Shown: positions 1-64,000 of the stretch, in pieces | Numbering within the stretch: the stretch's first letter is position 1 | Layout: every line of letters begins with the position of its first letter | Source: Streptomyces hiroshimensis | GTDB lineage: Bacteria; Actinomycetota; Actinomycetes; Streptomycetales; Streptomycetaceae | Direction of reading: 5' to 3' | Assembly: GCF_014650335.1 (NCBI RefSeq) | Contig: NZ_BMUT01000021.1 | Span: 1 to 64,000, forward strand | Length of the DNA stretch: 64,000 bases | The notes under the pieces: model-generated | The model's database searches: none | What the model saw: only the letters and a program-made list of their open reading frames with translations | What the model was told of the DNA's origin: nothing | Position numbers and translations under genes: made by a program

Positions 1-249
1 CCGGCCAACGAAGCCGACATCCTCGTCCACGACGCGCACTCCGCGTCCCCGACGACGGCCTTCGCGCTCTCCCGCCTGGCCGACCCCGACACCCTGCACC
101 AGACGCCGATCGGCGTCTTCCGCAGCGTCGAGCGACCGGTCTACGACACCCAGATGGCCGATCAGCTGGAAGCGGCGATCGAGCAGAAGGGCAAGGGCGA
201 CCTGGCGGCGCTGCTCGCCGGGAACGACACCTGGACAGTCGTCGGATAG
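1..249 (+). CDS. korB: 2-oxoacid:ferredoxin oxidoreductase beta subunit, C-terminal end (partial)
   Basis: This is the last 82 codons of a gene that begins left of the window, read in frame from base 1 to TAG. The residues match the C-terminus of the thiamine-diphosphate beta subunit of 2-oxoglutarate/2-oxoacid:ferredoxin oxidoreductase: an ILVHDAH strand, then PIGVFRSVERPVYD, and a terminal DLAALLAGNDTW tail typical of actinobacterial KorB. With KorA (presumably just upstream) it would decarboxylate 2-oxoglutarate and reduce ferredoxin. The assignment rests on the tail only, because the TPP and cluster motifs are outside the window. The stop lies in a 12-bp duplication and is followed by a strong hairpin. 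Confidence 0.75.
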   Translation, partial: PANEADILVHDAHSASPTTAFALSRLADPDTLHQTPIGVFRSVERPVYDTQMADQLEAAIEQKGKGDLAALLAGNDTWTVVG

Positions 250-261
250 GTCGTCGGACAG
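238..261 (+). repeat. 12-bp tandem duplication containing the korB stop
   Basis: Two copies (238-249 GTCGTCGGATAG and 250-261 GTCGTCGGACAG) differ at one base. The TAG of korB is the last triplet of copy 1. In copy 2 the equivalent triplet is CAG. Confidence 0.85.
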
Positions 262-276
262 GTGAGCCGAGGCGCT

Positions 277-303
277 CGGACGGGCTGATTTCCGGCCCGT
301 CCG
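277..303 (+). terminator. Hairpin terminator after korB
   Basis: Perfect 9-bp arms (277-285 and 295-303, CGGACGGGC and its complement) flank a 9-nt loop, 28 bp after the korB stop. There is no clear T-run, as is usual in high-GC actinomycetes. Confidence 0.65.
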
Positions 304-349
304 GCGGCGTCTGACGCCCCCTCCCCCGCTCCCCCGCTCTCATAGAGCC

Positions 350-2329
350 ATGGCCGACCCCGATGCCACGCTCTCTCCCCCCATCCGCGACCGGCTCGCC
401 TACCGCGTGAAGTGCCGGCTGCTCGGGCCGCCCCTGGTCACCGAGCAGCTCTCCCGGGAGAAGCTCGGCAACCCCATGGCGCTCGGGGTGCTGGCCTCCG
501 ACTGCATCTCCTCCACCGCGTACGGCAGCGAGGAGATGCTGCGCATCCTCGTACCCGTCGTCGGGGTCGCCGCGTTCACCCTGCTCATGCCGGTCACGGG
601 CGCGATCCTGCTCGTCCTGCTGCTCCTGACGCTGTCGTACCGCGACGTGGTGTCCGTGTACACGCGCGCGGGCGGCTCGTACGTCGTCGCGCGGGAGAAC
701 TTCGGGCCGCGCATCGCCCAGATCGCCGCGGTCGCGCTCCTCGTCGACTACATCGTCACCGTCGCCGTCCAGACCGCGGCCGGCACCGACGCGCTGATCT
801 CCCTGGCCCACCTCACGGGCGAGGGGTACACGGGCATCGACCACCTCAAGCTGCCCATCACGGCAGCCGTCGTGGTGCTGCTGATGTACGGGAATCTGCG
901 GGGGATCCGTGAGGCGGGGCGGGCGTTCGCGGCGCCCGCGTACCTCTTCATGCTCGCCGTCGCGCTCCTGCTGGTCACCGGCCTCGTGCGGGCGCTGAAC
1001 GGCGGGCTCCCGCAGACCGACCTGCACGCGGCGGGCGTCGTGCCGCTCGGCCGGGAGGGGGACGGCTGGCTCTACGGCGCCTCCCTCTTCATGGTGCTCC
1101 GCGCCTTCGCCAACGGCGGTTCCTCGCTGACGGGACTGGAGGCCATCTCCAACGGCGTCTCCGCCTTCCGCCGGCCCCAGGGCGTCAACGCGCGGCGGAC
1201 GCTGACCGTCATGAGCTGCATCCTCGGCATCATGGTGCTGGGCGTCTCCACCCTCGCCCACTACACGCACGCCGTGCCCTACGTGGACGGCAACCCGACC
1301 GTCATCGCCCAGGAGGCCCACCTCGTCTTCGGCGACGGCTGGGCGGGCACGGTCGGGCTGGTGTTCGTACAGCTGGCGACCGCGCTCATCCTCTACACCG
1401 GCGCCAACACGCCCTTCACCGGCTTCCCCTTCCTCGCCAGCTTCGTCGCCGAGGACCGCTTCCTGCCGCGGAAGCTGATGCGGCGCGGCCACCGGCTGGC
1501 GTTCTCCGGCGGGATCATCTCCCTGACCGTCGTCGCGCTCGCGCTGCTGCTGGTCACGGGAGCGAATGTCGACAAGCTGGTCGCCCTGTACGCGATCGGC
1601 GTCTTCACGGGCTTCACGATGGCCGCCGCCGGGATGACCGCGCACTACTGGCGGCGCCGGGAGGGCGGCTGGCGGATCGGCGTGAACGTCGTGGCGGCCG
1701 TGGTGTCGGCGCTGGTCGTCGTGATCTTCGCGATCACGAAGTTCACGGAGGGCGCGTGGCTGGTCGTCGTGGTCTTCCCGCTCGGGGTGTGGGCGCTCAT
1801 CCGCATCAACCGCGAGTACCGGGAGGAGGCCGCGGCCCTGGAGACCATGCCGCCCCGCTCCGAGGCCGCCGAGTCGCCGCACTGGCGGCGGCACCTCGTG
1901 TACGTCCTGGTCGACGTGCTCGACCTCGCCACGGTCAAGGCGCTGCGGTACGCGCACGAGCTGCGGCCCGACCAGGTGCGGGCCGTGCACTTCGTCATCG
2001 ACGAGGAGCGGGCACGGCGGCTGGCCGCGCGGTGGGAGGAACTGCCCGGGACGGACGTGCCGCTGGAGCTCGTCGACTGCCCGGACCGGCGGCTGCGGCA
2101 CGCCGTGGCCTCGCTGGCCGCGCGCGACACGGCCGACGGGACGACGGCTCTGACGCTCCTCGTCCCACGACGGACGTATGCGCGTCCGCTCGCCGCGCTC
2201 CTGCACACGGACTCCGGGGACGAGTTGGCCAAGGCGTTGCAGCATTTGCCGAATGTGGCGGTGACGGTGGTGCCGTTCGATGTGACGGCGGCCATGGCGC
2301 GGATGCGCGCGCGGGTCCGTACGCCGTGA
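350..2329 (+). CDS. APC-superfamily amino-acid/polyamine permease with soluble C-terminal domain
   Basis: A 659-residue integral membrane protein. About twelve hydrophobic helices run from residue 40 to 475. The APC-type signatures SSTAYG (about 54-59) and YTRAGGSYVVARENFG (about 104-119) are present. Residues about 505-655 form a soluble alpha/beta segment (HLVYVLVDVLDLATVKALRYA onward) resembling a universal-stress-type regulatory domain, an architecture common in actinobacterial APC permeases. The substrate cannot be told from sequence; import of an amino acid or amine is the family expectation. The ATG start has only a weak ribosome site. It is monocistronic between korB and rarD. Confidence 0.75.
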   Translation: MADPDATLSPPIRDRLAYRVKCRLLGPPLVTEQLSREKLGNPMALGVLASDCISSTAYGSEEMLRILVPVVGVAAFTLLMPVTGAILLVLLLLTLSYRDVVSVYTRAGGSYVVARENFGPRIAQIAAVALLVDYIVTVAVQTAAGTDALISLAHLTGEGYTGIDHLKLPITAAVVVLLMYGNLRGIREAGRAFAAPAYLFMLAVALLLVTGLVRALNGGLPQTDLHAAGVVPLGREGDGWLYGASLFMVLRAFANGGSSLTGLEAISNGVSAFRRPQGVNARRTLTVMSCILGIMVLGVSTLAHYTHAVPYVDGNPTVIAQEAHLVFGDGWAGTVGLVFVQLATALILYTGANTPFTGFPFLASFVAEDRFLPRKLMRRGHRLAFSGGIISLTVVALALLLVTGANVDKLVALYAIGVFTGFTMAAAGMTAHYWRRREGGWRIGVNVVAAVVSALVVVIFAITKFTEGAWLVVVVFPLGVWALIRINREYREEAAALETMPPRSEAAESPHWRRHLVYVLVDVLDLATVKALRYAHELRPDQVRAVHFVIDEERARRLAARWEELPGTDVPLELVDCPDRRLRHAVASLAARDTADGTTALTLLVPRRTYARPLAALLHTDSGDELAKALQHLPNVAVTVVPFDVTAAMARMRARVRTP

Positions 2330-2418
2330 GGCGGGCCCGGCACCGCCGGACCGGTTGACGGTGGCTGCGCGCCGTCGCGGCGGGAGAAGAGCCCCGGTCC
2401 CGCCCTTTCACCGTTTCC

Positions 2419-2434
2419 TGGGGGCAAGCCCCCA
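2419..2434. terminator. GGGGGC/GCCCCC hairpin between permease and rarD
   Basis: TGGGGGC (2419-2425) and GCCCCCA (2428-2434) are perfectly complementary with only AA between them, so the stem must open a few pairs. It lies 90 bp after the permease stop in a gap without genes and is a plausible terminator. Confidence 0.4.
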
Positions 2435-2525
2435 GCCCCCCAGCTCCCGCTTCGTACCCGGCACCGCCGCGCTCGCCTCGGATACCTTCACAAGGGCGCG
2501 ACCACCACCCGCCCTGGAGGGGACC

Positions 2526-5090
<2,565 letters not shown>

Positions 5091-5136
5091 CACCATCCAG
5101 AACGCTGTCCAGACCACTGAGGGCACAACCCCGCAG

Positions 5137-5172
5137 CGGGCCCGGGAGGCCGTGACCGTCCTCCCGGGCCCG
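5137..5172. terminator. Bidirectional terminator between M28 peptidase and ABC permease
   Basis: Perfect 13-bp arms (5137-5149 CGGGCCCGGGAGG and 5160-5172) enclose a 10-nt loop, followed on the plus strand by CACCCCTTTT. It lies between two converging genes and can end both transcripts. Confidence 0.85.
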
Positions 5173-5197
5173 CACCCCTTTTCGTGCACGCCGGCCG

Positions 5198-6118
5198 CTA
5201 GGCCGTGATGTCCTTCGTCGTGAACCGCGCCCACGCCGCCGACCCGAACACGGCCGCGTACAGCGCCTGCAGGCCGAGGTTGTCCAGCACCTGGTCCCAG
5301 TAGACCGGGGCGCGCAGCAGGTCCGCGAAGCTCAGCCAGTAGTGCGGGAAGAGGTACGGCTGGATCGCGTGCAGCTGCGGGAACTGGTCCAGGATCTGCG
5401 CCGTGATCAGCAGGCCCACCGTCGTGGCCATCGCCGCGATCCCGCTGCCGGTGAGCGTGGAGACGAACAGCCCGAGCGCCGCGATGCCCACCAGCGACAG
5501 CGCCACCGCCCCCGCGACCGCCAGCGCCCGCAGCAGCCCTTCCCCGAAGGACACCGTCACCCCGCTGATCAGGGTCACGTCCCCCAGCGGGAACAGCACC
5601 GCCCCGACGGCGAGCGCCAAGGCCGCGACGGTCAGGGTCGCCGCGCAGCAGAACGTCAGCGTCGCCGCGAACTTGGCCAGCAGCAGCCGGGTGCGGCCCG
5701 CGGGCGCGACCAGCAGATAGCGCAGCGTGCCCGAGCTCGCCTCGCCCGCCACGGAGTCGCCCGCGATCACGCCGATCGCCATCGGCAGGAAGAAGGGCAG
5801 GGTCGCGGCGAGCGAGGTGAAGACCAGGAAGAGGCCGTTGTTGGTGACCTGGCTGATGAACGCCGGGCCCCCTCCCCCGTGACCGGCCGCGCCGCCGTCC
5901 TGCGTCTCCATCTTCACGGCGACGCCCACCAGCACGGGCACGGCCGCGAGCACCCCGAGCAGCGCGAACGTGCGCCACCGCCGGAACACCGTCGCCACCT
6001 CGCTGCGGAAGAGCGACAGCGCCCACAGCGGGCTCGGGGTGCGCCTCGCCGTGGCGGCGGGAACGGCCCGGGCCATGGCCCCGGCCCCGGACCCTGCTCC
6101 GGCCTCAGCCTGCGACAT
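5198..6118 (-). CDS. ABC-2 type transporter permease
   Basis: A 306-residue membrane subunit with six hydrophobic segments, the first at about 45-70 (WRTFALLGVLAAVPVLVGVAV) and the last near 275-300, typical of ABC-2 exporters. An AESSGTLRYLLVAP-like segment (about 127-140) is the conserved cytoplasmic coupling region. Its start overlaps the 3-prime end of the ATPase gene by 14 bp, so the two are translationally coupled and form one exporter. Substrate unknown. The upstream LolA-like gene suggests a link to the cell envelope, but that is inference from position. Confidence 0.85.
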   Translation of the reverse strand: MSQAEAGAGSGAGAMARAVPAATARRTPSPLWALSLFRSEVATVFRRWRTFALLGVLAAVPVLVGVAVKMETQDGGAAGHGGGGPAFISQVTNNGLFLVFTSLAATLPFFLPMAIGVIAGDSVAGEASSGTLRYLLVAPAGRTRLLLAKFAATLTFCCAATLTVAALALAVGAVLFPLGDVTLISGVTVSFGEGLLRALAVAGAVALSLVGIAALGLFVSTLTGSGIAAMATTVGLLITAQILDQFPQLHAIQPYLFPHYWLSFADLLRAPVYWDQVLDNLGLQALYAAVFGSAAWARFTTKDITA

Positions 6119-7064
6119 CGAATCCCTCTCCGGTGAGTGCGACGAAGGCGTCCTCCAGGGAGGCGCGTTCGGTGCCGAAGGAACGCACGCGGACGCCCGC
6201 GCGGACGAGCGCGGCGTTGAGGTCCGCGAGCTCCCGGGCGACGACGGGCAGTTCGCCGGTGACGCGGTCGTCGTCGACGGTGAGGTCGTTCACGCCGTGC
6301 TCCTTGAGCACGCGGACGGCCTCCGCCGTGTCGGGGGTGGTGACGGCCAGCCTGCCGCGCGCGGAGGAGGCCAGCTCCGCGACCGTGCCCTGGGTCAGGA
6401 GGCGGCCCTGGGCCATCACGGCGACGTGGGTGCACACCTGCTCGATCTCGTCGAGCAGGTGCGAGGAGAGGAAGACGGTGGTGCCCTCGGAGGCGAGGCC
6501 GCGCACCAGGGTGCGGATCTCGCGCATGCCCTGCGGGTCGAGGCCGTTGGTGGGCTCGTCCAGGACCAGCAGCTCGCGCGGCTGCAGGAGGGCCGCGGCC
6601 AGGCCCAGGCGCTGCTTCATGCCGAGGGAGTACGCGCGGGCCTTCTTGCCCGCCGCGGCGACCAGCCCGACCCGGTCCAGGGCGGCGTCCACCCGGGCCT
6701 TGCGGGTGCGGGGGTCGGCCGTGGGGTCGGCGGCGTCGAACCGCACGAGGTTGTCACGGCCGGTGAGGAAGCCGTAGAGGGCCGGGCCCTCGATCAGCGC
6801 GCCCACCCGGGGCAGCACGCGCCGCCCGGCCCGCGGCATCTCCTCGCCGAGGACGCGGGCGGTGCCGGAGGTCGGCTCGATCAGCCCCATGAGCATCCGG
6901 ATGGTGGTGGTCTTGCCGGAGCCGTTGGGGCCCAGGAAGCCGAAGACGCTGCCGCGCGGCACGACGAGGTCGAGCCGGTCGACGGCGAGCTGCCCGCCCC
7001 GGTAGCGCTTGGTGAGCGCGTGGGTGGCTATCGCCGGTTCCCCGGCGGCGGACAGCTCCTCCAT
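6105..7064 (-). CDS. ABC transporter ATP-binding protein
   Basis: A 319-residue ATPase with every motif in place: Walker A GPNGSGKT (45-52), signature YSLGMKQ (145-151), Walker B LLVLDEP (165-171) and the switch His202 in LSSHLLDE. The last 90 residues form the C-terminal extension common in ABC-2 drug/antibiotic-type exporters. It energises the permease whose gene overlaps its 3-prime end. The ATG at 7064 is preceded by a purine-rich GGGGAGG site. The LolA-like gene lies 69 bp upstream on the same strand, so a three-gene operon is likely. Confidence 0.92.
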   Translation of the reverse strand: MEELSAAGEPAIATHALTKRYRGGQLAVDRLDLVVPRGSVFGFLGPNGSGKTTTIRMLMGLIEPTSGTARVLGEEMPRAGRRVLPRVGALIEGPALYGFLTGRDNLVRFDAADPTADPRTRKARVDAALDRVGLVAAAGKKARAYSLGMKQRLGLAAALLQPRELLVLDEPTNGLDPQGMREIRTLVRGLASEGTTVFLSSHLLDEIEQVCTHVAVMAQGRLLTQGTVAELASSARGRLAVTTPDTAEAVRVLKEHGVNDLTVDDDRVTGELPVVARELADLNAALVRAGVRVRSFGTERASLEDAFVALTGEGFDVAG

Positions 7065-7084
7065 GGGGCCTCCCCTGCTGTGCT

Positions 7085-7136
7085 GCTGTACGGACCTGTT
7101 CTACGGATCCGTTCTACGGATCTGCTGTACGCGCTA
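7085..7136 (-). repeat. Four-copy 13-bp tandem repeat beginning at the LolA-like stop
   Basis: Read on the minus strand the units are TAGCGCGTACAGC, AGATCCGTAGAAC, GGATCCGTAGAAC and AGGTCCGTACAGC. The first unit starts with the TAG stop (7134-7136). The middle two are identical at 12 of 13 bases, and all four share a CGTA core. Confidence 0.75.
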
Positions 7137-8414
7137 CTTCGACGCGGCCTTGACGAGCGCGTCCTTGGTGACGGCGCCCACGTAGACCTTGCCGTCGTCC
7201 GTGACCAGGGCGTTGACCAGGCGGGTACTGAAGACGTGGCCCGAGCCGAAGGAGCCCGAGACCTTGCTGCCGAGGCCGTCCAGCAGGGCACCGGCCGGGC
7301 CGGCGTCCTTGCCGCCCTTGGCGCCCGCGCCCATGCCCACGCCGCCGGGCGCCTTGAACTCGGCGATGGACGTCCAGCTCTTCCCGATCACGTTCATGCC
7401 GGACAGGCCGGACTCGTCCATGCCCTTCTTCCGGTCGTCGTGGCCGCCCTTGCCGCTCTTGCCGCCCTCGCCGCCCTTGGCGTCCTTGTCCTCGGTGACC
7501 TTGGCGCCCTTCGGCGGGGTGAAGGCGAAGGTGTCCGCGGCCGGCTTGGCGAAGTCGACCTTGGTGAAGGCCGCCTCGACGACGGCCTTGCCGCCGCCCT
7601 TCGGAGCGAGCGTGAACTTCAGCGGCACGCCGTTCTTCGCGTCCACCGCGATACGGACCGCGCCGACCGTCGTCTCGCCCTGCTTGGGCTTGATGACCAG
7701 CTGGTAGGCGTCCCGCCCGGCGACCTTGGCCGTGCCGTCGACCGTCACCGACGTGGAGTCGTCCACGGCGGCGAGCGTCTTCTTGGCGAGGTCCTGCGGC
7801 GAGGCGCCGCGCAGCTCCTCGGGGGCCTCCTTGTGGCCCTTCGCGTCCTTGGGCGCCGTCGAGTGGTGGACGGTGTTGCTCTTGCTGTCGTACGCCCAGA
7901 CCTGGTCGCCGTTGCGGATCAGGCTGTACTCCGCGGCGCGCTCCACGATCGACAGCCGCTGCTTGTCGGGGCCGTCGGCGGCGACGCGCAGGGTGTGCGT
8001 ACCGGAGGCGAGCTCGGTGAGCTTGGCCTGCGGCGAGGCGTCCGCGCCGTCGCCCTCGCCCTTGCCCTTGCCGGCGGAGCCGTGGCCCGCCTTGCCGCCG
8101 GGGGCGTCGCCGAGCGAGAGGCCCGCGGGCAGCGAGGGCAGGCCCAGGTCGGTGGTGACCTTGACGGTGCCGGACAGCTGCTGCGTGTCCGACTTCGCCA
8201 TCTTGGCTATGAGGTCCTGCGCGCTGATCTTGGGCAGATCGGGGTCGCCGCTGCTCGCGAGGGCCGTGCCGATCCCGATCGACGCCGCGGCGATGCCGGC
8301 CACCGCGACCGGGACGGCGTAGCGGACGGCCTTGCGGCGGCCCGGTGCCCGCCCGGCGCTTTCCCCGGCGCCGGCCGCCCCGTCGGTGCCGTGGGTCGGT
8401 TCGTTGCGTGCCAT
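7134..8414 (-). CDS. Membrane-anchored LolA-like (DUF2092-type) protein
   Basis: A 426-residue protein. A basic RRK stretch (about 26-28) and one hydrophobic segment (about 32-52) form an uncleaved anchor or signal sequence. The extracellular part has LolA-like features: repeated short beta strands such as LSGTVKVTTDLGLP and KAVVEAAFTKVDFAKPAADTFAFTPP, interrupted by a Gly/Lys-rich linker near 325-345. In actinomycetes this family is annotated as a lipoprotein-carrier/sigma-factor-regulator-like protein of unproven role. The ATG at 8414 is preferred over an upstream in-frame start because GGAGG lies 8 nt before it. It probably heads the ABC operon. Confidence 0.75.
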   Translation of the reverse strand: MARNEPTHGTDGAAGAGESAGRAPGRRKAVRYAVPVAVAGIAAASIGIGTALASSGDPDLPKISAQDLIAKMAKSDTQQLSGTVKVTTDLGLPSLPAGLSLGDAPGGKAGHGSAGKGKGEGDGADASPQAKLTELASGTHTLRVAADGPDKQRLSIVERAAEYSLIRNGDQVWAYDSKSNTVHHSTAPKDAKGHKEAPEELRGASPQDLAKKTLAAVDDSTSVTVDGTAKVAGRDAYQLVIKPKQGETTVGAVRIAVDAKNGVPLKFTLAPKGGGKAVVEAAFTKVDFAKPAADTFAFTPPKGAKVTEDKDAKGGEGGKSGKGGHDDRKKGMDESGLSGMNVIGKSWTSIAEFKAPGGVGMGAGAKGGKDAGPAGALLDGLGSKVSGSFGSGHVFSTRLVNALVTDDGKVYVGAVTKDALVKAASK

Positions 8415-8756
8415 GTCCTCTACCTCCGTCGTCGGCGGCGGTCTCGACGTGTCGTGCACTCGCCACCCGCTGAGCTCATTGTGAGCCCGGCCGCTCGGTG
8501 GTGGAGCGGGGAATCCGGGGCTTTTTCCCCGGTCTCTTCCTTCGCCTCGAGACACTTCGATTCCACCAGAGGCGGCCTGCCGGGTCATCAGACGACGGGA
8601 TCAAGTCCGTGTACCCCTTGGGTAGGACATCCCCTACGGGGCCGCCACCCACGAGGGGGAGACGGCACCTGACCTTCGTCACGGGCAGGCCGTCGGGCGG
8701 GCCGTAGCGCGGGGCCGTCAGGCAGGGCCGTCAGGCAGGGCCGTCAGGCAGGGCCG
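8415..8756. other. Intergenic region upstream of the LolA-like gene
   Basis: 342 bp without a convincing gene. It holds the presumed promoter of the LolA-like gene, a 6-bp hairpin CCGGGG-CTTTTT-CCCCGG (8516-8533) and, at its left-reading end, the 13-bp repeat of the polyprenyl synthase stop. I could not pick a promoter with confidence. Confidence 0.5.
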
Positions 8757-8760
8757 TCAG
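8713..8760 (-). repeat. 13-bp tandem repeat (3.7 copies) starting at the polyprenyl synthase stop
   Basis: On the plus strand GGCCGTCAGGCAG occurs three times perfectly (8713-8725, 8726-8738, 8739-8751) plus a 9-bp partial copy. On the gene strand each unit reads TGACGGCCCTGCC, beginning with the TGA stop at 8757-8759. Successive copies place TGA in frames 0, 1 and 2 and then 0 again. Confidence 0.95.
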
Positions 8761-9767
8761 CCGGCCCGGTGCACCACCGCGTCGCACAGGTTCTCCAGGG
8801 CCGCCTTGGCGAAGCACTCGGGCAGCGGGGCCAGCACGGACCGCGCCTCCTCGGCGTAGCGCACGGTGTCGCGGCGGGCCTGCTCCAGCGCCGGGTGGGC
8901 GCGCAGACGGCGCAGCACCTCGGCGTGCAGGGCGTCGTCGGCGAGGTCGCCGTCGAGCATCTCGCACAGTTCGAGGTCGGCGGGCGAGCCGGTGGCGGCG
9001 GCCTGGGCACGCAGGTGGAGGACGGGGAGGGTGGCGATGCCCTCGCGCAGGTCGGTGCCGGGGGTCTTGCCGGACTCGTGGGAGTCGCTGGCGATGTCGA
9101 GGACGTCGTCGGCCAGCTGGAAAGCCATGCCGAGGCGCTCGCCGTAGTGGGTGAGGACGTCGACGGTGCGCTCGTCGGCGCCGGACATCATCGCGCCGTA
9201 CCGCCCGGAGACGGCGACCAGCGAGCCGGTCTTGCCCGCGAGGACGTCGAGGTAGTGCTCGATGGGGTCGCGGCCGTCGCGGGGACCCGCGGTCTCCAGG
9301 ATCTGGCCGGTGACCAGCCGCTCGAAGGCCTCGGCCTGGATGCGGACGGCCTCGGGGCCGAGGTCCGCGAGGATCTGGGAGGCGCGGGCGAAGAGGAAGT
9401 CGCCGGTGAGGACGGCCAGGGAGTTGCCCCAGCGGACGTTGGCGCTGTCCACGCCGCGGCGCTTCTCGGCCTCGTCCATGACGTCGTCGTGGTAGAGGGT
9501 GGCCAGGTGCGTGAGCTCGACGACGACGGCGGAGGGGACGACGCCCGGGGCGTAGGGATCGCCGAACTGGGCGGCGAGCATCACCAGCAGTGGCCGGAAA
9601 CGCTTGCCTCCGGCGCGCACGAGGTGCTGCGCGGCCTCGGTGATGAAGGGCACGTCGCTCTTGGTGGCCTCAAGGAGGCCTTCCTCGACAGCGGCCAGTC
9701 CCGCCTGGACATCGGCTTCAAGAGCCTGGTCCCGCACGCTCAGCCCGAAAGGCCCGACGACGGTCAC
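8757..9767 (-). CDS. Long-chain polyprenyl diphosphate synthase
   Basis: A 336-residue trans-isoprenyl diphosphate synthase. GGKRFRP (53-59) binds isopentenyl diphosphate; DDVMD (94-98) and DDVLD (220-224) are the two Mg-binding aspartate motifs. The residue five positions before the first motif is Ala89, small enough to let the chain grow long, which fits a nonaprenyl-type product for menaquinone rather than C20. The GTG start at 9767 has AGGAG eight bases upstream. It is a single gene. The neighbourhood of menG, the mqn genes and complex I supports a quinone side-chain role, although the exact chain length is inferred. Confidence 0.88.
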   Translation of the reverse strand: MTVVGPFGLSVRDQALEADVQAGLAAVEEGLLEATKSDVPFITEAAQHLVRAGGKRFRPLLVMLAAQFGDPYAPGVVPSAVVVELTHLATLYHDDVMDEAEKRRGVDSANVRWGNSLAVLTGDFLFARASQILADLGPEAVRIQAEAFERLVTGQILETAGPRDGRDPIEHYLDVLAGKTGSLVAVSGRYGAMMSGADERTVDVLTHYGERLGMAFQLADDVLDIASDSHESGKTPGTDLREGIATLPVLHLRAQAAATGSPADLELCEMLDGDLADDALHAEVLRRLRAHPALEQARRDTVRYAEEARSVLAPLPECFAKAALENLCDAVVHRAG

Positions 9768-10230
9768 GAGGGGTACTCCTGTCTGCCTGCGAACACGGGG
9801 TTTGTCGATGTGTCGCTGTCTCCACCGAAAGTCAGCGTATCCGGTCGGCTGTGGATCACCGTGGCCGCCCGTCCGGGTTGCGGTGTCCCGGGCCCTTCAC
9901 GGACCCTCGCTCCGGCCGGTGTCGGGCATCCACCGCGACCCGATACGCGTGCTGGTGTGCGACGTACGTGCGACCTGACATGTGCCCCGCGCGGCCCTTG
10001 GTCACCCCGCCGGCGGCCCTGCCGGGCGGGATGCGGGCCCTGGGTTTCGGCCACGGGCCTGCCGGCGGCTTTACGGGGTCCCCGCGGGTGCGGCGGCGCG
10101 AAGTCCGTCGTGAGGCCGCTCGCCGTCGCGGCGGACGGGCCCGGGCCACCCCGCCCCGGCGCCCGGCGCGATACCGGTCCGGCACCGCCGGACTCCACCG
10201 CGGTCGGCTCGCCCTGGGCCTGTCCGCTGC

Positions 10231-10272
10231 GGGTCCGCTGGCGGCCGGTACGGGTCCGCTGCGGGCCGGTAC
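10231..10272. repeat. 21-bp tandem duplication
   Basis: 10231-10251 (GGGTCCGCTGGCGGCCGGTAC) is repeated at 10252-10272 with 19 of 21 bases identical, and is preceded by a partial TGTCCGCTGC copy. It abuts the left copy of the inverted repeat element. Confidence 0.8.
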
Positions 10273-10318
10273 GGCACCGCCGGGATGCGCCGTTGTGGTT
10301 GCTCACCGCCGCGGCGGA
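10269..10318 (+). repeat. Dispersed intergenic element, copy A
   Basis: A 50-bp sequence beginning GTACGGCACCGCCGGG and ending CCGCCGCGGCGGA. The reverse complement of 10512-10561 matches it at 41 of 50 bases. The copies at 47.4-47.5 kb share its CGGCACCGCCGG head, GCGCCGT middle and GCGGCGGA tail at the same spacing. Confidence 0.8.
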
Positions 10319-10511
10319 AGTGTGCGGCAGGGCACCCGATCCGGTGTCCCGCCCCGGCTCCTTGCCGCAGGCGCACCGGCCGGCCGCCCGGCCCGAGGAG
10401 CCGGACGCCGCCGGACGCCGCCGTCGTGGTCACACGCCATCGCGGTGGATCTGCCCATGGATGCACACCGGGGCGGCCGCCCCGGCAGCTCCTTGCCGCA
10501 GGCGAGAAGAC

Positions 10512-10561
10512 TCCGCCGCAGCGGCGCTCAGCCACGACGACGCAGCCCGGCGGCGCCGTAC
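10512..10561 (-). repeat. Dispersed intergenic element, copy B (inverted)
   Basis: Opposite orientation to copy A, 193 bp away. The pair could form a long cruciform or RNA stem. The intervening 193 bp carry another degenerate copy (about 10425-10455). Confidence 0.8.
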
Positions 10562-10663
10562 CGTGCGGGCCCCGTAGAACAGCGGACCGCCCGCCCGCTG
10601 CCCCACCCTTACGGGTCAGGACAGTGGGCGGGCCGAGCCAGGCCGAGCTGGGCCGGGCCGTGG

Positions 10664-11866
10664 TTACGGCAAAGCCGCGACCGCCCGGGCCAGCCGCGGC
10701 GAGGCGTACTCCGTACCGCAGACGAACCGCATGACCGGGCCGTAGCTGGCCGCGGCCGGCAGGCCCGTGAAGAACAACCCCGGTACCGAGGCGCGGTAGC
10801 CGGGGCCGAGCCGGGGGCCTCCCGCGCCGACGGCGAGCCTGGTGCGCAGGCCGTGGCCGAGGAAGTCCATGGCCGCGAGGTCGACCCGGTAGCCCGTCGC
10901 CGCGATGACGTGGTCGGCCGCGATCTCCCCCGCCCCCGAGCCGTCCGGGGCGGCGAGCCCGAGAACGGGGCGGCCCGCCTCGACGCGGGCCGAGGCGATC
11001 CGCTTGCCCTCCGAGACGTGCACCCGGCCGATGAAGCGCTCGCGCAGCCACCACGCGCCGAGCGGGCCGAGCACCCGCCCCACCAGGAACCGCCGGGCGG
11101 GCGCCGGAAGATGGCGGAATCCATCGGCGTGGTACGAGAACGCGTAGAGCGACCAGGCCCGGCCGAAGGGGGTGTCGGGCTTCAGCCGCGGCTGGCCGTC
11201 CGGCGCCGCACCGAAGCGGACGGCACCCTTCCGGCGGGCGACCACCCGGACCGACGCCGCCCCGGCGTCCGCCAGCAGCACCGCCGTCTCCAGCGCCGAC
11301 TGCCCGGCCCCGACGACGACCATCTCGCGCCCGGCGAACCGCGACAGATCCCGGTGCTGGGAGCTGTGCGAGACCGGCCCCGAGACGGACGGGCCGTCGG
11401 GGACGGCCGCGGCGAGCTCCGGCGGCAGCTGCGCCAGCCCGCTCAGGCCGGTGGCGATCACCACCGCGCGGGCGGCGAACTGCTCCCCGGAATCCAGCTT
11501 CAGCTCGAAGTCCGCGGCCCGCCGGTCCACGGACACCACGCGCACCTGCTCCAGCTCCGGCACCAGGCGCTCCTGGAACCACAGGCCGTAGCGCGAGAAC
11601 GTCTCGACCGGGATGGTGTCCCAGTCCGACTCGAAGCGCCGCTCACCGGTCGACCGGCAGAAGTCGAGCAGGGTGTGGCCGGGCTGCGGCGCGTCGATGC
11701 TGGAGGCCGAGGGGGTGGATTTCAGGAGCATCCCGGCGGGCATGTTCTCGCGCCAGCTCACCATCGGCGAGCCGAAGACGCGCGCCGCTATCCCACGGGC
11801 CCGCAAGTGGGCGGCGGTCGACAGACCGTACGGGCCGGCCCCGATGACTGCTACGGGAAGTGTCAC
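10664..11866 (-). CDS. FAD/NAD(P)-binding oxidoreductase, flavin monooxygenase-like
   Basis: A 400-residue two-dinucleotide-binding-domain flavoprotein. The FAD fingerprint GAGPYG (9-14) is followed by a WRENMPAGMLLKSTP segment that resembles the substrate-side loop of FMO and N-hydroxylating enzymes. VVIATG (135-140) closes the FAD domain, GAGQSA (186-191) is the NADPH fingerprint, and an ATGYR motif lies near 327. It lacks the classic FMO FxGxxxHxxxY fingerprint, so the oxidised substrate and even the reaction are open. The ATP-grasp gene lies upstream on the same strand, 170 bp away, so the two may be co-transcribed. Repeats flank the pair. Confidence 0.7.
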   Translation of the reverse strand: MTLPVAVIGAGPYGLSTAAHLRARGIAARVFGSPMVSWRENMPAGMLLKSTPSASSIDAPQPGHTLLDFCRSTGERRFESDWDTIPVETFSRYGLWFQERLVPELEQVRVVSVDRRAADFELKLDSGEQFAARAVVIATGLSGLAQLPPELAAAVPDGPSVSGPVSHSSQHRDLSRFAGREMVVVGAGQSALETAVLLADAGAASVRVVARRKGAVRFGAAPDGQPRLKPDTPFGRAWSLYAFSYHADGFRHLPAPARRFLVGRVLGPLGAWWLRERFIGRVHVSEGKRIASARVEAGRPVLGLAAPDGSGAGEIAADHVIAATGYRVDLAAMDFLGHGLRTRLAVGAGGPRLGPGYRASVPGLFFTGLPAAASYGPVMRFVCGTEYASPRLARAVAALP

Positions 11867-11922
11867 GAGTCCCCTCCCAGGGCGTTACTCGCTGCTCATT
11901 ACTCCGTACACGTATGACTCGT

Positions 11923-11974
11923 ACTCGTCGACGACATTTGTTGACGACGCTCATTGACGACACTCGTTGACGAC
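11923..11974 (-). repeat. Four-copy 13-bp tandem repeat between ATP-grasp and oxidoreductase genes
   Basis: Plus-strand units ACTCGTCGACGAC (11923), ATTTGTTGACGAC (11936), GCTCATTGACGAC (11949) and ACTCGTTGACGAC (11962) share a T(T/C)GACGAC core. They lie in the 5-prime leader of the oxidoreductase gene. The local base composition is clearly lower in GC than in the neighbouring genes. Confidence 0.85.
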
Positions 11975-12003
11975 GGCGGACACTCGGCGGCAATCGGCCC
12001 GGT

Positions 12004-12045
12004 GGCATTCACTCGACGGCATTCACTCGGCGGCATTCACTCGGC
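12004..12045 (-). repeat. 14-bp tandem repeat (three copies) at the ATP-grasp stop
   Basis: Plus-strand units GGCATTCACTCGAC, GGCATTCACTCGGC and GGCATTCACTCGGC (12004, 12018, 12032). On the gene strand the TGA stop (12037-12039) begins a unit TGAATGCCGCCGAG that recurs twice downstream, giving TGA in all three frames. Confidence 0.93.
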
Positions 12046-13344
12046 CGTGGACGCAGCCGACGCAGCGGACGCCGTGGACGCGGCAGATGCAGCGGACGCG
12101 GCGGCACGCCTGGAGCGCCACATCTGCCACAGGTGCCGCACACCCGGCCGTACGAACCGGACGAGCATGGTGAAGAAGGGCTTCATGTCGTCGCGCGCGA
12201 CCCAGGCCAGCTCCGTGCTGCTGGGGCGCGGCGGCGCATGCGGGGTGCTGTAGCCGCTGCGGCGGTAGGCGGCGAGGGCGGGCAGGTCGATGTTCTCCAC
12301 GATGAACCGGCGCCCGGCGGGCTGCTCGCCCTCCGGGACCCTGCGCCCGGTCAGGTCCAGGTGCTGGGCCCGGACGACGTCGATTCCGGCCTCGCTCTCG
12401 AAGAGCCGGAACTGCGCGCCCATCCGGGGGTTGAAGTCCAGCAGCTTGTACCGGCCGTCGCGGCGGTCGAACCGCCAGTCCAGATCGATGATCCCGCAGA
12501 ATCCGATCTGCTTGATGAACTGGGCGGTCATATCGGCCAGTTCGGGGTTGTCCACGACGTAGGCGTTGGCGGTCATGCCCGCGTGCGGCGGCCACGAGCG
12601 CACCTTCACGCCCGTGAACATCGCGAGCGGGGTGCTCTCGGCGTCGAAGTAGGCGTGCACGATCCAGTCCTCGGCCTGCTCGCGCGGCAGGTACTCCTGG
12701 AGGATCACGCCCGGGGACGGGCCCCAGCCGCGCGCCAGCTGCAGCAGCTCGCGCGGGCCGGGGATACGGGTGGTGCCGTGTACAGCGGGCTTGCGGCGGC
12801 GCTCGAACGCCTCCCTGTTCTTGGCGACGAGGGGGAAGCGGGCGTGCTCCGCGAACTCCTCGATCTCCTCGAACGACGCCGGGAAGAGGGCCTCCGGGGA
12901 CGGCACGCCGTGCTCCACGCACAACTCGTGCAGGCCCTGCTTGCTCGCCAGCCTGCGCGGCAGCTCCGGCTCCACGGGCGGGAAGAGGAAGCTGCCGGAG
13001 AGCTCCCCGGCGTGCTCGGCGATGAGCACCGCGGCCTCTTCGTCGGTGGGCAGCAGGACCGTGGGGCGGCCGATCTCGCGGCCGATCCGCAGCAGGCCCT
13101 CGATCAGCTCGCCGGGCTGCTCGGTGCCCGTGGTGCGCCAGACGAAACCGCCGCGCAGGTAGCGCGAGACGGCGGCGGGCGTCCAGCGGTCCTCCGTGAT
13201 GGCGTACATGGGGATGCCGAGTCTGCCGAGGCTGCGGATGGCGCCGACCCCGCCGTGGTGCAGGGGATAGTCGCCGATCTTCACGATCAGTCCTGGAACG
13301 GACCGGTCCGCCGCGATGGGCGTGCTCCTGCTCGCCACCAGCAT
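12037..13344 (-). CDS. ATP-grasp domain carboxylate-amine ligase
   Basis: A 435-residue ATP-grasp enzyme. The N-terminal third (IVKIGDYPLHHGGVGAIRSLG) is the pre-ATP-grasp alpha/beta domain. The middle carries a nucleotide-binding lysine (FPLVAKNREA) and QEYLPRE hinge, and DFNPRMG (303-309) is the Mg/ATP-binding Asp/Asn motif. Such enzymes activate a carboxylate as acyl-phosphate and join it to an amine or thiol; the partners are unknown here. The last 22 residues are a low-complexity Ala/Ser/Thr tail of the type AASAAST. The ATG at 13344 has GAGGGGG immediately before it, so a GTG two codons later (13338) may be the true start. Confidence 0.75.
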   Translation of the reverse strand: MLVASRSTPIAADRSVPGLIVKIGDYPLHHGGVGAIRSLGRLGIPMYAITEDRWTPAAVSRYLRGGFVWRTTGTEQPGELIEGLLRIGREIGRPTVLLPTDEEAAVLIAEHAGELSGSFLFPPVEPELPRRLASKQGLHELCVEHGVPSPEALFPASFEEIEEFAEHARFPLVAKNREAFERRRKPAVHGTTRIPGPRELLQLARGWGPSPGVILQEYLPREQAEDWIVHAYFDAESTPLAMFTGVKVRSWPPHAGMTANAYVVDNPELADMTAQFIKQIGFCGIIDLDWRFDRRDGRYKLLDFNPRMGAQFRLFESEAGIDVVRAQHLDLTGRRVPEGEQPAGRRFIVENIDLPALAAYRRSGYSTPHAPPRPSSTELAWVARDDMKPFFTMLVRFVRPGVRHLWQMWRSRRAAASAASAASTASAASAASTAE

Positions 13345-13721
13345 CCCCCTCGGCCCCTCAGCCGCAGCGGCCCCCCACTGTGCCTGGCCCGATTAAGGAC
13401 GCTACTTCGGAATCGCCGCTTCCAGCAAGGAATTACCGGATATTGCGCGCTCTTTAGGCAGGGCTCGGACAGCGGTTCGGATGATCTGCGGCCAGCCGTT
13501 CGGAAGGCACCCGGACAAGAGTCCGGACACCGGTCCGACAACGGTTCCGACATCGGCCCCGACACCGTTCCGGAAGCGGCCCGGACACGCGGGAGGAACC
13601 CGCCGCGAGACCCCTCCCTGACACCCCTTGCCTGCCGGCCACCAGCACGTAATGTGTGCCGCGGGCCCCCGCGGGCCCACCGGCTTCCCGGAGCGTCCAG
13701 GAGAGAGCGAGGCAGCACCCC
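13345..13721. other. Divergent intergenic region between ATP-grasp gene and fahA
   Basis: 377 bp with no gene. Nearest the ATP-grasp start it contains a less GC-rich stretch (13390-13460, with AAGGAATTACCGGATATTG) that may hold its promoter, then the periodic array at 13465-13594, then the fahA leader with AGGAGAGAGCGAGG. Confidence 0.5.
13465..13594. repeat. Degenerate 11-12 bp periodic array, 11 units
   Basis: Units begin with (T/C)CGGA or CGAC at 13465, 13477, 13489, 13500, 13512, 13524, 13536, 13548, 13560, 13571 and 13583. Examples are CGGACAAGAGTC, CGGACACCGGTC, CGACAACGGTTC and CGACATCGGCCC. Spacing is 12 bp except for two 11-bp steps. It is not in a plausible coding frame. Confidence 0.75.
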
Positions 13722-14918
13722 ATGCCCCAGCACAGCCCCCGCGAGCTGCCCGAAGGCGACCCCTTCGGCGCGGACACCCTCCCGTACGGCGTCTTCACCA
13801 CCGCCGACGCCCCGGACCGGCCCCGCATCGGCGTCCGCTACGGGGACTCCGTCCTCGACGCGGCGGCCGCGGCGGCCGCCCACGGCTCCGCGCACGCCGG
13901 CCTGCTGGCGCAGCCCACGCTCAACCCCCTCCTGGCCGCCGGCCGGGCCGTCTGGCAGGCCGTGCGCGCCGAGGTCCGCACCTGGCTGGCCGACGGGCCC
14001 TTCCACCCGCTCGCCGACGTGACGCTGCACCTGCCCTTCCAGGTCGCCGACTACGTCGACTTCTACTCCAGCGAGCACCACGCCACCAACGTCGGCCGCA
14101 TCTTCCGTCCCGACGGCGAGGCGCTCACGCCGAACTGGAAGCACCTGCCCATCGGTTACCACGGGCGCGCCGGCACGGTCGTGGTCACCGGCACGGAGGT
14201 CGTGCGCCCCCAGGGCCAGCGCAAGGCCCCCGCCGACGCGCTCCCCTCCTTCGGGCCCTCCCGCCGCCTCGACATCGAGGCCGAGGTCGGCTTCGTCGTC
14301 GGCACGCCCGCGGACGCGCCCGTGGGCCTCGCGGACTTCCGCGAGCACGTCTTCGGCGTCTGCCTAGTCAACGACTGGTCCGCACGCGACCTGCAGGCCT
14401 GGGAGTACGTCCCCCTCGGCCCCTTCCTCGGCAAGTCCTTCGCCACCTCCGTGTCGGCCTGGATCACCCCGCTCGACGCCTTCGACGAGGCCCGTACGGC
14501 GCCGCCGGAGCGCACCCACCCGCTGCTGCCCTACCTCGACGACGCCACGGCCGAGCCGGGCGGTATCGACCTGCGCATCGAGGTGACGATCAACGGCGAG
14601 ACGGTCTCCCGGCCGCCGTTCTCCGCCATGTACTGGACGGCCGCCCAGCAGCTCGCGCACATGACGGTCAACGGCGCGACGCTGCGCACCGGCGACCTCT
14701 TCGCCTCCGGCACGGTCAGCGGCCCCGAGCCGGACCAGCTCGGCTGTCTCCTCGAACTCACGGCGGGCAAGGGCCCCTGGCTGGCGGACGGCGACGAGGT
14801 CACGATCACGGCCTGGGCGCCCGGCGCGGACGGGGCGCGGATCGGCCTCGGCGAGGTCACCGGCCGCATCCTCCCGGCCCTCGACGGCCTCCCGGCCCAC
14901 GGCACCGTGACGCCATGA
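13722..14918 (+). CDS. fahA: Fumarylacetoacetase
   Basis: A 398-residue enzyme that hydrolyses 4-fumarylacetoacetate to fumarate and acetoacetate, the last step of tyrosine/homogentisate breakdown. Metal and catalytic residues expected from the animal enzyme are present: Asp113 and His120 in VDFYSSEHHATN, Glu186 and Glu188 in DIEAEVGF, and Asp218 in VNDWSARD. Length is normal for the bacterial form. The ATG at 13722 follows a GAGG at suitable distance. It overlaps the next gene by ATGA, so the GPP34 gene is translationally coupled. No other homogentisate gene is in the window. Confidence 0.93.
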   Translation: MPQHSPRELPEGDPFGADTLPYGVFTTADAPDRPRIGVRYGDSVLDAAAAAAAHGSAHAGLLAQPTLNPLLAAGRAVWQAVRAEVRTWLADGPFHPLADVTLHLPFQVADYVDFYSSEHHATNVGRIFRPDGEALTPNWKHLPIGYHGRAGTVVVTGTEVVRPQGQRKAPADALPSFGPSRRLDIEAEVGFVVGTPADAPVGLADFREHVFGVCLVNDWSARDLQAWEYVPLGPFLGKSFATSVSAWITPLDAFDEARTAPPERTHPLLPYLDDATAEPGGIDLRIEVTINGETVSRPPFSAMYWTAAQQLAHMTVNGATLRTGDLFASGTVSGPEPDQLGCLLELTAGKGPWLADGDEVTITAWAPGADGARIGLGEVTGRILPALDGLPAHGTVTP

Positions 14919-15613
14919 CCGCCGACGCCCCGCGCCTGACGCTCCCCGAGGAACTGCTGGTGCTCTGCCTCGACCCGGGCAGCGGACGCAAGCTGATGCG
15001 CGCCGGCCACTCCTCGCAGTACGGCGTGGCCGGGGCGGTGCTGACCGAACTGAGGCTGGCCGGGCGGGTCGTGGAGGAGCACGGCCGGGTGCGGGTGACG
15101 AACCCGCTGCCGCCGGACGACCCGCTGCTGGCCGCGGCGCTGGAGAGCCTGGCGCAGCCCGGCAAGGACGCGAAGCGCGGCGGGCCGCGGACGGACCGCT
15201 GGGTGCGCAGCGCTTCGGGGCGCATCGAAGAGGCCTGGCTGGCCCGGCTGGTGAAGCTAGGGGCGGTGCGCGTGGAGACCCGCCGTTTCCTCGGCGTCCT
15301 CCCGTACGAGCACTGTTCCATGGGCCCGGTGGACCTGACGACGAGGGCGCGGGAACGCTTCGAGCTGGCCCGGCGCGGCGGCTTCGCCGATCCGCGCGCC
15401 CGCGCGCTCGCCGCGCTGGCGTCCGCCGTCGGCATATCGGGGGCGCTCTGCCCCGGCTGGGGGCGTCGGACGGAGCGGCAGGCCATGCGCCGGCTCGTCC
15501 GTACGGACTGGGCGGCGCGGGCCGTGCACAAGAGCGTGATGCACGACAGGGCGGACGGCGGTGGCGGCGGTGCCGCCGACGGAGGGGGCGGGGGCGACGG
15601 CGGAGGCGGGTGA
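14915..15613 (+). CDS. GPP34 (GOLPH3-like) family phosphoprotein
   Basis: A 232-residue protein opening with LTLPEELLVLCLDPGSGRK, the family signature of GPP34/Golgi phosphoprotein 3 domains that bind phosphoinositides in eukaryotes. In actinomycetes these are common, and a membrane or lipid-binding role is only presumed. An internal VRVETRRFLGVLPYE segment is also typical. The last 20 residues are almost pure Gly/Asp/Ala, encoded by GGC/GGG runs. The start overlaps the fahA stop (ATGA). The pairing with fahA is unexplained functionally. Confidence 0.8.
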   Translation: MTADAPRLTLPEELLVLCLDPGSGRKLMRAGHSSQYGVAGAVLTELRLAGRVVEEHGRVRVTNPLPPDDPLLAAALESLAQPGKDAKRGGPRTDRWVRSASGRIEEAWLARLVKLGAVRVETRRFLGVLPYEHCSMGPVDLTTRARERFELARRGGFADPRARALAALASAVGISGALCPGWGRRTERQAMRRLVRTDWAARAVHKSVMHDRADGGGGGAADGGGGGDGGGG

Positions 15614-15735
15614 TCCCACCGAAACCCGCCGAAACGCGCCGTACCCGCCGAACCCCCGCCGCGGAGCGCGGACTTCCGGACGGCTGGATCAGGGCTGCTA
15701 ATTTGTCGTGTCCAGAACCACTCCGGAGGAGAGAC

Positions 15736-16254
15736 GTGCGCAAGGCAGTACAGATCACGGGGGCGGCGCTCTGCGCCGCTGTGCTGATGACCGGTTGCAG
15801 CAGTTCGAGCGACGGCGGCAAGAAGGACGACAAGCCGGTCGGGGGCGCCACGCCGACCTCCCAGGCCCCGGCGGAGCAGCCGTCGTCGCCCGCCGCCGAC
15901 GCCAAGCGCGCCACGGCGGCCGAGCTCGCGGGCGGCTGGTCCAACGGCGGCAAGCTCGCCGACAAGAGCATCGTCATCCTGGTGTTCACCCAGAACACGG
16001 TGACGCTCAGCGGGAAGACGGCCTGCTCGGGCACGCTCGTCGACAACGCCCAGCCGGCGACGATCACCATCAAGCACTGCCAGGACGGCAGCAAGGACTA
16101 CACCACGGGCACCATCAAGGACTTCGACGGCAAGTCCTTCACCGTGGCCTGGGCCTCCGGCAAGGAAGAGAAGATGATCAAGACCGTCGGCAGCGACGGC
16201 AAGCCGGCGGGCCTCCCGGACGGCATCCAGATCCCGGCCAAGCCGGCGGGCTGA
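15736..16254 (+). CDS. Small secreted lipoprotein, unknown function
   Basis: A 172-residue protein. A basic N-terminus MRK and a hydrophobic stretch lead to a lipobox-like LMTGC with the lipidated Cys at 21, then a Ser/Lys/Pro-rich linker (22-60) and a compact domain of about 110 residues with two further cysteines (TACSGT and KHCQDG) that could form a disulfide. The fold looks like a small beta-rich lipocalin-type domain, but I do not recognise a family. The GTG start at 15736 is well supported by GGAGGAGA at 15725-15732. Confidence 0.75.
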   Translation: MRKAVQITGAALCAAVLMTGCSSSSDGGKKDDKPVGGATPTSQAPAEQPSSPAADAKRATAAELAGGWSNGGKLADKSIVILVFTQNTVTLSGKTACSGTLVDNAQPATITIKHCQDGSKDYTTGTIKDFDGKSFTVAWASGKEEKMIKTVGSDGKPAGLPDGIQIPAKPAG

Positions 16255-16261
16255 ACCGGCA

Positions 16262-16303
16262 CTTCGCCCCGGCCCCGGAACAGAGACCGGGACCGGGGCG
16301 AAG
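16262..16303. terminator. Bidirectional terminator between lipoprotein gene and nuoN
   Basis: Perfect 11-bp arms CTTCGCCCCGG (16262-16272) and its complement (16293-16303) with a second, inner GC stem. It sits between converging genes. Confidence 0.8.
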
Positions 16304-16327
16304 CCACGGGAGACGGAGTACGTGCGA

Positions 16328-17980
16328 CTACCGCACGAACACCCCGGCCTGACCGGCCAGATCGAGGAAGTACTGCGGCGCCACGCCGAGGACGAGCGTG
16401 ACCGCGACACCGATCGCGATCGCCGTCGACGTCAGCGGACTGGGAACCGCCACCGTCGGCCCCTCCGCCTTCGGCTCGCTGAAGAACATCAGCACGATCA
16501 CCCGGATGTAGAAGAACGCGGCGATCGCCGAGGACACCACACCGACGACGACCAGCGCCCCCGCCCCGCCCTGCGCCGCCGCCTTGAACACGGCGAACTT
16601 GCCCGCGAAACCGCTCGTCAGCGGAATGCCGGCGAAGGCCAGCAGGAAGACCGCGAAGGTGGCGGCCACGAGCGGCGAACGGCGGCCCAGCCCCGCCCAC
16701 TTGGACAGGTGCGTCGCCTCCCCGCCCGCATCGCGCACCAGCGTCACGACCGAGAACGCGCCGAGCGTGACGAAGGAGTACGCGCCCAGGTAGAACAGCA
16801 CGGACGACACGCCGTCGGGGGTCGTCGCGATGACACCGGCGAGGATGAAGCCGGCGTGCGCGATCGAGGAGTAGGCCAGCAGGCGCTTCACATCGGTCTG
16901 CGTGACGGCCACGATCGCGCCGACCAGCATCGTGATGATCGCGACGCCCCACATCACCGGCCGCCAGTCCCAGCGCAGGCCCGGCAGGACGACGTACAGC
17001 AGCCGCAGCAGCGCGCCGAAGCCGGCGACCTTGGTGGCTGCGGCCATGAAGCCCGTGACGGGCGTGGGGGCGCCCTGGTAGACGTCCGGCGTCCACATGT
17101 GGAAGGGCACCGCGCCGACCTTGAACAGCAGGCCCATCAGGACGAGCGCCCCGCCGATCAGCAGCAGGGCGTCGTTGCCCGTGGTGGCGGCGAGGGCCGG
17201 GTCGAGCATCCGGACGGAGCCGTTCACGACGTCGGCGATGCCGGAGTAGGTGACCGTGCCGGCGTAGCCGTAGAGCAGGGCCACGCCGAACAGCAGGAAG
17301 GCCGAGGAGAAGGCGCCGAGCAGGAAGTACTTGACGGCCGACTCCTGCGACAGCAGCCGCTTGCGGCGGGCCAGCGCGCACAGGACGTACAGCGGGAGGG
17401 AGAAGACCTCCAGCGCGACGAACAGCGTCAGCAGGTCGTCCGCGGCGGGGAAGACGAGCATGCCGCCCACCGCGAAGAGCACGAGGGGGAAGACCTCGGT
17501 GGTGGTGAAGCCCGCCTTCACGGCGGCCTGCTCCGCCTTGCCGCCGGGCACGGCCGCGCCCTGGGCGGCGAAGGAGTCGACGGGCCTGCCGTGCGCCGCC
17601 GGGTCCAGGCGCCGCTCGGCGAAGGTGAACACGGCCACCAGCGAGACGAGGAGAATGGTCCCCTGCAGGAACAGCGCCGGGCCGTCGACGGCGACGGCGC
17701 CCATGGCGGCGGCGTGCGCCTTGCCGGTGGCGTACCCCCCGGCGGCCAGGGCGACGACGGCGGCGAAGGCGGCGGCCAGGGCGATGCAGGACAGCAGCAG
17801 TTGCGCGTGGTAGCGGACGCGCCGCGGGAGGAACGCCTCCACGAGGATGCCGAGCACCGCGGCGCCGAGCACGATCAGCGTCGGTGACAGCTGGGCGTAC
17901 TCGATGTGCGGCGCCGGGATCTTCTGCGGCGCGGCGGCCGACATCGTCCACAGGCTGTGGACGGATGCTGCGTGGCTCAC
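16328..17980 (-). CDS. nuoN: NADH-quinone oxidoreductase subunit N
   Basis: A 550-residue antiporter-like membrane subunit of complex I, one of the three proton-pumping channels, with about fourteen transmembrane helices. Family motifs include PFHMWTPDVYQGAPTPVTGFM, the conserved Glu in LFVALEVFSLPLYVLCA, and AYSSIAHAGF. The start is GTG at 17980, overlapping the nuoM stop as GTGA; the alternative Met at codon 13 has no ribosome site. It is the last gene of the nuo operon. Confidence 0.95.
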   Translation of the reverse strand: MSHAASVHSLWTMSAAAPQKIPAPHIEYAQLSPTLIVLGAAVLGILVEAFLPRRVRYHAQLLLSCIALAAAFAAVVALAAGGYATGKAHAAAMGAVAVDGPALFLQGTILLVSLVAVFTFAERRLDPAAHGRPVDSFAAQGAAVPGGKAEQAAVKAGFTTTEVFPLVLFAVGGMLVFPAADDLLTLFVALEVFSLPLYVLCALARRKRLLSQESAVKYFLLGAFSSAFLLFGVALLYGYAGTVTYSGIADVVNGSVRMLDPALAATTGNDALLLIGGALVLMGLLFKVGAVPFHMWTPDVYQGAPTPVTGFMAAATKVAGFGALLRLLYVVLPGLRWDWRPVMWGVAIITMLVGAIVAVTQTDVKRLLAYSSIAHAGFILAGVIATTPDGVSSVLFYLGAYSFVTLGAFSVVTLVRDAGGEATHLSKWAGLGRRSPLVAATFAVFLLAFAGIPLTSGFAGKFAVFKAAAQGGAGALVVVGVVSSAIAAFFYIRVIVLMFFSEPKAEGPTVAVPSPLTSTAIAIGVAVTLVLGVAPQYFLDLAGQAGVFVR

Positions 17981-19578
17981 TTCGCGGCCTCCACATCGTT
18001 CACATCGGGCTTGGGGTCGGCCTTGTGCACCTGCGACATCGTGTGCCGGACGGCCGGGTCGAGGATCTGCGTGACCGGCTTGGGGTAGATGCCGAGGAAG
18101 AGCAGCAGGGCGATCAGCGGGGCGACGACGGCCAGCTCGCGCGCCCTGAGGTCGGGCATGCCCCGCACCTCCTCCTTCACCGGCCCGGTCATGGTGCGCT
18201 GGTAGAGCACGAGGACGTAGAGCGCGGCGAGCACGATGCCGAGGGTGGCCACCGCACCGGCGACCGGATAGCGGCTGAACGTGCCGACCAGGACGAGGAA
18301 TTCGGAGACGAACGGCGCGAGGCCCGGAAGCGAGAGCGTCGCGAGGCCGCCGACGAGGAAGGTGCCGGCGAGGACCGGGGCGACCTTCTGCACGCCGCCG
18401 TAGTCCGCGATGAGCCGCGAGCCGCGGCGGGAGATCAGGAAGCCGGCGACGAGCATCAGCGCGGCCGTGGAGATGCCGTGGTTGACCATGTAGAGCGTCG
18501 CGCCGCTCTGGCCCTGGCTGGTCATCGCGAAGATACCGAGCACGATGAAGCCGAAGTGGGAGATCGAGGCGTAGGCGACCAGCCGCTTGATGTCGCGCTG
18601 CCCGACCGCGAGCAGCGCCCCGTAGAGGATGCTGATCAGTGACAGGACGACGATGACGGGGGTGGCCCACTTCGAGGCCTCCGGGAAGAGCTGGAGACAG
18701 AAGCGGAGCATCGCGAAGGTGCCGACCTTGTCGACCACGGCGGTGATCAGCACGGCGACGGGGGCGGTGGCCTCGCCCATGGCGTTGGGCAGCCAGGTGT
18801 GCAGCGGCCACAGCGGGGCCTTCACGGCGAAGGCGAAGAAGAAGCCGAGGAACAGGGCCCGTTCGGTGGTGGTCGCGAGGTCCAGCTTGCCGGCGGCGCG
18901 CGCCTGGACGATCTCCTGGAGGGAGAAGGTGCCGGTGCCGAGCTGGTCGGCGGTGACCGCGTACAGCCCGATGACGGCGGCCAGCATGATCAGCCCGCCG
19001 ACGAGGTTGTAGAGGAGGAACTTCACCGCGGCGTACGAGCGCTGGGCGGCGGCGCCCCCCTCCGTGCGCTCGCCCGCGCGGTCCCCGAAGCCGCCGATGA
19101 GGAAGTACATCGGGATGAGCATGGCTTCGAAGAAGATGTAGAAGAGGAAGACGTCGGTGGCCTCGAAGGAGATCACCACCATCGCCTCGACCATGAGGAT
19201 CAGCGCGAAGAAGCCCTGGGTGGGGCGCCAGCGCGAGGAGCCGCTCTCTTGAGGGTCGGCGTCGTGCCAGCCGGCCAGCATGATGAACGGGATCAGCAGC
19301 GCGGCCAGGGCGATCAGGACGACCGCGATGCCGTCGACCCCGAGCTCGTAGCGGACCCCGAAGTCCTTGATCCAGGCGTGCGACTCGGTGAGCTGGAAGG
19401 GCCCCTTCGCATCGGGGTCGAAGCGCACGAGCTGCACGGCCGCCAGGACGAGCGTCGCGAGCGAGACCGCGAGCGCGAGCCACTTGGCGGCGGTGCGGCG
19501 CCCGGCCGGAACGGCCGCGGTGGCGACCGCGCCGACCGCGGGGACCGCGGCCGTGAGCGTCAGCAGGGGAAAGGACAT
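17977..19578 (-). CDS. nuoM: NADH-quinone oxidoreductase subunit M
   Basis: A 533-residue antiporter-like subunit. It has the expected LYIFFEAMLIPMYFLIGGFG-type glutamate helix (near 150) and PLHTWLPNAMGEATAPVAVL (about 265), both hallmarks of NuoM/Mrp antiporter proteins, with about fourteen transmembrane segments. The ATG at 19578 is two bases after the nuoL TAG. Translation is therefore coupled to nuoL and, at its end, to nuoN. Confidence 0.96.
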   Translation of the reverse strand: MSFPLLTLTAAVPAVGAVATAAVPAGRRTAAKWLALAVSLATLVLAAVQLVRFDPDAKGPFQLTESHAWIKDFGVRYELGVDGIAVVLIALAALLIPFIMLAGWHDADPQESGSSRWRPTQGFFALILMVEAMVVISFEATDVFLFYIFFEAMLIPMYFLIGGFGDRAGERTEGGAAAQRSYAAVKFLLYNLVGGLIMLAAVIGLYAVTADQLGTGTFSLQEIVQARAAGKLDLATTTERALFLGFFFAFAVKAPLWPLHTWLPNAMGEATAPVAVLITAVVDKVGTFAMLRFCLQLFPEASKWATPVIVVLSLISILYGALLAVGQRDIKRLVAYASISHFGFIVLGIFAMTSQGQSGATLYMVNHGISTAALMLVAGFLISRRGSRLIADYGGVQKVAPVLAGTFLVGGLATLSLPGLAPFVSEFLVLVGTFSRYPVAGAVATLGIVLAALYVLVLYQRTMTGPVKEEVRGMPDLRARELAVVAPLIALLLFLGIYPKPVTQILDPAVRHTMSQVHKADPKPDVNDVEAAK

Positions 19579-19580
19579 GG

Positions 19581-21476
19581 CTAAACCGCCCTCATCAGCA
19601 GGGTGGCGGCGATGAGCACCGCCGCACCGCCGAACATCGAGACCGCGTACGAACGGGCGTAGCCGTTCTGCAGCTTGCGCATCCGGCCCGACAGACCGCC
19701 CACGGAGGCGGCGGTGCCGTTGACGACGCCGTCGACCAGGCTGTGGTCGACGTAGACCAGGCTGCGGGTGAGGTGCTCGCCTCCGCGGACCAGCACGACG
19801 TGGTTGAAGTCGTCCTGCAGGAGATCGCGCCGGGCGGCCCGGGTGAGCAGGCTGCCGCGCGGGGCCGTGACGGGGACGGGCCGGCGCCCGTACTGCGCCC
19901 AGGCGATCGCCACGCCGATCACGAGCACGACCATGGTGGCCGCGGTGACGGTCAGGGCGCTGACGGGCGAGTGCCCCTCCGCGTGCCCGGTGACCGGCTC
20001 CAGCCACTTCAGGAAGACGTCGTTGATGCTGAACAGGCCGCCGGCGAAGACCGATCCGACGGCGAGCACGATCATCGGGATGGTCATCGTCCGCGGCGAC
20101 TCGTGCGGGTGCGGGAGCTCGCCGCGCTCGTCCGGCTGCCAGCGCTTCTCGCCGAAGAAGGTCAGCAGCATCACGCGGGTCATGTAGTACGCGGTGATGG
20201 CCGCGCCCAGCAGGGCCGCGCCGCCCAGGATCCAGCCCTCGGTGCCGCCCTTGGCGAAGGCGGCCTCGATGATCTTGTCCTTGGAGAAGAAGCCGGACAG
20301 CCCGGGGAAGCCGATGATGGCGAGGTAGCCGAGGCCGAAGGTGACGAACGTGACCGGCATGTATTTCCGCAGGCCGCCGTAGCGGCGCATGTCGACCTCG
20401 TCGTTCATGCCGTGCATGACGGAGCCGGCGCCGAGGAAGAGACCGGCCTTGAAGAAGCCGTGCGTCACCAGGTGCATGATCGCGAAGACGTAGCCGATCG
20501 GCCCCAGACCGGCGGCCAGGATCATGTACCCGATCTGAGACATGGTCGAGCCGGCCAGGGCCTTCTTGATGTCGTCCTTCGCGCAACCGACGATCGCACC
20601 GAAAAGGAGCGTGACCGCGCCGACCGTGACCACCGCGGTCTGGGCGTCCGGCGCCGCGTTGAAGATCGCACCGGAGCGGGTGATGAGATAGACGCCGGCG
20701 GTCACCATCGTGGCCGCGTGGATGAGGGCCGAGACCGGCGTCGGGCCCTCCATCGCATCCCCGAGCCAGGACTGCAGCGGCACCTGGGCCGACTTGCCGC
20801 AGGCCGCGAGGAGCAGCATCAGCCCGACGGCCGTCAGCTTGCCCTCGCCCGCCTCCGTGGCCCGCTCCAGGACGGGGCCGAAGGCGAAGGTGCCGAACGT
20901 GGTGAACATCAGCATGATCGCGATCGACAGGCCCATGTCGCCGACGCGGTTGACGATGAACGCCTTCTTGGCGGCGGTGGCCGCGCTCGGCTTGTGCTGC
21001 CAGAAGCCGATCAGCAGGTACGAGGCGAGGCCGACGCCCTCCCAGCCCACGTACAGCAGGAGGTAGTTGTCGGCGACGACGAGCAGGAGCATCGCGGCGA
21101 GGAACAGATTGAGATAGCCGAAGAAGCGCCGCCGCCGCTCGTCGTGCGCCATGTAGCCCACCGAGTACAGGTGGATGAGCGTGCCCACGCCCGTGATCAG
21201 CAGGACGAAGGTCATCGACAGCTGGTCGAGGTGGAAGCCGACGTCCGCGCGGAAGCCGCCGACGGGCACCCAGCTGAAGGCCGTGGCGTCCAGCGTGCGG
21301 TCGTCGGCGTCGCGGCCGAGCAGCCCGGCGAAGAGCACCGCGGCGATCGCCAGGGACGCCGCCGCGAACAGCGTGCCGATCCAGGGCCCGCCGCGGTCGA
21401 GCCTGCGCCCGCCGCACAGCAGCACGGCCGCGCCCAGCAGCGGTGCCACGACGAGCAATCCGATGAGGTTCTCCAC
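19581..21476 (-). CDS. nuoL: NADH-quinone oxidoreductase subunit L
   Basis: A 631-residue membrane subunit with the antiporter core and a C-terminal lateral helix region. Visible motifs: [17 protein letters not shown] (essential Glu), [19 protein letters not shown] and [11 protein letters not shown]. The C-terminal part (about 520-600) is the amphipathic arm that lies along NuoM and NuoN. The ATG is 12 bases after the nuoK stop. Confidence 0.96.
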
Positions 21477-21488
21477 GTCAGCGTCCCC

Positions 21489-21788
21489 TTACAGCTTCAG
21501 CAGGCCGGCGTCGTCCACCGAGGCCGAGTGCCGGGAGCGGAAGATCGTCACGATGATGGCGAGGCCCACCACGACCTCGGCCGCGGCCACGACCATCGTG
21601 AAGAAGGCGATGATCTGGCCGTCGAGATTGCCGTGCAGCCGGGAGAAGGTGACGAACGCCAGGTTGCAGGCGTTCAGCATCAGCTCGACGCACATGAAGA
21701 TGACGATCGCGTTCCGCCGGATGAGCACGCCGGCCGCCCCGATGGTGAACAACAGGGCCGCCAGATAGAGGTAGTTGACCGGATTCAC
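21489..21788 (-). CDS. nuoK: NADH-quinone oxidoreductase subunit K
   Basis: A 99-residue membrane subunit with three helices. The conserved glutamates needed for proton translocation lie in [10 protein letters not shown] (about 31-40) and [13 protein letters not shown] (about 66-78). The ATG start overlaps the nuoJ stop by four bases. Length is exactly that of the family. Confidence 0.96.
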
Positions 21789-22645
21789 TTGCCCGCCCCC
21801 TTCGCGCCGGCGTCCTCGCTGCGGCCGCGCTCCTGCCAGTCGCCCGAGCGCTGTTCCAGGGCCGCCAGATCGTCCAGGGCCTCGCCCGAGACGTCACGGA
21901 CCTGCCCGCGGGCCCGCAGGGTGGGGCTGACGGTGAGGTCGGACGTGGTGCCGTCCGGGAGGAGGCCCGGGATGTCGACGGCGTTGTGCCGGGCGTAGAC
22001 GCCCGGGGCGGGCAGCGGGGTGATCTGCTTGCCCTCGCGGATGCGCCGCTCGGCGAGCTCGCGCTGGGTGGCGGCGCGTTCGGTGCGCTCGCGGTGGGTG
22101 AGCACCATCGCGCCGACGGCCGCGGTGATCAGCAGGGCGCCGGTGATCTCGAACGCGAAGACGTACTTGGTGAAGAGGAGGGCGGCGAGGCCCTCCACAT
22201 TGCCTCCGGCGTTGGCCCGGCCGATGCCGTTCCACTCCTTCAGGGAGGCGTTGGCGATCCCGGCCATGAGGAGGGTGCCGAAGCCCAGCACGCACAGGGC
22301 GGCGAGCCACCGCTGGCCCTTGATGGTCTCCTTGAGGGAGTCCGCGGCGGTGACGCCCACGAGCATGACGACGAAGAGGAACAGCATCATGATCGCGCCG
22401 GTGTAGACGACGATCTGGACGACGCCCAGGAAGTAGGCGCCGTTGGCGAGGTAGAACACCGCCAGGACGATCATGGTGCCGGCGAGCGAGAGGGCGCTGT
22501 GCACGGCCTGCCTCATGAAGACGGCGCCCAGCGCCCCGAGGACGGCGACGACCGCCAGGATCCAGAACTGGACCGCCTCACCCGTCGAGGTGGTGGAGGC
22601 GGCCGAGGCGGCCAGGGAGGAGACGACCGGAGAAGAGGCGTTCAT
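21785..22645 (-). CDS. nuoJ: NADH-quinone oxidoreductase subunit J
   Basis: A 286-residue membrane subunit. The N-terminal about 180 residues hold five helices with the NuoJ motif [21 protein letters not shown]. After helix five ([15 protein letters not shown]) comes a cytoplasmic extension of about 95 charged residues absent from the E. coli protein (184 aa) but usual in actinobacteria. It overlaps nuoI and nuoK by four bases at each side. Confidence 0.95.
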
Positions 22646-23250
22646 GCTTCGGCCCCTTCATCTTCGGGCTTCTCGCCCTTGGTGACCGCGACCTGGCGGA
22701 CCGTTCCCGGCGCGGCCTCCGTCACCAGTCCGCGGTAGTAGTCCTGTTCGGTCATGCCGGGGAAGATCGCGTGCGGGCTGTCGACCATGCCCTCCTCCAG
22801 GCCGGCGAGCAGCTCCTCCTTGGTGTAGATGAGCGACTCGCGGCTGCTGTCGGCCAGTTCGTACTCGTTCGTCATGGTGAGGGCCCGGGTGGGGCACGCC
22901 TCGACGCACAGGCCGCACAGGATGCAGCGGAGGTAGTTGATCTGGTAGACGCGGCCGTAGCGCTCGCCCGGCGAATAGCGCTCCTCGTCCTTGTTGTCCG
23001 CGCCCTCCACGTAGATGGCGTCGGCGGGGCAGGCCCAGGCGCACAGCTCGCAGCCGATGCACTTCTCCAGGCCGTCCGGGTGCCGGTTGAGCTGGTGGCG
23101 GCCGTGGAAGCGGGGGGCCGTCGGCTTCTTGTACTCCGGGTACTGCTCGGTCAGCCGCTTCTTGAACATGGCCTTGAAGGTCACGCCGAAGCCGGCCACG
23201 GGATTGCGGGGGGTGTCGCGGGACGCATCGCCCGCAGGTTCGGTAGCCAC
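22642..23250 (-). CDS. nuoI: NADH-quinone oxidoreductase subunit I (2 x [4Fe-4S])
   Basis: A 202-residue ferredoxin-like subunit that carries clusters N6a and N6b in the peripheral arm. The two motifs are Cys64-x2-Cys67-x2-Cys70-x3-Cys74 and Cys109-x2-Cys112-x2-Cys115-x3-Cys119, with CP following each. The last about 60 residues are an acidic tail. The ATG start lies 5 bp after the nuoH stop. Confidence 0.96.
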
Positions 23251-23255
23251 TGCCG

Positions 23256-24641
23256 TCAGCCCTCCTTTCCGTCACGCACAGTATCGGGGCCGCCACTGAC
23301 AATGAGCTCTCCGTCACGGCGCGGCCTGCGGCGCGGCACCGGCGGGAGGGTCTGCCCGGGCAGCGGCGGCACGGGGAACCCGCCGCCCGTCGGGTCGAAC
23401 TCCCGCTCCGGGGCGGCCTCCCCGTCGCCCTGGCCGCGCTCGCCCTTGCGGAAGATGTCCGCCACGAAGGAGAGCAGCAGGACGGTGACGACGGCGCCGC
23501 CGACGTAGAGCACGATCCGCTGGAAGTCGTAGTTCTCGTTCCGCAGCGCCCGCACCGAGGCGACGAGCATCAGCCACACCATCGAGACCGGGATGAGGAC
23601 CTTCCACCCCAGCTTCATGAACTGGTCGTAGCGCAGCCGCGGCAGCGTGCCGCGCAGCCAGATGAAGAAGAACAGCAGCAGCTGCAGCTTGATCACGAAC
23701 CACAGCAGCGGCCACCAGCCGTGGTTCGCGCCCTCCCAGAACGCCGAGACGGGGTACGGGGCCCGCCAGCCGCCCAGGAACAGCGTCACGGCCACGGCCG
23801 AGACGGTGACCATGTTGACGTACTCGGCCAGCATGAACATCGCGAACTTGATGGAGGAGTACTCGGTGTTGAAGCCGCCGACCAGGTCGCCCTCGGACTC
23901 CGGCAGGTCGAACGGCGCCCGGTTGGTCTCCCCCACCATCGACACGATGTAGACGAGGAACGACACCGGCAGCAGCAGCACGTACCAGCGGTCGTGCTGG
24001 GCCTCCACGATCGCCGAGGTCGACATCGACCCGGAGTAGAGGAAGACGGCGGCGAAGGAGACGCCCATCGCGATCTCGTAGGAGATCATCTGCGCGCACG
24101 AGCGCAGGCCGCCGAGCAGCGGGTACGTCGAGCCGGACGACCAGCCCGCGAGCACGATGCCGTAGATGCCCACCGAGGCCGTGGCGAGGATGTACAGCAC
24201 GCCGATCGGCAGGTCCGTGAGCTGCATCGTGGTGCGGTGCCCGAAGATGGAGATCTCGTTGCCGGCGGGGCCGAAGGGGATCACGGCGATCGCCATGAAC
24301 GCGGGCACCGCCGCCACGACGGGGGCGAGCAGATAGACCGCCTTGTCCGCCCGCTTGACGATCACGTCCTCTTTCAGCATCAGCTTGATGCCGTCCGCGA
24401 GGGACTGCAGCATCCCCCACGGGCCGTGCCGGTTGGGGCCGATCCGCAGCTGCATCCACGCGACGACCTTGCGCTCCCAGACGATCGAGAACAGCACCGT
24501 CAGCATGACGAACGCGAAGCAGAAGACCGCCTTGACGACGACCAGCCACCACGGGTCCCGGCCGAACACCGACAGGTCCCCGGCGGCCAGCTCGCCCAGT
24601 CCGTAAGCCTGCACACCCTGCACAGCTTCCACAGCCTTCAC
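23256..24641 (-). CDS. nuoH: NADH-quinone oxidoreductase subunit H
   Basis: A 461-residue membrane subunit that forms part of the quinone-binding chamber. Eight or nine helices and the conserved loops [21 protein letters not shown] (near 53-73) and [19 protein letters not shown] are present. A hydrophilic tail of about 75 residues from 385 is longer than in proteobacteria. The GTG start overlaps the nuoG stop (GTGA). Confidence 0.95.
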
Positions 24642-27148
24642 TGCCGCGCCTCCGGTGTCCCGGTCCCGGTGTCCTCACCGGAATCCGCCCCGATCCGTAC
24701 GAGCTCGCCGGGGCGCGCGCCGGTGTCCCCGGCGACGCCGCCGCCCGCCGAGTTCAGCGGCAGCCACACCACACGGTCCGGCATGGCCGTCACGCGCAGC
24801 GGCAGCCGCACCGTCCCGGCCTGGCCCGTCACCGCCAGCACCTCGCCGTCGCGCACGCCCACCTCGGCGGCCGTGGCCGCCGACAGCCGGGCGAGCGCCG
24901 CGTGCCGCGTACCGGCGAGGGCGTCGTCGCCGTCCTGCAGGCGGCCCCGGTCCAGCAGCATCCGGTGGCCCGCGAGCACCGCCTCGCCCGCGCCCGGCTG
25001 CGGCAGCGGCCCGGCGGTCTCCACCGGGTCCGCGGCGTGTGCCCCGGCCCAGGGGCCGAGGCGGCGCAGCTCCGCGCGGGCGGCGTCGACGTCCGGCAGG
25101 CCGAGCCCGATGCCCATGGCGTCCGCCAGCATGTGCAGCACGCGGGCGTCCGCCGGCACATGGCGGCGCGGCAGCTGGTCGGGCCTGATCGCGACCTCGA
25201 ACGGGCGGGCCCGGCCCTCCCAGTTGAGGAACGTGCCCGCCTTCTCCGCCACGGCCGCCACCGGCAGGACGACGTCCGCCCGGTCCGACACCTCGCTCGG
25301 CCGCTGCTCCAGGCTGACCAGGAAGCCGACGGCGTCGAGCGCTTCACGCGCGCGTGCCGGATCGGGCAGGTCCGCGACCTCGACGCCGCCCACCAGCAGG
25401 GCACCCAGCTCGCCCCTGGCCGCCGCCTCCACGATCTGGCCGGTGTCCCGGCCCGGGCTGCGCGGCAGGCCGGACACGCCCCAGGCGGCCGCGGTCTCCT
25501 CGCGCGCCCGCGGGTCGGTGGCCGGGCGGCCGCCGGGCAGCAGCCCGGGCAGGGCCCCCGCCTCGATCGCACCCCGCTCGCCCGCCCGGCGCGGGATCCA
25601 CACCAGCTGCGCCCCGGTCGCGGTGGCCGCGGCGACGGCGGCCGTCAGCGCGCCGGGCACGCCCGCGAGCCGCTCGCCGACGACGATCACGGCGCCGTCG
25701 GCGCGCAGGGCGTCGGCCGCGGCCTGCCCCGGGGCCTCCAGCGCCGCGGCGTCGGCCAGCGCCCGCAGCCACGCGGTCTCGGTGCCGGGCGCGGCGGGCA
25801 GCAGCGTGCCGCCGGCCTTCTCCAGGCCGCGGCTGGCGTGCGTGGCCAGCGCGAAGACGCGCTGGCCGTGCTTGCGCCAGGCCTTGCGCAGCCGCAGGAA
25901 GACGCCGGGCGCCTCCTCCTCCGCCTCGAAGCCCACAAGCAGGACCGCCGGCGCCTTCTCCAGCGCCGCGTACGTCAGCCCGCCGCCGTCGAGATCCCGG
26001 CCCCGTCCGGCAACGCGGGCGGCCAGGAAGTCGGCCTCCTCACCGCTGTGCACCCGGGCCCGGAAGTCCACGTCGTGCGTATCGAGCGCCACGCGCGCGA
26101 ACTTGGCGTACGCGTACGCGTCCTCGACGGTCAGCCGGCCGCCGGTCAGGACGCCCGCCCTGCCGCGCGCCGCCGCCAGCCCGCGCCCCGCGGCCTCCAG
26201 CGCTTCCGGCCAGCTCGCGGGCTCCAGCACACCCTCGGCGTTGCGCACGAGCGGGTGGGCGAAACGCTCCGGCCGCTGCGCGTAGCGGAAGGCGAAGCGG
26301 CCCTTGTCGCACACCCACTCCTCGTTGACCTCGGGGTCGTCGGCGGCCAGGCGGCGCATCACCTTGCCGCGCCGGTGGTCCGTCCGCAGCGCGCAGCCGC
26401 CCGCGCAGTGCTCGCACACCGACGGCGACGACACCAGGTCGAAGGGGCGCGAGCGGAAGCGGTACGCCGCCGACGTCAGCGCGCCCACCGGGCAGATCTG
26501 GATGGTGTTGCCGGAGAAGTACGACTCGAAGGGCGCGCCCTCGCCCGTACCGACCTGCTGCAGCGCCCCGCGCTCCAGCAGCTCGATCATCGGATCGCCC
26601 GCGATCTGCTGGGAGAAGCGGGTGCAGCGCGCGCACAGCACGCACCGCTCGCGGTCCAGCAGCACCTGCGAGGAGATCGGCACCGGCTTCTCGAAGGTGC
26701 GCTTGCGGCCCTCGAAGCGGGTGTCGGCCTGCCCCGCCGTCATCGCCTGGTTCTGCAGGGGGCACTCGCCGCCCTTGTCGCACACCGGGCAGTCCAGCGG
26801 GTGGTTGATCAGCAGCAGCTCCATCACGCCGCGCTGCGCCTTCTCCGCGACGGGCGAGGTCAGCTGCGTCCTGACGACCATGCCGTCCGTGCACGTGATG
26901 GTGCAGGAGGCCATCGGCTTGCGCTGGCCCTCGACCTCCACGATGCACTGCCGGCAGGCGCCCGCGGGGTCGAGCAGCGGGTGGTCGCAGAAGCGGGGGA
27001 TCTCGATGCCCAGCAGCTCCGCGGCACGGATGACCAGCGTCCCCTTGGGGACGGAGATCGCCGCGCCGTCGATCGTGAGGGAGACGAGGTCCTCCGGCGG
27101 CGGCTCCGCGCCCCCTCCTCCGGAGGGGGCAGACGTCGTGACCGTCAC
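24638..27148 (-). CDS. nuoG: NADH-quinone oxidoreductase subunit G
   Basis: The 836-residue iron-sulfur subunit. Cys54, Cys65, Cys68 and Cys82 bind the [2Fe-2S] cluster. His116 with Cys120, Cys123 and Cys129 bind N5, and CVLCARC with a following distal Cys binds another [4Fe-4S]. [11 protein letters not shown] motif near 250 marks the extra molybdopterin-type cluster site, followed by a catalytically degenerate oxidoreductase domain. The second half is Ala-rich and weakly conserved, as in other actinomycetes. The GTG start overlaps the nuoF TGA. Confidence 0.94.
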
Positions 27149-28506
27149 GCGTTCACCTCCAGGTGGGAGTTCTGCGGGCCGTCGGCCCACAGGGTCGACT
27201 TCGACGGGTCGAAGGGGCAGCCCCGGCCCGTGATGTGCTGCTCGTACTCCGCGCGGAAGTGCTGCAGCGAGGAGAGGATGGGGGCCGCTGCGCCGTCGCC
27301 GAGGGCGCAGAAGGACTTGCCGTTGATGTTGTCGGAGATGTCGGCGAGCTTGTCGAGGTCGGACTTGCGGCCCTTGCCGGCCTCGATGTCGCGCAGCAGC
27401 TGGACCAGCCAGTACGTGCCCTCGCGGCAGGGGGTGCACTTGCCGCACGACTCGTGCGCGTAGAACTCCGTCCAGCGGGTGACCGCGCGCACCACGCACG
27501 TCGTCTCGTCGAAGCACTGCAGCGACTTGGTGCCCAGCAGGGAGCCGGCAGCGCCCACGCTGTCGAAGTCCAGCGGCACGTCGAGGTGTTCGGCGGTGAA
27601 CATGGGGCTGGAGGAGCCGCCGGGCGTCCAGAACTTCAGCCGGTGACCGGGGCGCATGCCGCCGCTCATGTCGAGCAGCTGGCGCAGCGTGATGCCCATG
27701 GGGCCCTCGTACTGGCCGGGGTTCGCGACGTGCCCCGAGAGCGAATAGAGCGTGAATCCGGGGCACTTGTCGGTGCCCATCGAACGGAACCACTCCTTGC
27801 CCTTGGCGAGGATCGCGGGAACCGACGCGATGGACTCGACGTTGTTCACGACAGTGGGGCAGGCGTAGAGGCCCGCGACCGCCGGGAAGGGGGGCCGGAG
27901 CCGGGGCTGGCCGCGGCGGCCTTCGAGCGAGTCGAGGAGGGCGGTCTCCTCACCGCAGATGTACGCGCCCGCGCCCGCGTGCACGGTCAGCTCCAGGTCC
28001 AGCCCGGAGCCGAGGACGTTCGTGCCGAGGTAGCCCGCGGCGTAGGCCTCGCGCACGGCCTCGTGCAGGCGGCGCAGCACGGGGACGACCTCGCCGCGCA
28101 GATAGATGAAGGCGCGGTTGGAGCGGATCGCGTGGCAGGCGATCACGATGCCCTCGATGAGGGTGTGCGGGGCGGCGAAGAGCAGCGGGATGTCCTTGCA
28201 GGCCCCGGGCTCGGATTCGTCCGCGTTGACGACGAGATAGTGCGGCTTGCCGTCGCCCTGCGGGATGAACTGCCACTTCATCCCGGTCGGGAAGCCTGCG
28301 CCGCCGCGGCCGCGCAGGCCCGAGTCCTTGACGTAGCCGATGACGTCGTCGGGGGCCATCGCGAGCGCCTTGCGCGCGCCCTGGTAGCCGTCGTGGCGCA
28401 GGTAGGTCTCCAGCGTCCAGGAGCGCGGCTCGTCCCAGAAGGCGCTCAGCACGGGAGCGAGCAGCTTCTCCGGGCTCGTCTCCCCCATCGCTGGTGCCAT
28501 GGTCAT
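27145..28506 (-). CDS. nuoF: NADH-quinone oxidoreductase subunit F (NADH/FMN site)
   Basis: A 453-residue subunit that oxidises NADH and passes electrons from FMN to cluster N3. [10 protein letters not shown] (66-75) is the NADH-binding loop, [19 protein letters not shown] binds FMN, and Cys354, Cys357, Cys360 with Cys400 bind the [4Fe-4S] cluster. The ATG at 28506 overlaps the nuoE stop (ATGA); a second Met two codons later is possible. Confidence 0.96.
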
Positions 28507-29267
28507 CCCTCCCCCTCCTCGTGATGCGGTGCGGGACCGTCGCCCTGCGCAGGGGCGCGGCGGGGCGGGCCGACGCGGGGCGGGTGCTCGCCCTTGGCCA
28601 GCCGGAGCCCCGCCAGGGAGGCCGGGCCCGCGCCGCCGCTCGCCTCGACCGCGCCCGGGCGGGGGTCGGGGAAGCCGGCGAGGATCCGGGAGGTCTCCCG
28701 GAAGGTGCACAGGGGGGCGCCGCGGGTCGGATCGGCGCCGCGGCCGGCGCGAAGGTCGTCCACGAGGGCCTTGGCGCTCTCGACCGTCTGGTTGTCGAAG
28801 AACTCCCAGTTGACCATCACGACGGGCGCGAAGTCGCAGGCGGCGTTGCACTCGACGTGCTCAAGGGTGATCTTGCCGTCGGGGGTGGTGTCGCCGTTGC
28901 CGATGCCGAGGTGGCGGCGCAGGCCCTCGAAGATGGCGTCGCCGCCCATGACGGCGCACAGGGTGTTGGTGCACACCCCCACCTGGTACTCGCCGCCCGG
29001 CTCGCGCCGGTACATCGTGTAGAAGGTGGCGACCGCCGTGACCTCGGCGGTGGTCAGGCCGAGCGTCTCGGCGCAGAACCGCAGGCCGGTGCGGGTGACG
29101 TGGCCCTCCTCGGCCTGCACGAGGTGCAGCAGCGGCAGCAGGGCGCTGCGGCTGTCGGGGTAGCGCTCGATCACCTCCTTCGCGTCGGCCGCGAGCCGCT
29201 CCCGTACCTCGGCGGGATAGTCGGGCGCGGGGAGCGAAGGCATCCCCAGCTGTACGTCATGAGTCAC
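28503..29267 (-). CDS. nuoE: NADH-quinone oxidoreductase subunit E ([2Fe-2S])
   Basis: A 254-residue thioredoxin-fold subunit. Cys99, Cys104, Cys140 and Cys144 bind cluster N1a (GVCTNTLC and VECNAACD). The family core ends near residue 170. The remaining about 85 residues are a Pro/Gly/Arg-rich extension with no recognised motif, making this protein much longer than the E. coli one (166 aa). The GTG start overlaps the nuoD stop by GTGA. Confidence 0.93.
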
Positions 29268-30586
29268 CGGTCGACGCCTCCCATCACGGGATCGATGGAC
29301 GCCACCGCGACGATCACGTCGGCCACCTGGCCGCCCTCGCACATCGCCGCCATGGACTGCAGGTTGGTGAAGGAGGGGTCGCGGAAGTGCACGCGGTACG
29401 GGCGCGTGCCGCCGTCGCTGACGACGTGGACGCCCAGCTCGCCCTTGGGCGACTCGACCGCGGCGTAGACCTGGCCGGGCGGGACCCGGAAGCCCTCCGT
29501 GACCAGCTTGAAGTGGTGGATCAGGGCCTCCATGGAGGTGCCCATGATCTTCTTGATGTGGTCGAGGGAGTTGCCGAGGCCGTCGGGGCCCAGGGCCAGC
29601 TGGGCGGGCCAGGCGATCTTCTTGTCCGCGACCATGACCGGGCCGGGGGCCAGCCGGTCCAGGCACTGCTCGATGATCCGCAGGGACTGGTGCATCTCCT
29701 CCAGGCGGATCAGGAAGCGCCCGTAGGAGTCGCAGGTGTCGGCGGTCGGCACCTCGAAGTCGTAGGTGTCGTAGCCGCAGTAGGGCTGGGACTTGCGCAG
29801 GTCGTGCGGCAGGCCGGTGGCGCGCAGGATGGGGCCGGTGGCGCCGAGAGCCATGCAGCCGGCGAGGTCGAGGTGGCCGACGCCCTGCAGGCGGCCCTTG
29901 AAGATGGGGTTGCCGGTGGCGAGCTTGTCGTACTCCGGCAGGTTCTTGCGCATCTTCTTCACGAACTCGCGCACCTGGTCCACGGCGCCGGGCGGCAGGT
30001 CCTGCGCGAGGCCGCCGGGGCGGACGTAGGCGTGGTTCATGCGCAGGCCGGTGATCAGCTCGTAGATGTCGAGGACGAGCTCGCGGTCCCGGAAGCCGTA
30101 GATCATGATCGTGGTGGCGCCGAGCTCCATGCCGCCGGTGGCGATGCACACCAGGTGGGAGGAGATTCGGTTCAGCTCCATCAGGAGCACGCGGATGACC
30201 GTGGCGCGGTCGGGGATCTGCTCCTCGATGCCCAGCAGCTTCTCCACGCCGAGGCAGTACGCCGTCTCGTTGAAGAACGGCGTCAGGTAATCCATGCGCG
30301 TGACGAAGGTGGTGCCCTGCGTCCACGTCCGGTATTCGAGGTTCTTCTCGATGCCGGTGTGCAGATAGCCGATGCCGCAGCGGGCCTCGGTGACGGTCTC
30401 GCCGTCGATCTCCAGGATCAGCCGGAGCACTCCGTGGGTGGAGGGGTGCTGCGGACCCATGTTGACGATGATGCGCTCGTCGTCGGCCTGCTTGGCGGTG
30501 GCCGCGAGTTCGTCCCAGTCGCCGCCGGTGACCGTATAGACGGTGCCTTCCGTCGTCTCGCGCGGGCTTGCTTGTGATGCGCTCAT
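29264..30586 (-). CDS. nuoD: NADH-quinone oxidoreductase subunit D
   Basis: A 440-residue 49-kDa-type subunit that builds the quinone pocket with Nuo[14 protein letters not shown] (about 44-56) contains the conserved quinone-head histidine, and the C-terminus DPVMGGVDR is the family end. Nickel-ligand cysteines of the ancestral hydrogenase are absent, as expected. It starts with ATG overlapping the nuoC stop as TGATG. Confidence 0.96.
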
Positions 30587-31302
30587 CAGCTGTACGACCT
30601 CCGCTCGTCCGGAGCCGGGATGCGGGCGCCCTTGTACTCGACGGGGATGCCGCCGAGGGGGTAGTCCTTGCGCTGCGGGAAGCCCTGCCAGTCGTCCGGC
30701 ATCATGATCCGCGTGAGCGCCGGGTGGCCGTCGAAGACGATGCCGAAGAAGTCGTACGTCTCGCGCTCGTGCCAGTCGTTGGTGGGGTAGACGCCGACGA
30801 TCGACGGGATGTGCGGGTCGGCGTCGGGGGCGCTCACCTCCAGCCGGATCAGCCGGTTGTGGGTGATCGAGCGCAGGTGGTAGACGGCCTGCAGCTCGCG
30901 GCCCTTGTCCCCTGGGAAGTGCACTCCGCTCACGCCCGTGCACAGCTCGAAGCGGAGCGCGGGGTCGTCGCGGAGGGTGCGGGCGGCGCGGGGCAGGTGC
31001 TCGCGGGCGATGTGGAACGTGAGCTCGCCGCGGTCGACGACGGTCTTCTCGATCACGTTCTCCGGGAGGAGGCCCTGTTCCTCCAGGGCGCCCGCGAACT
31101 CGTCCGCCACCTCGTCGAAGTATCCGCCGTAGGGGCGCGTGGCCTCCCCCGGCAGCCGTACGGTGCGCACCAGGCCGCCGTAGCCGGTGGTGTCGCCGCC
31201 GTTGCGGGCGCCGAACATGCCGCGCTGGACGCGGATGGTCTCGCCGGAGTCATCCCGCTGGGCGGGCACCTGCTCGGGAGGGATCCCTTCCTGCTCGCTC
31301 AC
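30586..31302 (-). CDS. nuoC: NADH-quinone oxidoreductase subunit C
   Basis: A 238-residue 30-kDa-type subunit, separate from NuoD (not fused as in enterobacteria). It holds the signature [20 protein letters not shown]-like segment and [15 protein letters not shown]. The N-terminal 60 residues are a polar extension. The GTG start overlaps the nuoB stop (GTGA). Confidence 0.95.
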
Positions 31303-31853
31303 CGCAGCAGCCCCTTCATCTCGATCAACGGCAGGGCTTTGAGGGCCGCCTCCTCCGCCTCGCGGGCGGCCTCCTCGCGGTGCACCCCGAGCTTCTCGCC
31401 CTGGATCTTCCGGTGCAGCTTCAAGATCGCGTCCATGAGCATCTCGGGCCGCGGCGGGCAGCCGGGGAGATAGATGTCGACCGGCACGATGTGGTCGACG
31501 CCCTGGACGATCGCGTAGTTGTTGAACATGCCGCCGCTGGAGGCGCAGACGCCCATGGAGATCACCCACTTGGGGTTGGGCATCTGGTCGTAGACCTGGC
31601 GCAGGACGGGGGCCATCTTCTGGCTGACCCGGCCGGCGACGATCATCAGATCGGCCTGGCGGGGCGAGCCGCGGAAGACCTCCATGCCGAAGCGGGCCAG
31701 GTCGTAGCGGCCGGCACCGGTGGTCATCATCTCGATGGCGCAGCAGGCCAGGCCGAAGGTCGCCGGGAAGACGGACGACTTGCGGACCCAGCCGGCGGCC
31801 TGCTCGACGGTGGTCAGCGCGAAGCCGCTGGGCAGCTTCTCCTCGAGTCCCAT
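31299..31853 (-). CDS. nuoB: NADH-quinone oxidoreductase subunit B (cluster N2)
   Basis: A 184-residue subunit carrying the terminal [4Fe-4S] cluster N2 that reduces menaquinone. The four ligands are Cys37-Cys38 (GLACCAIE), Cys103 (GVCASSGG) and Cys132 (LPGCPPRPE). The ATG is 10 bp after the nuoA stop. Length and motifs are normal. Confidence 0.97.
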
Positions 31854-31863
31854 GTGGTGCCCC

Positions 31864-32223
31864 CTAGTCCCATTCCAGGCCGCCGCGGCGCCAGACGTAG
31901 GCGTAGGCGACGAAGACGGTGAGCACGAAGAGCAGCATCTCCACGAGCCCGAACAGACCCAGGGCGTCGAAGGTGACGGCCCAGGGGTAGAGGAAGACGA
32001 TCTCGATGTCGAAGACGATGAAGAGCATCGCCGTCAGGTAGTACTTAATGGGGAAGCGCCCGCCGCCCGCGGGCTGCGGGGTGGGCTCGATACCGCACTC
32101 GTAGGCCTCGAGCTTGGCGCGGTTGTACCTCTTGGGCCCGATGAGCGAGGCCATGACCACGGAGAAGATCGCGAAGCCTGCCCCGAGGGCTCCCAGTACG
32201 AGGATGGGCGCGTAGGCGTTCAC
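31864..32223 (-). CDS. nuoA: NADH-quinone oxidoreductase subunit A
   Basis: A 119-residue subunit with three transmembrane helices, first gene of the nuoA-N operon. Family motif: [13 protein letters not shown] (about 41-53) and [12 protein letters not shown] (about 72-83). The GTG start at 32223 is well supported by GAGGAG a few bases upstream. The Rex-type operator and a -10-like TAGGAT lie 107-144 bp upstream. Confidence 0.96.
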
Positions 32224-32329
32224 CGCTCCTCGCTCCTTCCAGTCGACGCTGACTGCCGGCTTACCGGACCCGGACGGGCGCACCGCCCACGGTGAGGACC
32301 ACCGGAGATCACCGCGAAGATCACCGATA

Positions 32330-32345
32330 TGTGAGGCAGTTCACA
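32330..32345 (-). promoter_or_regulatory. Rex operator (ROP) upstream of nuoA
   Basis: TGTGAGGCAGTTCACA has the 16-bp dyad TGTGA-N6-TCACA, close to the Streptomyces Rex consensus (TGTGAACGCGTTCACA type). Rex senses the NADH/NAD+ ratio and represses respiratory genes; ROP sites upstream of nuo operons are known in Streptomyces. It starts 107 bp before the nuoA start and lies downstream of the -10-like hexamer, a position suited to repression. Confidence 0.8.
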
Positions 32346-32361
32346 AGCCCGGGTCGATTGC

Positions 32362-32367
32362 ATCCTA
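32362..32367 (-). promoter_or_regulatory. Candidate -10 element for nuoA-N
   Basis: On the minus strand TAGGAT matches the streptomycete -10 consensus TAGRRT. No convincing -35 hexamer is visible 17-19 bp upstream, so this may be an activator-dependent or wrongly chosen promoter. Confidence 0.4.
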
Positions 32368-32896
32368 TGCCCGCCGGTCTGTGATCTGCGACACGGGGTA
32401 CAGACCCGCGTTTGTGATCTCCACCACCTGACGAACGATCATCAAGTCGGATGAGCGGCGATCTTCATACACGAAGCGGCCGAGTGATCACCAGAGGTGA
32501 CAATCGGACGCTCACGGCCTGGTCGGAGGGGTGTCGCACTATCAAGAGATGACTCATGCACGCAAATTGGCAGCCAGGGCCTTCAACTGATATAGCAGCG
32601 CCGTTCACTGACCCGGCATCGCCCCGGAGGCCGCGGCGCGCGGCGTCCGGTGCTTCCGTTCACGAGAGCCCGTACGGGGCGGGCGGGACGTGAGCTGCGC
32701 CACGCGCCGGACGGGTCTAGGGCCGGTTTTCCCGGGTAGCCTCGACACGCGAGCCGTGATGGTGATATGACCATCGCCGATCATGACCGATGGCCAAAAC
32801 CCCATGCTGAGGCGGCTGGTAGGGGTTCCCGGGTGATCGGCCGCCGTGATGTTCCCGTGATCAAATGCCCAAATTCTGGGCGCGTGCACGTCAATT

Positions 32897-32910
32897 GTGA
32901 CGCACGTCAC
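32897..32910 (+). promoter_or_regulatory. Crp-type binding site upstream of NlpC/P60 gene
   Basis: GTGACGCACGTCAC fits the Streptomyces coelicolor Crp consensus GTG-N6-G-N-CAC exactly and is a 6-bp-arm palindrome. It ends 5 bp before the TTGAAC -35 candidate, a placement usual for activation. Confidence 0.65.
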
Positions 32911-32915
32911 CTTTA

Positions 32916-32945
32916 TTGAACTCAACCTGCGCGGCCTGATAGTCC
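32916..32945 (+). promoter_or_regulatory. Promoter of the NlpC/P60 gene, possibly leaderless
   Basis: TTGAAC (32916-32921), an 18-bp spacer and TAGTCC (32940-32945). The expected start of transcription, 6-8 bp further, falls within a base or two of the ATG at 32954, and no ribosome-binding site precedes that ATG. Confidence 0.5.
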
Positions 32946-32953
32946 GTTGTCCC

Positions 32954-33796
32954 ATGTCCCCCAACGCGCACATAACCAGCCACCGGAAGCCCCGTCGTAC
33001 GGCCACCCAGTCGTGGGTCGTCCGCACTGGTGTTGCCGGTGGCGTCCTCAGCACCCTGGCCGTGGCCGGCGCCGGTTCCGCCACCGCCGCCGAGAAGCCC
33101 GTCGAGTCGACCGTCGAGATGCCCGCGCTCAACGCGGCCCTGGCCACGTCCATCGCGCAGAGCGCGGCGGCCACCCAGCAGACGTCCTTCGACTTCCAGG
33201 ACCGCGCGCAGCAGGACGAGGCGACCAGCAAGGTCGAGGCCGCCGCCAAGAAGGCCGCCGACGAGGCCGAGCGCAAGGCGGAGGCCGAGCGCAAGGCCGC
33301 CGCGGCCAAGGAGAAGCGCGAGAAGGAGGAGGCCCGCGCCTCCCGCGCCACCGAGCGCCAGAGCCTGAGCAGCAAGTCCGCCGCCCAGACCTCCGAGGAC
33401 GCCGCCACCGCCGCCTCGTCCTCCTCCAAGGGCAGCGCCACGGGCAGCACCGCCACCCTGGTCTCCTTCCTCCGGGCCCAGGTCGGCAAGGCGTACGTGA
33501 TGGGCTCCACCGGCCCGTCCTCCTACGACTGCTCCGGCCTGGTCATGGCCGCCTACAGCCAGATCGGCATCGACCTGCCGCGCGTCTCGCAGGACCAGTC
33601 GACGGCCGGCACCCAGGTGTCGACCTCGAACCTGCAGGTCGGCGACATCCTCTACTGGGGCCCCGCGGGCAGCGCGTACCACGTGGCCGTCTACATCGGC
33701 GGTGGCAAGTTCATCGGCGCCCAGAACCCGAGCACGGGCATCGTCGAGCGCGACATGAGCTACTCCCCGCCCACCGGCGCCGTCCGCGTCCTCTGA
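32954..33796 (+). CDS. Secreted NlpC/P60 peptidoglycan endopeptidase
   Basis: A 280-residue cell-wall hydrolase. The signal peptide (about 1-46) has a basic RKPRR start and ends ATA-AEK. Residues 85-150 are a charged Ala/Lys/Glu coiled coil (AAAKKAADEAERKAEAERK), and 165-280 is the NlpC/P60 domain with catalytic Cys193 (YDCSGLVMAAY) and His243 (YHVAVYIG). It should cut peptide cross-links or stems of peptidoglycan, as in proteins used during germination and growth. A GTG 19 codons upstream (32897) is in frame, but it lies in the Crp-like site. A strong terminator follows. Confidence 0.9.
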   Translation: MSPNAHITSHRKPRRTATQSWVVRTGVAGGVLSTLAVAGAGSATAAEKPVESTVEMPALNAALATSIAQSAAATQQTSFDFQDRAQQDEATSKVEAAAKKAADEAERKAEAERKAAAAKEKREKEEARASRATERQSLSSKSAAQTSEDAATAASSSSKGSATGSTATLVSFLRAQVGKAYVMGSTGPSSYDCSGLVMAAYSQIGIDLPRVSQDQSTAGTQVSTSNLQVGDILYWGPAGSAYHVAVYIGGGKFIGAQNPSTGIVERDMSYSPPTGAVRVL

Positions 33797-33835
33797 CGCC
33801 GGCGCCGGGCCGCCCGGCGGAATCCGTACGTACGA

Positions 33836-33870
33836 AGGGCCGCCGTCCCACCGCTCGGGACGGCGGCCCT
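33836..33870 (+). terminator. Terminator after the NlpC/P60 gene
   Basis: Perfect 14-bp arms AGGGCCGCCGTCCC (33836-33849) and complement (33857-33870) with a 7-nt loop, 40 bp after the stop. The rest of the 358-bp gap up to 34154 holds only the ArsR-gene operator and promoter region. Confidence 0.9.
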
Positions 33871-34101
33871 CCGGCATGCCCGCCACCGGCCGTGTCCCCC
33901 GCACGGCCCGCTGCGCGGCCTGCCCGCACGGACACCCTGCGACCCCCGTCGCCCCCAGGACGTCCGCGCCTCCCCCGGTACCGGGGCGGGCGGCTCCGAG
34001 CCGCTGGAGAAGCGCCCGCCCCGGTATGTGAAGTCTGCAAGCACCGTCACCGGAGGGACAAAGCCCTTCGGCGGGGACCGAATCCGGGCTCCGCGCAAAG
34101 T

Positions 34102-34117
34102 TGTCCAGATCCGGACA
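34102..34117 (+). promoter_or_regulatory. Operator-like palindrome upstream of the ArsR-type regulator
   Basis: TGTCCAGATCCGGACA is a 16-bp dyad with 14 matching positions, starting 53 bp before the regulator start. A TTGTCC hexamer overlaps it and GATACC lies 18 bp further, so binding here could block the promoter. Autoregulation is an inference. Confidence 0.5.
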
Positions 34118-34154
34118 GCTGGCCGATACCTCCGGGGCGCTACCTTCGGTCACC

Positions 34155-35177
34155 GTGCTACGCATCCACTTCGGCCCCGAAGATCTCGGCAGGGTGCGCC
34201 TCGCGCCGGGCCCCGACCCGCTGGCGGAGACGGCGCTGAGCCTGCCCGTGCTGCAGAACCGGTGGATGGGCGGGATCGCCCTGGACGGCTGGCGGCACCG
34301 CACCCAGCGCGGCCTGAGCCCGGTCATGCGGCCCCTGCTGGAGCTGGCCCCGGCGAACATGGGCGAGTACCTCCCCGAGGCGTTCCTGCACGCCGAGGAC
34401 GGGGCCGGCTCGCTGGCCGAGAGCCTGGAGTCCGTGTGGTCCCTGCCGCGGAAGGTCTGGACGGCCGAGCTGGAATGCGCGCTGGACCACCGCCCGGTGC
34501 CGCAGTGGTTCGGCGACCTGCACACCGCCGACCGCCCGGCCGCCCGGACCGTCGACCAGGCCTTCCGCTCGTACTGGGAGACGGCCCTCGCTCCCTACTG
34601 GTCGCAGGTCACCGCCTGCGTGCAGACCGACCGCACGCGCCGCATCCGCACCGCCGCCGAGCAGGGCGTCGAGCACCTGCTGGCCACCCTGCACCCCACG
34701 GTGCGCTGGGAGCCGCCCGTCCTGCACGTGCCCTGCATGCACAACGAGGGCTTCCACCGGGACTTCCACGACGTGCACCTGGCGGGCCGCGGCCTGACGC
34801 TCACGCCCTCGTTCTTCTGGCCGCACCCCACGGCGCGCGCCCACAGCGCGGACGACGAGGCGCCGATCGACCTGTGCTACCCCGTCGCCCTCGACCTGTC
34901 GGCCTACCAGGCGGTGCTCTCCCGCCCCGCCGCCCCGGGCGGGCTCGGGCGGCTGACGGCGCTGCTCGGGCGCACCCGCGCCCGGGTGCTGGACGCCGCG
35001 GCCGAGGGCGGCAGCACGGCACAGCTCGCCCGCCGCACCGGCATCTCCCCGGCCTCGGCGAGCGAGCACGCGACCGTACTGCGGGAGGCGGGGCTCCTCA
35101 CCACCACCCGCACGGGTCCGTCCGTCCACCACACGCTCACCCCGCTGGGGCAGGCGCTGCTCAACGGGGTGGTGTGA
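34155..35177 (+). CDS. ArsR-type winged-helix transcriptional regulator
   Basis: A 340-residue protein with a large N-terminal region of unknown function and a C-terminal helix-turn-helix (about 270-335: AAEGGSTAQLARRTGISPASASEH, then a recognition wing VHHTLTPLG). The N-terminal domain includes HVPCMHNEGFHRD and WPHPTARAHS, rich in His/Cys, but I see no established metal site. This layout occurs in many Streptomyces ArsR-like regulators of unknown ligand. The GTG at 34155 is chosen as the first conserved-looking codon; there is no ribosome site, so a leaderless start or an upstream TTG (34101) is possible. Confidence 0.7.
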   Translation: MLRIHFGPEDLGRVRLAPGPDPLAETALSLPVLQNRWMGGIALDGWRHRTQRGLSPVMRPLLELAPANMGEYLPEAFLHAEDGAGSLAESLESVWSLPRKVWTAELECALDHRPVPQWFGDLHTADRPAARTVDQAFRSYWETALAPYWSQVTACVQTDRTRRIRTAAEQGVEHLLATLHPTVRWEPPVLHVPCMHNEGFHRDFHDVHLAGRGLTLTPSFFWPHPTARAHSADDEAPIDLCYPVALDLSAYQAVLSRPAAPGGLGRLTALLGRTRARVLDAAAEGGSTAQLARRTGISPASASEHATVLREAGLLTTTRTGPSVHHTLTPLGQALLNGVV

Positions 35178-35222
35178 CCGGCGGGCCGGCCGGGGCGCCC
35201 GGACTCCACCCGAAGGGGGGAA

Positions 35223-35242
35223 GCCCGGGCGGCGGCCCGGGC
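35223..35242. terminator. Hairpin between the ArsR gene and the reductase gene
   Basis: GCCCGGGC (35223-35230), loop GGCG, GCCCGGGC (35235-35242), at the tail-to-tail junction. Either gene could use it. Confidence 0.6.
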
Positions 35243-35243
35243 G

Positions 35244-36521
35244 TCACGCCTTCGGCGCCACCCGGCTCAGCCCGTTGATGATGCGGTCCATCGCGTCCCC
35301 GCCCTGCGGGTCCGTCAGGTTCGCCAGCATCTTCAGCGTGAACTTCATCAGCAGCGGGTGCGTCAGGCCGTGCTGGGCGCCGATCTTCATCACCTTCGGG
35401 TTGCCGATGAGCTTCACGAAGGCCCGGCCGAGCGTGTAGTAGCCGCCGTAGGTGTCCTTGAGGACCTTCGGGTAGCGCTGCAGGGCCAGCTCGCGCTGGG
35501 CGTACGAAGCGCGCGCGTGGGCCTGGACGATGACGTCCGCGGCGATCTGCCCGGACTCCATGGCGTACGCGATGCCCTCGCCGTTGAACGGGTTCACGAG
35601 CCCGCCCGCGTCGCCGACCAGCAGCAGGCCGCGCGTGTAGTGCGGCTGGCGGTTGAAGGCCATGGGCAGGGCGGCGCCGCGGATCGGGCCGGTCATGTTC
35701 TCCGGGGTGTAGCCCCAGTCCTCGGGCATCGAGGCGCACCAGGCCTTGAGGACCTCGCGCCAGTCCAGCTCCTTGAAGGACTCGGAGGTGTTGAGCACGC
35801 CGAGACCGACGTTGCTCGTGCCGTCGCCCATGCCGAAGATCCAGCCGTAGCCGGGCAGCAGCCGGTCCTTCGGGCCGCGCCGGTCCCACAGCTCCAGCCA
35901 GGACTCCAGGTAGTCGTCGTCGTGGCGCGGGGAGGTGAAGTACGTGCGCACGGCCACGCCCATGGGGCGGTCCTCGCGGCGGTGCAGGCCCATGCCCAGC
36001 GACAGCCGGGAGGAGTTGCCGTCGGCGGCGACGACGAGCGGGGCGCGGAAGGTGACCGGGGTCTTCTCCTCGCCGAGCTTCGCCTCGACGCCCACGATCC
36101 GGCCCGTGCGGTCGTCGATGACGGGCGCGCCGACGTTGCAGCGCTCGTACATCCGGGCGCCGGCCTTGACCGCGTTACGGGCCAGCTGCTCGTCGAAGTC
36201 GTCGCGCTTGCGGACCAGTCCGTAGTCCGGGAAGGAGGCGAGATCCGGCCAGTCGAGCTGCAGCCGGACGCCGCCGCCGATGATGCGCAGGCCCTTGTTG
36301 CGCAGCCAGCCCGCCTCCTCGGAGATGTCGATGCCCATCGCCACGAGCTGCTTGGTGGCGCGGGGCGTGAGGCCGTCGCCGCACACCTTCTCGCGCGGGA
36401 ACGCCGTCTTCTCCAGGAGGAGGACGTCCAGTCCGGCCTTGGCGAGGTAGTAGGCGGTGGTCGACCCGGCCGGGCCGGCCCCGACGACGATCACATCCGC
36501 GGAGTGTTCGGTATCGGTCAC
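35244..36521 (-). CDS. Geranylgeranyl reductase family FAD oxidoreductase, probable menaquinone side-chain reductase
   Basis: A 425-residue flavoprotein. GAGPAG (14-19) is the FAD fingerprint; EKVCGDGLTPRA (about 45-56) and GDAGGLVNPFNGEGIAYAM (about 290) are hallmarks of geranylgeranyl-reductase proteins such as MenJ of mycobacteria, which saturates a double bond of the menaquinone side chain. Streptomycetes make partly hydrogenated MK-9, and this gene lies two genes from menG. A MenJ-like role is therefore likely, but reduction of other isoprenoids is possible. GTG start at 36521. Confidence 0.75.
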   Translation of the reverse strand: MTDTEHSADVIVVGAGPAGSTTAYYLAKAGLDVLLLEKTAFPREKVCGDGLTPRATKQLVAMGIDISEEAGWLRNKGLRIIGGGVRLQLDWPDLASFPDYGLVRKRDDFDEQLARNAVKAGARMYERCNVGAPVIDDRTGRIVGVEAKLGEEKTPVTFRAPLVVAADGNSSRLSLGMGLHRREDRPMGVAVRTYFTSPRHDDDYLESWLELWDRRGPKDRLLPGYGWIFGMGDGTSNVGLGVLNTSESFKELDWREVLKAWCASMPEDWGYTPENMTGPIRGAALPMAFNRQPHYTRGLLLVGDAGGLVNPFNGEGIAYAMESGQIAADVIVQAHARASYAQRELALQRYPKVLKDTYGGYYTLGRAFVKLIGNPKVMKIGAQHGLTHPLLMKFTLKMLANLTDPQGGDAMDRIINGLSRVAPKA

Positions 36522-36614
36522 GGTCGGCTCTCCCGTTCGGCTGAGGACTGGTCACCCGAGTCTATGAGCCGCCCGCCTGCGGCCGGGCGGGGGCCACCCG
36601 CGCCCGGCGGAGCG

Positions 36615-37958
36615 TCAGCCGGAAGCCCGCGAGCCCGCCTTCCAGGAGCCGAGCGCGGCGTCGAAGGGCTTCCGGGTGGAGTCCCCTTCGTCCCGGCCGG
36701 CGAACATGATGGCGTACTCGGTGCCCGAAGCGTCCACGTACGCCTGGTTGTAGGCGCGCATGGTGCGGCCGGTGGACTTCTCGGTCCAGGTCCACTCCCA
36801 CAGCGCGCCCGGCCGGCCCTGGAAGGTGTTCCGCGTCAACGAGACCCGCCGGTAGCCGTTCTGTCCCGCCCCGCCCTTCTCCAGCTCCGTGAAGTGGTCG
36901 TACGGCGCCTGCTTGGTGTCGTGCACGATGCCGATCCGCAGGTGCTCGGGGCCCGAGCCGCCCGCGTAGTCGATCTGGCCGCTCCCCTTGTCCTCCCGGC
37001 GCCACCCCTTGGGCACCGCGAGGGAGAACCCCTCCGGGGCGGACACGTTCTCGTAGCCCGCGGGCGCGGGGCCGCCGGCCGCCTCGGGCGCCGACGACGA
37101 CGCGGACGGCGACGGCGAGGCCGAGGCGGACTCGGAGGCGGACGGGGACGGCGACGCGGAGGCCGACGGGGACGCGGAGGCCGAGGCGGACGGCGACGGG
37201 GAGGACGAGGCGCTGGGCGCCGCCTTCGTCGGCGTCGGCCCGACGGGCTCGGCGTCCTCGACACGGGCGGTGTCCTGCTTGCCGCGGTCCTTGCCCTGCG
37301 TGAGCAGAATCCCACCGCCCACAGCCCCGCCGATCACCACGACCGCCACGGCGGCCGCCACCCAGCCGAGGTTGAGCCTGCGGCGGGCCTTGGGGAGCAC
37401 GAAGAACTCGGGGGTGGGGCCGATGACCGCGAGCGGGGTCGCCTCCGGCGCGGGCGGGGCGGTACGGCCCGGCGCGGCACCGGCCTTCGGCCCGGGCGGG
37501 GCCGGGGGCGCGGCCGGAATGGCGGCGGTGGCGGCGGTGGCCGCGGTCCAGGACGCGGGGGGAGGCGGGAGGACGGGGCTCGCCTGGGGCGCGGGCGGGG
37601 CCACGGGGGCCGCGGGAGCCGCGGGCGGCGGGGCAGGCGCTGCCGGAGCAGGGGCCACGGGGGCCGGAACCGGGGCCGCGGGAGCCGGAGCCGGGGGCGC
37701 GGGAGCCGGAGCCGGAGCCGGGGGCGCGGCGGCCGGGGACGCCGGGGCCGCCTGGGGCGCGGGCGGCGGGGCAGCGGCGCCCGCGGCCGTGCCCGGAGCC
37801 GGCGGGGTGGCCGGCTTGTCCGGTATCGGCGGGGTCCCCGCCGCGCCCGGCGCCGCGGCCGGTTCCGTCTCCTGGGGCCGTGCCCGCCCGCACTTCATGC
37901 AGAAGCGCGCTTCCGCGGGGAACGGGGAACCGCAATCGGGGCAGCAGGGCAAGGTCAT
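36615..37958 (-). CDS. Zinc-ribbon membrane protein with Pro/Ala-rich linker and extracellular domain
   Basis: A 447-residue protein. The N-terminus is a cytoplasmic zinc ribbon (Cys6-x2-Cys9, Cys20-x2-Cys23). Residues about 35-185 are almost only Pro and Ala. One transmembrane helix (about 205-227, LGWVAAAVAVVVIGGAVGGGILL) follows, then a Ser/Ala-rich spacer and a C-terminal domain (about 300-447) starting GYENVSAPEGFSLAVPKGW. That domain resembles the extracellular parts of actinobacterial Ser/Thr kinases. Function unknown; a sensor or cell-wall scaffold is conceivable. ATG at 37958. Confidence 0.65.
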   Translation of the reverse strand: MTLPCCPDCGSPFPAEARFCMKCGRARPQETEPAAAPGAAGTPPIPDKPATPPAPGTAAGAAAPPPAPQAAPASPAAAPPAPAPAPAPPAPAPAAPVPAPVAPAPAAPAPPPAAPAAPVAPPAPQASPVLPPPPASWTAATAATAAIPAAPPAPPGPKAGAAPGRTAPPAPEATPLAVIGPTPEFFVLPKARRRLNLGWVAAAVAVVVIGGAVGGGILLTQGKDRGKQDTARVEDAEPVGPTPTKAAPSASSSPSPSASASASPSASASPSPSASESASASPSPSASSSAPEAAGGPAPAGYENVSAPEGFSLAVPKGWRREDKGSGQIDYAGGSGPEHLRIGIVHDTKQAPYDHFTELEKGGAGQNGYRRVSLTRNTFQGRPGALWEWTWTEKSTGRTMRAYNQAYVDASGTEYAIMFAGRDEGDSTRKPFDAALGSWKAGSRASG

Positions 37959-38106
37959 GGAGCGCTCCGGAGCTCGGGCGGGTCATTCGGAGGGCGGGGG
38001 CAGCTTGATCGTATCGACTGCGGACGCCCTGCCCATGACAACCCATCAGCGGCCGGCGTTCGGGCCGCCCGCCGCGGCGCCCGCGGCCCCGGACACCGGA
38101 CCCGGA

Positions 38107-38805
38107 TCACTCCGGCAGCTTGGTCCCCCGGTGCAGGGCGACGACGCCGCCCGTGAGGTTGCGCCACGCGACCTTCGACCAGCCCGCCTCCTGCAGCAGC
38201 GCGGCGAGCTCCGGCTGGTCCGGCCAGGCGCGGATCGACTCGGCGAGGTAGACGTACGCGTCGGGGCTGCTGCTGACGGCCCGCGCGACCGGCGGCAGGG
38301 CCCGCATCAGGTACTCGCTGTAGACCGTGCGGAAGGGCGCCCACGTGGGCGTGGAGAACTCGCAGATCACCACGCGGCCGCCGGGCCGGGTCACCCGCAG
38401 CATCTCGCGCAGCGCGGCGACGGTGTCCTGCACGTTGCGCAGCCCGAAGGAGATCGTGACGGCGTCGAACACCCCGTCCGCGAACGGCAGCCGGGTGGCG
38501 TCGCCCGCGGTCAGCGGCATCCACGGGTTGCGCTTCTTGCCCTCGCGCAGCATGCCGACCGAGAAGTCGCACGGCACGACGTACGCACCGGCCATGGTGA
38601 ACGGCAGCGACGAGGTGCCCGTCCCGGCCGCGAGGTCCAGCACCTTCTCCCCCGGGCGGGCGTCAACGGCCCGGGCGACGGCCTTGCGCCACAGACGGGC
38701 CTGGCCGAGCGAGAGCACGTCGTTGGTGAGGTCGTATTTGGCCGCCACGTCGTCGAACATCGCGGCGACTTCGTGCGGCTGCTTGTCCAGGGATGCTCGG
38801 GTCAC
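38107..38805 (-). CDS. menG: Demethylmenaquinone methyltransferase
   Basis: A 232-residue UbiE/MenG-type SAM-dependent methyltransferase. [18 protein letters not shown] (about 17-34) is the family N-terminus, [11 protein letters not shown] (55-65) binds SAM, and [10 protein letters not shown] is the UbiE signature. It adds the ring methyl group in the last ring-modification step of menaquinone. The GTG at 38805 gives the usual MTRASLDK start; another GTG five codons upstream is possible. The side-chain reductase gene is two genes downstream. Confidence 0.93.
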
Positions 38806-39187
38806 GCCCCCATTGTTCACCCCCGGGGCGGGAGAGGACGCAGAGGGTTGGACGGGGAGGCCCGGACGGGAGACGGGAAGGACTGGACGGGGACGGCGCG
38901 CCCGGGAAGGACCGGCCGTCCTGCGGTGCCGACTGCGCTCGTCCCGGGAGCCCCCGCTCCCCGGGACCGCCGGACCCCCCGCCCGGCGTTGCGCGCCCTT
39001 GCGGCCCGGCGTACCGAAACCGTTGCCAGGGCCCTCCACAGTGGCACCGCGGGACGCCCGTAGCGGCCGTCCCCGCGCTGCCCATCCTGCCCCGCGGAAC
39101 GGACCGGGATCTTCCGTCTTGACGGGCCCCTGACGTGCGTAAACGTTCTCCATACGGCCCGTTGACGCCTGCGCGCGGCGCCTGCGC
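38806..39187. other. Gap upstream of menG
   Basis: 382 bp without a supportable gene. It contains several GGACGGG-like words near 38850-38900, the presumed menG promoter, which I cannot place, and at its right end half of the 13-bp duplication at the amidohydrolase-like stop. Confidence 0.4.
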
Positions 39188-39191
39188 TCAA
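39166..39191 (-). repeat. 13-bp tandem duplication at the amidohydrolase-like stop
   Basis: Plus-strand CGCCTGCGCGCGG (39166-39178) and CGCCTGCGCTCAA (39179-39191) agree at 10 of 13 bases. The TGA stop (39188-39190) lies in the second. This is the weakest case of the stop-associated repeats. Confidence 0.55.
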
Positions 39192-39844
39192 CGCCGCCGG
39201 TACACCAGCCGCCCCGCGAGCACCGTCGCCACGCACGTCCCCGCGCCCGCCTCCAGCAGGGCGGCTTCGTCCGGCACGTCGAAGACGGCGAAGTCGGCGC
39301 GCCCGCCGACCGCCAGCGGCTCCGCGAAGGCGACCGCCGGATCGGAGACGCCCCGCAAGGGGTCGAGACCGGGCTCGTCCACCGGGACCCCCGGCGTCCA
39401 CGCCGCCGAGACGAACCTCAGCCCCGAGCGGGCGAGGGCGGTGCTCGTCGCGGGATCGTCGAAACAGCTGCCGGCCACGGCCGTGGTGCCGTGCCGCAGC
39501 ATCTGCTGGATCCCCCGGCGGACACTGCCCGCCCACCGGGTCTCGCTCATCTCCAGGGCCGCCAGGCGCTCGCCGGTCAGCGGCCGGTCGCCCAGCTCGT
39601 CGTACTCCCGCGGATCGGGGTGGTAGCAGCGCTCCAGGAGCCGTTTCGCGTACCACTGCCGCAGCCCCGGCGCCAGCACCCCCGGCCAGCGCCGCTCGCG
39701 CGCCCGCGGAAAGGCCGCGGCCACATCCTCGTACGGGCCGATCGCCGCGATCGCGTCACCGTCCACCACCACGGCGCCGCCGGGCACGGGAGCCGCGCCC
39801 GGGGCAGCCGTCAGCAGCAGGCCGGCCGTGTGCAGGGTCAGCAA
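39188..39844 (-). CDS. Truncated amidohydrolase-like protein downstream of mqnC
   Basis: A 218-residue protein with the ends of an amidohydrolase/imidazolonepropionase-like enzyme: an N-terminal small beta domain ([19 protein letters not shown]), then [14 protein letters not shown], and a C-terminal [37 protein letters not shown]. The HxH metal motif that normally follows the PG in such enzymes is missing, and the protein is about half the usual length. It starts with TTG 7 bp after the mqnC stop, so it is in the mqnC operon. It could be a degenerate aminofutalosine-deaminase relative or a protein with a new role. Confidence 0.65.
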
Positions 39845-39851
39845 AGCGGCG

Positions 39852-41063
39852 TCAGCTCGCGTCGATGAGCTTCAGCTCGGGGTGGGCCGTACCGCCCTCG
39901 ATCGCCGTCGACGACAGGTGCGAGACGACGCGGTCGTCGACCGGGTCGTTCGCCGGGTCGTCGTGCACGAGCAGGTGCTCGTACGTCGTCGCGCGCTGCG
40001 CCGGGACGCGGCCCGCCTTGCGGATGAGGTCGATGAGCTCCATGCGGTTGGAGCGGTGCTTGGCGCCGGCCGAGGAGACGACGTTCTCCTCCAGCATCAC
40101 CGAGCCCAGGTCGTCCGCGCCGTAGTGCAGCGAGAGCTGGCCCGCCTCCTTGCCGACGGTCAGCCAGGAGCCCTGGATGTGGGCGACGTTGTCCAGGAAC
40201 AGCCGCGCGACGGCGATCATCCGCAGGTACTCGAAGACGGTCGCCTGCGTACGGCCCTTCAGCACGTTGTTCTGCGGCTGGTAGGTGTACGGGATGAAGG
40301 CGCGGAAGCCGCCCGTGCGGTCCTGCACGTCACGGATCATCCGGATGTGCTCGATCCGCTCGGCGTTGGTCTCGCCGGTGCCCATCAGCATGGTGGAGGT
40401 CGACTCGACGCCCAGGGTGTGGGCGAGCTCCATGATCTCCAGCCAGCGCTCGCCGGACTCCTTCAGCGGCGCGATGGCCTTGCGGGGCCGCGCGGGCAGG
40501 AGTTCGGCGCCGGCGCCCGCGAAGGAGTCCAGGCCCGCGGCGTGGATGCGGCGGATGGCCTCCTCCGCGCTCACCCCGGAGATCCGCGCCATGTGCTCCA
40601 CCTCGGACGCGCCGAGGGAGTGGATCACCAGCTGCGGGAACTCCTTCTTGATGGCCGCGAAGTGCTCCTCGTAGTACTCCACGCCGTAGTCCGGGTGGTG
40701 GCCGCCCTGGAACATGATCTGCGTGCCGCCGAGCTCCACGGTCTCCGCGCAGCGGCGCAGGATGTCGTCGAGGGGGCGCGTCCAGACCTTGTCGCTCTTC
40801 GGCGGGGCGTAGAAGGCGCAGAACTTGCACGCCGTGACACACGAGTTCGTGTAGTTGATGTTGCGCTCGATGATGTACGTCGCGATGTGCTCGGTACCCG
40901 CGTAGCGCTTGCGGCGCGCCGCGTCGGCCGCCGCGCCGAGGGCGTGCAGCGGTGCGGAGCGGTAGAGCTCCAGGGCCTCCTCGGGAGTGATGCGGCCACC
41001 GGCGGCGGCGCGGTCGAGGACGGCTGTGACATCAATGGTCGTGAGGTCGGCCTTCTCGCTCAC
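39852..41063 (-). CDS. mqnC: Cyclic dehypoxanthine futalosine synthase (radical SAM)
   Basis: A 403-residue radical-SAM enzyme that cyclises dehypoxanthine futalosine in the futalosine pathway of menaquinone synthesis. Cys75-x3-Cys79-x2-Cys82 binds the [4Fe-4S] cluster (NSCVTACKFC). TQIMFQGGHHPDYGVEYYE and the C-terminal GSVMLEENVVSSAG are typical of MqnC. The GTG at 41063 (MSEKADLT) is chosen because AAGGGA precedes it; an in-frame GTG ten codons upstream (41093) has no ribosome site. It lies 52 bp behind a Ser/Thr kinase gene and directly before the amidohydrolase-like gene. Confidence 0.94.
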   Translation of the reverse strand: MSEKADLTTIDVTAVLDRAAAGGRITPEEALELYRSAPLHALGAAADAARRKRYAGTEHIATYIIERNINYTNSCVTACKFCAFYAPPKSDKVWTRPLDDILRRCAETVELGGTQIMFQGGHHPDYGVEYYEEHFAAIKKEFPQLVIHSLGASEVEHMARISGVSAEEAIRRIHAAGLDSFAGAGAELLPARPRKAIAPLKESGERWLEIMELAHTLGVESTSTMLMGTGETNAERIEHIRMIRDVQDRTGGFRAFIPYTYQPQNNVLKGRTQATVFEYLRMIAVARLFLDNVAHIQGSWLTVGKEAGQLSLHYGADDLGSVMLEENVVSSAGAKHRSNRMELIDLIRKAGRVPAQRATTYEHLLVHDDPANDPVDDRVVSHLSSTAIEGGTAHPELKLIDAS

Positions 41064-41115
41064 CGGGGCGTCCCTTCGGAGGGGGTTTGACACGACCGTC
41101 AGCCTACGCCAGCCC

Positions 41116-42684
41116 TTATCCGTCCCGGCGGGTGAGGGTCGCGTGGGGACTGCCGCCCCTGGTGTCCTCGGACGTGTACATGAGCTTGCCGTCGGCGGCC
41201 AGGGAGAAGGTGATCCGCGCGGTCTCGCCCGTGCACCCGAGCGACGGCGTGCCGTCGGTGGCCTCCTCCAGGGTGAGCCGGGTGGGGACGGCGGTGAGCA
41301 GCTTGCCCTTGCTGTGGCACTCCAGGACGTTGAGCGCGGAGTAGGTGGTGCGGACGACGTACGTGCCGGGGGCGCCGTCGGCGATGACGGCGGTCATGGT
41401 GCCGTTGGGGGTGCCGTCGCTCTGGACGACCTGACCGGCCCAGGTGCCGAGGAACGGCCGGGGTACGGACTTCGCCGGGCCGCCTCCGGTGCCGGTGGTG
41501 CCGCGGGCCTCGCCCTTGTCCCCGTCCCCGCCCTGCAGGAGGCCGAGGCCGATGACCACGGCGACGGCCGCCGCGGCCAGGAGCCCGCCGACCGCGGCGA
41601 GCACGGCCCTCGTTCTGCGCCGCCCTCCACCGGCTTTCCGGGAGTCCTCCGCGGCCTCCGTGGGAGGCGGTGGAGGCGCGCCCCACAGGAGGGGCGCCGC
41701 GTCCGCCGGAGTCGGCACCGCACCCGCCGGACCCGGCACCGCATCCCCCGGCGGCCGCCGGCCCGCATCCAGGGCCGTGGGCTCTCCCCCTTCCAGGTCC
41801 AGCAGCTCCACCGCCCGCCGGCTCACCCGCTCCACCACGGGCCCGGGCAGCCAGCCCGCGCCCACCAGCGCTCCGGCGCCGTCCGGTGCCAGCCGGCGGG
41901 CGAGCTCCTGCGGGGACGGGCGGCCCGCCGGGTCCTTGGCCAGGCAGGCCTCCACCAGGGAGCGCAGGTCCCCGGCCAGGCCCGGGCCGAGGACCGGCGC
42001 CTCGTGGACGACCTTGTACAGCAGCACCGCCGCGCCGTCGCCCGCGAAGGGCGGCTCGCCCGTCGCCGCGTAGGCGAGCACCGCCCCCAGGGAGAAGACG
42101 TCCGCCGCCCCCGTCACCCCGTGGCCAAGGATCTGCTCCGGGGCCATGTAGCCGGGCGAGCCGACCGAGACGCCCGTCGCGGTGAGTGACGCCGTCCCGT
42201 CCGTGGCCCGGGCGATGCCGAAGTCGATCAGCCGGGGCCCGTCGAGGGTGAGGAGCACGTTCGACGGCTTGACGTCGCGGTGGACGAGGCCGAGCGCGTG
42301 GACGGCCGCCAGGGCCTCCGCGAGCCCCGCGCCGAGGGCCCGCACGGTCCGCTGCGGCTGGGGGCCGCCGGCCAGGACGGCCTCGGTGAGGGACGGGCCG
42401 GCCACGTAGCCGGTGGCGACCCAGGGCACCGCGGCCCCGGGGTCCGCGTCCAGCACGGGGGCCGTCCACGCCCCGCCCACACTGCGCGCCGCCTCGACCT
42501 CGCGTCGAAAGCGCGCGCGAAACTGCTCATCCAGGGCAAAATGGGGATGCACGGCCTTGACCGCGACGGTCCGGCCACCGGCACTGCGGCCGAGGTAGAC
42601 CCGGCCCATGCCGCCCGCCCCCAGCCGGCCCAGCAGCCGGTACGCACCGATGACCTGCGGATCTTCCGGCAGCAACGGTTCCAT
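41116..42684 (-). CDS. Membrane Ser/Thr protein kinase (PknB/PASTA-less type)
   Basis: A 522-residue Hanks-type kinase. GAGGMG (22-27) is the glycine loop, Lys43 the ATP lysine, HRDVKPSN (135-142) the catalytic loop and DFG (154-156) the Mg site, so the kinase domain looks active. A Pro/Ala linker leads to one transmembrane helix (about 362-385) and an extracellular domain of about 125 residues with two cysteines (LECHSKG and LGCTGE) that could form a disulfide. Its signal and targets are unknown. It lies 52 bp upstream of mqnC on the same strand. Confidence 0.88.
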   Translation of the reverse strand: MEPLLPEDPQVIGAYRLLGRLGAGGMGRVYLGRSAGGRTVAVKAVHPHFALDEQFRARFRREVEAARSVGGAWTAPVLDADPGAAVPWVATGYVAGPSLTEAVLAGGPQPQRTVRALGAGLAEALAAVHALGLVHRDVKPSNVLLTLDGPRLIDFGIARATDGTASLTATGVSVGSPGYMAPEQILGHGVTGAADVFSLGAVLAYAATGEPPFAGDGAAVLLYKVVHEAPVLGPGLAGDLRSLVEACLAKDPAGRPSPQELARRLAPDGAGALVGAGWLPGPVVERVSRRAVELLDLEGGEPTALDAGRRPPGDAVPGPAGAVPTPADAAPLLWGAPPPPPTEAAEDSRKAGGGRRRTRAVLAAVGGLLAAAAVAVVIGLGLLQGGDGDKGEARGTTGTGGGPAKSVPRPFLGTWAGQVVQSDGTPNGTMTAVIADGAPGTYVVRTTYSALNVLECHSKGKLLTAVPTRLTLEEATDGTPSLGCTGETARITFSLAADGKLMYTSEDTRGGSPHATLTRRDG

Positions 42685-42808
42685 CGGGCCTTTCGCCTCC
42701 CCCGGCGGGGGCCTGGGGCCCCGGTCTTCGGCCTATGACTCAATTCACGGGGTGTCCCAGGAACCCCCCAGGGCGGTTTCCCCATCCACCTGGAAGGAAC
42801 AAACCGTC

Positions 42809-42850
42809 ATGTCCTTCGGGGCAGCAGCAACGTCCGGAGCGACGCGATGA
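42809..42850 (+). CDS. 13-codon upstream ORF overlapping the esterase start
   Basis: ATG at 42809 is preceded by GGAAGGA at a usable distance, and the frame MSFGAAATSGATR ends in TGA at 42848-42850. This stop overlaps the esterase ATG (42847-42849) as ATGA. The esterase also has its own GGAG. A translationally coupled leader peptide is suggested; there is no run of rare or regulatory codons that would mark a classic attenuator. Confidence 0.45.
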   Translation: MSFGAAATSGATR

Positions 42851-43962
42851 CGTACCAGCAACCAGGGGCCTGCCCCACCTGCGGCCACCGCCGCGGATCC
42901 CGTGGCAAAAAATGGACGATCATCGTGGCGTCCATAGCCGTGGTGGGCCTCATAGCCGCCGGCGCCCTGAACTACTTCAAGATCGGCCCGTTCTCGGACA
43001 AGGGCAAGCCGGTCAGCTTCGGCCAGGAGCAGCAGGGCAACGGCGGCGGCCAGGCCGGCGGCGGGAACGCCGCCAAGCCGGACTCCCCGGTGCTGATGCC
43101 GACGGGCCCGGCGGCCGAGTTCAAGAACACCAGCACCCTCTCCGACGGCACCCAGGTGGCCGTGACCACCCTGGACGGCAAGAAGTCGGGCTTCAAGGGC
43201 AAGGTGTGGGTCTGGGCGCCCAAGGCGTACAAGGACCCGAAGTTCAAGGACCACGGTTTCCCGGTCCTGATCGCGCTCCCGGGCGGCCCCGGCTTCCCGA
43301 ACAACTACTGGATGGACGACGGGGGCCTGCACCTCGAGTCGTCCGTCACCAAGTGGTACAACGAGGGCAAGGGCAAGCCGTTCATCCTGGCGATGCCGGT
43401 CCTCAACCCGCAGCCGGACACCGGCGGCCTCTACTGGGACGGCAGTGACATCCCGGGCCAGCCGAAGATGGGCACCTGGCTGACCGAGGACGTCCCGGAC
43501 CTGATCAAGGCCAACTTCCGCACGGTGAAGTCGCGCGACGGCTGGGCGTTCATGGGCTCCTCCTCCGGCGCCTTCTCGGGCCTGAAGGCCGTCCTGAAGC
43601 ACCCGGACAAGTTCAAGGCCGTGATCGCGTCCGGCCCGGACATCGTCCCGGACTCGCGGCTGTGGAACGGCCACGAGAAGGAGAAGGCCGAGAACAACCC
43701 CGAGGTGCTGGCCAAGCGGCTGATCGCCGAGAACAAGCCCGGCACCGACGTCTACCTCGCGTTCCAGTACGGGACGAAGGAGTCCAGCGTCATCCCGCAC
43801 GTGGACAAGTTCATCGCCACCTACGGCAACAAGGGCCCGGTCCACACGCGCCTGCAGAAGATCGAGGGCGGCAAGCACAACGCCGTGACCTACATCCAGG
43901 GCATGGACATGGGCAGCATGCAGTGGATCAGCGAGCACATGGTGGGCCCCGTCGCCCCGTAG
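42847..43962 (+). CDS. Membrane-anchored esterase D-type alpha/beta hydrolase
   Basis: A 371-residue protein. The N-terminus has a CPTC pair (9-12), a basic stretch and one transmembrane helix (about 24-42), then a Gly/Gln-rich linker (55-80) and an alpha/beta-hydrolase domain of the esterase D/mycolyltransferase class. Catalytic candidates: Ser239 in GSSSG (237-241), an acid in the YLAFQYGTKESS region and His344 in GGKHNAV. LPGGPGFPNNYW (about 144-155) may form the oxyanion loop. It probably acts on an ester substrate outside the membrane. A terminator shared with mqnA follows. Confidence 0.8.
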   Translation: MTYQQPGACPTCGHRRGSRGKKWTIIVASIAVVGLIAAGALNYFKIGPFSDKGKPVSFGQEQQGNGGGQAGGGNAAKPDSPVLMPTGPAAEFKNTSTLSDGTQVAVTTLDGKKSGFKGKVWVWAPKAYKDPKFKDHGFPVLIALPGGPGFPNNYWMDDGGLHLESSVTKWYNEGKGKPFILAMPVLNPQPDTGGLYWDGSDIPGQPKMGTWLTEDVPDLIKANFRTVKSRDGWAFMGSSSGAFSGLKAVLKHPDKFKAVIASGPDIVPDSRLWNGHEKEKAENNPEVLAKRLIAENKPGTDVYLAFQYGTKESSVIPHVDKFIATYGNKGPVHTRLQKIEGGKHNAVTYIQGMDMGSMQWISEHMVGPVAP

Positions 43963-43986
43963 CCTCCAGGCCGACTGCTTGTTCCG

Positions 43987-44919
<933 letters not shown>

Positions 44920-45102
44920 CTAGCCCCGGACGGCCGGGACGGCGGGGGCGGGGGTGCTCCCGGGCGGTGCCCGACTGGGGATCTTTTCCGTCAGGAACAC
45001 CGGGAAAACCATCCGACAGCGTGATCTTCAACTCCTTCCGCGCGAGAACCCTCGCGTGCTAGGCTCGCCGCAAGTTGCAGTTTGGTTTCCCTTGCAGTAC
45101 AG

Positions 45103-45133
45103 AGCCTGCGGAGCATGTGACCCGCAGGCTTTT
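45103..45133 (+). promoter_or_regulatory. Terminator-like hairpin in the cold-shock gene leader
   Basis: AGCCTGCGG (45103-45111) and CCGCAGGCT (45122-45130) are perfectly complementary with a 10-nt loop, followed by TTTTG (the last arm T included). It lies 64 bp before the csp ATG, inside the presumed 5-prime leader downstream of a TAGGCT -10-like element (45060-45065). It could act as an attenuator or as an mRNA-stability stem. Confidence 0.6.
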
Positions 45134-45180
45134 GTAGTTTTCAGACTTCTCGCAGGTTCTGGAGCAGGGCAACCCTTTGG

Positions 45181-45193
45181 GCCCAAGGAGGGC
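45181..45193 (+). promoter_or_regulatory. Small stem presenting the cold-shock ribosome site
   Basis: GCCC-AAGGA-GGGC puts the Shine-Dalgarno core AAGGA in a 5-nt loop, four bases before the ATG at 45197. The preceding CAACCCTTTGGG could instead pair with the site, so two structures compete on paper. Confidence 0.4.
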
Positions 45194-45196
45194 TTT

Positions 45197-45400
45197 ATGG
45201 CTACCGGAACCGTGAAGTGGTTCAACGCTGAAAAGGGCTTTGGCTTCATCGCCCAGGACGGCGGGGGCCCCGACGTCTTCGTCCACTACTCCGCGATCAA
45301 CGCCTCTGGCTTCCGCTCCCTCGAGGAGAACCAGCAGGTCAACTTTGACGTCACGCAGGGCCCGAAGGGCCCGCAGGCGGAGAACGTCACCCCGGTCTGA
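45197..45400 (+). CDS. Cold-shock domain protein (CspA family)
   Basis: A 67-residue RNA/ssDNA chaperone. RNP1 KGFGFI (13-18) and RNP2 VFVHY (27-31) are intact, and [10 protein letters not shown] is the family signature. AAGGAGGG precedes the ATG. The leader of more than 100 bp contains two stem-loops, and a long terminator follows, so it is monocistronic. It is one of several csp genes such genomes usually carry. Confidence 0.96.
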
Positions 45401-45457
45401 TCCTCGGATCCTTCCGGTGTGACGGCCCGACCGATCGCGGTCGACGCGCTGTACCCA

Positions 45458-45499
45458 AGGAGCCCTGCTCCCCCGCTTCGGCGGAGGGGCAGGGCTCCT
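45458..45499. terminator. UUCG-loop terminator after the cold-shock gene
   Basis: A 19-bp stem (45458-45476 and 45481-45499; one G-U and one mismatch) closed by TTCG. It ends 57 bp after csp and can also serve the converging ligase gene. Confidence 0.92.
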
Positions 45500-45580
45500 G
45501 CCTTTCCCTCGCCCCTCGCTTCCCCTACCCGTCGCTGATCGTTAACCCTCCCTTAGCGACTTCTTGTTGACAGATTTCTT

Positions 45581-47326
45581 TCACTTTCTGTCGTACAACG
45601 CATTGATTTCGATCGCATAGCGTTCGGCGATCACGGCCCGCCGGAGTTTGAGGGTCGGCGTCAGCGTCCCGTCCGCCACCGTGAAATCCCCGTCCAGAAT
45701 CCGGAAGTCCCGAATCCGGGACGGCCTGGACACCGCCGCGTTCGCCGCCTCGACCGCCTCCGCGCACAGCGCCCGCACCGCCGGGTGCCGGGCCGGCCGC
45801 CCGCCGAGGTCCACTCCTTCGCGCACCGCCCAGGCCCCGACCTCCTCCGCGTCCAGCGTGATCAGCGCCACCGGATACGGGCGCCGGTCGCCGATCAGCA
45901 CCGCGCGCGAGACCCAACGGGACTGCTGCACGGCGAACTCGACCGGCGACGGCGCGAGGTTCTTGCCGCCCGAGGTGATGATCAGGTCCTTCTTCCGGCC
46001 GGTGATCGTGAGATAGCCGTCCGCGTCGAGGGCGCCCAAGTCCCCGCTGTGCAGCCAGCCGTCCGCGTCCAGCGTCCCGGCGGTCGCGGCCGGGGCGTTG
46101 CGGTAGCCCGCGAAGACCCCCGGCCCGCGGGCCAGCACCTCGCCGTCCTGCGCGATGCGCACCTCGCAGCCGGGCGCCGGTCTGCCGACCGTCCCGGGGC
46201 GGGCCGCGCCCGGGTGGTTGAGGGTGATCACGCCGGTGGACTCCGTCATCCCGTAACCCTCGTAGAGGGCGATGCCGCAGGCGCGCAGGAAGTCCAGGGT
46301 CTGCGGGGCGATCGGGGCGGCGCCGGTGATCGCCAGCTTCAGCCGGCCCCCGAAGGCCGCCCGGACCTGCGCGAACAGGCTCTCGTCCGCCGCCCGCCAG
46401 GCCGCGAGCAGTTCACCCCCGGGCTCCTCGCCCCGCGCGCGCAGACCGGCGGCCTCCAGCCCCGTCCGCACCGCCGCCTCCAGCCGGGCCCGGCCGTCCG
46501 GCCCCGAGGCCTCGGCCAGCGACACCACCGACGCATGCACCTTCTCGAACAGGCGGGGCACGGACGGCAGATGCGTGGGCCGCGCCTCGGCCAGCTCGGC
46601 GACGACGTCCTCGATCCGCCCGCCGAAGTAGCACAGGGTGCCGCCGCGGACGACCACCGACAGCTGGACGAGCTGGGCGAGGAGGTGCGCGAGGGGCAGA
46701 TAGAGATACGTGACGTCACCGGGCCCGCCGCCGACCAGATCGGCCGAAGCGTCGGCGGCCGTGAAGTTGCCGTGCGTGAGGGAACAGCCCTTGGGCAGGC
46801 CCGTGGTGCCGGAGGTGTAGACGACGGCACACAGGTCGGCGGGGGTGACGGCCGCGCTCCGGGCGAGGAGTTCCTCCACCGGCACCTCGTCGTGCGGCAG
46901 CGGATCGTCCATCGGCACCACGTGCCGCAGCTCCGGCAGCTTGCCGCGGACGGCCGTCACGCGGGCCGCCTGCTCCGCGTTCTCGCACACGGCCACGCAG
47001 GCCCCCGAGTCGGCCAGCACCCAGGCCAGTTCCTCGTCGCCCGCCGTCGGGTAGACCGGCACCACGACGGCGCCGGCGGCCAGCGCGCCGAAGTGGGTGC
47101 GGGTCCATGCGGGGCGGGTCTCGGAGAGGATCGCGACGCGGTCCCCGGGGCGCACCCCGAGGGCGATCAGGCCACGGCCGGTTTCCTGCACGGAGGCCCA
47201 CAGGGCGGCGTAGGTGAGCTCGGCCCACCCGCCATCTCGCCGGAACCGCTGGGCGGGCTGCGGACCGTACTGGCCTGCGGCCCACTGGGCGAGAACGGCG
47301 AGCGTAGGGGGGCGCTTGCACGGCAT
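45581..47326 (-). CDS. AMP-forming long-chain acyl-CoA ligase (first copy)
   Basis: A 581-residue adenylate-forming enzyme. YTSGTTGLPKG (170-180) is the P-loop; GYGMTEST is the motif before the acyl-adenylate site and GRKKDLIITSGGKNLAPSPVE the hinge and C-terminal catalytic lysine region. It should convert a fatty acid with ATP and CoA to acyl-CoA, as in FadD-type proteins. ATG at 47326 with AGGAGGA five bases upstream. A second, related ligase gene (50143-52041) lies 2.8 kb away. The stop region is unusually AT-rich. Confidence 0.88.
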   Translation of the reverse strand: MPCKRPPTLAVLAQWAAGQYGPQPAQRFRRDGGWAELTYAALWASVQETGRGLIALGVRPGDRVAILSETRPAWTRTHFGALAAGAVVVPVYPTAGDEELAWVLADSGACVAVCENAEQAARVTAVRGKLPELRHVVPMDDPLPHDEVPVEELLARSAAVTPADLCAVVYTSGTTGLPKGCSLTHGNFTAADASADLVGGGPGDVTYLYLPLAHLLAQLVQLSVVVRGGTLCYFGGRIEDVVAELAEARPTHLPSVPRLFEKVHASVVSLAEASGPDGRARLEAAVRTGLEAAGLRARGEEPGGELLAAWRAADESLFAQVRAAFGGRLKLAITGAAPIAPQTLDFLRACGIALYEGYGMTESTGVITLNHPGAARPGTVGRPAPGCEVRIAQDGEVLARGPGVFAGYRNAPAATAGTLDADGWLHSGDLGALDADGYLTITGRKKDLIITSGGKNLAPSPVEFAVQQSRWVSRAVLIGDRRPYPVALITLDAEEVGAWAVREGVDLGGRPARHPAVRALCAEAVEAANAAVSRPSRIRDFRILDGDFTVADGTLTPTLKLRRAVIAERYAIEINALYDRK

Positions 47327-47354
47327 CGGTTCCTCCTGGTGGCTGAGGCCGGCC

Positions 47355-47401
47355 CGGCACCGCCGGACTGCGCCGTCTCGGTTTCCCGCCGTTGCGGCGG
47401 A
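47355..47401 (+). repeat. Dispersed intergenic element, copy C
   Basis: CGGCACCGCCGG ... GCGCCGTC ... CCGTTGCGGCGGA, in the 392-bp gap upstream of the first acyl-CoA ligase. It matches the reverse complement of copy D at 41 of 47 bases and shares head and tail with the copies at 10.3-10.6 kb. Confidence 0.8.
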
Positions 47402-47484
47402 GGTTTCCCGCCTGCGGCGAGATCGTCTCCCGCTCCGGCGGAGGGGCGGTGCCCGAGCCTTCGAGATGGTTGCCGTCGCTTCCT

Positions 47485-47531
47485 TCCGCCGCAACGGCGA
47501 AAAGCCACGACGGCGCGGTCCGGCGGTGCCG
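47485..47531 (-). repeat. Dispersed intergenic element, copy D (inverted)
   Basis: Inverted relative to copy C, 83 bp apart. A further fragment of the element head (GGCGGTGCCGAG) follows at about 47541. Together they fill most of the gap between the divergent ligase and AraC genes. Confidence 0.8.
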
Positions 47532-47629
47532 AACCTGCACAAGGCTGCCCGGCGGTGCCGAGCCCGCCCGGACCCGGGCACGAGCGCACCCGCGCGTGAG
47601 CGCACCCGCGCCCGGCACCGGGGCCTTCC

Positions 47630-47648
47630 CGAACGTTAAGAACGTTCG
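47630..47648. promoter_or_regulatory. CGAACGTT palindrome between ligase and AraC genes
   Basis: CGAACGTT-AAG-AACGTTCG is a perfect inverted repeat (8-bp arms, 3-bp centre), 70 bp before the AraC ATG. A probable operator; the binding protein is unknown, though AraC itself is the nearest candidate. Confidence 0.6.
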
Positions 47649-47718
47649 CCCCCGATCGGCATGACCGGAACCGTCGGCCCCACTGACCCCGGCGCTCAAC
47701 GGAGTTACCGTCATCCGT

Positions 47719-48765
47719 ATGACGAGTCGCACGATCACCGTGCACCACGTACGCGCCACCCTCACCGGCCCCCGGCGACTCGGCATCGACACCGTGCCCC
47801 TCCTGCAGAGCGCCCGCATCCCCCCGCTGCTCCTCGGCGACGCCCACGCGCGCGTGGCGCCCGAGCAGTTCGCCCGCCTGGTCACCGCCATCCGGCACGC
47901 CACCCGCGACGAGTTCCTGGGCCTGGGGCCCGAGCCCAGCCGGCCCGGCACGTTCGCGATGATGTGCCACGCGAGCATCGGCTGCCCCGACCTCGGCGCG
48001 GCCCTGCGCCGCGCCACCCGCTTCTACGGCCTCTTCCCCGGCGGTCCCGACCTCGCCGTCGAACGCACCGGCCCCGACGCCGCGTTCGCCGTGCGCACCG
48101 ATCTGCGGGCGCTCGCCGAGGCGCCCTTCGCCGCGGAGTGCCTGGTCCTGATCTGGCACCGCCTGACGAGCTGGCTCATCGGCCGCCGGATCCCCCTGCG
48201 CTGGGCGGAGTTCGCGCACCCGGCGCCGCCGTACGCGGGCGAGTACGGCCTGCTGTTCGGCTGCCCGGTCCGCTGCGGCGCGCCGCGCACCCGCGCCGGG
48301 TTCGACCCGCGCTGGCTGGCGGCGCCCGTCGTCCGGGACGAGGGCGCCCTGGCGGAGCTGCTGCGGCGCGCGCCCGCCGGGCTGCTCGACCGCCGCGAGT
48401 ACGGCACGACGGTCGCCGAGCAGGTGCGGCACGCCCTGGCGCGGGCGCTGCGGGAGGGCCCGCAGCGCCGGGCGGCCCGGCTGCCGGAGGTGGCGCAGCT
48501 CGCGGCGCGGCTCGCGGTCAGCCCGGCGACGCTGCGGCGGCGGCTGAACGAGGAGGGCACGTCCTACCGGCGGCTGCGCGATCAGGTGCTGCGGGAGGCG
48601 GCGGTGGCGGGCCTGGCGGAGGGGCGGGAGCCGATCGCGGAGCTGGCGGCGCGGCTGGGCTTCTCCGAGGACACCGCCTTCCACCGCGCGTTCCGCCGCT
48701 GGACGGGCACCACGCCGGGCGCGTACCGCCTCCTGGACGTGCACGAGCGGGGTCAGCAAAGCTGA
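47719..48765 (+). CDS. AraC family transcriptional regulator
   Basis: A 348-residue regulator of the OruR/ArgR2-like AraC class. The N-terminal domain (about 15-220; AraC_binding_2-like, with PEQFARLVTAIRHATRDEFLGLG) is followed by the C-terminal double helix-turn-helix (about 255-338: VAQLAARLAVSPATLRRRLNEEG, then IAELAARLGFSEDTAFHRAFRRWTG). Such regulators often respond to fatty acids or related small molecules, and the gene is flanked by an acyl-CoA ligase and a lipase. The ATG at 47719 lies 70 bp after a palindrome. Confidence 0.85.
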   Translation: MTSRTITVHHVRATLTGPRRLGIDTVPLLQSARIPPLLLGDAHARVAPEQFARLVTAIRHATRDEFLGLGPEPSRPGTFAMMCHASIGCPDLGAALRRATRFYGLFPGGPDLAVERTGPDAAFAVRTDLRALAEAPFAAECLVLIWHRLTSWLIGRRIPLRWAEFAHPAPPYAGEYGLLFGCPVRCGAPRTRAGFDPRWLAAPVVRDEGALAELLRRAPAGLLDRREYGTTVAEQVRHALARALREGPQRRAARLPEVAQLAARLAVSPATLRRRLNEEGTSYRRLRDQVLREAAVAGLAEGREPIAELAARLGFSEDTAFHRAFRRWTGTTPGAYRLLDVHERGQQS

Positions 48766-48901
48766 GCTTTCCGGTCAGCTTCTTTCCTACCCGTCAGTCA
48801 CTACGGTCTCCCCGACTCCCGCCGTCCCCGGGGAGTTTCGCGGGCGTGATCCGCGACGAGACATGAGTGACCCGTCACCACCTCACTGCCGGGAGAGCCG
48901 C

Positions 48902-50068
48902 ATGCACTTGCGTAGGCACCTGCGTACGAAGGCCTGGGCCGCCGTCGCCGCACTGGCCGTCTCACTGGGCTTCGCGGGCGCGGCCGGCGCCGCCGGGCCC
49001 GCGTCCGCCGCCGGACCGGGTGACATCGTCACCTCCTCACCCACCTCCTTCCACCCGCTGCCCGGCCAGCCCACCGGCACCAGGGCCTGGCACGTCACCT
49101 ACCGCTCCACCACAGCCAAGGGCGCCCCCAACGTCGTCTCCGGGACGGTGATCGTCCCCCAGGACGGCAGAAAGGGGCCGCGCCCGCTCGTGACGTACGC
49201 CGTGGGGACGGTCGGGATCGCCGACCAGTGCGCCCCCTCGGCCGGCTTCCCGTACGGGACGACGGCGGAGGCCAATCTGATCCAGCAGCTGACGCTGCGC
49301 GGCTGGGCGGTGGCCGTCACCGACTACGAGGGCCTCGGGACGCCCGGCGACCACACGTACACCGTCGGCCGCGCGGAGGGCCATGCCGTCCTCGACGCGG
49401 CCCGCGCCGCCCTGCGGCTGCCGGAGGCCGGGCTGGCCGAGGGCTCCCCGGTCGGCATCATGGGCTACTCGCAGGGCGGGCAGGCCGCGGGCTGGGCCGC
49501 CGAGCTGCACGCGTCGTACGCCCCCGAGCTGAACCTCAAGGGCACGGCCGCGGGCGGCGTCCCCGCCGACCTCCTGAAGGTCGCGGAGTTCAACGACGGC
49601 GGCATCGGCGCGGGCCTGGTCCTCATGGGCGCGATCGGGCAGAACGCGGCCTTCCCCGAGCTGGACCTCGGCTCCTACCTCAACGGCAAGGGCCGGCAGC
49701 AGGTCGACTTCCTCAAGAAGCACTGCGTGGCCGTCGACGCCGCCGCGAGCCTGTTCAAGCGGATCTCCGACGTGACGGTCAGGAACCCGCTGAACGAGGC
49801 GGACTGGCAGCGCGTGCTGCACGCCTCCGACCTCGGCACCCGCGCCCCCGACCGGCCCGTCTACCTCTACCACGGCACCGCCGACGAGCTCATCCCGTAC
49901 GCGGGCGCGCGGCAGCTGCGCGCCGACTGGTGCACGAAGAACGCCACCGTGCAGTGGAAGGCGCTGCCGCTGGCCGGGCACGTCACCGGGGTGATCGCGG
50001 AATCCGCCCCGGCGGCGGGCTGGCTCGCCGACCGGTTCGCCGGCAGGCCCGCGGCAGGCAACTGCTGA
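48902..50068 (+). CDS. Secreted triacylglycerol lipase (LIP family)
   Basis: A 388-residue secreted alpha/beta hydrolase. The signal peptide (about 1-38) has RRHLRTK and an Ala-rich core. TDYEGLGTPGDHTY and GYSQGG (188-193) with nucleophile Ser190 are typical of the secretory lipase family; Asp in HGTADELIP (near 322) and His in AGHVTG (near 363) complete the triad. It should release fatty acids from lipids outside the cell, supplying the neighbouring acyl-CoA ligases. The ATG at 48902 has GGGAGAG before it. The stop starts a 14-bp repeat. Confidence 0.88.
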   Translation: MHLRRHLRTKAWAAVAALAVSLGFAGAAGAAGPASAAGPGDIVTSSPTSFHPLPGQPTGTRAWHVTYRSTTAKGAPNVVSGTVIVPQDGRKGPRPLVTYAVGTVGIADQCAPSAGFPYGTTAEANLIQQLTLRGWAVAVTDYEGLGTPGDHTYTVGRAEGHAVLDAARAALRLPEAGLAEGSPVGIMGYSQGGQAAGWAAELHASYAPELNLKGTAAGGVPADLLKVAEFNDGGIGAGLVLMGAIGQNAAFPELDLGSYLNGKGRQQVDFLKKHCVAVDAAASLFKRISDVTVRNPLNEADWQRVLHASDLGTRAPDRPVYLYHGTADELIPYAGARQLRADWCTKNATVQWKALPLAGHVTGVIAESAPAAGWLADRFAGRPAAGNC

Positions 50069-50112
50069 CGGGCAACTGCTGACGGGCAACTGCTGACGGG
50101 CGACCGCTGATG
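50057..50112 (+). repeat. 14-bp tandem repeat at the lipase stop, 3 perfect and 1 degenerate copies
   Basis: GGCAACTGCTGACG occurs at 50057-50070, 50071-50084 and 50085-50098, and GGCGACCGCTGATG at 50099-50112. The lipase TGA (50066-50068) is in copy 1, and TGA recurs 14, 28 and 42 bp later, that is in all three reading frames. Confidence 0.95.
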
Positions 50113-50117
50113 CACGC

Positions 50118-50152
50118 CGAGCGCTGGACCGGGCTTTCCGGTTCAGCGCTCG
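50118..50152. terminator. Bidirectional terminator between lipase and second ligase
   Basis: Arms CGAGCGCTGGACCGG (50118-50132) and 50138-50152 have one mismatch and a GCTTT loop. The stop of the ligase lies in the right arm. Confidence 0.85.
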
Positions 50153-52041
50153 TACAGCCGCTCCACCTCCTGTGCGAAGTCCCGGGCGATGACCTCCCGC
50201 TTGAGCTTCATGGACGGCGTGAGGTGGCCGGCCTCCTCCGTGAAGTCCACGGGCAGGACGGCGAAGCGCCGAATCGACTCCGCCCGCGAGACCAGGGCGT
50301 TCGCGTCGTCCACCGCCGTCTGCAGCTCGGCGAGCAGTTCGCCGTCCCGCGCCAGCTCCTCCGGCGGCAGGCCCTCCTTCCCGTGCATGCGGCACCAGTG
50401 GGCGACGCCGTCGGCCTCCAGGGTCACGAGGGCGGTGACGTAGGGGCGGTTGTCGCCGGTGACCATGCACTGGCCGACGAGGGGGTGCGCGCGCAGCCGG
50501 TCCTCCAGCGGCGCGGGGGCGACGTTCTTGCCGCCGGAGGTGACGATCAGCTCCTTCTTGCGACCGGTGATGGTCAGGTAGCCGTCCGCGTCGAGCGCGC
50601 CCAGGTCCCCGGTGGGGAACCACTCCCCCGGCGCCGCGGGCACCGCCTTGCCCAGCTCGCCGTCCCAGTACCCGGCGAAGACGTGCCCGCCGCGCAGCAG
50701 CACCTCACCGTCCTCCGCGATCCGCACGGCGCCGCCCGGCAGCGGCCAGCCGACCGTGCCGATGCGGGGGCGGTGCGGCGGGGTGACGGTGGCGGCGGCC
50801 GTGGTCTCGGTGAGGCCGTAGCCCTCGAAGACCTCGATGCCCGCACCCGTGCAGAAGGCCGCGAGGCGCTCGCCGAGCGGGGAGCCGCCGCTGAGCACGT
50901 AGCGGACCTCGCCGCCGAGGGCGGCCCGGATCCGCCGGTAGACCAGCGGGTCGTACAGGGCGCGGGCCGCGCGCAGCCCCGGGCCGGGCCCCGGGCCGGT
51001 GCCGTGCCGGCGGGCCTCCTCCGCCTCGCCCCAGCGCCGGGCGACGGAGGCGGCCCGGTCGAAGGAGGCGGCGCGGCCCAGCTTCTCGGCGGTCGCGCGG
51101 CCGGTGTTGTAGACCTTCTCCAGCACGTAGGGGATCACGAGCAGGAAGGTGGGGCGGAAGCCGGCGAGGTCCGCGAGCAGGTCCTCGGTGCGCAGGGAGG
51201 GGGCGTGGCCCACGCGGACGCGGGCGCGCATGCAGCCGACGGCGACGGTCCGGCCGAAGACGTGCGAGAGGGGCAGGAAGAGGAGCGTGGCGGCGGGCTT
51301 CTTGCTGACGGCCTTGAAGACGGGGTGCAGCAGCTCGGTGGAATTGTCGACTTCGGTGAAGAAGTTGGCGTGGGTGAGGACACAGCCCTTGGGACGGCCG
51401 GTGGTGCCCGAGGTGTAGATGAGGGTGGCGATGTCGTCGGGGCTGCGGGTGGCCCGGGCCTCGGTGACGGCCGTGGCGGGCAGGGCGCGGCCCGCGGCCA
51501 TCAGGCGGGGGACGGCAGCCTCCGCGGCCTCCCCCGCGTCGAACTCCCACAGGTGGGCCAGGCCCGGGAGGGATGCGCGCCCGGCCTCCACCAGCCGCGT
51601 CTGCTCCGGGCCCTCCACGACGCAGGCGGCGGCCCCGGAGTCGTGCAGGATCCAGCGGACCTGCGCGGCGGAGGAGGTGGGGTAGACGGGGACGGTGACG
51701 AGACCCGCGGCCCAGGCGGCGAAGTCCAGGAGCGTCCACTCGTAGCGGGTGCGGGCCATGATCGCGAGCCGGTCGCCGGGCCGCAGCCCATGGGCGATCA
51801 GGCCCTTGGCGGTGGCGAGCACCTCGGCGGCGAAGGTGGCGGCGCTGACGTCGCGCCAGGTGCCGTCGGGCTGCTTCCGGCTGAGGACGGGGTCGGCGGG
51901 GGCCTCGGCGGCGTTGTCGAAGGGCAGGTCGCCGAGGGACCCCCGGGACACGGGCGGGGCGAGCGGCGGGAGGGACGCCTCGCGGACGACTCCCCCGACG
52001 AAGGTGACGCGGGGTGGGGCTGCGCTGTGCGGTACGGACAC
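50143..52041 (-). CDS. AMP-forming long-chain acyl-CoA ligase (second copy)
   Basis: A 632-residue adenylate-forming enzyme of the FadD15-like type. YTSGTTGRPKG (209-219), GYGLTETTAAATV, and the hinge GRKKELIVTSGGKNVAP are intact. LPLSHVFGRTVAV is typical of long-chain ligases. GTG start at 52041 with AGGGAG upstream. It shares layout and many motifs with the ligase at 45581-47326, so they are paralogues. Its gene is preceded on the same strand by a TetR gene, from which a 21-bp inverted repeat separates it. Confidence 0.88.
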   Translation of the reverse strand: MSVPHSAAPPRVTFVGGVVREASLPPLAPPVSRGSLGDLPFDNAAEAPADPVLSRKQPDGTWRDVSAATFAAEVLATAKGLIAHGLRPGDRLAIMARTRYEWTLLDFAAWAAGLVTVPVYPTSSAAQVRWILHDSGAAACVVEGPEQTRLVEAGRASLPGLAHLWEFDAGEAAEAAVPRLMAAGRALPATAVTEARATRSPDDIATLIYTSGTTGRPKGCVLTHANFFTEVDNSTELLHPVFKAVSKKPAATLLFLPLSHVFGRTVAVGCMRARVRVGHAPSLRTEDLLADLAGFRPTFLLVIPYVLEKVYNTGRATAEKLGRAASFDRAASVARRWGEAEEARRHGTGPGPGPGLRAARALYDPLVYRRIRAALGGEVRYVLSGGSPLGERLAAFCTGAGIEVFEGYGLTETTAAATVTPPHRPRIGTVGWPLPGGAVRIAEDGEVLLRGGHVFAGYWDGELGKAVPAAPGEWFPTGDLGALDADGYLTITGRKKELIVTSGGKNVAPAPLEDRLRAHPLVGQCMVTGDNRPYVTALVTLEADGVAHWCRMHGKEGLPPEELARDGELLAELQTAVDDANALVSRAESIRRFAVLPVDFTEEAGHLTPSMKLKREVIARDFAQEVERLYER

Positions 52042-52130
52042 GTGCGGCTCCCTACTGGGCGGTAAGTGGCGGCAATCTACGCCTCGGGAGCCACTCGCTC
52101 CAGACCGCCGCACCCCCTTCCGGCCGCGGC

Positions 52131-52201
52131 GGGAACCGCGAGGCGGCCCGCCGCCGCGCCGCAAGGGCGCACAGCGCCGGGCGGGCCGCCTCGCGGTTCC
52201 C
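52131..52201. repeat. 21-bp perfect inverted repeat downstream of the TetR gene
   Basis: 52131-52151 and 52181-52201 are exact reverse complements (GGGAACCGCGAGGCGGCCCGC) with a 29-bp spacer. On the minus strand it begins 33 bp after the TetR stop. It may be a terminator or a protein-binding site before the ligase start. Confidence 0.85.
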
Positions 52202-52233
52202 GGACTCCGCCGACGCCGACGCCGACACCGGCG

Positions 52234-52932
52234 TCAGGCGCGGGCGGGCGCCCAGCGCCGCCCGTTCCGCAGGTTCTCCAGCCCCGTCCAGGCGAAGTTC
52301 ATCAGCGTCTCCGCCGTCTGCCGTTCGCAGGAGGCGGCGCCGTCGCGCCCGTTGGACCACCCGGCGAGCGACTCGGCCGCGCCCACCAGGGCGTGGGCGA
52401 GCCCGGCGACCTCGACCTCGGGCAGCGGCTCGGGGCAGCCGCCGGCCTCGGCCGTCTCCGTGATCAGCCGGGTGACGACGTCCACGAGCCGCTGCCGCAG
52501 GGCGGCCACCTCCAGCGCGAACGGCTCCCCGTGGGTGCGCGCCTGGCAGTGCAGGACCGCCCAGCCGTCGGGGTGCGCGGCGGTGTGCGCGAAGAACCCG
52601 CGCAGCCCGTTCCACAGCCGCCGGTCGGCCGGGGCGCCCGGGTCCACGGACGCCTGGACGGCCGCGATGAGCGCCTCGGCCTCGCGCCGGATGCAGGCGC
52701 TGAAGAGGTCTTCCTTCGAGTGCAGGTAGAGGTAGACCAGGGGCTTGGACGCCCCGGCCAGCTCGGCTATCTCGTCCATCGACGCGGCCCGGTACCCGCG
52801 CCGCGCGAAGACGGCCACGGCGGCGTCGAGCATCTGGCGCTCGCGCACCTCCCGCGGCATGCGCTTCGTCCTGCCCCTCGGCTTCCCCTGGGCCTGAAGT
52901 ACGTCGGTCTGTGCAGCATTCACGACAAACAT
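52234..52932 (-). CDS. TetR family transcriptional regulator
   Basis: A 232-residue regulator. An N-terminal extension (1-30) precedes the TetR helix-turn-helix (about 33-78: MLDAAVAVFARRGYRAASMDEIAELAGASKP, then LVYLYLHSKEDLF). The C-terminal ligand domain is not assignable to a subgroup. Its own upstream region holds a TTACC-GGCA-GGTAA operator, the form used by many fatty-acid or acyl-CoA-responsive TetR proteins. With the downstream acyl-CoA ligase, control of lipid metabolism is likely. ATG at 52932. Confidence 0.88.
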   Translation of the reverse strand: MFVVNAAQTDVLQAQGKPRGRTKRMPREVRERQMLDAAVAVFARRGYRAASMDEIAELAGASKPLVYLYLHSKEDLFSACIRREAEALIAAVQASVDPGAPADRRLWNGLRGFFAHTAAHPDGWAVLHCQARTHGEPFALEVAALRQRLVDVVTRLITETAEAGGCPEPLPEVEVAGLAHALVGAAESLAGWSNGRDGAASCERQTAETLMNFAWTGLENLRNGRRWAPARA

Positions 52933-52950
52933 CCCTCCGCCCCCGTCACG

Positions 52951-52964
52951 TTACCGGCAGGTAA
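52951..52964. promoter_or_regulatory. TetR-type operator upstream of the TetR gene
   Basis: TTACCGGCAGGTAA is a perfect 5-bp-arm palindrome, 8-bp arms with one mismatch when extended to ACGTTACC/GGTAATGT. It lies 19 bp before the TetR ATG. Confidence 0.7.
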
Positions 52965-53083
52965 TGTTACGGGGTGGAGGGATGCGGGGTAGGGCCGTTC
53001 GGTCCACTCCCTACGGACGAGTCAGTCAAGATCCCGTCAGGCGGCCGCGGACCGGCCCCGTCGGACGGCCGGAACCCGGCCCG

Positions 53084-54415
53084 TCACGCCGCCACGGGCT
53101 GGGGCTGAACGTCCACACGGGACTCGCCGTCCTCCAGGTGGGAACCGTCGGCCGACGCGTACGCCGCGCGGTCCAGGATCCCCTCCCGGGAGGCCACCAG
53201 GATCGGGACGACCGACTGGCCGGCGACATTGGTGGCGGTGCGCATCATGTCCACGATCGGGTCGATCGCCAGCAGCAGACCCACACCCGCCATCGGCAGG
53301 CCCAGCGTCGACAGCGTCAGGGTCAGCATCACCGTCGCACCGGTCAGACCGGCGGTCGCGGCCGAGCCGATCACCGAGACGAAGGCGATCAGGATGTAGT
53401 CCTTGACCTCCAGCGGCACGTCGAAGACCTGGGCGACGAAGATCGCGGCGATGGCCGGGTAGATCGAGGCGCAGCCGTCCATCTTGGTCGTCGAGCCGAA
53501 CGGCACCGCGAAGGACGCGTACTCCTTGGGCACACCCAGGCGCTCGGTGACCTTCTGCGTCAGCGGCATCGTGCCGACCGAGGAGCGGGAGACGAAGGCC
53601 AGCTGGATGGCCGGCCAGGCGCCCTTGAAGAACTGCAGCGGGTTGACCTTGGCGACGCCGGCCAGCAGCAGCGGGTAGACGCCGAACAGCACGATGGCGC
53701 AGCCCACGTAGATGTCCGCGGTGAACGTCGCGTACTTGCTGAGCAGGTTCCAGCCGTACGTGGAGATGGCCGTGCCGACCAGGCCGAGCGTGCCCAGCGG
53801 GGCGAGCTTGATGACCCACCACAGGGCCTTCTGCAGCAGCTCCAGCACGGAGTGGCTGAGGGTGAGGACCGGCTTCGCCTTCTCGCCGGTCTTCAGGATC
53901 GCGACGCCCACGACCACGGCCATGAAGACGATCTGCAGGACCTTGAGCTCGGTGAAGGGCGTGACGATGTCGGTCGGGACGATCCCGGTGAGGAAGTCGA
54001 TCCAGGAGCCGTGCTTCTTGGGCTCGGCGCCGTCGGCGGCGGTCAGGCCGGTGCCCGCGCCCGGGTCGGTGAGCAGGCCGATGCCCAGGCCGATGACGAC
54101 CGCGATCAGCGACGTGATCATGAACCACATCAGGGTGCGGGTGGCCAGCCGGGCGGCGTTGGAGACGTTCCGCAGGTTGGTGATCGACACCAGGATCGCG
54201 AAGAACACCAGCGGCGCGATGACCAGCATCAGCAGCTGGACGAAGATGTCGCCGATCTTGCCCAGCGTGGTGGAGAGCCAGGAGATGTCACCGCTCTTGG
54301 CGGCCCAGCCGAGCAGGGCGCCGAGGACGAGACCGAGCAGGATCTGGGCCCAGAACGGGACGTTGGGTATGCGCCGGCGCGAGGACGCCGCGGAGGACGA
54401 GGGTGTCGATGACAA
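53084..54415 (-). CDS. Dicarboxylate/amino acid:cation symporter (SDF/DAACS family)
   Basis: A 443-residue GltP/DctA-type transporter with eight transmembrane helices and two re-entrant loops. The loop motif is FVSRSSVGTMPLT (about 265-277), the central PFGSTTKMDGC (about 300-310) replaces the archetypal NMDGT with KMDGC as in actinobacterial members, and DPIVDMMRTATNVAGQ (near 380-395) holds the substrate-binding Asp and Asn. It should import C4-dicarboxylates or acidic amino acids with Na+ or H+. The start is TTG at 54415 with GGAG seven bases upstream. Confidence 0.88.
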   Translation of the reverse strand: MSSTPSSSAASSRRRIPNVPFWAQILLGLVLGALLGWAAKSGDISWLSTTLGKIGDIFVQLLMLVIAPLVFFAILVSITNLRNVSNAARLATRTLMWFMITSLIAVVIGLGIGLLTDPGAGTGLTAADGAEPKKHGSWIDFLTGIVPTDIVTPFTELKVLQIVFMAVVVGVAILKTGEKAKPVLTLSHSVLELLQKALWWVIKLAPLGTLGLVGTAISTYGWNLLSKYATFTADIYVGCAIVLFGVYPLLLAGVAKVNPLQFFKGAWPAIQLAFVSRSSVGTMPLTQKVTERLGVPKEYASFAVPFGSTTKMDGCASIYPAIAAIFVAQVFDVPLEVKDYILIAFVSVIGSAATAGLTGATVMLTLTLSTLGLPMAGVGLLLAIDPIVDMMRTATNVAGQSVVPILVASREGILDRAAYASADGSHLEDGESRVDVQPQPVAA

Positions 54416-54632
54416 CGGAAGCTCCGGTTACAGACGGAAGAAAAAGGGCGTGAGGTGCCGGGGAAATCCGTTTGCGCAGGATCTCCGGCCGCGGTGGACA
54501 TGACGTCAGCGGCGACAACAGGCCGCGTTGACACAGCGGCAAAGATCGACGTGCAGGCGCGCCACGAGCACGGGGCCCGTGGGGAACGAGTGCGCTACTG
54601 CTGTCTTCATGTCCAATACGTTAACACTCGGA

Positions 54633-54649
54633 CTTTGAGGAGCTCAAAG
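54633..54649. promoter_or_regulatory. CTTTGAG palindrome upstream of the symporter gene
   Basis: Perfect 7-bp inverted repeat with a GAG centre, about 220 bp upstream of the symporter TTG start. A candidate operator; the regulator is unknown. Confidence 0.4.
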
Positions 54650-54701
54650 CTCTTCTTTGGGTTCGCGGACCTCTCGCGGGCCCCTCACGGGTGGCCGGAA
54701 A

Positions 54702-54750
54702 CGCCGGTGCCCCGGCGCAGAGCGGGAAGCTCCACGCCGGGGCACCGGCG
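54702..54750. terminator. Terminator after the DUF4229-like gene
   Basis: Perfect 16-bp arms (54702-54717 and 54735-54750, CGCCGGTGCCCCGGCG and complement) with a 17-nt loop, 25 bp downstream of the stop. Confidence 0.85.
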
Positions 54751-54774
54751 GAAATCGGGCAAACGTGACGAGGC

Positions 54775-55062
54775 TTACACCCGGTCTTCCTGACCGGCGT
54801 TGGCGTTGATCGCCGCCTTCGCCCGGTCCACGCGCTCGACGATCTGCACGGACATCGCATCGCGCTGCTTGCGCAGCAGCACCCAGCTCAGCGGCGCCGA
54901 CAGGACCAGCGCGAGCAGGACCATCCACAGGAAGTTCGAGTTGTTCGCGCCCAGCGGGATGACATGGGCGTAGCAGAGCACGTAGACGACCGCGAAGCAG
55001 CCGATGAGCAGGCCGAATCGCAGGGCGGTGTAGCGGAGCGACGCGTACTTCTGGCTACTCAC
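54775..55062 (-). CDS. Small two-helix membrane protein (DUF4229-like)
   Basis: A 95-residue protein: RYTALRFGLLIGCFAVVYVL (helix about 8-27), a short loop, then FLWMVLLALVLSAPLSWVLL (about 44-63) and a charged C-terminal helix RKQRDAMSVQIVERVDRAKAAIN. This is the pattern of the actinobacterial DUF4229 family; function unknown. I take the GTG at 55062 (MSSQKYAS) because GAGGAGAAGG precedes it; an upstream GTG at 55101 would add 13 residues. It lies downstream of mqnE on the same strand and may be co-transcribed. Confidence 0.75.
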   Translation of the reverse strand: MSSQKYASLRYTALRFGLLIGCFAVVYVLCYAHVIPLGANNSNFLWMVLLALVLSAPLSWVLLRKQRDAMSVQIVERVDRAKAAINANAGQEDRV

Positions 55063-55105
55063 GGGCGGGACCTTCTCCTCGACGACGACCGAAGGGGGCA
55101 CGTTC

Positions 55106-55133
55106 TTCAGTCAAACCGGTTCAGTCAAACCAG
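55106..55133. repeat. 14-bp direct repeat between mqnE and the DUF4229-like gene
   Basis: TTCAGTCAAACCGG (55106-55119) and TTCAGTCAAACCAG (55120-55133) differ at one base. It is in the mqnE 3-prime flank but does not include the mqnE stop (55157). Confidence 0.85.
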
Positions 55134-55156
55134 TACAGCACGCCCCGAAGTGGATC

Positions 55157-56320
55157 TCAGAGGCGCATCGCCTGCGGCGATTCGCGCAGCGAGGCGTCCG
55201 GGCCGGGGTACTCGCGGATGATCTCGTACCGGGTGTTGCGCTCGACCGGGCGGAAGCCCGCCTCGCGGATCAGCTCCAGCAGATCGTCACGGGTGAGCTT
55301 GTTGGGCGTGCCGTAGTTGTCCGCATCGTGCGTGATCTTGTACTCGACGACCGAGCCGTCCATGTCGTCCGCACCGTGCTGCAGCGCGAGCTGCGCGGTC
55401 TGCACGCCGTGCATCACCCAGAACACCTTGACGTGCGGCACGTTGTCGAACAGCAGCCGCGAGACCGCGAAGGTCTTCAGCGCCTCGGCGCCCGTCGCCA
55501 TCGTCGTCCGGGCCTGCAGGCGGTTACGGACCTTGCCGTCCTTCATGTCCACGAAGTCGTGCTGGTAGCGCAGCGGGATGAAGACGTGGAAGCCGCCGGT
55601 CTCGTCCTGCAGCTCACGCAGCCGCAGGACGTGGTCGACGCGGTGGCGCGGCTCCTCGATGTGCCCGTAGAGCATGGTCGCCGGGCCCTTGAGGCCCTTG
55701 GAGTGCGCCAGGCGGTGGATGCGCGACCAGTCCTCCCAGTGGGTGTCGTGGTCGACGATGTGCTGGCGGACCTCCCAGTCGAAGATCTCCGCGCCGCCGC
55801 CGGTCAGCGACTCCAGACCGGCGTCGATCAGCTCGTCGAGGATCTCGTCGGCCGGCAGGCCGGAGATCTTCTCGAAGTGCTGGATCTCGGTGGCGGTGAA
55901 GGCCTTCAGCGAGACGTTCGGCAGCGCCTCCTTGAGGGCCTTCAGCGAGCGCGGGTAGTAGCGCCAGGGCAGCGTCGGGTGCAGACCGTTGACGATGTGC
56001 AGCTCGGTGAGGTTCTCGCTCTCCATCGCCTTCGCGAGGCGCACGGCCTCCTCGATGCGCATCGTGTACGCGTCCTTCTCGCCCGGCTTGCGCTGGAACG
56101 AGCAGTACGCGCACGACGCCGTGCACACGTTCGTCATGTTCAGATGACGGTTGACGTTGAAGTGGACGACGTCGCCGTTCTTCTGCGTGCGGACGTGGTG
56201 GGCGAGCCCGCCCAGCCAGGCCAGGTCGTCGGACTCGTAGAGGGCGATGCCGTCCTCACGGGTCAGCCGCTCCCCGGCGAGGACCTTCTCCTCCAGCTCG
56301 CGCTTGAGCCCCGCGTCCAT
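55157..56320 (-). CDS. mqnE: Aminofutalosine synthase (radical SAM)
   Basis: A 387-residue radical-SAM enzyme that joins 3-enolpyruvylbenzoate and SAM into 6-amino-6-deoxyfutalosine, the second step of the futalosine pathway. Cys66-x3-Cys70-x2-Cys73 binds the cluster (NVCTASCAYCSF). HIVNGLHPTLPWRYY and the C-terminal DGSVVEYKITHDADNY are typical of MqnE. ATG at 56320. A Lrp-type regulator gene ends 51 bp upstream on the same strand. Confidence 0.95.
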   Translation of the reverse strand: MDAGLKRELEEKVLAGERLTREDGIALYESDDLAWLGGLAHHVRTQKNGDVVHFNVNRHLNMTNVCTASCAYCSFQRKPGEKDAYTMRIEEAVRLAKAMESENLTELHIVNGLHPTLPWRYYPRSLKALKEALPNVSLKAFTATEIQHFEKISGLPADEILDELIDAGLESLTGGGAEIFDWEVRQHIVDHDTHWEDWSRIHRLAHSKGLKGPATMLYGHIEEPRHRVDHVLRLRELQDETGGFHVFIPLRYQHDFVDMKDGKVRNRLQARTTMATGAEALKTFAVSRLLFDNVPHVKVFWVMHGVQTAQLALQHGADDMDGSVVEYKITHDADNYGTPNKLTRDDLLELIREAGFRPVERNTRYEIIREYPGPDASLRESPQAMRL

Positions 56321-56371
56321 GACGTCCGCCTCTCCGATACTTCCGCTTTACGAACTCTCCCGAGCGTATCC

Positions 56372-56827
56372 CTACGCCTCGTCGGGCAGTTCGCCGACCC
56401 GGTTCTCCCACTTCGTGGACAGCACGATCGTGGTACGCGTGCGGGCCACGCCCTTGGTGCCGGAGAGCCGGCGGATGGTGCGCTCCAGGCCGTCCACGTC
56501 GCTGACGCGGACCTTGAGCATGTACGAGTCGTCGCCCGCGATGAACCAGCAGTCCTCGATCTCGGCCAGGTCGCGCAGCCGGCGCGCCACGTCCTCGTGG
56601 TCGGCGCTGTCCGAGAGCTGCAGGCCGATCAGGGCGGTGACGCCGAGGCCGAGCGACGCGGCGTTGACGGTCGCGCGGTAGCCCGTGATGACGCCGGCCG
56701 CCTCCAGGCGGTTGATCCGGTCGGTGACGCTCGGCCCGGAGAGGCCCACCAGCCGGCCCAGTTCCGCGTACGAGGCCCGGCCGTTCTCCCGGAGGGCCTG
56801 GATGAGCTGCCTGTCCACCGCGTCCAT
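56372..56827 (-). CDS. Lrp/AsnC family transcriptional regulator
   Basis: A 151-residue regulator. MDAVDRQLIQALRENGRASYAELGRLVGLSG is the N-terminal helix-turn-helix (about 1-55); residues 65-145 form the ligand-binding RAM domain (VTALIGLQLSD, DSYMLKVRVSDVDG). These proteins usually sense amino acids as octamers. The location immediately before mqnE suggests a common transcript or control of mqnE, which would be unusual for the family and is inference. ATG at 56827. Confidence 0.9.
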   Translation of the reverse strand: MDAVDRQLIQALRENGRASYAELGRLVGLSGPSVTDRINRLEAAGVITGYRATVNAASLGLGVTALIGLQLSDSADHEDVARRLRDLAEIEDCWFIAGDDSYMLKVRVSDVDGLERTIRRLSGTKGVARTRTTIVLSTKWENRVGELPDEA

Positions 56828-56871
56828 AACCTGGCACCTTTCAATAATCGGCGAACTCGCCGCGTTTCATG

Positions 56872-56877
56872 TAGAAT
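56872..56877 (+). promoter_or_regulatory. -10-like element before the 48-aa basic protein gene
   Basis: TAGAAT is a perfect TAGRRT -10. The GTG start lies 88 bp further at 56960, implying a leader of about 75 nt. No good -35 hexamer at 17-18 bp spacing is seen. Confidence 0.4.
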
Positions 56878-56959
56878 CTAAGGCATGCAGGGCTTCGTAG
56901 CCCGCAAATCTTCGCTCAACTCGCTAGATCAACGACGATCCTTCAGGAGTGACGTAACC

Positions 56960-57106
56960 GTGTACACGCTCGAGATGGCCTACGCCCGCATGCGTGAGAT
57001 GCAGGACCTGGCCAACCGCTCGCGTGCCCACCAGACCGCCGAGCACCGCGCCGAGGCCAAGGCCGCACGCGGCATCAGCCGGGCCGCGCGCGCCAAGAAG
57101 CGCTAG
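56960..57106 (+). CDS. 48-residue basic helical protein
   Basis: MYTLEMAYARMREMQDLANR, then a run of Ala/Arg/Glu residues ending RAARAKKR: a single charged, basic helix with no transmembrane segment, likely nucleic-acid or protein binding. GTG start at 56960 with CAGGAG 11 bases upstream. Its TAG and the TAG of ubiX on the other strand share the bases CTAG (57103-57106), so the two converging genes overlap by four bases. I do not recognise a family. Confidence 0.6.
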   Translation: MYTLEMAYARMREMQDLANRSRAHQTAEHRAEAKAARGISRAARAKKR

Positions 57107-57798
57107 TCCCCCTCCGGGGAGCGCGCGCCACCCAGCTCTCCCTTCCACCGGCGGTACAGCCGGTGCGGCACACCCGCCGCATCGAGCACCCGCCCCGCGA
57201 CGAAGTCCACCAGATCCTGGATGTGCGTCGCACCCGCGTAAAACGCCGGAGAGGCGGGCAGCACCACTGCGCCCGCCTCGTCCAGCGCCACCAGCTGCCG
57301 CAGCGTCTGACCGCTCAGCGGCGTCTCCCGCACGGCGACGACCAGCGGCCTCCGCTCCTTGAGCGTCACGCTCGCGACCCGCTGCAGCAGGTCCTTCGAC
57401 AACCCCAGCGCCACACCGGCCACACAGGCCGTGCTCGCCGGGACGATCAGCATCCCCTTCGCCGGATACGAGCCGGACGACGGCCCCGCGGCGAGATCCC
57501 CGGCGGGCCAGTACCGCACGTCGTCGAGCACGGCCTCCCCGAAGTGCGGCTTCCCGTCGGCGCCCAGCACCAGCCACTCGCGCAGGTCGTCCTGCCAGTG
57601 CGCGTCGCGGAACTTGATGCCGGTCTCGTCCAGCAGCGTCAGCCGCGATGCGCGGCTCACCACCAGGTCCACGGCCTCCCCGGCCGCCAGCAGCCCCCGC
57701 ACCACGGCGGCGGCGTACGGCGTACCGGACGCCCCGGACACCCCGACCACCCACGGCCGGCGCTCCGGGCGCTGCGTTACTCGTTCGTACGGCTCCAC
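57103..57798 (-). CDS. UbiX-type flavin prenyltransferase
   Basis: A 231-residue flavoprotein with VGVSGASGTPYAAAV (18-32) at the FMN site and the RETPLSGQTLRQLVAL motif near 155. UbiX prenylates FMN to make the prenyl-FMN cofactor that UbiD decarboxylases need. It probably supports the UbiD-like decarboxylase encoded upstream in the same strand cluster. GTG start at 57798. The 49-bp gap to the prenyltransferase gene is short enough for co-transcription. Confidence 0.88.
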   Translation of the reverse strand: MEPYERVTQRPERRPWVVGVSGASGTPYAAAVVRGLLAAGEAVDLVVSRASRLTLLDETGIKFRDAHWQDDLREWLVLGADGKPHFGEAVLDDVRYWPAGDLAAGPSSGSYPAKGMLIVPASTACVAGVALGLSKDLLQRVASVTLKERRPLVVAVRETPLSGQTLRQLVALDEAGAVVLPASPAFYAGATHIQDLVDFVAGRVLDAAGVPHRLYRRWKGELGGARSPEGD

Positions 57799-57847
57799 GC
57801 CCCGAGCCTAGCCGCAGGCCCGGGAGCGCCCGCGCGAGGCGGCCCGG

Positions 57848-58765
57848 CTAGACGCCGAGCCCCCGCGCCACCAGATCCAGCAGGGCGCACACGAAAAGCG
57901 CAATGCCGATGAAACCGTTGACCGTGAAAAATGCCCTGTTCAGGCGGGACAGGTCGTGCGGCTTGACGATCGTGTGCTCGTAGAGGAACGCCCCGGCCAC
58001 GACGGCCAGACCCGCCCAGAAGAACACCCCCGCATCCGTGATCGCCCCGTACCAGGCCAGCAGGCCCGTGGTGATCACATGGCACACGCGGGCGCCGTGC
58101 AGCGCCGCCGGGACGCCGAAGCGGGCCGGCGTCGACTTCACCCCGTGCGCACGGTCCGCCATCACGTCCTGGCAGGCGAAGATCAGGTCGAAGCCGCCGA
58201 TCCACACGCCCACCGCGAGCCCCAGGACCACCGCCTCCCAGGACCACTCCCCCGTCACCGCGAGCCACGCGCCCACCGGGCCCATCGCCTGGGCCAGGCC
58301 CAGGATCGCGTGCGGGAAGTCGGTGAATCGTTTCCCGTACGGATAGACCACCATCGGCACGACCGCGATCGGGGCCAGCGCCAGGCACAGCGGGTTCAGC
58401 AGGGCCGCCGCGCCCAGGAAGAAGAAGACGGCGATCCCGGCGCCGGTCCACGCCGAGCGCACGGACACCGCACCCGTGACCAGCTCCCGGCCGGCCGTGC
58501 GCGGGTTCCGGGCGTCGATCTCACGGTCGATGATGCGGTTGCAGGCCATCGCGAACGTGCGCAGGCCGACCATCGCGACGGTGACCAGCAGCAGCCGCGT
58601 CCAGTGGACGTTGCCGTAGGTGCGGAACATCGCGGTGAGGGTGGCGATGTAGGCGAAGGGCAGCGCGAAGACCGAGTGCTCGATCATCACGAGGCGCAGG
58701 AAGGCCTTCACCTTGCCGCTCGACGGCGCCGGGCCCGGAGTGAGGACCCCTTCCGCGGACGTCAC
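57848..58765 (-). CDS. mqnP: UbiA family prenyltransferase of the futalosine pathway
   Basis: A 305-residue membrane protein with about nine helices. NRIIDREIDARNPRTAGR (near 76-93) is the first Asp-rich motif (NxxxDxxxD) and DLIFACQDVMADRAHG (near 193) the second DxxxD. It should attach the polyprenyl chain to the menaquinone precursor. The GTG start overlaps the decarboxylase stop (GTGA), so the two are coupled. I assign the name mqnP from the futalosine context. Confidence 0.85.
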   Translation of the reverse strand: MTSAEGVLTPGPAPSSGKVKAFLRLVMIEHSVFALPFAYIATLTAMFRTYGNVHWTRLLLVTVAMVGLRTFAMACNRIIDREIDARNPRTAGRELVTGAVSVRSAWTGAGIAVFFFLGAAALLNPLCLALAPIAVVPMVVYPYGKRFTDFPHAILGLAQAMGPVGAWLAVTGEWSWEAVVLGLAVGVWIGGFDLIFACQDVMADRAHGVKSTPARFGVPAALHGARVCHVITTGLLAWYGAITDAGVFFWAGLAVVAGAFLYEHTIVKPHDLSRLNRAFFTVNGFIGIALFVCALLDLVARGLGV

Positions 58766-60213
58766 AGCCCGTACTCCTTCCACCTGCGGTCGACCTTCGC
58801 CGCCGTCTCCGGATCGGACTCGACCATCTGCGGCCACCCCCCGTCGCGCGTGTAGCCCTCCTCGGGCCACTTCGCCGTCGCGTCGATGCCCGCCTTGCCG
58901 CCCCAGAACTGCTGGTACGAGGCGTGGTCGAGGTGGTCGACGGGGCCCTCGACGACCGTCAGGTCGCGGGCGTAGTCCGTGTTGCCCAGCGCCCGCCAGG
59001 ACACCTCGTGCAGGTCGTGCACGTCGCAGTCGGCGTCCACCACGATGATCAGCTTGGTCAGCGACATCATGTGCGCGCCCCAGATGGCGTGCATGACCTT
59101 CTGCGCGTGCTTGGGGTACTTCTTGTCGATCGAGACGATCGCGCAGTTGTGGAAGCCGCCGGACTCCGGCAGGTGGTAGTCCACGATGTCCGGAATGATG
59201 ATCTTCAGCAGGGGCAGGAAGAACCGCTCCGTGGCCCGGCCCAGCGGCCCGTCCTCCGTCGGCGGGCGGCCGACCACGATGGACTGCAGCAGCGGCCGCT
59301 TGCGCATCGTCACGCAGTCGATCGTCAGCGCCGGGAACGGCTCCTGCGGCGTGTAGAAGCCGGTGTGGTCGCCGAAGGGGCCCTCCGGGAGCATCTCGCC
59401 CGGCTCCAGCCAGCCCTCGATGACGACCTCGGCGTTGGCCGGGACCTGCAGCGGGACGGTCTTGCAGTCGACCATCTCGATGCGCTTGCCGGAGATGAAG
59501 CCGGCGAAGAGGTACTCGTCGATGTCGCCGGGCAGCGGCGCCGTGGAGGCGTACGTCACGGCCGGCGGGCAGCCGAAGGCGATGGCGACCGGCAGCCGCT
59601 CGCCGCGCTTGGCGGCGACCTGGTAGTGGTTGCGGCTGTCCTTGTGGATCTGCCAGTGCATGCCGATGGTGCGCTTGTCGTGGCGCTGCAGGCGGTACAG
59701 GCCCAGGTTCCGCACGCCCGTCTCGGGGTGCTTGGTGTGGGTCAGGCCCAGGTTGAAGAAGGAGCCGCCGTCCTCGGGCCAGGTGAAGAGCGCCGGCAGC
59801 CGGTCGAGGTCGACGTCGTCGCCGGTGAGGACGACCTCCTGCACCGGAGCGTCCTTGATCTTCCGCGGCGGTACGTGCGTCATCGCGCCGAGCTTGCCGA
59901 ACGCCTCGCGGATGCCGGTGAAGCCCTGCGGCAGCTCGGGCTTGAGCAGGCCGCCGATCCTGTCGCTGATCTCGTCGTAGGAGCTCAGGCCGAGCGCCTT
60001 GAGCAGCCGGCGGTCGGTGCCGAAGACGTTCATGGCGAGCGGCATGGCCGCTCCCTTGACGTTCTCGAAGAGCAGCGCGGGGCCGCCCGCCTTGTTCACC
60101 CGGTCGGTGATCTCGCCGATTTCCAGGTACGGATCGACTTCCGCCTTGATGCGCTTGAGGTCGCCGTCGCGCTCCAGCGCCCGGAGGAACGAGCGAAGGT
60201 CGTCGTAAGCCAT
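58762..60213 (-). CDS. UbiD family decarboxylase, menaquinone pathway
   Basis: A 483-residue UbiD-type prenyl-FMN-dependent decarboxylase. MAYDDLRSFLRALERDGDLKRI is the family N-terminus; RNLGLYRLQ and HWQIHKDSRNHYQVA line the prFMN site, with acidic residues (EGPFGDHTGFY) nearby. In the futalosine pathway an enzyme of this class decarboxylates the prenylated naphthoate. ATG at 60213, followed by mqnP and ubiX, so a three-gene operon of late menaquinone steps. Confidence 0.9.
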   Translation of the reverse strand: MAYDDLRSFLRALERDGDLKRIKAEVDPYLEIGEITDRVNKAGGPALLFENVKGAAMPLAMNVFGTDRRLLKALGLSSYDEISDRIGGLLKPELPQGFTGIREAFGKLGAMTHVPPRKIKDAPVQEVVLTGDDVDLDRLPALFTWPEDGGSFFNLGLTHTKHPETGVRNLGLYRLQRHDKRTIGMHWQIHKDSRNHYQVAAKRGERLPVAIAFGCPPAVTYASTAPLPGDIDEYLFAGFISGKRIEMVDCKTVPLQVPANAEVVIEGWLEPGEMLPEGPFGDHTGFYTPQEPFPALTIDCVTMRKRPLLQSIVVGRPPTEDGPLGRATERFFLPLLKIIIPDIVDYHLPESGGFHNCAIVSIDKKYPKHAQKVMHAIWGAHMMSLTKLIIVVDADCDVHDLHEVSWRALGNTDYARDLTVVEGPVDHLDHASYQQFWGGKAGIDATAKWPEEGYTRDGGWPQMVESDPETAAKVDRRWKEYGL

Positions 60214-60300
60214 GCGCTCCAGTATCAAGCACGCACTACGCTGGACCGGTAGCGGGGCCGCCGAGCGGCCCGTACCACCGTTCCCGGGGAGCCGTCCGAC

Positions 60301-60600
60301 ATGCTCAGGTATCTGCCGTTCCTGCTGATCCTGGCGCTGTGGATCTACGCCTTCGTGGACTGCCTGAACACTCCGGAGAACGAGGTCCGCGGCCTGCCGA
60401 AGCTCGGCTGGGTGATCGTGATCCTGCTCTTCGGCGAGGTGCTGATCGGGCCGGTCGCCTGGCTGATCGCGGGCCGTCCGCGCGCCGCGGCCGGGCCGCG
60501 GGCCGACCGCGGGGGCCGGCAGTGGGTCGCGCCCGACGACAACCCCGAGTTCCTGAAGTCGCTCCGGCGCGACCAGGGCGACCCGCCGCCCGCGGCCTGA
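60301..60600 (+). CDS. Small PLDc_N-like membrane protein
   Basis: A 99-residue protein: helix one RYLPFLLILALWIYAFVDCL (about 3-22) and helix two LGWVIVILLFGEVLIGPVAWLIAG (about 35-58), then a basic hydrophilic tail. The pattern of two helices with a W.YA.VDC and a GWVIVILLFG motif matches the N-terminal PLDc_N domain found alone in many actinobacterial proteins; no catalytic part. Function unknown. Confidence 0.75.
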   Translation: MLRYLPFLLILALWIYAFVDCLNTPENEVRGLPKLGWVIVILLFGEVLIGPVAWLIAGRPRAAAGPRADRGGRQWVAPDDNPEFLKSLRRDQGDPPPAA

Positions 60601-60615
60601 CCCGCCCCCGCTCCG

Positions 60616-60659
60616 CGCACCGAGACGTATGAGGCGTACCTGGAACGCACCGAGACGTA
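60616..60659. repeat. 14-bp direct repeat after the PLDc_N-like gene
   Basis: CGCACCGAGACGTA at 60616-60629 and again at 60646-60659, 30 bp apart, in the gap downstream of the gene. No gene is visible between 60601 and 60930, apart from this repeat and the PHO-box-like element. Confidence 0.7.
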
Positions 60660-60810
60660 CTGACGCCCTGTCAGGCGATTCGCCCGGGCGGCCGTCACCC
60701 GGTGTCCAGGGCGTCACCCGCCGTACGGCGTAGGCGCCCATCCCCCGATCGGGTAATAAGAAAAGCCGATCCCGGCCGTCATACGCCGCCCCAGAGATCA
60801 ACTCGTCCCT

Positions 60811-60843
60811 CTTCACAGCCATTTGGCACCCCGTTCACACACC
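60811..60843 (+). promoter_or_regulatory. PHO-box-like direct repeats upstream of phospholipase C
   Basis: Three 11-bp units CTTCACAGCCA, TTTGGCACCCC and GTTCACACACC. Units 1 and 3 resemble the GTTCACC core of Streptomyces PhoP boxes, which are built of 11-bp repeats. They lie 88 bp before the phospholipase start. Confidence 0.45.
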
Positions 60844-60930
60844 CTCTCCTTCCCTTGACGCACCCGTGCCGGGAGAGTCCGGCAGGCCACACTGAGGCCT
60901 CACGCGACTCCAGGGAGAGGGGCACACGCC

Positions 60931-62358
60931 ATGCCCGACATGACCCGACGCAGACTCATCGGCTCCGCCGCGGGCGCCGTGGGCGGCGCCGCGGCGCTGT
61001 CGCTGCTGCCGCCGAGCGTGCGGCGGGCGGTCGCCGCCGGACCGGCCCGGCGCGGCTCGCTGCGCGACATCGAGCACGTGGTCCTGCTGATGCAGGAGAA
61101 CCGGTCCTTCGACCACTACTTCGGCACCCTCAAGGGCGTCCGGGGCTTCGCCGACCCCGGCGCCATCAAGCTGCCGGACGGCCGCGACGTCTTCCACCAG
61201 CCGGACGAGAAGAACCCCTCCGGCTATCTGCTGCCGTTCCGGCTCGACACGCAGAAGACCAGCGCCCAGGCCATCCCGTCCACCAGCCACGCCTGGTCCG
61301 TCCAGCACGAGGCGTGGAACGGCGGGAGGATGGACCGCTGGATGCCGGCGCACCGCAAGGCCGACGGCGCGAACGGGCCGTACGTGATGGGCTACCACAC
61401 GCGCGAGGACATCCCCTTCCAGTTCGCCCTCGCGGAGGCCTTCACCCTCTGCGACAACTACTTCTGCTCGGTCCTCGGCCCCACCTGGCCCAACCGGCTC
61501 TACTGGATGACGGGCACGATCGACCCCGGCGCGAGCCGCGGCGGCCCGGTCATCGACAACACCGCCCCCTCCCCCTACCGCTGGACGACGTACGCGGAGC
61601 GGCTGCAGGCGGCGGGCGTCAGCTGGCGCGTCTACCAGGAGGAGGACAACTACGGCTGCAACCTCCTGGAACAGTTCGCGCAGTTCAAGGACGCCAAACC
61701 GGGCGATCCCCTGTACGAGCGGGGGATGCGCCGGCTGCCCGCGGGCACCTTCGAGGACGACGCCCGCAACGGCAGGCTGCCGGCCGTCTCCTGGATCATC
61801 CCGACCGCCGCGCAGTCCGAGCACCCGCGCTACCTCCCGGCCGCCGGCGCGGACTACGTGGCGAAGAAGATCGAGGCCATCGCCGACAACCCCGAAGTGT
61901 GGGCGAAGACGGCGTTCATCCTGAACTACGACGAGAACGACGGGCTCTTCGACCACGTGCCGCCGCCGGTCCCCCCGGAGGGCACGGCGGACGAGTTCGT
62001 GGGGAAGCTGCCGATCGGCGGCGGCTTCCGGGTGCCGTGCCTGATCGTCTCGCCGTGGACGGTGGGCGGCTGGGCCGCGGGCGACCCCTTCGACCACACC
62101 TCGGTGCTGCGCTTCCTGGAGGTGTGGACGGGGGTGCGGGAGCCGAACATCAGCGCCTGGCGCCGCCGCACCTTCGGCGATCTGACCTCGGCCTTCGGCT
62201 TCACCGACAAGGCCACGCGGCCGCCGCGGCTGCCCGCGGACACCAAGGAGCAGCTCGACGAGGCCCGCTGGAAGGTCGCCCACCTGCCCAAGCCCACGCT
62301 GCCGGGCGCCCGCCAGCAGCCGCCCGAGCAGGAGAAGGGCAGCCGGCCCAGGCGCTGA
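60931..62358 (+). CDS. Tat-exported phospholipase C-type phosphoesterase
   Basis: A 475-residue protein of the bacterial phosphoesterase family (phospholipase C/acid phosphatase). The Tat signal MTRRRLIGSAAG (from residue 4) is followed by an Ala-rich segment. MQENRSFDHYFGT (54-66) is the family signature, and the core runs to about 420 (FILNYDENDGLFDHVPPP contains metal-binding Asp/His). It probably hydrolyses phospholipids outside the membrane, releasing phosphate-containing headgroups. The ATG at 60931 follows GGGAGAGG, and a PHO-box-like element lies upstream. Confidence 0.88.
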   Translation: MPDMTRRRLIGSAAGAVGGAAALSLLPPSVRRAVAAGPARRGSLRDIEHVVLLMQENRSFDHYFGTLKGVRGFADPGAIKLPDGRDVFHQPDEKNPSGYLLPFRLDTQKTSAQAIPSTSHAWSVQHEAWNGGRMDRWMPAHRKADGANGPYVMGYHTREDIPFQFALAEAFTLCDNYFCSVLGPTWPNRLYWMTGTIDPGASRGGPVIDNTAPSPYRWTTYAERLQAAGVSWRVYQEEDNYGCNLLEQFAQFKDAKPGDPLYERGMRRLPAGTFEDDARNGRLPAVSWIIPTAAQSEHPRYLPAAGADYVAKKIEAIADNPEVWAKTAFILNYDENDGLFDHVPPPVPPEGTADEFVGKLPIGGGFRVPCLIVSPWTVGGWAAGDPFDHTSVLRFLEVWTGVREPNISAWRRRTFGDLTSAFGFTDKATRPPRLPADTKEQLDEARWKVAHLPKPTLPGARQQPPEQEKGSRPRR

Positions 62359-62382
62359 CCGGCGCCGCGGTTCCGGCGGGCG

Positions 62383-62943
62383 TCAGCCGTTCCCGCCGCC
62401 CGGCGGCTCGCCGGGGTCGCCGGTGCCGCGCAGCTCGTACTCCGCGCGCAGCTTCCGCCACCGTTCGAGGGTCCACCCCGACCAGTCCGCGGGCCGGCCG
62501 GCGAGGGCCTCCAGCAGGTACTCGAAGTGGTGGTGCCAGCCCGCCAGGCAGTCCAGGCGGACGTTGTCGGGGCCGGTGAACTCGTTGGTGAAGTGCAGCA
62601 GGGTGCCGCCGACGCTGGCCGGGGCGTCCTCCAGCTCGAAGCGGATCCGGCCGTGGATCTCGACGGTGTACTCGGCCAGCCGCTCCGGCTGCCAGGCGGT
62701 GACGCGGCCGGGGGCGACCGTCGCGTGCCCGGCCGCGTCGGTGTTCTGCCAGCGCAGGGTGATGGCCCCGCCCTCGCGCTGCTCGAAGGGCTCGGCCGCG
62801 GCCAGCCAGGTCGGCAGGCCCTCGGGGGTGGCGACGGCCAGCCACACCTCGGCCCGGGGGAAGGGGAGCGACAGCTCGTAGCGCAGCAGGTGGCTGTCCT
62901 CGCCCCGGGGCTCGGACTTGCCGTACAGGGAGGGGATCTCCAT
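62383..62943 (-). CDS. SRPBCC (START/Bet v1-like) domain protein
   Basis: A 186-residue protein with the helix-grip pattern LSLPFPRAEVWLAVATPEGLPTWLA, VTAWQPERLAEYTVEI and LLHFTNEFTGPDNVRLDCLAGWHHHFEYLLEALAG of the AHSA1/SRPBCC superfamily. These bind small hydrophobic ligands or have a chaperone-like role; none can be named here. ATG at 62943 with a weak ribosome site. It converges with the phospholipase gene. Confidence 0.8.
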   Translation of the reverse strand: MEIPSLYGKSEPRGEDSHLLRYELSLPFPRAEVWLAVATPEGLPTWLAAAEPFEQREGGAITLRWQNTDAAGHATVAPGRVTAWQPERLAEYTVEIHGRIRFELEDAPASVGGTLLHFTNEFTGPDNVRLDCLAGWHHHFEYLLEALAGRPADWSGWTLERWRKLRAEYELRGTGDPGEPPGGGNG

Positions 62944-63038
62944 GGGTCCAGCTCTACCACCGCGGCCCGCCTCCCGCGCTCCGGAGAGGGCGGGAAACGG
63001 GCCGTACGGGGGCTGCTGTGCGCAGTGCGGGTGAGTGC

Positions 63039-64000
63039 TCAGACGCCGGCGTAGGAGTGCTTGCCGGTGACGAAGATGTTCACGCCGTAGTAGTTGAAGA
63101 TGTAGCAGCCGAACGCGGCGAGCGCGATGTAGGCGGCCTTGCGGCCCTTCCAGCCGGCGGTCGCGCGGGCGTGCAGGTAGCAGGCGTAGGCGACCCAGGT
63201 GATGAAGGACCAGACCTCCTTGGGGTCCCAGCCCCAGTAGCGGCCCCAGGCGGCCTCGGCCCAGATGGCGCCGGCGACGATCGTGAAGGTCCACAGCGGG
63301 AAGACCGTCGCGTTGATGCGGTAGCCCAGCTTGTCGAGGCTGGCGGCGGAGGGCAGGCGCGACATCGGGTTGTCGGTGTACAGCGCGAGCTTGGCCTTGA
63401 AGCGGGCGTACTTGCGGTCCTGCGGCAGCTCGTCCAGGTGGCGGCGCAGGCCGGCGCCGGTGCGGCCCTCGACCAGGCGGGCCTCGTAGCCGTCGCGGAA
63501 GAGGTAGAGCAGGGTGGAGCAGGCGCCGACCCAGAAGGCGGCGCCGCACAGGATCGCGGTGGAGACGTGGATCCACAGCCAGTACGAGTGCAGGGCCGGG
63601 ACGAGCTGGTCGCTCTCGGTGTAGAGCACGGAGACGGCGAGGCCGAGGTCGAGGAGGATCGTGGTGACCAGCGGCAGGCCGATCCAGCGCACGTTCTTCT
63701 TGGCGGCCAGCAGGCCGAGGTAGACGCCGACGACCGTCATGCCGAAGGTCGTGGAGAACTCGTACATGTTGCCCCAGGGCGCCCGCTCCACGGACAGCGC
63801 CCGGGTGAGCACCGAGCCGGCGTGCAGCAGGAAGGACAGCACGGTCAGCGAGATGGCGATGCGGCCGTAGACGTCGCCCTTCTCGCTGGTGCCGGCCGCG
63901 CCCGGGCCGTCGGGCACGTCGCGGCGGCCGGCGGCGGATCGGGTGACGACCTTGGGGCGCTCCAGGACGGCGGTGCCGCCCCCCTGCGCGCTCGCGGCGG
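63039..64000 (-). CDS. ccsB: Cytochrome c biogenesis protein CcsB/CcsA (5-prime end outside window)
   Basis: At least 320 residues of a membrane protein that continues in frame past the right edge. GRYWGWDPKEVWSFITWVAYACYLHARATAGW (near the end) is the WWD-type haem-handling motif of system II cytochrome c maturation, and VSTAILCGAAFWVGACSTLLY with WGNMYEFSTTFGM are typical of ResC/CcsA-type proteins. It delivers and attaches haem to apocytochrome c with ResB. The start lies beyond base 64000. An internal GTG (63917) is not the real start because coding continues upstream. Confidence 0.9.
   Translation of the reverse strand, partial: AASAQGGGTAVLERPKVVTRSAAGRRDVPDGPGAAGTSEKGDVYGRIAISLTVLSFLLHAGSVLTRALSVERAPWGNMYEFSTTFGMTVVGVYLGLLAAKKNVRWIGLPLVTTILLDLGLAVSVLYTESDQLVPALHSYWLWIHVSTAILCGAAFWVGACSTLLYLFRDGYEARLVEGRTGAGLRRHLDELPQDRKYARFKAKLALYTDNPMSRLPSAASLDKLGYRINATVFPLWTFTIVAGAIWAEAAWGRYWGWDPKEVWSFITWVAYACYLHARATAGWKGRKAAYIALAAFGCYIFNYYGVNIFVTGKHSYAGV

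Follow-up and report, generated by a model that had tools for sequence, protein, structure and literature searches.

A barrel-less amidohydrolase remnant behind mqnC in Streptomyces hiroshimensis, probably descended from a displaced aminofutalosine deaminase

The window analyzed here, a stretch of 64,000 nucleotides of Streptomyces hiroshimensis DNA, raises the question of what a gene of 218 codons with a TTG start, located 7 bp beyond the stop codon of mqnC, encodes, and why it is there. A sequence-only reading had described a product of 218 residues with both ends of an amidohydrolase fold and no HxH motif, and had proposed that, since the futalosine pathway needs a deaminase that in some organisms is an amidohydrolase, it could be a relic or a helper of MqnC. 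The spacing and length are borne out by the coordinates (39188-39844(-) for the gene and 39852-41093(-) for mqnC). Genes mqnC, menG, mqnA and mqnE all lie within the window, which is therefore a menaquinone gene region. The features concerned are as follows.

38107..38850, minus strand: menG/ubiE, demethylmenaquinone methyltransferase, the next pathway gene downstream of the remnant (NF001241, 414 bits against 327)
39188..39844, minus strand: barrel-less amidohydrolase remnant, 218 aa, TTG start
39191..39304, minus strand: C-terminal part of the remnant, aa 181-218, second beta-sandwich half (family conservation; match to the full-length orthologue L038)
39587..39625, minus strand: motif at aa 74-86, family YHPDPREADELG, at the former HxH place, conserved in mid-length forms only
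39659..39844, minus strand: N-terminal part of the remnant, aa 1-62, first beta-sandwich half, with strands 2-6, 23-28, 31-37, 49-52 and 56-58 in the AlphaFold2 model; PF22039
39845..39851, no strand: 7 bp gap between mqnC and the remnant, no clear Shine-Dalgarno sequence seen
39852..41093, minus strand: mqnC, cyclic dehypoxanthinyl futalosine synthase (TIGR03699, 451.1 bits against a cut-off of 428.1)
44011..44910, minus strand: mqnA-type gene (VitK2_biosynth, PF02621)
55217..56293, minus strand: mqnE, aminofutalosine synthase (TIGR03700, above cut-off)

Two further genes lie close to menG. The geranylgeranyl-reductase-like flavoprotein encoded at 35244-36521(-) has the menaquinone reductase MenJ as its top specific model, far under the cut-off (249 of 700 bits), and is likely another menaquinone gene. 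Between it and menG, the gene at 36615-37958(-) encodes an N-terminal zinc-ribbon-like CxxC pair and a long Pro/Ala-rich stretch.

The remnant protein exceeds the cut-off of a single model in sequence-only library searches, PF22039 (HUTI_composite_bact; 30.6 bits against 25.5, aa 23-48), whose 26-residue domain carries no functional annotation and which its full-length relatives also match above cut-off. Amidohydro_1 and Amidohydro_3 of Pfam match solely under their cut-offs, nothing in NCBIfam comes near a cut-off, and the protein is absent from the matches of the aminofutalosine deaminase model NF006269 (cut-off 320 bits). The top PDB sequence match is DR_0824 (E 0.008), which we take to be a 6-aminodeoxyfutalosine deaminase; DR_0824, Nis_0429 and Acel_0264 were reportedly identified as such by Goble and colleagues in 2013. 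The decisive clues came from full-length orthologues. They are 36-40% identical to the window protein over the shared parts, and one of them, L038, aligns with it in two pieces (query 23-160, 42% identity, E 2e-20; query 393-432, 65%, E 5e-9) with no significant match between them. Approximately 190 barrel residues are missing between aa 179 and 180 of the window protein, which thus has no eight-stranded barrel, and the beta-5 H/E, beta-6 H and beta-8 D of amidohydrolases fall within the deleted segment. The HxH motif is not present, which places the protein outside the catalytic amidohydrolases. The single histidine, H75, may be the old second histidine of HxH displaced by an insertion, in a region where the alignment is ambiguous. 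The PF22039 match, the two pieces of L038 and the deleted metal sites agree with the earlier description of two amidohydrolase ends lacking HxH.

A structural comparison with aminofutalosine deaminases had been suggested, and it returned an amidohydrolase-type fold. The AlphaFold2 model, for which 11 short relatives and 5 full ones were aligned, has a pLDDT of 90.7 and a pTM of 0.88. VIA-align superposes 201 of its 218 residues on 4dzh (Z 16.4, rmsd 2.8, range 1-218 against 13-423) and 189 residues on the Helicobacter pylori aminofutalosine deaminase 7lkj (Z 15.7, rmsd 3.5), and both alignments span both ends of the full enzymes. The best 50 Foldseek matches listed were amidohydrolase-type enzymes throughout, as judged by their titles and general knowledge. 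With short relatives alone the pLDDT was 71 and the C-terminal part was not placed; because confidence drops in this way without the full-length rows, the closed sandwich is in part an argument from homology. A profile of the short forms alone gave no significant PDB match. The predicted structure is a two-ended composite beta-sandwich plus the opening two or three units of the barrel, a cog0402-like amidohydrolase fold.

The remnant is one of a series of size classes. A match to the remnant or the amidohydrolase was found in 40 of 41 genomes (its own and relatives), as short frames within the genus and, in other families of the order, as frames of about 420-440 aa with HxH intact; in some of the family's other genera, as well as beyond the family, the place after mqnC is taken by the full-length amidohydrolase. 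Within the family, 124 of 150 genomes have a match. Sorting loci from part of the matching genomes by what follows mqnC gives full forms of 414-443 aa, mid forms of 166-242 aa (51, including that of the window) and mini forms of 135-153 aa (22), with L034, which contains N, left out. HxH is disrupted and the other metal sites are deleted in all 51 mid and all 22 mini forms and are present in all 16 aligned full forms, while both sandwich ends are kept in full, mid and mini forms alike. Motif YHPDPREADELG is common to the mid forms, is not in the full forms and is lost from the mini forms. Carriers of the short form include Streptomyces griseus, S. monashensis, S. massasporeus and S. iakyrus. 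Dozens of species have the frame behind mqnC, a recurrence that is more than chance, and it starts -1 to 101 bp past mqnC in 72 of 72 scored cases (median 7).

Among 24 family genomes with no match or a weak one, a count that leaves out 6 further family genomes without a match, 17 have no such gene after mqnC, 6 have a mini form and 1, at a contig end, is undecided; the automatic label "ABSENT", with 19 rows, also takes in that truncated locus (L174) as well as L185, where mqnC is present as a second copy. The gene is missing in 17 of 24 genomes and is therefore dispensable. That second mqnC copy, on G056:C2, is followed by an apparent ABC transporter ATPase, and the other copy in the same genome (L180) by a mini form. 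The amidohydrolase of Streptomyces and its kin shrank in frame to the mid form, then to the mini form, or vanished. The mini forms need 13 changes on the MqnC tree, which was made by a quick method and is weakly resolved, and this number may reflect several separate shrinkages or the poor resolution of the tree.

Full-length orthologues tie the gene to the futalosine pathway. HxH, HxHxAE, HxxHxxH and GTDS occur in 27 of 27 full-form loci at at least 58% identity, including all 7 loci examined from the 8 full-form family genomes. Among 246 genomes of the class, MqnC is present in 57, the full amidohydrolase in 11 and both in 9, and in all 9 the amidohydrolase follows mqnC on the same strand at a distance of 25 bp to 1.1 kb; MqnC was not found, at the threshold used, in 2 of the 11. 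Genomes of genus g3, which we take to be Catenulispora-type, have the full amidohydrolase at a distance of 3.6-4.2 kb from mqnC whenever one stretch covers both genes. Searched against the PDB, the full form hits DR_0824 best (1.3e-30; 3.9e-41 in a second search), with 7lkj ranking lower. All full forms scanned miss the NF006269 cut-off (115-140 against 320 bits). MqnB is above cut-off in 32 of 33 genomes, with all states sampled, and the futalosine branch, which needs a deaminase, is therefore general. In G054 the full amidohydrolase is present and no MqnB over the cut-off was found. A genome of the same genus, G013, encodes a second MqnC (G013:C1:8053354-8054532, 89% to that of the window) and a second MqnB (G013:C1:7988631-7989368) some 65 kb apart, perhaps as part of a naphthoquinone product cluster.

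A search of the S. hiroshimensis genome for a separate deaminase, also suggested earlier, found a candidate: an adenosine-deaminase-like gene (G000:C5:78563-79528), alongside MqnE and MqnB. Orthologues at 73-100% identity are present in 142 of 150 family genomes, and the 8 without one, of which one has a 47% paralogue only, coincide exactly with the 8 that carry the full amidohydrolase; this count covers one adenosine-deaminase-like paralogue, and the exclusivity may not be specific to it. The full-form family genomes group together on the MqnC tree, so a single switch could give the whole 8 versus 142 pattern. In a tree of 40 adenosine-deaminase-like proteins, the candidate forms a clade with proteins of other genus members and of the Catenulispora-type genomes, a clade that from recall and map distance we assume to be the Sav2595 type; G025, G028, G032, G033 and G035, which have the amidohydrolase only, have no member in it. 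The Catenulispora-type genomes (genus g3; L092, L040 (G026)) carry both genes, apparently a transitional state in which old and new enzyme coexist. Since class genomes lacking MqnC likewise encode homologues of the proposed replacement, its sequence is by itself no marker of the pathway, and the NCBIfam models do not separate the adenosine-deaminase-like paralogues, every one being named adenosine deaminase. Descent of the window gene from an amidohydrolase-type aminofutalosine deaminase is well supported. For its displacement, the reaction presumably having been taken over by the adenosine-deaminase-like candidate, speaks the mutual exclusion of the two genes in the family (8/8 versus 142/142).

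The shortened gene is still under selection. Across all nine groups, each of 5-8 related sequences, the dN/dS of the remnant lies at 0.12-0.20 (0.11-0.19 when kappa is fitted), whereas the same codons give 1.06-3.66 if read out of frame or on the opposite strand. The encoded protein therefore matters. Segment-wise values, rough because they come from 31-117 codons, are also low, except for the N-terminal fit of one group, which stuck at its start value of 1. The mqnC control gave 0.02-0.09, four of these values being weak (two groups with 133-136 codons only; g19 and mini_g8 with implausible tree lengths). There was no loss of purifying selection of the kind that marks a pseudogene: the remnant is under purifying selection and is less constrained than MqnC.

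We consider it likely that the remnant descended from a displaced amidohydrolase-type deaminase and was kept as a small non-catalytic protein of the futalosine pathway. The ancestor would have been a cog0402 amidohydrolase-type aminofutalosine deaminase encoded immediately behind mqnC. On the branch that gave rise to Streptomyces and its relatives, deamination would have passed to the unrelated adenosine-deaminase-like enzyme encoded elsewhere, and the old gene would have lost most of its barrel and its metal site in frame, yet been kept. Its present product would be the composite beta-sandwich together with two or three units from the start of the barrel, presumably non-catalytic. Binding is the likely mode of action because no catalytic machinery remains, and by analogy with dead amidohydrolase subunits the protein may serve the pathway as a partner that helps in assembly, lends stability or hands on substrate. 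More tentatively, the beta-sandwich of a stepwise-stripped enzyme could have acquired a new role in the futalosine pathway, as a non-catalytic subunit or regulator, with its gene retained beside mqnC in the greater part of the Streptomyces family.

A narrower version of the non-catalytic protein, with which its probability overlaps, is a dedicated partner that aids MqnC stability or substrate uptake, and we regard it as possible but less likely than not. The constant position of the 72 short forms and the purifying selection are consistent with it, and pseudo-dihydroorotase provides a precedent (PMC7053772), but the position may be merely inherited and mqnC persists where the remnant gene is lost. 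The MqnC proteins of L033 and L134 are 99.3% identical, whereas their short proteins, of 148 and 220 aa, are 46% identical, a contrast that hints at a recombination event between mqnC and its downstream neighbour. Over 2628 pairs, the rank correlation between MqnC and short-protein pairwise identity is only 0.13. The earlier idea of a helper of MqnC is possible and fits the position of the gene, with some results arguing against a tight pairing of the two proteins.

That the remnant is a decaying, functionless relic awaiting deletion is unlikely. Stepwise shrinkage from about 425 through about 210 to about 145 aa, its loss in the genomes described above and its fast change relative to MqnC are what decay would produce; the low dN/dS in every group, the conservation of a new motif and the near absence of internal stops speak against it. 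"Relic" therefore holds for descent from an amidohydrolase-type aminofutalosine deaminase, which position, orthologues, DR_0824 and fold support, and fails for decay. An origin from another amidohydrolase unconnected to futalosine, such as imidazolonepropionase or 8-oxoguanine deaminase, is suggested by the Pfam label of PF22039 and by the top NCBIfam score of the full forms (8-oxoguanine deaminase, 150-159 bits against 532 needed), and is made very improbable by the way the full forms track MqnC and by DR_0824 being their closest PDB relative. Least probable of all is that the stump has turned into a new enzyme whose active site lies around YHPDPRE, a motif near-invariant in the mid forms (Y74, D77 and P78 in 51 of 51) and absent from the full forms, since the 135-153 aa forms are under similar selection without the motif and its helix.

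The series from full through mid and mini to lost would then be a stepwise record of what remains of an enzyme after displacement by an unrelated one, with the remnant still selected. It flags a small conserved protein in the menaquinone (vitamin K2) pathway of a large and well-used bacterial group, Streptomyces and its kin; we found no paper on this protein in the open-licence literature.

Like the amidohydrolase-type deaminases (DR_0824, Nis_0429, Acel_0264 and 7lkj), the remnant has both ends of the fold, and its orthologues sit after mqnC; unlike them, it has no metal site and lacks about 190 barrel residues, which makes the known deamination mechanism impossible. The adenosine-deaminase-like (cog1816) protein G000:C5:78563-79528 is the proposed catalyst of this deamination in S. 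hiroshimensis, but belongs to a different family and is encoded elsewhere. The nearest precedent is the pseudo-dihydroorotase needed by Pseudomonas aspartate transcarbamoylase (PMC7053772), like the remnant a catalytically dead amidohydrolase kept in a biosynthetic pathway. Pseudo-dihydroorotase is a chain of 45 kDa whose partner is proven, whereas the remnant is barrel-less and its partner putative.
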